Shown here piece by piece: positions 1 through 64,000 of a stretch of DNA of 64,000 nucleotides. This DNA is from Apus apus (lineage: Eukaryota; Chordata; Aves; Apodiformes; Apodidae): positions 2,976,001-3,040,000 of the forward strand of contig NC_067294.1 of NCBI RefSeq assembly GCF_020740795.1, written 5' to 3'. How positions within the stretch are numbered: the first letter of the stretch is position 1; each line of letters starts with the position of its first letter. The position numbers and the translations under genes were made by a program. The notes under the pieces were generated by a model. That model was given only the letters and a program-made list of their open reading frames with translations, ran no database searches and was not told where the DNA came from.

Positions 1-680
1 AAACCAAGCCTTGTCAGTGAAAAGTGATGTGTCTGTGAAAAGAATCACTTGGAACTACAGTACACAGAGTAATTCAGATGAGAATCTAACTCCCTTCCCC
101 GTTTTTGGAGAGCTTTAAAAGGCAGAGCAATGTGAAGTCATTTGTCTGATGGTTTCATTAGCTGTGACTCTGCTGTTCTTTGTTATTTGTGTAATGATGT
201 TTCATGCTATCCTTAGAGTTGACAGTTAAAACAGTTGGTAACAATCATAAATACTTTAAACTGCAGACTTAATTTCTGACCACAAAAGTTTATTCTTCTC
301 TATTTTAATGCATATATTTTAACACTGCTTAAATATATTTATGACTTTAGTAGAGACTAGAGCTTTCTTGTGTTTTGTTTTTTTTTTTCAAATAGAAAAA
401 TCTGTATTCTTAAACTTGAACCACTTTCTGATATTTTAATCTTTCATCATTTCTCTTCCACAGGTTTACTTTGGGGTAAACAGTAATCTGTTCAATAACT
501 AGTATCGGCACCCCACCTTCTGCTGTAAAAAGCCTGATTAGATACTGTGTATGTTTTTATGTCCATGAACTTGAGCTACTCGTGTGCAATTATGTGTATG
601 GGAATGGAGTAGTGTTCATGATCTGTATTTACATCATCATATGGATGTATATTTATTAATAAAGTTAATACTTTAAAACC
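1..680 (+). other. Probable 3' UTR end of upstream gene (C5orf24 by synteny)
   Basis: This AT-rich stretch has no useful reading frame on either strand. It ends in a canonical AATAAA signal followed by a T/GT-rich downstream stretch, as expected for the distal part of a rightward 3' UTR. In human and chicken the gene directly upstream of TXNDC15 on the same strand is C5orf24. That identity is inferred from gene order only; no coding sequence of it lies in the window. Confidence 0.45.
658..663 (+). promoter_or_regulatory. Polyadenylation signal AATAAA (upstream gene)
   Basis: An exact AATAAA hexamer sits at the end of an AT-rich UTR-like stretch. T-rich sequence begins about 25 nt further on, which would place cleavage near 680. 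Confidence 0.45.
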
Positions 681-3600
681 TATCATTTTTTTGCTCCAGG
701 CTTTTTTTAATGTCTTTTAGGTCGTGGCTGAAGGTGCCTGTTGACAGTGTTACCAGACAAATACCCCTAGCCCTTCTCTCTTGTAAATGGAAATGCTGTT
801 TGTTCTCCTGACCTCTCAAGTCACAGTTCAGTGACAGGAAGTGACACTGAAATGTTTTGGAACCCGTGTACAGATCTCACCTAAAATCCCACCTTGCCTC
901 CCTGGAGTGTAATGGAATATGACTGCAGTAGAGTGTGTTCATGCCTGGGAGGACTTCCCAGGGCACACAGGGTTTGTGAGAGCTGGGAGGTTGCTGTGCT
1001 GTGTGGTTTTCAAATTGAAGCAAGCAGCCCCCCCTTTCAGTAAGCTTTGCTTTCTGAATTGCAACACTTGTTACCAGGAAGTCCTGTATATCTAAATTAA
1101 GGCAAAAAGCCTGTATGAATTGCCAGGTATCAGAGGAATGTTGCTTATTTTTAATCAATTGAAAATGCTGCCACAGTAACTTAATTGTTCTTTTCACTGG
1201 AATATTAGAAGAGGGGAGAGGAGTTACATCTATGTATGCATAGATAGTAAGCTAACTTTCCCTCTGTTGCACATGGAAATAAATTTGAGAGTATCCTTAA
1301 CTTTTCATGGAATGGTGGTCATTATTCTGTGGTAAGATGTATTTATCCCTGTATTCTAGTAATATTCCAGTGTATCTTTGTTGGCAAGACGTGCTCTGCA
1401 CAGCACCAAGTCCCTCTGGTTTGTTTTTTTGTCCCCTCAAGTGTTTCAGTAAGTCTAGGTGAAGACAGGCAGTCCCACCTACCAGAAGCTGCAGCCAGGA
1501 CTGCTGGGTCTGTGTCCTCCCCATGCTCTCCAGCACCCTCTGTTTGCTCTTCCACGTACTTCCAAAGGCCCTGGATACATTTCCTGCGGAAACGTTTTAA
1601 AGTGCAAAACAACTGCATCTGACATTTTAAGTTGCTTTTACCTGAAAAAGACATCTGGTGCCTTCTTTTTGTTTATTTGGGTTTGTTTGTTGGCCAGGCT
1701 GGTCATTCTAAACATCTGCTTTTCAAGGTGACTCGATGGGTTGAGAACAGTTTGACTACACTCTGCTACATCCCTGTCTAAAAATCAGTTCCTGGATGTC
1801 ATTTTTTGAGCAAAATGGATTATTTTCTCTGTTGGAATGGAACCTGGAGTATTAGATGTTATGTCAGGCATCAGTTGTATTGTAGAAGAATACAGGCTTT
1901 TCAGCTGTGCTGGGAGTTGCTTGGCAGCCTCCCTGGCTGCTGGGTTCTCTGCTATGCAACAAACTGAAGGATGAAAGTTGCAGTGCAGCCTGTTCCCTTG
2001 GCAGGGAGCTAGTGTGGGAGGCAGGGCCAGCTCCTGCTGACAGCACCAGCCCATGATTTATTCAGGCTGCCAGATGAGCAGTGTTGGGGTGTCAGCTGTG
2101 CAAGCTGGACATCTTAAAAGAGCCTTTAAAACTTTTACCCTGTAATAATTTGTGTGATGAGGCTTGCTTTGGGGCTGGATTGGCACTTCTGGTAGCACAA
2201 ATAATTAGTATGAATTTGTTACATTGTACCCATAAAGTATACTGGCTCAACAGAGTGCCTTTTTGGACCAAGACAAATGAAGATTGTTTTTGACAATCAT
2301 TTAATGTCTACAAGCAAAGGACTGACATGCTGTCTTCCATCTCAGGCTATTTTTATCCAGGTTCTCTGTCTATTGTTTAACATTCAAGAGAGGTGTGGCC
2401 TGACCATACAGCCCTGGCAGCCCAAAAGCTGATGGGTTCTGGGTTCCCAGCATGGCCTGGGCATGGCAAGGTCTCCTCCTTCCCATGGGTGAAAGTATGG
2501 CAAAGAAATACCTGCTTGTCTCTCAGTTTTATTATACTGTTTCCTAAAAACAAGACATTTGGCATTAAAAATCAGGAAAAAATGTAAGCCACTGAAAATA
2601 GCTTTGCAACAAAACTGGCAGGGAAAAGGAACAGGCCTTCTCTGTGATATACAAGCAGTGGGTTAGTGTGTGATAAAGCCTATTTATCATTCTTGGGAGT
2701 TCATTTGTGTGCCTTTAATAGATTATTTATAGTCACCATAAAAAAACAATGCAGTTTTGCACAAACCTCTTGATTTGTGTTAAGGCAGGAGGGTATTTTG
2801 TTAGGATGAAATCCACAGGAGTGTCTCAGGTGGGAGTTAACTGCCAGAAAGCTGTTACCTGGTATTTTAAAGGTTTTGGAGGATCATGACCTGTGTTTGG
2901 GATCTGACACCATCCAGGGCTGTGACAGGAGACCATATGCAGGGCTTGACCAGAGGGAAAACTCTGTTCAAGTGGAAAGTTCTGCTTTGTTCAAACTCGG
3001 AGATAAGGACAACTGAGAATGTGGCAGCTTTTTTCTGACTTGTCTGCACCAGCTTGGATTCCTTATGTTTTTCTTTTGCTTTCAAGCTCACTTGGTCTGT
3101 ATCACCTGGTCTAATTAACTATTGTCTCTCTATGTGCAAACATCATGTTTTGTATTTGCAGACTTTTTTCATGTCCTCAATATTAATGTAAATTGGACTT
3201 TGGAAGAAAAAATTGCCAAGCAAGAAAATGTGTGGTGTGAGAAAGGCTGGAATTGGAGAAGTGTCCCAGAGTAAAAACACAGACAAAAATCCCCTTTCTG
3301 TAATAAAGGGGATACCCATCTTGATTTATATACATGTACAGTGGTTTTCTTGCTTCTTTCCCAGTGTGTGTATATGGTTCATATGCTGACAGTTCATGAT
3401 TCTCACTTTTTGTGAGCAGTTTTGGGAAAATCTCAGTGGGGGGTGCTGGCAGTTGGAAGGCACACGTTAAAAAAGCAGGTATCAGCACTTGAAGTACTGT
3501 GTTCATTTTCAAAATGCCCCAAACGCTGCTGAAGCTTAAACTGAAAGTAAGAACTAATTCTGTGACAGGAGGAACATTATCCTATTTCCTGAAAAGAAAT

Positions 3601-3690
3601 ACCAGAGGGTTTATCTTGCCTTTCAGCTTTGGGGTGGTGGTTGATTCACTGATGGACAGAAGCTCATCTTTTTTGCTTTAAAAGATGTGC
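681..3690. other. Intergenic spacer between upstream gene and TXNDC15
   Basis: About 3 kb of moderate-GC sequence. Open frames on both strands are at most about 109 codons, overlap each other and show no recognisable domain or consistent splice signals. I see no transposon and no RNA gene. CpG density stays low until the TXNDC15 island begins near 3.72 kb. Confidence 0.5.
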
Positions 3691-4215
3691 CTTACCTCAG
3701 CCTGGCTGCAGTTTATATAAAGCCTGGTTTCCACGTGCAAACCCGTCCCGACCTGGGAAGGAAGCAAGTCCCTTGGCGAGGCAGCGGGAACAGAACGTGG
3801 CTCGCGGTGAATTCCAGGCTCGTCCCGCCAATCGTCACATCTCCCCCCCGGTGGCCCTTCCCTCCTCACAAGAATTCCCCACCCGAGCTCCAGGCGCTCC
3901 CCGCCCCGCGCGGGGCGTTCGCCGCGGCTGGCGAGAAAAGAAACTGCCTTAAACCCGAACCGATCTGTGTGTCAGTGCCGGCAGGCACCGCGGCTGAGCC
4001 CCACGCTGCCGCCCTGCACCTTGGCAGGTTTCTGCCCGTCACCTGAAGATCCTCCGGAGCCCGCGGCCCGGCCCCGCCGCCCGGCCCGGCCCAGATGGCG
4101 GCAGGGCCCTCGCGGCGCTGCGCACGCGCGGCGGTGGCGCGCCGGAAGCGGAAGCCGGTCAGAGCTGCGGCGGAAGTAGCCGTTGTCCGGGGCGACGCGG
4201 CCGGGGCCGTGCGGG

Positions 4216-4276
4216 ATGTGGCGGCTGCTGCTGGCGCTGCTCTGGTTCGGTCGGACCCTCCCTGCAGAGGAGGCCG
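4216..4276 (+). CDS. TXNDC15: TXNDC15 coding exon 1
   Basis: This exon encodes the signal peptide, [12 protein letters not shown]. The donor is GTGAGT at 4277. It ends one nucleotide into codon 21 (phase 1), and the following intron is only 124 nt. Confidence 0.93.
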
Positions 4277-6823
4277 GTGAGTGCCGGCGCTGATTAGCCG
4301 CGGCGGGCTCTAGGGCTTGGGCGGGCTGTGCGGGGCCTCCCCGGGGCGGGCGGGGCGCGGTGGCAGCGCGGGGCTGGCTGACCTGTCCCTCCCCGCGCAG
4401 GGGCCGCGCCGGAGCCGGGTGCCGGCGGGCAGCCACCCTCCCCTGGGGGCGGCTCCGCGCAGGGCGGCGAGCCGGTGCGGTACCGGACGGCGGAGATGGC
4501 CGACGCCATGCTGGGCAGCGGGCCCGCCGCCGAGCAGGCCGTGCTGCTCTCGGTGGTGCCGGGGGAGGAGAGGGACAGCCGGGCGTCCGCGCTCACCACG
4601 GAGGCTTGCGACGCGGAGGCCGGGGGCGATGGTTGCGGCGCCGGGAGCGGCCCCGCGGCTTCCCTCGGGCAGGGCCGGCAACAGCCCGGGCTGGGGACGG
4701 TGCTGCCCGCGCCCGTCGAGGAGCCGAACGGCACCGACAGCGCCAAAGCTCCTAAAGTGAACTGCGAGGAGAGAAACACCACCGGCATAGACCGCTTCAC
4801 GCTGCACATCCTGAACGTGTCCCAGGTAAGCGGAGCTCCCCGTTCCCTGCTGGGTGTTACTCTGAACGCAGGAGGATGGTGGGAGGTGCCTGCTCAGCAC
4901 CGCGTGCGTGTTTCCTAGTGTCTGATGTTAGTGAATTTCCTCGTGTAACTTCCTCTGTGCTATTGAAACGAGGACATGTCTGGGCAAGGTGGCTTTTTGT
5001 GTTATTCTGAGCAGAACAAACCAGATGTACAGCTCAGTCCATGTGCCCGTGTCTTTCAGCTGTGTGCCTGAGTGCACTGTCAGCTCTGGTGCTGCTGCCT
5101 CTGAAGCTGTTGATGGCACTTGCTGCCAGTGCCTATTTCTAGCTTATTTCTTGTAGTGCTTATGTATGCATATTTTTAAGTACTAAGCTTTTAAAAGAAA
5201 AGGTTACATGCAGTCCTCTATCTGTTTTCAAAAGGTTAAACAGCTAGCTGCTTGAGAAATATTGCCCAGTATCAAACTGGTTGCTGAACGAGGCATTTCT
5301 GTGTAGAATTCAATTCCGTTAAAGATGTAATGGTCTGGGTTTGGGTTTGTTCTGCTTTCTCCAAGGACCTGATGGAGTTCCTGAACCCCAACAGCAGTGA
5401 CTGCACCTTAGTCCTGTTCTACACGCCCTGGTGCCGCTTCTCTGCCAGTCTGGCACCTCATTTCAATTCTTTACCTCGAGCATTCCCAGCTCTTCGCTTC
5501 CTGGCCCTGGATGCATCCCAGCACAGCAGGTGACTCACACTTCCTGTGCTCTAGCATTGCTTTATTTCCCTTAGCAAGCCTTATGCTTTTAAAACAGGAG
5601 TGATTTTTTTTCTTCTCAAGTGACAGTGTAGTCAAACTGGCACCTCCTGTCTGGTGACTCTTTGTTTCTTCCTCTAGTGGATTTCTTTTCCTTCATGCTT
5701 TGTATTTGCTTTATGTCCACCAGTTTATCGACTAGATTTGGAACTGTGGCTGTACCAAATATCCTCCTTTTCCAAGGTGCTAAACCTATGGCTAGATTTA
5801 ACCATACAGACAGAACACTGGAAACACTGAAAGACTTCATTTTTAATCAAACAGGTACGTAAATCAGTCCTGATGTGTCAGTAGGAAGCACAGCTTTCAG
5901 CTCCAAGCTGGGCTTTCCTCTCCCTGCTCTTTGTTCATTAAAATTAATTTGATGAAGACCCTGAGAGAACCCAGCAGAGGTTTATCTAACTGGTTGCTGT
6001 TAGAGGACACAAAAGGTTTCCAGTTCCCTCGTTATGAGCCCCAGCCAGCTCTCAGGTCCTTCTGTGCTGCTGCAGAGAAAAACAAAATGAGAACTGTGGA
6101 CTGTGAGGGTGGTGAGACACTGGGACCGGTTGCCCAGAGAAGCTGTGGCTGCCCCATCCCTGGCAGTGTTGAAGGGCAGGTTGGATGGGGCTTGGAGCAA
6201 CCTGGGCTGGTGGGAGGTGTCCCTGCCCATGCAGGGGGGTTGGATCTAGATGATCTTTAAGGTCCCTTCCAACCCAAACCAGGCTGTGATTCTATGTTGA
6301 TAGAGGCCTCCAAGGGCCTTCATTAAAGCCCTGAAATTGTTACATTTGCTAATAAAGCAGAAATACTCAACACAAAAAAGATCTCCACAAAAAAGCCCCA
6401 CACAAACTGTGCAGTGGAAGGACTGAACCAACCTTCTCCTGTTACGAAAATACACATCAAAATCAATTGGCTGTAAGTAAGCTGTGTGCTAGATACATGT
6501 TAACACACAAGCACCATCCTGCCAAAACCAGCCTCAGGCTGAGAACGGGAACAAAGCCCCAGGCAGACCCAACTTCTCTGTGTTTGATGGTTCTTGCTGG
6601 TGTTGATCAGGTGCTTTCTCACTCAGGGATAGAGGCTAAAAGCGACGTGGCTGTGACAGAGGCAGACTGGGAAGGGCCCCTGCCCAGTGTCCTGACCAAA
6701 GGTGTCGACTGGCTGCTCCTCTTCTCCTTGCTCTTCCTGGCTAGTTTTGTCCTGTACGGCACCGTTCGCACGGAGAGCATCCGGTGGCTGATCCCGGGAC
6801 AGGAGCACGAGCACCAGGAATAA
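4216..6823 (+). CDS. TXNDC15: TXNDC15, thioredoxin domain-containing protein 15 (5 coding exons)
   Basis: Coding exons are 4216-4276, 4401-4825, 5366-5529, 5724-5854 and 6627-6823. They join in frame to 325 codons plus TAA; the human protein is about 360 residues. What I see: a signal peptide (Met1 to about Ala17), a low-complexity luminal region, then a thioredoxin fold with Y-T-P-W-C-R-F-S at 181-188 and a cis-proline in A-V-P-N (Pro228). One membrane helix spans about 289-307 and is followed by a short cytosolic tail, [13 protein letters not shown]-glycosylation sequons NGT, NTT, NVS, NSS, NHT and NQT fit a luminal domain. The active site is C-x-x-S, so a full disulfide oxidoreductase cycle is unlikely. 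Family knowledge: TXNDC15 is needed for ciliogenesis and is mutated in Meckel-Gruber syndrome. The start is the first ATG in the CpG island and gives a good signal peptide. Identity is very secure. Confidence 0.96.
4401..4825 (+). CDS. TXNDC15: TXNDC15 coding exon 2
   Basis: The acceptor is CCCCGCGCAG ending at 4400 and the donor is GTAAGC at 4826. The exon encodes the Gly/Pro/Ala-rich luminal region, then the conserved [13 protein letters not shown] block. It ends in phase 0 at N-V-S-Q (residue 162). Very high GC here explains the long open frames in the other reading frames. Confidence 0.94.
5366..5529 (+). CDS. TXNDC15: TXNDC15 coding exon 3 (active-site exon)
   Basis: The acceptor is TTTCTCCAAG ending at 5365 and the donor is GTGACT at 5530. 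The exon encodes thioredoxin beta-alpha elements with the W-C-R-F-S redox-site segment. It ends two nucleotides into a Ser codon that is completed by exon 4. Confidence 0.94.
5724..5854 (+). CDS. TXNDC15: TXNDC15 coding exon 4 (cis-proline exon)
   Basis: The acceptor is ATGTCCACCAG ending at 5723 and the donor is GTACGT at 5855. The exon encodes [13 protein letters not shown], the cis-Pro loop and last strands of the thioredoxin fold. It ends one nucleotide into a Gly codon. Confidence 0.94.
6101..6296 (+). mobile_element. CR1 LINE 3' fragment
   Basis: This fragment in TXNDC15 intron 4 shows the hallmark CR1 3' order. It has the 'ggttgcccagagaagctgtgg' type block (6128 on), 'ccatccctggcagtgttgaa', then the 'tagatgatctttaaggtccc' end. 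The last is followed by the terminal ATTCTATG at 6289-6296. Five-prime truncation is typical of CR1. The fragment is little diverged and sense to the host gene. Confidence 0.9.
6627..6823 (+). CDS. TXNDC15: TXNDC15 coding exon 5 (membrane anchor and stop)
   Basis: The acceptor is TTTCTCACTCAG ending at 6626. The exon encodes the membrane-proximal linker, the hydrophobic helix [13 protein letters not shown] and the conserved tail ending H-E-H-Q-E, with TAA at 6821-6823. Confidence 0.95.
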
Positions 6824-7735
6824 TCTGAAGTGCTGGAATAGGGACAGAATTTCCTGCTTGTTGGTGAAGTGGGTGTTTGCGTGGACTAGAGCAGAAGAAC
6901 GAACTGTTCAATTTTTCGGCTGTAATTCATAACCTTGGCTAAAAATCTGCTTTATTTACCACCTACTGAATGGGTAAAAAGCAAATGTGTGGCAATTCAT
7001 GGGGTAAGTAAACAAATGTGAAAAAGCATGAACTAAAAAAAGTATTTATGAAGCTGCTCAGACTGGCTTATTTTCTTGGGCTTGAATGTAAATATGTGAT
7101 TCAGTTCTACCTGGCTCTCCTGAAGAGGTCTCTGAGCTTCACAGATGAAGATTTGTATAGCACACTGGCCTGTGTGCGTGGCACTGCATGGCCCAGGAGC
7201 AGAGCTGCTGCCTCCCTGGTGGGATCTGGGGATCTTCTACAGATCCTGCAGATGTTTGATCCAGAGCTTTGACGTGGATGATGTGGGAAACAGAACTGGG
7301 ATGTGTCAGCCCACACAGACTGTGAGAGAACTTCAAAGGGACAGGCTGCTGAATGGTGATGGTCTTCACTTGTTTGTCAGTAAAATGAACTATGAAGAGA
7401 GAAATGCTTTTTAAAATAGTGGACTTCAAATTAATTATCCCCCTGCTGAAAAGATGTTAATACTGGCAGTGGGCAGACCAGCACTGCCAACAATTCAAAA
7501 GCATGTTACACAGGGTGCCTGTTTCCCACTCCTGGTGCTGGGGGTTTGGCTGCTGCTTTTGGTGCTCTCTGAGCACTTTGAGTTTTGACTTGGTGACAGT
7601 TTTTTGTAAGATTTAGAATAACTTAGCAAGTTTGTCTCATTTTTGTGTGTGTCCACTAATTGACCACATTCCTTCAGAATTAAATTGCATTTGTTGTCTT
7701 TACTCTTTTTTAAATAAATCAGGTTTTTAGTGTAA
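6824..7735 (+). other. TXNDC15: TXNDC15 3' UTR
   Basis: Non-coding, AU-rich sequence runs from the stop codon to the first good polyadenylation signal. The small open frames in it (for example 7018-7272) have no family resemblance and lie inside the expected UTR. The UTR end is inferred from the hexamer at 7713. Confidence 0.6.
7713..7718 (+). promoter_or_regulatory. Polyadenylation signal AATAAA (TXNDC15)
   Basis: This is the first canonical AATAAA downstream of the TXNDC15 stop in an AT-rich setting, with TTTTTAG and GTGT just after it. A second AATAAA at 8242-8247 could serve as a distal alternative. Confidence 0.6.
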
Positions 7736-7790
7736 CTCTTAAGTCAGTTTCTTACAGGACTAAAAACTTACAGCTTCTGAAGTACAGATT

Positions 7791-7838
7791 TCACAGAATT
7801 TCACAGATCACCTCAATTAGCAAGACCCATCCTGAGAT
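7791..7838 (-). mobile_element. Short degenerate CR1 3' end, antisense
   Basis: TCACAGAATTTCACAGATCACC followed by 'aagaccca...ctgagat' resembles the antisense 3' terminus of avian CR1 (repeated TCACAGAAT, then the AAGACC block). Only about 48 bp remain and divergence is high, so this is a tentative call. Confidence 0.35.
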
Positions 7839-8594
7839 GTATTTAAATTTCTACTAGCATGTTTGCTGCTGCACAGTCTGCAGCTGAGGCTGCAGGAAGA
7901 ATTGATGTGTCTTTTAGTTATACCTAGCATGGAAGACTTTGCATAAGGTATGGACTGGTACATTGTGTGGTTTGGGATGATTTGATGGCATAGAATTTAT
8001 ATGTGGTAGAGGTGCCTGACAGGAAGCTGCAGAGTGCACATGAAGCTAAGAAAGGCAGTCATAAGGTTTATTGTCTGACAAAGAGCTCATGTCTCTGGAA
8101 CATAACCCTTCATGTATTTTTCTGGTGGCAAAATCTTTCCAGTTTGGAATGCCGAGGTCCTGTATTTCTGTGTCTTACAAGGAAACTGCACTGCTCAGAC
8201 TTCAGTGTGACTGAAGATGAAACCAGGAGGTGCTTTTTATTAATAAAGACTGACGATTTTTGAGCAGGAAATTGCTCTTGTCCCTGCTGCCTGGTTGCTC
8301 TGCGAGGCCCAGGGCTGGATGCTCCCCAGAGATGACCTCCCTCCAACAGCCGCGTCTTCACAGACGGTGCCTCCCCCGCTCTCCTCTCGGTTTCAGCGCA
8401 GCCCCGCGGCCCGGAACAGGACGTGTCCTGGCTGGGACGTGGCGAGAAGCCTCCCCGAGGCCGCCGGGACCGGGGGCGGCGGCTGCTCCTCGGAGGTCAG
8501 CTCAGCTCTGCCCGGGGCAGGCTCCTCCGTGCCAGGGGCTGTGCCCGGGGCTGTGCCCGCGGGGCCGCTCCCGCCTCCGCCATTTCGCGTCCTT

Positions 8595-8613
8595 CCCCCC
8601 CCCCCCCCCCCCC
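8595..8613. repeat. 19-nt poly-C run in the PCBD2 promoter
   Basis: An uninterrupted run of C just upstream of the PCBD2 start codon. On the other strand it is a G run able to form a quadruplex, and it is also a likely sequencing trouble spot, so its exact length may be unreliable. Confidence 0.8.
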
Positions 8614-8697
8614 AGCCCCGCCATTTCTCGCCGCCGCGGGTTCCGCCGGCAGCCCCCGCCTCCCGCTGCCCGGCGGCAGAGGCGGGGCGGGCGGGCC

Positions 8698-30294
<21,597 letters not shown>

Positions 30295-31543
30295 CCAGGA
30301 TGTAAAATGCTTTAATACAGTGTCCGCCAATATTTTGCATTTAAATGGGATCCCTCATTTCTTGTAACTGACTTCACAAAATCCCTGAGACAAGATATTT
30401 TGGAGAAAGAGTGGCTTAGCTTGCTTTGCCTTTTACCTGAGACCCTCTGATGCCTGTGCGTGTCCTTTGCCATTGCTGGCTCTGCCTGGGGATGTAGTAG
30501 ATAAACCAGCAACAAGTAAGTTTGGCACAATCCTTTCCTAGAAACTGAACAGAGCTGGAATGAAAGCAGGAGCCCCCCACTGGTGTTCCCCAAGCCCACA
30601 GTAGCCAAGGCTGGTGGCAGCTGCCATATGAGCCTGCCCTCTGTCCAGCTGCTTCCCTCCTGTGGATCTGTACATCTTTGCTCTTCAAACAATGTAAAAG
30701 CAGCCAGGCTGGCTCAGTCCCCTCTGCCTTGGCACCTCCATCTCTGCCAGTGACCGGTGACAAGCACAGGGATGCTGGTCAGAGCTGTGCAGCAGCTGAT
30801 GATGTTTCCTTGAAGCTGCAACTCAAGCAGCAGTTACAGCTTTGCATGTTGATGTTTATTTGGTGCTTGTCTGATGATGGATCTTTGAACCCACCTGCCT
30901 CTTGGTACCCACAGCCTGGCAGCTACATCCAGCAGAAGTCCTGAGAACCCTTCTCCACCTGAGATGCAGGGCAGGATCCTGCAGTTGCTAAAAGCTTTAC
31001 CTCTGGTCCAGCAAAAAAAAAAATCCCAGTGAGGTCCCAGTACTCACAGCATTGAAGGAAGCCTGTGCTGAAGTGCTCGGCCAGGCAGGCTCAGTGCTCA
31101 GCACCTTGCAGGATGGAGCCATTATTTGTGTTGTAACACTCTTGTACCTGCTGGGTCAGGGTGGGGGGGCTTGGCTGGGTGCCTGGAGTCTGGTTGGAGC
31201 TGAAGGAAGCAGCATTAGCAGGATTCTTGCTAAGCTGGGCTAAGCTGAAACTATGCTCACCCTCTTCCTTGTTTGTTTGGGGTTTTTTTTGTAGCTACAA
31301 TTACTCATCGCAGACGTTGTTCCAAGAGCTGCAGATCCCACTGACAGGGTTGAAAATAATTTCTTCCATAGTTTCAAAGTCTTTGTTTTTATCCTATGAT
31401 CCTCACTGAGACACATTTCCACTGCTGGCAAGGAGGTTCCAGCCTGCTCGGGGCTGACAGGAAAGCGTGATCCTGCTGCCAAGTGTCCCCAGCATGCAGC
31501 ATCATGCCCTGCCAGCAGCTCTGGCTGTCGAGCTCCTGGGAGC

Positions 31544-31606
31544 CTGACAGCTCCAGGATGGGGAGACTGACAGCTCCAGGATGGGGAGACTGACAGCTCC
31601 AGGATG
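31544..31606. repeat. 23-bp tandem repeat, 2.7 copies
   Basis: The unit CTGACAGCTCCAGGATGGGG plus AGA is repeated perfectly starting at 31544, 31567 and 31590. Near-identity of copies means recent expansion. Confidence 0.9.
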
Positions 31607-32158
31607 CCTGAGCTGATTGCTCGGGTGGTCCCGGCAGCACAGCTCCTGGCTCCCCACCTGGGAGGTGCACGGGTGCCAACATCTGCATCAGGTGGATCAG
31701 TGGGGTGTGTGGTCTGGCAGGGGCTTGGGATGCAAAATACCAGTAGCTGCCCTGCAAGGAGTGGCCTTGGTAAAATAAGAAAGGCATTTTTGGTTAATCC
31801 TCAGCAAGTGCACTGTCAGGTGCTAATTGGTCGCAGGAAGCAAGATGTTGGGGTTTATTGTCAGTAACTCTGCTTGGGGCGTCGAGTGAATACCTGAAAA
31901 GATCCAGATTGGGACTACGTGCCCAAGTGTTCTTTGCTTGCAAGTGCCTTTCCCTGGGGAAGCTGCAGATTTCCCCGATATGGTTTGGAAATGATCACTG
32001 TTGTGAGGAATGAATAAAACTAAACCAAACAACCAGGCTGTGAAGTCTCCTGTTACTGGTGGGGAAGTGGAACGAGCTTCATGCAAAGTTTTGACAACAT
32101 CCCTAATGAACTGTGAAAACTCTGTTGTTAGAAATTGATACATAATGCGTGTGCTTTG

Positions 32159-32174
32159 AATAAAACCAATAAAA
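32159..32174 (+). promoter_or_regulatory. Paired AATAAA polyadenylation signals (PCBD2)
   Basis: Two AATAAA hexamers five nucleotides apart precede a T/G-rich downstream element near 32185-32200. They are the best candidate for the PCBD2 transcript end. Confidence 0.4.
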
Positions 32175-32384
32175 TCAAATTCCTCCTTTGTAATTTGTTT
32201 CTTTATTATTATACATATGTGACAAAGCTGTTTAGTTTAAAGATACATTTAAGATAAATAGCATTTAGTTACTGGGAGGTCTTTGATTTAGAATATTGAT
32301 GTTTATTTGCATACTCTGAGGAAAAAAAATCCCCACCAGCTACTTTAGCTCTGTGATCTGCACTGTCCAGCTATGGCACAGAGC

Positions 32385-32515
32385 TGTCCAGCCATCTTTC
32401 CCAGCCTTCCTATAGGCCCCTTTCAGGTATTGGAAGATCACTGTAAGGTCCCCCTGGAGTCTTCTCTTCTTCAGGCTGAACACCTCCAACTCCCTCAGCC
32501 TGTCTTCATAAGGTC
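32385..32515 (-). mobile_element. CR1 LINE fragment, antisense
   Basis: Read on the minus strand this has the CR1 order CCTTATGAAGACAGGCTGAG, 'gttcagcctgaagaagaga', then the ACCTGAAAGGGGCCTATAGG block. It is internal CR1 sequence lacking the 3' terminus and is moderately diverged. Confidence 0.8.
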
Positions 32516-35500
32516 AGTGCTTATTTAGCCACAATTATTAGTTAAATTCTGGGGCATCCCACAGACCTGTGAGTGCCTTTTGTGAGTGTTAACTGTGTAT
32601 TATTATTAACATGATCATTGTTATTAAAATATTTAATAAATGGCTTCCACTTTCTTTTCCAGTGAGTGCTGATGCTGGAGGCCACGTCACAAGTGAGATC
32701 CTAGCGGAGCTGATGCCATGAGGAGTTATGCCATCGTGATGTTCACACCATGGGTTCCCTTACGGCTTCCAGGTGATGCATCCCCTGCTCCTGCTCTCCA
32801 CAGGGCCAGGTAGGGGATCCCTGTGGTGCCAAGGAGCCCTGACCCCTCTTCACACAGCTAACAAGATCCATGGCAGCCAGCTTGTACCCACTCCCTACTC
32901 CTGCGTCTCCCCAGCTCTTCACCTGCCCAGGTGCTGCTGATGTGGCATGTGCTGGATGCTGAGGGGATGCACGGTCTCCCTGACTGAGCATGGGGAATTT
33001 ATACAGCCAGGATTTCATGACAGAGCAGCATCAGCTTGGCTGTGAACAGCAGCAGGCAGAGTGCAGGCTCTGGGGCTTGTCCAGGGGATGGCCCCACTGG
33101 AGCTGTACTGTTCCATGACATTAGTGCTCGAGCACATGCCCAAAATTCCATTTCCTTGGCTATGTTGGCTTCTCGGAGTGGGTTTGGTGCCTGCAGGTTT
33201 GCATCCCAATGGGAGCTGGTGCTGCTCCCACCATCTAACCATGGTTCCCTCTCAGTGCAAGGGTTGGCTTGTGGCTGGCAGCTGCCTGATCAAATATTCC
33301 CCTGGAGTATTTGTGGGTGTTTATTTTTTGCTTTAAGGCTGATTGTGGCTTGAAATATTTGGATAATCCATCATGAAACAGCCTTCTCCTTGCAGGTAGC
33401 TTCCCCATGCTGAGATTGATTTAACTCAGTGTGTTCCCTCTGCCGGCTCAGTCCATGGTGTGTGGGAAGTGCTGTCCCTGGGAGCCTGTCCCGTGCTGCT
33501 CCGTGGCCACAGGAAATTAAAAAGCAAAAACTGGAGGCTGAGAGAGCAGAGCAGGAGAGATGCCTGCAGCACAGGGGGTGGCTGGGATTGCTGCTGGGGT
33601 CATGCGAGGCTGGAGATCACACCTTCACAGGACTGTCTGTGGAACAGGACCAGCCATTAATCCTTTTCTTTCCCCACAATGGGAGCTCAGGTCCAATAAA
33701 CTGCAACAATCATATTGCAAGGGACAGTGTCGGTGTGGGGTGTGCTCTGGGGATGGGGTTCCACAGGCTGTTCTGCAGGAATGTGTTGAAAACCAAATGT
33801 CTCTGTCTTGGTTTGTGGGTTCTGGCTCTGTCCCACCATGCTGGGATTCCTCCTGCTCTTCCTCTTCCTCCCAAAGTGGTGGCCGAGGCGCGGTGCTGGA
33901 GTGTCTGAAGAAGAGCAGACCACAAGGAGGACGTGTCCTCACCCAGCTGCTTCTCTGGGCTGGAAGGACAGATTGATGGAGCTGTTTTTCAGATGTTTCC
34001 CCATTGCTCGTGACACATCCCTGGCTCCAGGATGGGGCTGGAGGGATCACCCTGGGATGTGTCCCGGCTGCTGTGCCAGTGGCCACCGGCTCTGGATTGG
34101 CCCCACCTGGAGAGTCAGCAGAGTGAAAACAAGGGTGGATTCTGTTGGACTGGGGTTTTCTCTTGGTTTATGTCCCCCAGATGGCTTGGCCTGGGGTCAG
34201 GGATGCTTGCAGCATTCCCAGTTTTCAGTGATGATCACAATTGCCAGGTTTGCCCCGATCCCAGCTCCAGCACTGCTGTCATGCTCAGCCTTGCAGCCTG
34301 CCAGGTCCTCGGCCCCGCTCTGCCTTTCCCTCATCCACGAGTGCTTTTTCAAAACATAATTTTGAAAGCCTCAAGCTTTCTGCAGTTTCTGCTAGGGGGA
34401 AGCATCCCCTCCGAGCTTTTCAACCTCAGGTTAATGAAGGGTTTGCCAATTAACTGAAGCTAATGAGTTCACCATGAGCTCGTGTCAGCTTTTCACATTG
34501 TTTGCTCCAAGAAACAAATGTTTGTGGCTTACTCAGAGCTGCACTTCAGGATTAGCCAAACACGTGTGTGTCCTGGAACAAGTGCTTGCAGAACATCCAG
34601 ACTAGCAAGCACAGAATGCTGACTAACTGCAATAAACTGGCAATTGTTTATACTCCTTCTCCTAAAGAACCAGGGCAGAAAGCAAACATGGATGTGAGTT
34701 ATCCCGCTGACATCAAAGACTCTTTTCATGCAAGTGCTGCTCATGCTGAAGATCTGTTGTAGAGCTGGACTCTTTGATGAGGAACTGACAACTCATTTGC
34801 AAATGAACTTTGGAAAAAGTCCAGGCATGGCTGCTAGTGAGCTGTGGGGATGCTGGAGCCCAGAGAAATGTCCCCAGAAAGAGTCAAGGTTTGTGCTTGA
34901 GCTCTGAAACATTCTCAGACCAGCAGTGGGTGTATGGAGGGGAATCATCCCCCTGAAGCTCAACTGCACACCTCCTTGTAGGAGAGCTGATCTTTTTTTT
35001 TTCTGCTGTTGGATGCTGCTGCCAGGGTGACAGGACAGCTTGATGCTCCTTAGCAGGGCTGGCAGCGTTTCATCTTTCTGAAGGTGAGGAGGGGGGACAC
35101 TCTCCCAGGTGCCATGGCTGAGAGGGGAGAGGTGGAGGGGATGGGAGTCTGGCCCTGTAGCTGCTTGGGGTGGCTGCCAGCCCAGTGTCCTCCCCCGTGC
35201 CATTGCCTCTGCCAGCCCAGGGCCTGGCTGAAATGTATTTCAGCTTCAGATCCCTCCACTTACTCGATAATTATCATTATTAAAATGCAATTGTTCAGTC
35301 CTTTCCACAGCAGCCCTTTCCCCCCTCATGGTTTTAGCACAGCTAATTTTAAGCACCCTTTAAAGACTCAATTTTCACATTGAAAAATCCCTTTTGGTCA
35401 CACTCCTGGATTTCCTTGTCTCACACAAGCCAGCTACTGTATGCAAACTTCACAGCCTTAATTATATACCCCAGTAATATATAGCCAGGCCTGGCTCATG

Positions 35501-35813
35501 TCAAGAAACCCAGTCATGAGTGCTGGGGGTTTCTGAGAGCTCTGGCTGCAGGACCAGCCTCAGTGTAGGAAGCAAGTGGCTTGTGCCCGGCTCCAAGGGG
35601 CTGATGGTGGGATGCAGGATGTGCTGGGATGTGGCCAGGACCCTCCCGTGCTGGGCAGTGACTTGTGATGATGACTGTGGCAGGGTGAGCTTGGCTCACG
35701 TTCAAAATTGTCCCCGTGGGCAGAGGGATGTTGTTGGTGGCATTTAATATGGAAGTGCTGGCTCAGCACACAGGGTTTGGCAGCTGCCTGCACTCACCTT
35801 CTCCTCTCTCCAG
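32516..35813. other. Intergenic sequence between PCBD2 and the CATSPER3-like exon
   Basis: I searched this span for the expected upstream CATSPER3 exons (N-terminus and S1 helix) and found nothing convincing. The GC content is high enough to give many overlapping open frames (for example 33429-34457), none with family resemblance. A short A/T-rich part lies at about 35260-35480. Confidence 0.45.
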
Positions 35814-36053
35814 GTCATAGATGCCCTCTTCATTGCTGTTTCCACCACTGAGCTTTTGGTGAAGCTGTTTGTGGGTCTCATCACCGAGCGGAAGAGCAGC
35901 AGCAACATCTTGGACGCTGTCATCCTCCTCATTGCCTTCCTCCTGCACACCTTGCCCCTGGACACCACCACGTGCACCCAGCTGGAGGGGACAGCCAAAG
36001 ATCTCCAGACCCTCTGCACACTCAAGCTCATCAAGTACATCAGCAGGAAGAGG
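35814..36053 (+). CDS. CATSPER3: CATSPER3-like exon (S2-S4 of the voltage sensor); rest of gene not found
   Basis: An 80-codon open exon is flanked by a strong acceptor (TTCTCCTCTCTCCAG ending 35813) and a good donor (GTAAAG at 36054), phase 0 at both ends. The translation has the cation-channel voltage-sensor layout. S2 contains V-S-T-T-E-L-L-V-K-L-F-V, followed by the S3 segment S-N-I-L-D-A-V-I-L-L-I-A-F. An S4-like end follows, L-Q-T-L-C-T-L-K-L-I-K-Y-I. It aligns along its whole length with mammalian CATSPER3 (T-S-E-L, N-L-L-D-V-I, and L-K-L-I-x-Y near the end). It lies on the same strand just after PCBD2, where CATSPER3 sits in human. CATSPER3 is a pore-forming subunit of the sperm flagellar calcium channel. 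S1, S5, pore, S6 and C-terminal exons were not recognised, so this may be a relic or a partly diverged gene. Another voltage-gated channel is less likely given the synteny. Confidence 0.72.
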
Positions 36054-39000
36054 GTAAAGTCCCAGCAGAGATGGGGGATCCCAAACCCAGAAGCAGGGGG
36101 ATGCTTTGCTGTACCCAGATGTCTGGAGCTGCAGAAGAGCTGATTCTTATGGTAGGTCATGAGGAAAGGTGAAAACTAATAATTCCTGATTTTTTAAGAA
36201 GCTCATGGCTTGTCATTGGCTTTCCCCCCTCTTTCTCCTTCCCCCACAAGGAAAGGGTGGATTTTCTTTATTACAACAGCAGAGTAGACACACAAACCTC
36301 CCCCACCCCTATAAAACAGATCACATCCTACTCTTGGCCTGTGTGTATTTTTCTCCCCAGCACACCATCTCCTGCTTAGTTTTCTCCTGGTGACTCTGGA
36401 GGTTTGTTGTTCAGCAAGGAGCTTATGTGGGCAATGAATGCTCAGCCAGCGTTTCTGCGTGTAATTAATTGGCTGGGTAGCCCACCAGAAGTGGGATGTT
36501 TATGGGCACAGGGCTCTTATAACATTCACTTCTGAGCCTTCATTCCTCTAGTTTGGATCGTAAACTTCACTTATCACCAGACTTTTATATGTTAATTATT
36601 CTGTGTCGTTGGGAGCAGGGAGGACATGTAGAAATGGGTGAAATAATGAAGGGTTTAGGCACGGGGGATGAGATGCTTCTCTTTGGTCTGGCTGATCATA
36701 TGGGAACAAATTGATCCATGGGAAAATGGGGAGATACTGAAATCAGGGTAAATGAGTGTAGGTTTGTGCCTTGTGCACTTGTGGAACTCACTGCCAGGAG
36801 ATGCCTTGTCTGGGAGCCATGAGGAAGAAAACCTGTAGGATAAGATTTGGCACCGTTCTCCCCTGAGGTGCTTAAAATGTTGTGGTGCTGTGAAAAAAAA
36901 TCCCACTCGGCACGAATCTGCAAGTTTAAGAGTCTAAATAAAGGCCTTTGAAAATCTGGACCGTGAGACACAAGGTTTTGATGGAAGTCGGTGGGACTTA
37001 ACACCTAAGGGACTGGGGCCACTGGGAAATTGCGTCCTGGCTTTGGGTGAGAATGCCTAGAATGGCAGTACTGGGGGAAAAAAAAATACCAGAGGAGAAT
37101 TCTTTAGGCTCTCACAGTCCCTTCCTGTTCCAGGGACGCTATAAATATCCCCCAAAGCCCTGCAATGCTGCCACTCTCCAGCTCCAGGGGTGCTGGGTAC
37201 TTGCCTCTGTGTCCTGACCTGGAGGGACAAGTGCCATGAGCCACTTGGCATCCCAAAAGGACACCACCCCTTTGCCTAAAATCAGCTTTGCAATGGGATA
37301 GGGGTGTCTTCAGCCTTTTGCTGAAGGTGCATGAGGCTGTTTATGCCTCTGTGTGTATTGTAATTTGTTAATTGAAAGCTAAATTAGCCCTCAACAGCTT
37401 AGCAGTATTTAATGCAGAGAACTCAAACATGCAACGCATTCTTGGCACGTTGCCCTTGATTAATTAAAAACCTCTTTAAAACACTCTGCCTTCCACCTTG
37501 GAGCAATAAATTTCCACCTTCAGGAAATAATTTCCTTGTTGTATTCCATACAGAGACGTTCTGTTAGCTGCAATCTCTGTTTTAGTGTAGGCCCCATTCA
37601 TCCTTAGTTCAATTTCAAAATAAACTTTAAGCACACCAGGTTGTTCTATAAAAAGAAAAAAAAAGAAAGAAAATACTTTTCTGCTTTAAAAAAATATATA
37701 TTTGGGATTAATTTTGGTGTGTTTTACTACTTGAGCAGACTGGGGAGTACAAAGATCCTTCTGAGTAAAAGCTGATAGGACTCAGCAGCGGTTCCTGAAG
37801 CATCCAGAGAACCTTTGGCCACTGGGAAGGAGGTGATGGTCCTGCATGGGAGGCACTCCCCAGCCTTCAGTTTGCTGGGAGCATTTTATGACCCTCCTGT
37901 CACCCCTGGCTCTGGGGGGGCTGGCTTCCTTTTTGACCACGTGCCACAGCCCCAACCTGCCCAACAGTATGACGTAGCTTGGCAAAAATGTCACTAGGTT
38001 TTTGGGGTTGAATGGCTTTTGTTCCCCTGCTAATCCTGGAGAGACCAACGTGTGCAGAGAGGCAGGAAAACCCTCTGCTTGTTCCTCCAGAAATTTGTAC
38101 CAAACTCAGTGGGTTTGGGGCTTTATTAGTTTGGGCTTTTTGGTCCTGCAGACAAGTTGCACATGTTGTCTCAGCATTGGGTGCTGCCCTTCCCTGCTGC
38201 CCCATGAATAGCACAGTGGGATGATTTTCTGGAGCAGGCAAGACCTGCAAAAGCTGGGAAGTGCTGCAGGAGCCCTTAACCCATCTGAAGCAACCTGGGG
38301 TGTTGGCAGCTGGAGGAGACTGGGCAGAGCTCCTTGCTTGAGCTCTGCACAAATGTTCCCTCCAGGAGGGACCACCAGACCAGAGTGATTGGGTGCAACA
38401 CAGAACTCTAACCTGAGAAGCTGTGGAGAGTCAGAGATGATGGATGGACAGTCCTTGAGTGGGTGCACTGTGTAAGACCCCTTGTGGCAGTAGCAGACAC
38501 GGTGTCACCTGCATGGAGCCAGGGCCAAGGTCAGCTGAGTGTGCTGGGGAAATATGGCAAATCCCATGCCAGAGGCACTTGCTCCCCAGCAGCTACTGGC
38601 TGCCAGCCCCAGGTGGTCCCTGCTTAACCCCTCTCACTGCTGCACAGGGCTGGACCAGGAGTTTTTTGAAGCCCAAGACTCCTTGACTGATCTCTTGACC
38701 CACCAGCTGTGAGTGATGCTCAGGGACACAGTCACATCCCTGTGGTTTGGTAGGACTTGCCTCAGAAGTACAGACGGGACTGTGAAGGTGGCTGCTCCTT
38801 GGGCCAAGAAACAGAAGAGCCTGAAAAAAGCAAGAGAAGAATATGAGCAGCCACATCAGGCTGGAGCAGGTGAGCTGGGGTCTGCTGTGGGTGGAGAGCA
38901 TGGTCTGCAAATGTCAGGTGCTGTTTAAGAGAGGAAGATGTGGATGAACTGCTTTCAGTGGAGGAAAAAAATCCTGGTTTTCCTTGCCCATTTTTATAAT

Positions 39001-40470
39001 AACCCAGGCTGTAGATCCTATCTACCTTTTTGGTGGGCTCATCACATGTGCAGCTGATGGTATTATGGTGGCACATGATGGTTAAAGTATCATAAAGGTG
39101 GAGAAAAACAAACCCTCTTAATCAGTTTTAGTGTGTTTTGTCTGAGTTTGTTTAACTTCAAAGAGGAGTTGAAAAAGAAGTCCTTCCAGGCCAAGCCAAG
39201 AGCCCTGTCCAGAAAAGGCTTGGACTCACTTTCTCCCAGGCTCGAGGGAGGTCCTGCTCCTTCCCACCCTCTTGCAGCCCGTTGATGTGATGTAACCAAA
39301 ATGCTACTAGGGGCTTGAAGCAGCCGCTGCAGCGTCTGTAGGAGCTGCCCGCTGCTTGATGAAGGGCTTTAGCAAAGCTGACTTGAAATAAAGGCAGTAA
39401 AGCTGTCACTGAAATGTAAATGATTAGAGGAACGTGACTCCCTGTTTTCCCCGACTCTTCTGCTCGTTCTTGCTGTTAGCAAATGGAATTTTAAAATAAT
39501 CAGTTCAGGATGGCTCTGTTGAATGTTCTTGCCTTTGGGCCAGAGCATCACTGGTTCAAGTACTAGACTGAGTGATCGATTCGGGTCGGCTGCTTGGGTT
39601 CCACCCAAGGGCAGGGGTGGGGGTCCCTGTAGACCTGCTGGCCTGGGTGGGTTCTGAGAAGACCCTGGGCTGCCTCCTTTGGGACATGCATCCCCATCCT
39701 GCACCACTGGGCACCTCTGGCTGCTCCAGAAGTGCCTTGAGGATGGGGTTACAGACAGCCCCACTTCCAGCCTGCAGCTGGTGTGAAGTTCATAGTAGGG
39801 TCAGGGTGACTGTCCCAAATGTGACCTCCTTCTTGTTAACAGTGTTTTCTTCCTGGGCTTGTTCTTTTTCATGGCACAAAATCACTCAAGTTGAAGATTT
39901 AAGTGAACAGCTGGATGGCATCAAGAAGACTTGGTGCCACTTGGTGCCATGAGTGAGGGGCTTTGTTTCACCATCCCATTTATTGATCTGTATTTATTGT
40001 TCCTGGACCTCCAGCATGACACAATGAACAGGTCAGTAACAAGCCTCCAGTCTCTCAGATGCCCTTTTTTATGTTCTGAATCATTTTCTTGGAACAAATG
40101 GATATTTTGAGGCTGTTCTGCCTAAGGAAAGTGCTACTGGTCTCAGCACAAGCAGTGCTGAGAGTTTAGGAAGGTGCCAACGTATGGCACGTGCTAGAGA
40201 CGGGACAGGCTTTGTCCCTGTCAGGAGGGCTAACACCATTTCCCAGTGGAATTGGTGTCCATCACAAATGTTCTCAAGTTTCTGATGGAAAATTCACCAT
40301 TCTTCACTGTTCTTCAATCCACCCCAGCTCCAGCATGTCCAGGGGTTTGCAGAGCCCCTGGTGTCCCCTGGACACACAGCCCCGCGCTGCAGGGTGGCTG
40401 GGCAGAGCTGGACAAACCGTGGGCTGGGAAAGGATCATCACAGCCCCGATCCTTTTCCTGGAAACCTTGT
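36054..40470. other. Sequence downstream of the CATSPER3-like exon
   Basis: No exon with clear resemblance to the CATSPER3 S5-pore-S6 region was found. A possible but weak candidate is 39843-39925 (see findings). The stretch has short AT-rich parts (about 36480-36600, 37360-37700) and many overlapping open frames without recognisable domains. Confidence 0.4.
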
Positions 40471-40479
40471 GGCAGGGCT

Positions 40480-40980
40480 GGGCCTGGAGCTGCTCTCCCT
40501 GCCGGCTCCCTCTTTCTAAGAGGCAGCAGCCTCGACGTAGCTCCGGGGCTGCTCCCAGCGGGAACAACCGCCCCGCGCTGGGGAAAAAGGATGGTGGCAT
40601 CTCCCAGCAAAGCAGTTTCTGTGCCCTGATGCGGAATAACATCTTGGAATGACCCGCCCGGGTTTAATGCAAACACGCCCACACGGCCTTGGGTAAGCGG
40701 AGAAGGGCAGAGGGGACGGGCGGGGGGCAGCAGCGGCACAGGGTGTCCCGGTACCCGAGCTGCGGCCCCGGGACCGGCCCTGAGCTCAGCGAGAGATCTC
40801 CTTGGGATGGCGAGGAACGAGTCGTCCTGACCCGCTGCCGGTCGTGCAGGCAACGGGGATCAGCCGAGCGGGGCTGGACCGGGCTCCGCTGCCCCCCCGG
40901 CCCCTCGGCACGGGCTGGGAAACCAGCCGGGATTGACGGGAGGGAAGGGGTGATGGGTTTGGGGGTCGGGCTCTCTCCAG
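40480..40980. promoter_or_regulatory. Orphan CpG island
   Basis: A compact GC- and CpG-rich block lies in otherwise ordinary sequence, about 4.5 kb past the CATSPER3-like exon and not attached to any recognised gene. It contains AATGCAAACACGCCCACAC (octamer-like plus KLF/SP-like) near 40666-40684, followed by GGTAAGCGG, a good splice donor. It could be a promoter of a non-coding RNA. The frames through it look like composition shadows. Confidence 0.5.
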
Positions 40981-43900
40981 GCTACGTCGGCAACCAAGAG
41001 GCGGGTTTGAGGATGACAAAAGGGAGGGAAGTGCCCTGGGTTTGGGGGTCTGGCTGTCTCCAAACGTGGGGAGAGGAGTGGTTGCCTCAGGGCAGGGATG
41101 TTGGGGGCTCAGGGCTGCTTTGGGCTCCAAAGCCTTTGCCCAAGCTGGCTGGCCCCGGGGGGGCTGAGAGCTGCTCACAGGAGCTCCTTGTAAAAGGGCT
41201 GGGGAGGAACCCACCGCGTGAGCTCCTGCTCAATTTGTTCTTCATGTTCTCGTTGGTAATGATTTTGTGTTTTATGAGGGATACTTCCTAAGACTTTCCC
41301 AACATGATGGAAACACATGTGGTGCTGTAGTACGTGATGTGACTCCCTTGGTGGAGAGATGAGATGAAAACCTGCTTTCCTCTGACAGCTACGGGGGATT
41401 CTGTTCTGGTCCCTGGGGCACGGGGTAACCAACCTTCCCCTACCCGTGCCCACGTTGTTCACCTCTCCAGAGATACTGCCTGCATTTCTTTTCATGCACA
41501 ATTTCCAGGTGAATCCTTCTTGCCAATTCATTATTTAAACTTTTTCTCTTCCTTTTTATGTTTTTCTAGGGGTCACTCTGCTCTAGGCCTATTCATGTCC
41601 ATGAGTCACCCCTGGGTGACATGGAAACCATTGCTTGGAATTTTATCCAAAGTGCAGGTTGGCTTCTGTGCTCACTTCAAGGACAGAGCCAAACCATGGG
41701 AAGCAAACACCAACCCTAGAAACCTTTCTGGTGCCCAAAACACTGTGATGCTGCCCCCTCGGCTTTGTCCTGGGGACACCCAATATGAAATGGGGGGTCT
41801 CAGCAAAGAGACCCCCGTATATTAACGAGGGAAATTGTGTGAGGGAAATTAATGAGGGTATTTTGTGAGTTGGCTTCTCCTGAGCTTTGGGCTGGTGTGA
41901 ATTAGGTAGCAGGGCAAAGAACCCAGGAGGGCTGCACCAGTGTAAACTGGACTTCATGAAATAGAAAGGAGAGGCCCCTTTTGTCAGGCTTTTCCTCAGA
42001 AGCTAAATGATACATAATGTTTATATAGTGTTTTGCCTCTCCTAAATGCAGGCTAGACATTAATTGATTCCAGGTTTTGCTCCGTGAAGCAGGTCAGCAC
42101 TTTCCATTCTGCAGATAAAGGAGCGGTGGGGATTGCCGAGGGGTGCATGGGGGGTCAGCGCCAGTGCTGGGGCACCTCTGGGCTGGCCACCCTCGCCCTC
42201 AGACCACTCTGCCTCCTACATATACACCACTTCTGATGTATGTTGGAATCAGCTGCAGCTCTGTAAACCCAGCTACATTAAGCCTGGTTCAAATGAAATC
42301 TGTTTATGTCTCCAAAGCTCGCTGCTGGTCAAAGCAGGACTTAACCAACCTAATGCTGTTTGTGTTCAAAGCCTCTTAAACCTCTGCTCTGATCATCTTG
42401 AAGTGAAATGGAAAGTACTTCCCAGGACCTGGCCAGAGTCCAGACTTCCCCCCCCTCTCTTTTGCTTGTGGGGCCGTTTAGAAAAAGCGCTACATATTTT
42501 AAACAGTGGGGGGAAAAAAATAATTTGAGTTCAATTCTGTTTACATAGCGTTGGAAGCCCGGGAGGGTTTGTAGAGGTGATTATTAATGGTTTAAACTAG
42601 TGTGGTAAAAATGTTGCCTTGGTCTGGGGACAGGAGCTGGCTCTTGAGCTCCCAGTGCTGGTTTACCAAGCACCAGCCCCATGTGGTCCCCTCACCCTCG
42701 CACGTTTCCATCAGAAGACTCAGACACAGTTTTACTGGTCTATTGCACAGTGGGATCGTGCACCTATAAAACTGCTCTTAATTACTTCCTAAGTTACTAA
42801 CCAGGATGATGATGATTTTGTCTTATAACTTGACAGGACTTTGTCTATCTGGTGTAACCCCCTGCCCACCATAACCTCGCTGTCCATGTGTATCCAAAGA
42901 TGGTCACACACCCCACGCACATCTCCATGGCTGCTTTCTGGACACCCATTGTCCTGCTCTCTGAAGCTGCCCATGACATTTTTCTTGCCAGCTTGTGCCC
43001 ACTTCCCCACGCTGAGCTGTGATGCTGTTGTGGAGCAGCAGCAGGTTGGCAGGTGCCTGCACAATGGGTAACACAGCCTGGGCAGTGCCTGGTTTGGAGG
43101 GTGACAGGCTCCTGGTCCTCCTTCCCAGCATGGCCAGTTCAGAAGTGCACAGGAGAGACTGTCCCCTGTAGCCATGGCACTGACTGCCTCTGCTCTGCTT
43201 CCACTCTGCTTTGCCAGAGGAGTCTGAGGCAGTGGCTGCACCAACAAAGAAAATATTGCTGAAAATTACAGCTGGGAGCTGAGCCCGTGGCAGCATCAGT
43301 TCCGGCAGCACCTAGACTCTGCTTTGAAGCTCTCCACTCCAAATACTACCACCGTAAGCCCTGGGGATTACCCTGCACTGAGTGCCAATATTACAAAATG
43401 CAGAAGCAGGCAATTTATCTGCCTGCTTTGGAAGCCACCCTGGCACAAGAGATGATGGAGGCACTTAGGAGAACGTTGGTGTTAGAGGCTGGGTCACTGT
43501 TAGTACCTCCAGCCTGGCTCTGGCTGAAGCAAGTGTAGGATTAATCTGACCTCATTAACTGACTCTGATGTAGTCTAAAAACACACCTTGTATTCTAAAA
43601 TCAAGACATTGTATTTAGAAAAAATCATTTACAAAAATGAAGAAGTTTGGAGGCTTTTGCACACAGAGGAAATTGGTCTTTTCTAGAGGAATCCCCTGAG
43701 GTTCTGTGACATCTGTTTCTCCAGGGCTGCAGCCTCTGAGCAATGTGACAGTGAGATGGAGAGAGAAGGGGTTTCCCTCTGCAAGCATTGGAGTTGCCTT
43801 TGTTGGGACAAGGTGTTGGGTGACAGACCTGTGAGGAGCATGGGGGGGCTGAGGAATGTCCTGTGTGCTCCTCACTGTGAGATCATAGGCAGAGAGAACA

Positions 43901-46900
43901 GCCTTTATTCCATGAGATGCCCCCATCCCAGAGCGATTTTCCTTGAAAAACTCAACATTTGTTCAAAAAATGTGTGACTCCAGCCTCATCCTGCACAAAA
44001 GGTCACCTTCAGATGGGTGTGGTATTTGGTATGGGGCTCAGAGGTAGCACCATGCTGTGATACATGAAGTCATGAGACCCAGAGCCGCCCTCACTGCCTG
44101 GCCCAGCAGCAAGGAATATTTAGGGGAGGGATTGAACTCAGTGGGAACTTCCCAAGTTCAAGGGGTGGAGAGTCCAGTTAGAAGGAGATTAAGAAAATGT
44201 TTTAAAAGGAACTTTCTGTTACAATAATATAATTACCTGAATCCTTCAGTTCATGCCTCTCTTGGGTGTCCGTGACCCAGGGCTGGCTCAAATTGATGAA
44301 GTTATTCTGGATTGATAACTGGCATGGGAAGAGGATCAATCCCAGAATTTTCAGACCTGACATTGATGCTCCCAGGTGGGAGACAACACGTGGGAAAAAG
44401 GCAACTGGGCACAAGCGTGGTAGGAAGCAACAAGGAATCTCCAACCAGCACAGAAGCTGGCAGCAGAAATGTCCCAGTGATGACTGCAAAGGATGTTTCA
44501 GTGCTTACCACCCTCAGCAGGGAGTGTGCTCCAGGAGCCACTGAAAGCTCCATGGAAAACTCCAGTTTTCCATTTTGCACTGAAATTGGGCACTTCTGAA
44601 CACTTGCCTGTGCAGGTTGGTTGTCCCGATTAGCTGCTGGTCCTTGGAGATGCTCTCCTGGCAGGCTGTGCCCACAGCTGGTGCCTGGGTTCCTCCTGTG
44701 GGTGCAGATGGATGATCCGGATGGAGAACTTCAGGAGTCAAGTCCTTGGCCTCTGGGCTTAGATGCTACAAAGAAAAAAAAAAAAAAAGGTAAACCAAAG
44801 CATTTTGAAATCTGTTTCTTATTCACTGTACTGCCAAGCTGCTGCAAGACTTGCTGGAATCAAAATCCCAGAGAAAAAAAAAAAAGAGTGGAAAGGATTT
44901 TTCCCACTGATATTGTTGGCAGTGGGAGAGACCTCGCTGTCTGCTGGGACAGGTGGGGATGGGGACAGGATTTCTGCTTGCTCATGAGGGTGAGGAAAAC
45001 TTTTGAAATGTTCCTTGTGTCCCCTCAACCCTTTCCAAGAGGGAAGTTTATTAATGACTGTGAAGAACTGAAGGCAGACTGCAAGACTTAAGGAAGGGGA
45101 CTTGGAGAGATGCTTCACAGGTTAGTTTTTGGTGGTGGTGAAGGGTGAATGTGAGGTCAGATCATGCTGGCAGGAGAAACATTGTCAGCTGCTCAGGCCA
45201 AAGTGGGGTTTTGCTGGATGTTTCCCTGCTCACGGCGTCACCAGGAAGCAACTCCCAGCACTGCCAGACACTGAGGGAGATGCCAAGGCTGTCCCTGCTC
45301 TGCAGGCTGTGGACCAGAAGATGTTTTGTGGTACCAGGGGGCTCTTCCCAGCGCTGGCAGCAAGGTCTTGCATCTGCCATTTCCCCCCGCAGTGCCCACC
45401 CCTCCTGGGAGCCACCCCCAGCTGCTCGTGCAGGCTGCAACTGGGGTGAGTGGAGCAGGGAAATGTTTCCCAGAGCCTCTCGGGCCGTGATGCCAGGAAT
45501 CATCTCTGCCTTGGCAGAGGTGGCCTCAGCTGTTGGAACCTGCCCTCTCGCCCGTGAGTCAGAGTGGAAGTGCTGGCGTCATGGGGTGGCTTGGAGCAAA
45601 GATGCAAAGCTGGGAGGTGCTTCCAGAGCTTTTCATTTCCTTGAGGGCAAGACTGAAAAAATATTTGTGAGGGGGAAGGAAAGACTCTGGCAGCTCAGAT
45701 CCTGCAAAAGCAGCACCAGCTTTGCTGGCTGGGATGGCAGGGAGGCAGCCACTGCTGCCTGCAGGGACAGGGACTGCCTCTGGGGCCCCAGTGATGGCAA
45801 TGCCATGGCAGGGAGAGTGGCATGAAGTCTATAGGCACCCATGGGTAAGCCCTGGTACTGGTGACATGTCCTGCGAGCCGTTTGGGGCATGTCTTGCAGA
45901 GGTGGCCACCATTGCCCTGCTTGGAGCACAGTGGGACACAGCCAGACCCAGGGTGGGACAGAGCCCTGGCTCATGTGAGGGTCTTGGGGACTGGTGAGCC
46001 CCACATATGGGGCTACAAACATGAATGTGTCCTATTTAAGTCAGATAGCATCAGGAGATGGCTCAGCAGGGTTTCCTGAGGACAACTGCCTTTGGGCATC
46101 TTGGAGGATCTTCTGTCTTCTAGCACTTTTGCTCTCAGGGGTTTGCCAGTCCCTCTCTGGTCTGTGCCACAGAGCAAAGAGCAGAGCTGAGGGGGGATAA
46201 ATCCTCAGCATCACCAGCCTGGGGAGTGGGGACAGGCTGTGACACCCAGAGGCCTCTGAGCACAGGGAGAGAGGCAGCAGGAAGGGCTGGGGGCTCAGGG
46301 GGTGGAAGCTGGTGGAGCCTCTGCAGGGAGGACAGGGTGTGTGAACTCCTTCCAGCACATGGAAACTGTGATGGGTCCACCTGGCTCCACAGGATGGCTG
46401 AAAAGTGGTCAGAAAATGGTGGCAGCAGGGATGTCCTGCAGTGGGTATCAGACCCATCTGGAGAGGGGTGGGAATGGAAACCCCAGTACCAGGCTCTCCC
46501 CAACCTTGGGGAAGTCCTGTTGCCTCCAGACTCCAAGTTCATGGCTCAGAGCCATCTCTTGTTTAGTCCCAGTGAATTACTGAGCCCCAGGATGCCAACC
46601 TTACTGAGGCTTTTGTAGAAGTCAAGGGCTCAAATTGAGCAGGAGCTCAGGGAAACCATTCCCCTTGTTAAAATAAATGCATTAGTTTAATATGTACCAG
46701 GAGAGGACAGAGAGTTCTCCTTGTTAAATATTTACCAGTCAAACCCTGCTGAGGACTTGCATGGAGCAATTCAGCTGTAGTGATTTCCTTCTATTGTGGT
46801 CTAAGTCTCCAGCATCGTTGGGAAACCCCTGGGCAGGGCCAGGAGGGCTGGTGGCAGATCCCAGCCCTGGGCAGTGAAACCACAGCTGGGGTGACCACCT

Positions 46901-47831
46901 GTCATGCCTGGGGCCACCACGGGGCCTCAGTGGGTCCCCAAATCCATCCTGGGAGCTCCACAGGGATGCTGGCACCCACCTGGAGCGAAGGGGTGAGCAG
47001 CCTTGTTTCTGAAGGGGAGGGAGGTGGAGGAGAGGTGCCCAACAACCAGGCAAAGAAAAAAACAAAAGGGAAAAAAAGGGAAAAGATTAGGAGAGGCACA
47101 AAACTTGGCTCTGTGCCTTTCCTGTCCTGCCAGCCCCCGGGAGCATCCCCATGGTGCTTTCTCAGACACACCACAGTGAATTTTAACAAGGGGTGTAATT
47201 TCTCTGGCTGCTCATCCCCTCAGGAACATGTAACTTTGAAAAGAACCCAAATTGTGAGTGAGCTTCATTTCCCTAAGATGTCCCTCCTGCTGGTGGAGTT
47301 AAGTCATATTCCAATCATCTTCTGGAGTTCAGGATATCCTGACTTAGCTATTCTCTTTATAGGAACAATATTATATGGATGTTATTGACCTATATATGTA
47401 CTAATTTGACACACATATACATTAATAACTTAATTGTCATTTACAAGTTTATATTCCAGTAACCTGCAATGGTTCAAGATTTCTTAACACTGGTAACAAT
47501 TTATTTTTTTTTTTTTTCCTAATCAAGTTAAATTGAGATTATTTGCATTTTTGGTGACTCCACATATTTTTATAATCCTGTTGCTTCCCCCTAAGGACTC
47601 TAAAAGAAAATGGAAGCACAGGAAAACATGAGGGATCTCTGTGGAAAGGCTCAGGACTTGTTGGTCCATCACTCTCCTGGATACAGCAATTGGAGATTTT
47701 CAAGCCTCATGTCACTGTGTATTTTTTAAAGACTGTCTCTATTAATAACGTTAAGAGAAAACAGATGCATCAGGTTTGCAACCAGAAATGTGGATATTCC
47801 AGGGGACATCAATTGTTGGAAGTAAACAACA
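40981..47831. other. Intergenic sequence without recognised genes
   Basis: About 6.9 kb of moderate-to-high GC sequence. Two A runs lie at 44770-44788 and 44873-44884, and a T run at about 47504-47518. Open frames up to about 226 codons (45145-45825) overlap longer frames on the other strand and have no recognisable domain, so I leave them out. Confidence 0.45.
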
Positions 47832-47990
47832 GCCCTGATTCAACAAAGCTCTTAAGCAGACACTTAACTTTAAGCATGCACTTAACACGGGCTTCAGCGA
47901 GGCGTTAACATATGTCCTGCTATATAAGGAGGGACTTAAGTACCTACTTACAGTTAAGCTTGTGCTTAAGTGCTTTGTTGAATTGGGGCC
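47832..47990. mobile_element. Palindromic MITE-like element (CHOMPY-like)
   Basis: A 159-bp imperfect palindrome. The left arm, GCCCTGATTCAACAAAGC then CTTAAGCAGACACTTAAC, pairs with the right arm, GTGCTTAAGTGCTTTGTTG then AATTGGGGCC. The repeated CTTAAG/TTAAGT words and GGCC ends match the palindromic non-autonomous DNA elements common in crocodilian and turtle genomes, called CHOMPY in crocodilians. Naming is from memory. The arms have diverged, so the copy is old. Confidence 0.65.
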
Positions 47991-50900
47991 AATACTTCAG
48001 CTCTCCCTCTGTCTCCCTAACATTAACTGTGCCTGACATCCAGGAAATTCGAGCAGGGGCTGCTGTAGTCACCTACCAGCCCTTCTTTTCCCTTCAGACA
48101 GAGACTGCATCTCTTACAGCAGTGCCCAAGTGTCCTGGGTGGCAGGGACAGGCTTTCTTGGTGGCAGGGTCAGGCCATCTCAGACACCTTCGTGCCCCCA
48201 TCACTTCCCATCCCTTGGGATGCCCACGGGGTCACCTGTAGAGAGACCAAGAAACAGTCACACTTTTAAGTCTCTATGAAGACCCTGCCAAGAAATCTTC
48301 TGTGCTTTTATTCTTATTGGTTTAAAAATAAAGATATATTTTTTTCTATAATATTTCACATGTTCATAAAAGTTTATTGCTTTCTTTGTGCTTATTTCAG
48401 GTGGGTGGTTATTTTTAGCCCTGAGCACCAAGAATTGCACTGTGCAATGATTTTGCCTCCCTGGTAAACCTTTTTGCCAGAAAACCTAATTTTGCAGTTT
48501 TTTCCTTTTGTGGGCTTGTGCATCATCAGGTGAAATGTGACTGGGAAAGGCCCTGGTGTCTTCCTGGGTTACTGCTGACCTCCTGAACCAGCTCTGAGAT
48601 GCCTTTCCAATTAACTTGGGGCTCATCTTCTTGGCTGTAGGTCACCTTCGTTTCAGACCAAAGTTACTGAGGAGGAAGGTTTCTCATTCTGGTCACTGTA
48701 ATGACACTTTGAATCAGCATTGCTGGAAACCCCACAGCCCAGCTGTCAGCCTTTTCCACGGCTTGGGATCAAATAACCAGAAATTGTTAGCTTTTGTTTG
48801 CAGGAAACCAGTTTTCTCTGAAAAGCCAACAGATCTCATTTCACAAGCCAGGGAGAACTCAGGGAAAGTGGGAACCGAAGTTGGTTCCTCCAGACCTGAA
48901 GCACATGAGGCAAGTCCAAGCATTTCCAAAGTTTTCCTGGTTTGTAGGTGAAGTTCTGGCCTTTTTTTTTTTTTGCTATCAAAGGGAACTTCTGCACTTG
49001 CTGCCATGGGGCTGGAGCAGTTAACTCCCTGGGGTTTTCCTGCTGGACAGTTTTTAAGCGGTGGGTACGGCAGAAGCTCCCTGGAAGAGAGGAGCCTGTT
49101 GCACAGCAAACCTGCTGCCTCGCCCAGCCCCAGCTTTCTGTCTCTGCCCAAAAGGTCGTGGCAAAACAAAAGCTTTTGTTTAACCAGCCAAAGCCAAGTG
49201 TGATGAACTTGTGCCCTTCACTCAGACGTGACCCAGGGGGTGTTGTCGAGAAACTGAGCAAAGTTTTCTCAAGTAAGAAAATTAAGACTTCAAGGACTGA
49301 CTCTTCACTGCTTATTTTCTTTGCAGATGGCAGCATCCAATTCCAGTTATTTCTGCCTTGGAAAATGAAAAGCACTAGCAGAAGAAAAGGAATGTGAGTT
49401 TGCAGCAGAGTTTGGTACCTGGAAGACTGCAGGCTGGAGTGCACGCTCCTGATTTATGGTGTACTTGTTAAAACCACTTGTTCTTGTCATAACAAAGCAG
49501 GTCGAAGTGAAGCTGGGTAGAAGGTCTCCTTCTAGTTGGCACTTCATCATGGCTTCTTACTCTGTCTTAGGTTCTGGGGGTTTACAGTTATATAAAACTT
49601 AATGAATCAGTATACTTTAGATTTCCTTCCTAATGCATATGGGTTCAATTAACTGCACCCTTTGCTTATTTAAGCATTTTCATTAAATTGCTTTACTATA
49701 TTTTCCTGCAATTGAAAGGGAACATGGTGGGGCTGATGCCATCTGCCACCATCAGTTTAGCAGAACCTCTCCCTTTGTTCAGACCCCTTCTTTTTTTTTT
49801 TATTAGAAGAGACCCTCCCAGCCCAGCTCCCTGTGTGCCATGCACTTAGTGCCTCCTCCTCTTCTGACTGCAGACTGATAAATAAAAAGCTTGTGCAAGG
49901 ACCTTCAGGTATGGTATTTTTCAAGGCTCTCTTTTACAAGATCAGGTTGTGTTTTGCTCCCCCTTCTCTCCCCCTGCTTGCAGATTCCTTTTTGCTCCAG
50001 CCTGTGAATAAATAATTGTTGCTGTTCCTATCCCCAGCAGCTCTGGCTGCCTGGCTCTGCAAGGAGGGGGATTGCTTTGCCTAAAGCACCTGGTCAGGAC
50101 AGCAAGGACAAGACAGGGGAGGCTTTCTCCTTGCTTTTAAGAAAGTTAATCCTAACCGTTTCACCAAACCTTCCTAAAGGTCTCTCTCATGGCAGAGAGT
50201 GGCATCCCTGCCAGTGTCCCTGCTTCACCTGTGGCTTCACTTTTGGATCTGGTGCCCTTAGAACTTCCTTCGCTGTCCTTCCCCCAGCACAGAAGTTGGT
50301 GTTACTACATTCCTCCTCCTTGCTTTCTCCTGTCCTTTTGAGCTGCAACTTGCCAGTGGAAGTGCTCTCCATGTGCAGCCCTCTGCTCCTCCAAGGGCTG
50401 GGGGTCCCTCTGAAACACCTCACACCCTCAGGGATGCCCCTCGGGGCCTTGCCCTCCTGTTACAGACCAGCTAAACTGAATACACTCACCTGCTTGCCTC
50501 AGGATGCAACCTGCACCCTTTACACAAAGCTTTATAGTGCTTTATAGACATCACTGATAGGTACAAAACACCTCCTGAAGAATGTAATGGAAGGGGGGAA
50601 AATATTCATCCTTGAGGACTCTGGTCCAGAGATCAGCTCTTTGATTTGGAAATGCAGTGTTTGATGTTGCATCAGTTCTCTGCTGTCTTGGCTAGGGAAC
50701 AGGGGAGGACACTAGTGCTCCTGGGGCACACTGAGATGTTGCAATGCAGTCTGGGGAGGAAAACACCCCAGCATTTATCATTTTCTGTTCCCTGCTACAG
50801 GTATTTTATGTCAGGGAAGATGCAGTGAGAATAAATAACTTGTCCTAAAGGTACACAATGAATCTGTGGCGAGGCCAGCAAGAGAAACACTTTAACCATT

Positions 50901-51094
50901 GCCTGCAGGGGCCTGGTTCAAACAGCACTTTTGGTGAGGGGTTCACAGCCCCTTGGGCTTCCTGAAGTCTAAGGGAACTGCTGTGGCTGTGGAGGACCAG
51001 AGGATGATGCTGTGGGACCCTCACCCAGCCTGTGCTCCCTTCTGTGGAGAGAGGGTTTGTGGAGCAATGTACTAGATCAAACACCCCCAAGAGT
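47991..51094. other. Intergenic sequence without recognised genes
   Basis: Ordinary sequence with a T run at about 48961-48974 and another at 49791-49801. Open frames, including a 202-codon minus-strand frame at 48836-49444 that runs through the poly-T/poly-A stretch, conflict on the two strands and show no domain. Confidence 0.45.
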
Positions 51095-51391
51095 GAGGGA
51101 AAAAAAGGAAAAAGAAAGGGAAAGAAAGGAAGAAAGAGAAGAGAAGAGAAGAGAAGAGAAGAGAAGAGAAGAGAAGAGAAGAGAAGAGAAGAGAAGAGAA
51201 GAGAAGAGAAGAGAAGAGAAGAGAAGAGAAGAGAAGAGAAGAGAAGAGAAGAGAAGAGAAGAGAAGAGAAGAGAAGAAGAGAAGAAGGGAAAAGAGAAGA
51301 AGAGAAAAGAAAAGAAAAGAAAAGAAAAGAAAAGAAAAGAAAAGAAAAGAAAAGAAAAGAAAAGAAAAGAAAAGAAAAGAAAAGAAAAAAG
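51095..51391. repeat. 297-nt pure polypurine tract: (GAGAA)n then (AAAAG)n
   Basis: No pyrimidine occurs on the + strand from 51095 to 51391. The core is about 28 tandem GAGAA units (51135-51275), a mixed AAGAAG transition, and about 17 AAAAG units (51303-51388). Long Lys/Arg/Glu or Phe/Leu/Ser frames here are repeat translations, not genes. Confidence 0.97.
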
Positions 51392-52638
51392 TTCCAAATC
51401 CTTCCATTTTCAGTAAAGTGAAATTAAGAAAAAGCAAAATATACCAAAACAGGTTTATACTGGAAGGAAGAGCATTTCCCCCACTCAAAAGTGTTAAGAG
51501 TTGTTTTTCTTCCTTTTGTTATTTTCAAAAAGTTTCCTGATGGGGTTTTTGTTTGTTTGTTTGTTTTTCAATGAAAACGGTAGCAGAGGCGACGCGGAGT
51601 TTGCAAAAACTTCGCCGAGTTGCCGAATGAAGGAATTAATGGAGGAAAAGATCAGCGGGGAACGCAGCGGCTGCATCCCGGTGCCTCCCCCGCCCCATGC
51701 CCGCTGGGCACAGGGACCCGAACCCCTGCTAACAACCCTGCAACTGCCTGGATTTGCCTAAATCGTCAGGAATCACCTGAAAATAAACCAAACTGGTGCA
51801 GAGCCTGGGCTCTGGGAGGCTTTCTGAGAGAGCGGCTTGACAGCCCTGCCAGCTCCAACCTCTCTCTGGTGCCTTTTATTCTTGAAGTGAGGCATAAAAT
51901 AAATTGAAGCTGCTGGCTGTGGTAAACATTCCCTCCAAACATGCCTGTTCTTGACACCCCAAATGCAGATACTCGCTTGTGGAAGAAAATGGAGAAAGAA
52001 AGAAAGAAAAAAGTAATTAAAAAAAAAAAGAAAGAATGAAAAGAAAAGGAGAGAGAGAAAAATCCCGACGCTTCCAAGACACTAAAAATAGACTCTGATC
52101 ACTTACCAAATGGTAAAATGAAAATGATTTGCTTTGAATAGTCTCCAGAAAGGCTCAGATACAATGTCTTGTGGAGCAAAATTGAATCAGTTGAAAGTGC
52201 AGACGCCAGCTCAGCTTAATCCCTCCCAGCTGCTTTGCTTTGCTTTTTTTCCAACAAGCAGCCCCTAAAAGTCGTCTCCCTAATCCTGCAAACTGAAATT
52301 CAATCTTGTTTTTTTTTTTTTTTTAAAATCAAGTTTCAAGCCTGGGGCTTGCAGGGTGGGGGAAGAGGAGGAGGGAGGGCTTTGGGGTTGCCTCCTTCCC
52401 CTCGCCCTGACTGCAGTAAACGCAGCCTTGAATTCAAGGAAAAGCTTTAGACTACAATTCGCTTGGCTTGAGCCAAACACACAAATCTGATGCTTTTAAA
52501 GCCCCTCCAGCAGACGGGAGATAGCTTTGAGATGCTCACTAAATGGCTGTCTGGTCGCTGCCTTTTTTGTTGTTGATTGGGGGCCAAGGAGACCTTGTCT
52601 CTGGGTTGTTTTTTCTTCCTTTTCATTTTTTTTCTTTA
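51392..52638. other. Spacer between the complementary pentanucleotide arrays
   Basis: This spacer has a (GTTT)n stretch near 51548-51570 and a purine-rich patch at 51987-52064. Repeat-free stretches at about 51575-51760 and 52085-52560 keep isolated CpGs and look like candidate regulatory DNA. No gene was recognised. Confidence 0.4.
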
Positions 52639-52792
52639 TTCCTTCCTCCCCCCCCCTTTTCTTTTCTTTTCTCTTTTCTTTTCTTTTCTTTTCTTTTCTT
52701 TTCTTTTCTTTTCTTTTCTTTTCTTTTCTTTTCTTTTCTTTTCTTTTCTTTTCTTTTCTTTTCTTTTCTTTTCTTTTCTTTTCTTTTTTCTT
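52639..52792. repeat. 154-nt pure polypyrimidine tract, (TTTTC)n
   Basis: No purine occurs on the + strand from 52639 to 52792, and the core is about 25 TTTTC units (52657-52787). It is the reverse complement of the AAAAG array 1.3 kb upstream, so the pair forms an inverted repeat. Confidence 0.96.
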
Positions 52793-53990
52793 GTTCTCGG
52801 TGTCTGCTTTTATCAGTGAGTTTGGGTTGGGCATTTACCTAATGCAAAGACCAAGACAAACAATTTCTCTCAGAGGCTGGTGATCGTGGCCAGCAGTGCA
52901 TGTACCGGCTCTGCTATCTCAGGGAATAGCCAGAGGTATTTATGACACTTTCCCAAGAGTTTCCCGACTCCTGCCCTCCTCTCCCCCAGCTCCTGCCTCG
53001 TCTGCCACTTGCAAGGACACAGCAAAGGCTCCCGGGGCATCCCAGTCCTCGGTGGCACCTGGGACTGTAACTCCATGCATTTCCAGACTTGCCTTGTCAG
53101 TCTCTGACACCTAATGGTTCCCTGATCCTAAAAGATTTTTTGGCATCGAGTGATATTTTCTTGGTTTTGGAGAATAATTGAGAATAGATAAAACAATAGC
53201 AAAGCATTCAAAACTAAATCCCACGGCTCAGCATCCTGATAATCGAAATTCCTGGGTCTGAACACTTCCAAATTCTTGGGCTTCAAAGGTTTTTTCCCCC
53301 TTCAGCCAAGCAGGTTGGCCCTGGGAGGCTCTTGTTTGCACCCAGGTCAGGGTCCAGAATCTGAGTAGGAAAAAAAAAAAGGCTTGAAGTGAGGAGGAGT
53401 TGGGGGCATCTATTTTATAGCATAGAGACTCCCCTAGGAACAGCTGCTGGCAGGTGTAGATTTGCCTGGTCAGGGAAAGATTTGGAGTACCAAAAATAAA
53501 AGGCAAATCAAACTGATAAGGAGAGTGGAAAGCTCAGGTGGGAACTTTTGATATCACTTCTCTTACCCTGATACTTGATGACAAAAATCCTACCTACATA
53601 GCACTGCTGCAGCTGCCACAGCCATGGGGGTATTTGAAGCTGGAAGCTGGTCCCATGCCATGAAAATCCCACATTTCACAGGTGCAGAGATGATTCTTTT
53701 GTCTGTTCCCAACATCCACACTTCTTCATCTCATTGGTATAATGGTCTTGATTCCCCCGTCTTGTCAGGAGCAAACTTTGTCTGCCCTTTTTGCTTTGAG
53801 ACACGTGGGGTTACGTGACATTTACTCAGACAATGTCCATTCTCACTCTGTCCCTGTACCCCTCAGTCTGACACAAGGCTGGGACACTGAGAGTGATAAA
53901 AACATTATCACTGAAGTGACTTGGAGCTGAATTACCTCTTGCCTAACAAGGGACAGCACGTTGGGCACCCAGATGGAACGACCTCATGTG
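52793..53990. other. Intergenic sequence without recognised genes
   Basis: About 1.2 kb of unremarkable mixed sequence with a short A run at 53371-53380. No repeat family or exon was recognised. Confidence 0.4.
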
Positions 53991-56757
53991 TTAGTTGCTG
54001 GATTTTATGGTGTGAACTGATGGACAAACACACAAAAAGAAATGGGTAGTATGTGGGGGATGGATGGATTCAAATAACTGGCATCATTACATGGACACAG
54101 GGTCTGTGCAGAGGATGGATAATTAGATAAGAATGCAGAAGAAATGATGATGGAGGGAAAGCACGTGTATTTCACAGGGACTGGACAGTCTAGCCAGGGG
54201 TTTGCTGTGTTAAGTGTGGCCTTGATGCACATCAAAAGTCAAGTAGATGTGGGATGGACAGTGTTAGAACAAGTCCCACCTGGGTGGGAGGAAAGTTTGT
54301 GTAGGAGCTGGCTGGATAGCTGGGCAGTGGAGCTAGGGATGAGGTGGCTGATCAGCTGCACATTAAATCCACAGTATAAACATGCAGGCAGACTGGCTGG
54401 ACCTGGCAGAAAATAGAAATATTTTAAAATGTGGAGCTAGGTATGGGAGAAATAGAGAGGGAAAAGAAGGGAAAAAGAAAGGAATAACATGGAAAGTTTA
54501 GAATAAACCTGAAATTAGCTAGACAGATAAATGTGCATGGGATGGATTGCAGCAAACCCAAGCCTGATAGCCAGGTTAAAATGAGCAAATAGGTGTCCAT
54601 GTGTCACACATCTGTTTGTTGAAGGGGTGTGGAGCAGATAAATGTGGAAGAGAGTGCACTGGACTGGGAAGGTAAGCTGGCTGCTGGCTGGCTGGGAAGC
54701 TAGGCAGAGTAAATGGGATGTGGATAGATTAAAATATGGAAATGTGGACTGTCACAAATAGGCATTGTATCTATGTAGCTCTGATAGGTAGCAAGTAGAT
54801 AAGTACAGATAGAATAGAAAACTTAGTGGGACAGGAGGAATAAATGGAGACAGGAACTGATATCTGAGTCCATTACCATGTTTAGGTAAAGAGACATATA
54901 GAAATATTCTAGAAATATTTAATATTTCATATTATTCAATACTAATTATTCATATTTAATAGAAATATTTAGACTAGATATTAGGAATAATTTCTTTACC
55001 CAAAGAGTGGTTAGACACTGGAACAGGCTGCCCAGGGAGCTGGTGGAGTCACCATCCCTGGAGGTGTTCAAGAAACATGTAGATGTGGCACTTCAGGCTG
55101 TGCTCTAGTGGGCATGGTGAGGTTTTGGTTGGTTGTGTGTTATTGTTGGTTTTGTGGCATGTGTGGTTGGGGTTTTGTGGTGGTTTGGTTTTTTCTTTCC
55201 TCTGGGTGGACGGTTGGACTCGTTATCTTAGAGGTCTTTTCCAATTGTGGTGATTCTGTGTGACATAAATGAAATAAAAGTGAAATAAGCTCTAAAACAG
55301 GCAAATGGATGGAAGGAGGAAGAGGTGACCCCACTGGAAATACTGTCAATATTCTGGGGTTAGGTCAGCTGAGCAGAAATTGGATGGCTGGGTGGATGAG
55401 AAAATGGATATATTTATCCACTGAAGAGATCATTAACTGAGCTCATGTTAGCTAGAAAGATTGAATAGAAAAACCCGTAGAGAGCAGATTAATAAATTAA
55501 AGGCCAAAAGAGAAAGAGATTAGATTGAGATGGACAGGTTTACAGCAGTCAGAACATGTGTTTTCTGGGTGGAGGGATGGAAGGATAGCTGGAAGGATGG
55601 AATAAATACATGAGTAATACAGCCAGAAACGATGGGCTTGTAGACTGAATAGGGCATTGCTAATGGGGAGTGTGGAGAGAGGCAGGAACAGATGAAAGAA
55701 GAACAATAACAGAGTTAATAGGTGAGTAGTGAATAGAGTAATAGATGAGTAACACTCATAGAGAGGGTATCTAGTAATCAAGATTCCCTGCAAACACAGA
55801 GAAGTGTGAAAAAGGTGATGTACAAAACGGAGATGAGCGAAGGAAATACTGGGAAAAAGCATGTGACACCAGGGAGTGCCCAGGCAGGAGAGAAGAGCAG
55901 GTATGGGAAAAAGCAAAACAGCATTTAAGGAAGAGACAGGTAAAATAGGCACAGAGTAAGTAACTTACATAGAAAATTACTACCGAATGAAGAGATTATG
56001 CTTAAAAAAAGAAGCCTGGAAGAATTAATGAGCTAACAGGTTGGACTAGGTATGGAGGGGTTAAAGAGAGAGAGGAATATTCGTGAGCTGGGAGTGTTGA
56101 GTAATTAGCCTGATGATCAAGTACGAATTAGAGGGATGTTAAATGGGGAGTAAGTCCTGGACAGGTTGATTGATGAAGGAGGCTGTGGGTGCACATAGAG
56201 ATAAGTGGGGAGCAGGAAGCTCATCAGAGTGGCTACAAGTGAGCAGGGATGAATATGGATGGAACAAAGAGGGAAATGAAAATATCTGGTTTACTGTGTG
56301 CTATGGAAATATGGAGAGATTAATTAAAATTTGCATGAGATTGATGAGATAGGTAAGTAGTCACAGGCATCAGCTTAACGGGTATGTATAAAAGAGTCTG
56401 CAAAAAGAGATTGCTTACCATGGCATTAGTTGCACCGATGTCTTAGGCATGACAGGCAAAAGCAGAAGTGTTGAATACATTAGTCCTGTAAGAAAGGATG
56501 AGGGTGATTAGCAGATGTGAAACAGACTTGATGTGTGAGATGTGAATGTATGCAAACCAGGCAAAGAGGTCAGGTAAATGAGAATACATGGGGAAAATGG
56601 ATTGCTAAGTGTTACGAAACTCACTTCTGAACTCCTACAGGGATGTGTGGGAGAGAAAATGAGGTGATCTGCAGTCATGAGATGGACAGAAAGATAACAG
56701 ATCTGTTTGCACAAGAAATGAGCACGGGGAAGTTACATGAGCAGGGCTGAGATGTGA
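53991..56757. repeat. Large degenerate GGAT/GATA/TAGA-rich, C-poor tract
   Basis: About 2.7 kb of the + strand is strikingly poor in C and made of decayed words such as GGATGGAT, TGGATAGA, TAGATAA, GATAGGTA and GCTGGCTG. It looks like an old, heavily mutated tetranucleotide or minisatellite field, interrupted by a CR1 insertion. The strand bias leaves long open frames on the minus strand (for example 55497-55952) that should not be read as genes. Confidence 0.55.
54971..55260 (+). mobile_element. CR1 LINE 3' fragment with low-complexity insertion
   Basis: The CR1 order is clear: GACTAGATATTAGGAATAAT, 'ggaacaggctgcccagggag', the 'ccatccctggaggtgttcaa' block, and the 3' end GGTTGGACTCG...GAGGTCTTTTCCAA...GATTCTGTG. 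About 90 bp of GT/TTGG-rich low-complexity sequence (55125-55200) is inserted before the last block. Confidence 0.88.
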
Positions 56758-57115
56758 CTCCAAACCAATCCTAAAATTAACCCCAGTTCTACATTCTACC
56801 CTCAGCTTAAAACTTATCCTAACACAACACTAAGCCAAACCTAATCCTAACCCAACAGTAACTGGACATAGCACTAACCCCAACCTCCCCTAAAACTTCA
56901 CCCAATATCTGACCCTAACGCAAGCTGAGACCTACCATGGACCTGGTACTAACCCTAATCCTACCCTAAACCTAATCCATGCCTCACCCTAACCCAGCCA
57001 TGCCCCAAACATCATCCTAAATGCTGAATAAACCAAATCTCTAACCGTAAACCAATCTCAACCCAGCCAAACCCTGACACCAAGTCTAAGCCTTAACCCT
57101 AACTCTAACTTGACT
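56758..57115. repeat. Degenerate interstitial telomere-like (CCCTAA)n tract
   Basis: About 350 bp of the + strand is built from ACCCTAA, CCTAAT, CCTAAC and ACCCAG variants. Exact CCCTAA occurs at 56888, 56913, 56953, 56964, 56987 and 57097, where chance would give about 0.1 in this length. It abuts the C-poor tract on its left, so strand composition flips abruptly at about 56757. Confidence 0.75.
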
Positions 57116-58414
57116 TAATGGCATTCATTGGCTATAGGGAGGTAAGAGGGTTGGCTAAATGAGTGTGTATAAAGTAGGGATGAACAAATTAATTATGTCT
57201 GTGTAGAACAGTAATGCCAGAGAGCTTGGAGTGTGCAAGCAAAGAAGAAATTCAGAGTTAACATCTCAGATCCAAGATCAGGCAGATGAGGTTATATAGA
57301 CCAGAGTGATACAGGCAACCGGTGGTTAAGTGACACATCCAGGTGGGCTGGAGGTAGAGAGGTGTTTGTATGGGACAGGGAGGGAAGGAGTGAAGGAGGA
57401 GGAAATGTCAGGCAGGAGAATACACCCAGAGCAGGAGAGCCGTGGGATGAAAAGGTATGTAAGTTGTCAGAACTTGTTGAAATGTGTGGAGAGGGCAGGT
57501 AACGGGGTGGGTTCAGGTCAGGAAAGCGGGCAGGACTGTCAATTGGCAGTTTCTGCCTTTTTTTCAAGTTCTGACCCCTGCAAATGTCAGCAGTGGAGGT
57601 GCCAGCCCCTACCTGGTGAGGTTTAGCTCATGGACCGCAGGTGAGCGCTGCGTAGGGCTCTCCCTGAAGTCCTGGAGATGAGATGGGGGCCAGCAAGGGG
57701 TGCACTCCCACCTCCCTGGCGTGGGGCAGTGTAGCCAGGGCAGGAGTGCTGGGCAGATGGGCCAGGCAGGGGGCACAGGCAGCGGGGAAGGGGCTGTAGG
57801 CTGGTGTGCTCAGAGGTAAAACACGCAAAGCCACTTAAAGCACGAGGATGAGCTTTCAGGGGACAGGATCCAGCTCTTTTTGCTGCCACACCAGGCAGAG
57901 GGATTGCACAGGTCCTGTGCTGAACCCAGTCCAGTGCCACCCTGTCAGTCCATGGGACTGCAGAGGTGGGGCAGCAGAGGGACCAAGACCCCTCTGAGCA
58001 GGCTCTGTGAGCACAGGTGAGAGATGCAAGCACTGACCCTGCCAGAAACAATGAGCTTCCCTCCAGCTCCAGAGGTCTCATGGTACTTTTTGTTCTTCTC
58101 ACTGCAGGGAACCAGCTGGTGACATGGACAGAGCCCCGTGCTGGATGTCCCAGCCCTGGACACCCACCTTGGAGGGGATGCTCCCAAAAGCTGCTGGGAG
58201 GGGAGGCTGCTGTCCAAGTTAGCCAGTTCCTGGGGAGGGGCAGAGCAGGCTGGTCCCCAGCCTTCCCACCTGCTTTGCCAGGTTTGCTTTCAAAGGCTCA
58301 AAAACTGCCTCTGTAAATGTTTAAAGAGCAGGGTCTTGCTTTGTGAGAGCACACAATTAAATTTAGGACCTGACTTCAGACACAGACTTGTGAAAACACG
58401 ACTCTCCAAAACCC
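57116..58414. other. Intergenic sequence without recognised genes
   Basis: The first 400 bp resemble the decayed C-poor tract (AGGTAAGAGGG, GGATGAACA). The remainder is ordinary GC-rich sequence with conflicting open frames on both strands. Confidence 0.4.
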
Positions 58415-58642
58415 TGCCTTCTTGATGCTTAACTTGATGCTTAACATTAAACAACTTTAAGTTGCTGACTTCACTGGAGTGGGAGCAGCTCTGTGGTTCT
58501 CCGGGGGGCACAGCCCCACAACCCCCCAGCCAGTGGCAAGTCTCCAGCTGGCCTCTGTGGGACCAGGGCTTCACCTCGTGCCCAGAAGCATTTTGCTGGG
58601 TAGTTTCCTTGTGTGCTTAAGTACTTTCCTGAATTAGCTCTC
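58415..58642. mobile_element. Relic of a second palindromic MITE-like element
   Basis: GATGCTTAACTTGATGCTTAAC and CTTTAAGTTGCTGACTTCACTGG (58433-58476), plus TGTGCTTAAGTACTTTCCTGAATT (58612-58635), resemble parts of the same palindromic family as 47832-47990. The last piece matches the right arm at 47961-47990 at about 23 of 30 positions. About 130 bp of unrelated GC-rich sequence separates the pieces. Confidence 0.4.
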
Positions 58643-58844
58643 AAATGAATGAACCCTCCTTTTAGATTTTCTGGGAAAAAGCAAAGAAGGAAGTGGAGGG
58701 AGAATGGGAATTTCTGAGGGTGCCCAAGTGCCAAGAGCCAACGTTTGGAAGGGATTTGAATTCTCACAGTTTCACCCAGGCAGTTAGAGGAGCCTTGGAA
58801 GGAGCCAGAGCAGATAGACACAGGTAGCGAGTGCTTTTAAAGAT

Positions 58845-58945
58845 CCCACTATGCATTTAGCTGTGTCTTCAGACATCTAAATCCCTCTAAAAGTCTCACT
58901 CTTCGTGTCTAAATCCCAGGTGCCTAACTCACTTCTAGGAAAATC
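58845..58945. repeat. Possible ancient sauropsid interspersed repeat
   Basis: Two similar half-units are present: CATCTAAATCCCTCTAAAAG then TCTCAC, and TCTAAATCCCAGGTGCCTAA then a stretch ending AAAATCTCACACC. This wording is common in old turtle/crocodilian/bird interspersed repeats. The family name is not certain. Confidence 0.35.
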
Positions 58946-58969
58946 TCACACCAGGACTGATTCACTGAA

Positions 58970-59040
58970 TCTTTTTTTTTCTTTTTTTTTCTTTTTCTTT
59001 CTTTCTTTTTTTTTTCTTTCTTTTTTTTTTTTTTTTTTTT
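58970..59040. repeat. 71-nt polypyrimidine (T/C) tract
   Basis: This T-rich run is interspersed with single C and has no purine. It ends abruptly at AAAACG (59041). Confidence 0.95.
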
Positions 59041-59929
59041 AAAACGTGGTCCTCACTCACATAGGGCTTCTGAAAATCCCACTGCTAATCTCCTGTACCC
59101 AGGCATGTATCACTTTGAAGCCTGTAAAATAAATTGCTCTGCGCTCCTGGGGAACAAGCAGCTACTTTGTCCTGCTCGCACTAAGTCGGATTTTTGCTTC
59201 TTGCATATTAGCACATCGATTTTTTTTTTAAATTTTGATTTTTATTTTGGTTTTTTGGAGGGAAGCTCTGAAGCTGCTTTGCCAGAATTAGCAGTCAGGA
59301 TGGGGTGCTTGTTTTACACGTTATCCTGGGCAGGCAGCGGGCGCTGCCGTGGGTTGCAGGGCTGCATCTCGGCAGAGGTGTCGGGAGGAGCTGGCTCTGG
59401 GCTCCTCATTTACATCGGTGGGGTTCCCCTCTGGGCACAAAACCTTCGCTCAGCTCCACTGATCTCCTGGGAAGATTTGCGAGCAAATTTGCTCTTCTCT
59501 AGCAGAGGCTGAACGATGTTATCTGGCTTTTTTTGCAAGAAATCACTTGGGTGAAGAAGGGAAAAACAAAATAATAATAAAAAATACATATGTTCTTTCG
59601 TTTCCCTTATTTCCTATGGGAATTTTTATTTCTTGGGAAGTTGGTGTTTGTTTTGTTTTTTTTTGCTAAATAGAAATTTTCTGCATGTGCTTTCTTCATT
59701 AAAGAAATCGGGGCTGGGGATAAACTATTTATTTATTTATTTTTTTCCTCTGTTAAAAATAATAAACGCATCAAAATCATGCTGCAAAAGAAAAGGCTGG
59801 CTGCCACTGGGACATTTTTTGATAGAAAATCTGCCTGCAGCCCTACTGCTTAATCAGTTTGGAGCAGAGGGCAGCCTGTAGCTTGCTAATAAGAGCAGCT
59901 TTCCCAAGCAGTTCACACAATGGTGAGCT
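59041..59929. other. Intergenic sequence without recognised genes
   Basis: Mixed sequence with T runs near 59220 and 59655 and a (TTTA)n stretch near 59728-59746. No exon was recognised. Confidence 0.4.
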
Positions 59930-60660
59930 GCAGAGGAGGCTTGTTGTATAGCTGTGGATTTTATTTTGCAGCTCTGTTAATTAAAACATACTTTACTTTC
60001 AAGGTTTTTACCGTTTTCCATGAGGCCGAGCAGAAACCTGTTTTGGTGGATAGATGAAAGAAGGGATCCAAAGTATTTTTAGAAAGTAACAACGATATTT
60101 GATGGGCAAACTCTTGGCAGAAACAACGTGCAGTTTCTTATTTTTGTTTGTTCTCAGGCTTTGTATACAGGCTGGCTTATGAGTTTGAATATCTTGGCTG
60201 TTTTGATATTATCCAACTGAATTTTCACATACAAGCTGCCAGACTGGAACAGAAACGTTGTCACATATTCTCTTTTAATTGGTAAAGCAATTTTTGCTTC
60301 TACGAGGCTAAACTAGAACAATAAGGCCTGAAACTGTGCCATTCGAGTTAATGACAAAACCTTCATAGTTTTCACATAAAGCCTGTATTTTTATTATCCC
60401 AGTTCAGCGACTTTTGCTGCGAGTTTGCAGGAAAATGTTAAGGGCATTTCTAAGTGTTATTTTTATTATACAAAACCCCATTAAATTCAGGACTGAAGCA
60501 TCCCATTAACTTAAAGAGGACTTTGCATCGTTTGCTGAGTTCCAGGCCACAGATAAAGAAAAGTATGCAATTTGGAGTTAAACTGACCACAGCTTTTTAT
60601 TAGAAGACATTTAATCTCGAGCGAACAGCTCAGTCTGAGGCACAAGGTCTTTGTGAACTT
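59930..60660. promoter_or_regulatory. Candidate conserved non-coding block on the PITX1 side
   Basis: About 730 bp of repeat-free, balanced-AT sequence has no open frame of note, many TTAATTAAA/TAATTGG/CATAAA/ATTAA cores and isolated CpGs (CGAGTTAATGAC, CAGCGAC, CATCGTTTG). In appearance it is the best enhancer candidate in the window. Function is inference; alignment with other amniotes would decide it. Confidence 0.35.
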
Positions 60661-61399
60661 CATCTAGGCTAGTGCATCTGGAGCCTTCACCAGGCAGGAA
60701 CTTCTGGGTTGGTCACTTGGGACCTCTCAGGACCACGTAGCGTTCCCAAGCAAACCCCCGGCCCAGGTAGGTATGCAAAGTGCTCCCCAGGCAGCTTTGC
60801 CTTGGAAGTGCTAATAGGTAAGCCAGCACACCCAGAACAAATGGAAAAGTTGATTCAGCTCTTTCTCTGGCTCCAAATGCCTGGAGAAAGGCAAGGCTAA
60901 AATCCGTGAGCAGGGTCTCACCAGACTGGAGCCTCTTTAGGTGGAAGCCGTGCAGCTCCGGGAATCCCTGCTTGAGCTTCACATGCTGGAAACCACTTGG
61001 AGGAATGTGGAAAGCGAGGGACGGAAAACCATCGCCTCTGGTGTGCGGGAACAGCCACCAGCCAGGCACTGGCACGGGGAGTACAGAGACCAAAGTGAGA
61101 AGAAGGGTGGGGAGAGCCATTTTATATGTGAGACCCCCCTTTGGGGGCTTAGGAACCACTAAAGACATCCCCCTTCAGCTGCCCCCGTTGTGGCCACACT
61201 CCTGGGTGCCTTTAAGGGCATATTCCTAAGGAAGCTGATCTTGGGCAAGGTGCTCCCAAACCGTGCTTCACGCACACCAACCCCCCAAATAATTCAAGCT
61301 CTAACCATCGTGGGGGAGACCTAAAGGGCTGTCGGGGGGCTGAGCATCCTTAAAAGTGCAGGGGGAAGGTGGAGAAGCTGCTTTCTGCTCAGCGTCTCC
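60661..61399. other. Intergenic sequence without recognised genes
   Basis: Moderate-GC sequence with overlapping open frames on both strands (60713-61229), no domain and no repeat. Confidence 0.4.
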
Positions 61400-62700
61400 T
61401 TGGAATTTTTCCTTTCCCTGAGCCATAAATGTGTCAAGATGCCCAAATTTCGCCCAGCAGCAGCGGATCAGCTTTCCCTGGGACAGTGGCAGGGCGGGGG
61501 GACACCGGCGATGAAAGCTGTGTCCCTGGTCCCCAGATGAGTTTCGCAAGGGGGGGTTCAGGGCTCCAACAACAACTGAAACCTGCGGCGGGGTTTGGCT
61601 GAACGTGAGCCCCGCGGTCACTGCTGTGAGTCAGGACGAACAGTGCTACCTCCAGGAACAGGAGAAAACGAACACCGAAAATCCAGGCTAAAATAACATC
61701 TGAGGGCTTGCAGATCCCCCCAACCCGCCCTCCCGGATGGAAACTGAGGGGTGTAGCGGGGGGGGGGGGGGAACCAGGCGTTTTCCCGCTCTGCCGCAGG
61801 CTCCCGCAGCTATAATAAATTATAAAGTAGCCTGGGAGACTCAGCTCCTCTGTGCTGAGCCCCCGGGTTGGTGCAAAGCCACCGAGCAGCCCCCCAGCCT
61901 TGGGAGCTCCATGGACACGCGTGTGTCCCCCCCCCCCCCGTTGCCAGCAAAGGGCTCCCGCGGCTCCGCGGGGCTGCAAAGCTGGAGGAGGGTAACGGGA
62001 CACATCCGCGGCCGCGTAAATAGCGCGGAGACAAGCCGGGCAATGGGTTTGGAGGCCGTGCAGGGGGGGGGGCTGCCGGCGGGTCCGGCCTCGCCCCAAA
62101 GAATGAATCGTTTCGTTAGCTGAATGGTAGCGTTTTCCCCCCAAATATTCATGGTAACTATAGTAATAATGGAATAGTGGTGGAATCAGAGGCTTCTGTG
62201 CTTGCGACGGCTTGAGGAAAAAAAGAACTCAATCGAATAATCTTTAACGTTCGGGATATCGGAGAATTTGGAGGAGCAAGAGGAAAACGCACCTTAGGAA
62301 AGCAGGGAAAACGGTTCCGCGGGAAGGAGCCAGGGCTGCGGTACGCCGGGGTGTGTGGGGGGCTCATCGGGCTGCCAGTGACTCTTTTGGGGGGCAAAAA
62401 ACCCAGCCCGGGGGCTCGAAGCGTTTTTATTTAGTGGGAGCAAAAATCCAGGAGCTGCCTCCGCAAACCCACCGGCGACCAAAGCAGCAGCGGGGACGAG
62501 TCTGCTGCAAAACTCAGAGGTGGAGGAGGAAATGGGGGGTGGGTTCCACTTTGGGGGCTGCCCTCGGGATGGCGGGGAGAGGGGGCACCTGGGGCCGGCA
62601 CCCCAGGGGGGACGCGGAGCGACGGCGCAATTCGCGGGGGTGGGGAAAAGCGGGGGGGGGGGGGGGGTCCCTCCCCAAAATGGCACTGCCGGACGGGGAG
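61400..62700. promoter_or_regulatory. CpG-rich block with several long G/C homopolymers
   Basis: CpG-dense sequence contains G or C runs of 14 (61758-61771), 13 (61927-61939), 10 (62063-62072) and 16 (62652-62667) nucleotides. An AT-richer island lies at about 62115-62290. No homeodomain or other coding block was found on either strand. Developmental genes often have several such islands, and PITX1 is expected just to the right, so this is probably its outlying CpG island. Confidence 0.45.
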
Positions 62701-62799
62701 GGGTGAAAGCTGCTTTTCTTCTTTAGTCACTCTCTTAAAACACAAGCAGAAAAGAACATTAAAGGCATTTCTAGATTTCGTTTCGGTTTAGAGAAATTT

Positions 62800-64000
62800 T
62801 TTTTGTCTTTTTTTTTTTATTATTATTATCATTATCATTATTATTCCCATGCTCTTAATTTCGAAAAAAAAAATTTAAATCACAAAACATAACTTATAAA
62901 ACAATATATATACTGCATCCTTATCCACAACAGCATAACTGAAACATCCAGCGTAACGTTTACCACAGGTGTGAAATACACTGGGAAAGAAGTACCGTGT
63001 GCATTTTATATTATGTTTCTTTGTCATCTACAGGTAATAAGTATCGACAAAAATAAGCAACAAATATGCCTGCAATTAAACTTCATATGCGTTTTGTATG
63101 CGTATTAATAAAAAAAAATCATATTTATCGTTCCCTTCCCCCCCCTCCCCCATTTTTTTTTTTTTTTTCCAACAAGCACTTGTTAAAGTATCTACATTTA
63201 CATAATAACACCTTAAGATAATAACACCTTCAGATCGGGTTTTGTTTTTGCTTTTTTTTGGGGGTGTGTGTGTGTGTCTTTTTGGTTCCTTGTTTTTCCT
63301 TCACGGTTAGAAAATCAAGGAACACTTTTCAGCTTTGCTAAGCAACCTTCCCGGACTCCGAGGTTTGCCCTTTTCTTTCGCAGAGATGCAGTATCTGGAT
63401 TTATTTCATGAAAGACCATATTTTGTCTTTGAAAATTATTATTTTTTTTGGTAATAGGCGCTTTAAAAAGGGGGTTGGTGTTTTTTTGTTTGTTTGTTTT
63501 TTATTTTTTTTATTTTTTTTTTTGGGGGGGGGGTTTAAAGAGAAAAAGCAAAACCAACAACCCCCTGCATTTAAATAAAGGTGAATGATAATTTCATTAT
63601 CAGGATAAGACTTCGGATGGGGAAAATGCTGAGCAGTTTTCGGATCGCTGGAGGGTTTCTGTGCTCTCTCCCGAGCGGGGATACTGCAGTCTTTTGGAAA
63701 GGATGAAGAGGTAGGAACCTTGAGCTGCTTAGTGTCAGGAATGACTGGATTATAGCTTCCAACTAAAGAAAAAACATCAAGAATCATGCATTTTTAAAAC
63801 AGTTTATTCAACGGCCAAGGACAATGATCCGGCACAATGCAACGGTAGATATAAATATAACCTTTATATAAGTGGTTGACCCTTGTCATTATTATTTTTA
63901 ATAGTTTCATACCTAATATTTTAACCATTTCCCCCGCAGATTCTACTCTGCGAATTATATTTTTTTTTTTGTCTTCCCTTCTTCCCTTTTATTTTTTTCT
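62800..64000 (-). other. Possible 3' UTR or 3' flank of a leftward gene (PITX1 by synteny)
   Basis: AT-rich, T-run-rich sequence has no long convincing frame. On the minus strand there is a well-formed polyadenylation context at 63808-63803 and further AATAAA-like signals toward 62815. In human, PITX1 lies next to CATSPER3 and is transcribed toward it, which would put its 3' end here. No PITX1 coding sequence is inside the window, so the identity is a synteny guess. Confidence 0.3.
63803..63808 (-). promoter_or_regulatory. Polyadenylation signal AATAAA on the minus strand
   Basis: On the minus strand this reads GGCCGTTGAATAAACTGTTT and then a run of A and T. It is a canonical hexamer in a UTR-like setting, and cleavage would fall near 63780. 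Confidence 0.35.

Follow-up and report, generated by a model that had tools for sequence, protein, structure and literature searches.

Cai and Clapham (2008; PMC2572835) described degenerate fragments of CATSPER3 for chicken and zebra finch, and a further report lists CATSPER3, B, D and E as fragments in zebra finch and adds CATSPER2 to this set for chicken (PMC6679542). Since CATSPER2 fragments are reported there for chicken and not for zebra finch, the losses of the CatSper genes need not coincide. The same report infers that CATSPER1, 4 and G were lost in Neognathae and gives CATSPER2 as missing in Passeriformes (PMC6679542). Evidence of CATSPERB among birds is, as one report states it, found in a ratite only (PMC4290089). 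A further report finds CatSper conserved in kiwi and tinamou but in no other bird, with three intact alpha subunits in ostrich (PMC6660944). At odds with these papers, one report collected nine bird CatSper3 sequences and describes birds as lacking only CatSper1 (PMC11289002). Outside the CatSper genes, STK33, which is unrelated to CATSPER3, is reported as kept in palaeognaths and as a unitary pseudogene in neognaths (PMC4509753).

Here we analyzed a stretch of 64,000 nucleotides (the window), which contains two CATSPER3 remnant exons whose order and strand are those expected of the gene. The locus is very probably a CATSPER3 unitary pseudogene, i.e., the bird's own gene, no longer functional but still between PCBD2 and PITX1 where it originally lay. 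It would be a relic of the kind already published in chicken and zebra finch, and it extends the record of bird CatSper loss by one locus. As in the relics reported for these two birds, a short translatable piece is left (PMC2572835, PMC6679542). The two exons here together span 4.2 kb, compared with a zebra finch CATSPER3 locus whose reported length is about 7.1 kb (taeGut1) or 4.7 kb (PacBio assembly) (PMC6679542). The present description differs from the chicken and zebra finch reports in that it probably concerns another species and includes two exons, a frameshift and a tandem duplication. Comparison of the second exon and its concrete lesion between orders could be used to date the loss of CATSPER3. 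Finding an open relic exon beside the neighbour that is expected does not, on its own, show that the gene survives.

Identity and genomic position of the S2-S4 exon

The first remnant exon (Table 1) is preceded by a pyrimidine-rich tract and AG directly upstream, and its length of 240 nt is divisible by three. An earlier note on this DNA had described an 80-codon phase-0 exon with splice sites that encodes S2-S3-S4 of CATSPER3; our coordinates, reading frame and AG/GT signals all agree with it. When the translation was compared with the PDB by phmmer, five matches were obtained at E up to 10. The top two were the CATSPER3 chains 9ubw_C (E 2.8e-4) and 7eeb_C (E 4.2e-4), aligned ungapped over 74 residues, and the other three were T-type calcium channels (E 1.7, 2.6 and 6.7); no other CATSPER chain was among the five. 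The assignment to CATSPER3 made in the note is thus borne out (E 2.8e-4; next family, E 1.7), and the best match is not to another channel. A CACNA1, SCN or TPC paralogue was rejected as the identity of the exon, as only T-type channels came next, at E 1.7 or weaker. The Pfam Ion_trans model scored 14.9 bits (E 0.016), below the cut-off of 25.

Table 1. Features annotated in the 64,000-nucleotide window.
Feature	Position	Strand	Remarks
PCBD2 exon	10983..11114	+	tblastn, 75% identity to human PCBD2
PCBD2 exon	28650..28742	+	tblastn, 87% identity to human PCBD2; last bases may overrun donor
PCBD2 last coding exon	30196..30291	+	tblastn, 81% identity to human PCBD2; followed by TAG
CATSPER3 remnant exon, S2-S3-S4	35814..36053	+	80 codons, open; acceptor AG before, donor GTAAAG after
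CATSPER3 C-terminal exon remnant (human residues about 321-365)	39891..40031	+	broken; read in two frames, the first with an in-frame TGA
10-bp tandem duplication, 11-base run of period 10	39929..39949	+	located where the reading frame changes

Both 7eeb and 9ubw are mouse CATSPER3. Within the ungapped alignment of S2-S3-S4, 25 of the 74 residues are identical to the mouse protein and 23 of 74 to human CATSPER3; the human sequence used aligns almost end to end with the mouse protein in the PDB (E 7.2e-166). Frameshift-tolerant alignment to this human protein gave S2-S4 a score of 103. For the null of these alignments, the plus strand at 30300-45000 was resampled 200 times in 500-base blocks with an order-1 Markov model, with the human reference only; the maximum for S2-S4 was 53, and 0/200 reached 103. 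The homology of this exon to CATSPER3 is far beyond chance. The sequence has changed at most of the sites identical between mouse and human CATSPER3, with 19 of 47 kept on a scale set by this mammal pair. An S4 arginine common to mouse and human (mouse position 152) is a cysteine here, and the next lysine, in LKLI, is kept.

The exon also lies where CATSPER3 would be expected. The tblastn matches to three PCBD2 exons agree with the earlier placement of PCBD2 just upstream on the same strand, and 5.5 kb separate the stop codon of PCBD2 from the S2-S4 exon. Downstream of the CATSPER3 remnants, 1.2 and 3.8 kb past the end of the window on the same contig, two PITX-type homeodomain exons are found on the minus strand (C14:3041197-3041250 and 3043834-3043974). 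Both are identical or nearly so to a PITX1 query, of which the homeodomain alone may fail to separate PITX1 from PITX2 and 3. The claim that CATSPER3 neighbours PCBD2 in human is consistent with 5q31, where PCBD2, CATSPER3 and PITX1 are reported as listed consecutively (PMC2222245). As the remnant sits at the expected place of CATSPER3, with PCBD2 and PITX-type exons on its flanks, contamination or paralogy is unlikely, as had been proposed from gene position. With CATSPER3 as its closest family and a place between PCBD2 and PITX1, the exon is the CATSPER3 orthologue by descent. Further along the window, at about 51100-51410, a long purine-rich short-period repeat gives RREEK runs in several frames.

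A broken C-terminal exon and missing channel segments

The second remnant was first visible as a candidate at about 39970-40032, with E 0.29 in tblastn and an independent E-value of 0.18 with a mouse-human CATSPER3 HMM run on six frames. Neither match is significant alone. However, frameshift-tolerant alignment lengthens the match upstream in another frame, so that human residues 321-365 correspond to 39902-40032, and this piece scores 64 with the human reference against a null maximum of 51 (0/200 reach 64). When the whole window was searched on both strands with either the mouse or the human reference, the S2-S4 and C-terminal places ranked first for their segments. The exon limits in Table 1 were read by eye, and the exon ends in a donor-like site, CAG/GTCAGT. 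The frame breaks after LVP, and a TGA comes next in the first frame. The period-10 duplication lies at this break, and ten bases would shift the frame. CATSPER3 therefore has no continuous reading frame here, as the C-terminal exon is frameshifted with an in-frame TGA.

The other segments of the channel were at background. In the frameshift-tolerant search of 30300-45000, the N-terminus and S1 scored 37, which was reached by 92/200 resampled sequences; the stretch from S4-S5 to the pore scored 35 (166/200) and S6 scored 32 (107/200). For CATSPER3 residues 285-325, a segment outside the resampling null, the best places in the window scored 35 (mouse) and 38 (human) and lay away from the remnants. 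Mouse and human CATSPER3 agree at 57/70 sites in the pore and 41/55 in S6, compared with 54/85 in S2-S4. Being more conserved, the pore and S6 should have been easier to detect than S2-S4. The six transmembrane segments with pore loop are thus incomplete: S1, pore and S6 were absent from the tblastn, HMM and frameshift-tolerant searches of the window, which holds no N and ends some 1.2 kb short of the closest PITX1 exon identified. Unlike mouse CATSPER3, the remnant is one in which pore, S6, S1 and N-terminus are not found, one S4 arginine is replaced by cysteine and the C-terminal exon is frameshifted.

CATSPER3 and the CatSper complex in the rest of the genome

The search was extended to an assembly of 1.10 Gb in 110 contigs. 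One of these (C110, 17,037 bases) carries mitochondrial genes, with an ND3 free of frameshift. Another (C5, 115.5 Mb) may be a fusion if it is equivalent to chicken chromosome 4, a guess made from contig order; as such a counterpart it would be larger than the chicken chromosome. To place the animal, one alpha-A-like globin exon and one of two adult-like beta globin exons were compared with the PDB. In both, 3wr1 was the top single-domain chain (E 9e-36 and 1.8e-44), before 3eok (1.1e-35 and 7.1e-43), 3a59 (3.9e-34 and 7.2e-43) and 3wtg (1.9e-33 and 1.9e-42); six fused haemoglobin constructs scored higher in the alpha comparison through the sum of two domains. These chains are from cormorant (3wr1), duck (3eok), ostrich (3a59) and emu (3wtg), so that the genome is that of a bird and probably of a neognath, with small score differences that make this weak to moderate evidence.

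Mouse CATSPER3 gave 30 matches in the whole genome at E up to 10, among which the S2-S4 exon was tenth (E 0.0107) and the only one on the contig of the window. The nine stronger matches cover residues 152-233 only and lie within clustered Ion_trans matches, in genes that we take to be sodium channels; they were rejected as an intact second copy. No intact CATSPER3 was found elsewhere in the assembly, in an inspection that covered the ten strongest of the 30 matches; the 20 weaker ones have E 0.04 to 9.5.

Among other CatSper subunits, CATSPERB_C gave two sub-threshold matches in the genome, the better of which (E 0.22; C6:49134259-49134384) contains an in-frame TAA. A PP4R3 (SMEK) gene occupies C6:49086018-49102554, at a distance of 31.7 kb from this match, and contig C4 carries another PP4R3 gene. 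The chicken CATSPERB relic is reported between SMEK1 and TC2N (PMC2572835), and the trace here is likewise near SMEK, the comparison covering the SMEK side only. CATSPERG and CATSPERD had 0 matches in the genome at E up to 1, in searches in which no control gave a signal either. Among viral contigs, a search for related loci returned 36 pattern matches with 0 confirmed, in a collection where birds are unexpected.

The open frame as evidence of function

Open frames of 240 nt are common in the window, with 9750/127520 (7.6%) overall and 2904/23140 (12.5%) at 52-60% GC, and 3 of the 6 frames are open across the interval of the S2-S4 exon itself. As 12.5% of frames of similar GC are equally open, the open frame alone is within chance. 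Codon-position composition is more distinctive. The GC content of the exon at first, second and third positions is 0.475, 0.36 and 0.81, compared with a third-position GC of 0.48 to 0.55 in the PCBD2 exons. Nowhere else in the window is the third-position contrast as high: it is reached by 25/127522 frames, all overlapping the exon in sense or antisense; a second place of high contrast on the minus strand was rejected, as it is the antisense of the S2-S4 exon. The strong contrast argues that the exon was once under coding constraint, and it does not tell when this constraint ended. It leaves a small chance for late loss or co-option of the exon.

The likelihood that a single exon stays intact was calculated with a decay model that starts from the present open sequence and assumes 0.05, 0.08 or 0.12 indels per substitution; its values serve as orientation only. 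For these rates, the probability of being intact was 0.27, 0.17 and 0.08 at d = 0.1 substitutions per site, 0.087, 0.025 and 0.008 at d = 0.2, and 0.025, 0.004 and 0.001 at d = 0.3. The earlier note had found an intact frame of 240 nt surprising. This is weakly supported, with 0.8% to 8.7% at d = 0.2 and 8% to 27% at d = 0.1 over the three rates, and the exon examined is the best-preserved of several. The open frame of the S2-S4 exon is thus weak evidence of function. RNA folding of the exon was no better than that of shuffles (z -0.35), and no Rfam match reached the gathering score in 30000-48000; an RNA gene or strong RNA structure was therefore rejected.

Interpretation of the locus

The relic lies at the original locus and carries inactivating lesions, and no functional copy was found among the ten strongest genome matches; these are the features of a unitary pseudogene. 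The evidence for this reading is that CATSPER3 is the best match, that PCBD2 and PITX flank the remnants, that the C-terminal exon is broken, that pore, S6, S1 and N-terminus are at background, and that few of the sites identical in mouse and human are kept in the S2-S4 exon. It is also consistent with the CATSPERB_C trace with its TAA near SMEK and with the relics published in chicken and zebra finch. The intact S2-S4 exon, with both splice signals and the top third-position GC contrast, counts against it, as do the decay-model probabilities. The earlier note had left open whether the exon is a relic or part of a gene that survives in this lineage. The broken exon, the missing segments and the lack of an intact copy elsewhere favour the relic, and the same observations speak against the surviving gene.

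Constraint on CATSPER3 was probably lost when neognaths gave up the CatSper complex. Its S2-S4 exon has probably stayed open by chance, as it is short and GC-rich and would have been spared frame-breaking indels. The remnant would yield no channel and any transcript would be non-functional; lack of function, time of loss and neognath affiliation are all inferred.

Selection on the S2-S4 exon in another role, e.g., as a cassette or terminal exon in a PCBD2-linked or independent transcript that encodes a short membrane protein, is very unlikely. Such a role would fit the open frame, the splice signals, the window's highest third-position GC contrast and a length divisible by three, but PCBD2 has its own stop codon well upstream, most of the sites common to mouse and human CATSPER3 have changed, the S4 arginine included, and neither RNA folding nor Rfam points to a structured RNA. 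It is just as unlikely that in some neognaths the voltage-sensor exon outlived the channel and was selected in a short membrane protein or a PCBD2-side readthrough transcript.

The age of the unitary pseudogene has a further alternative, in which CATSPER3 was lost late and in one lineage only, so that the S2-S4 exon would be young debris and not an early neognath relic. We consider this highly improbable: even though an exon that has diverged little since the loss would be expected to show such an open frame and codon-position bias, the only further exon of CATSPER3 detected is broken, the remaining segments are unrecognisable, and the published chicken and zebra finch fragments suggest that the gene was lost early (PMC2572835, PMC6679542).

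That a functional CATSPER3 survives, with its missing exons lost from the assembly only or diverged past recognition, is extremely unlikely despite the open S2-S4 exon with its splice signals and coding-like third positions, the CatSper reported in kiwi and tinamou (PMC6660944) and the report that birds lack only CatSper1 (PMC11289002), given that the window is free of N almost to PITX1, that the less conserved S2-S4 is detected where pore and S6 stay at background, that the C-terminal exon is frameshifted and that the CATSPERB trace holds a stop.
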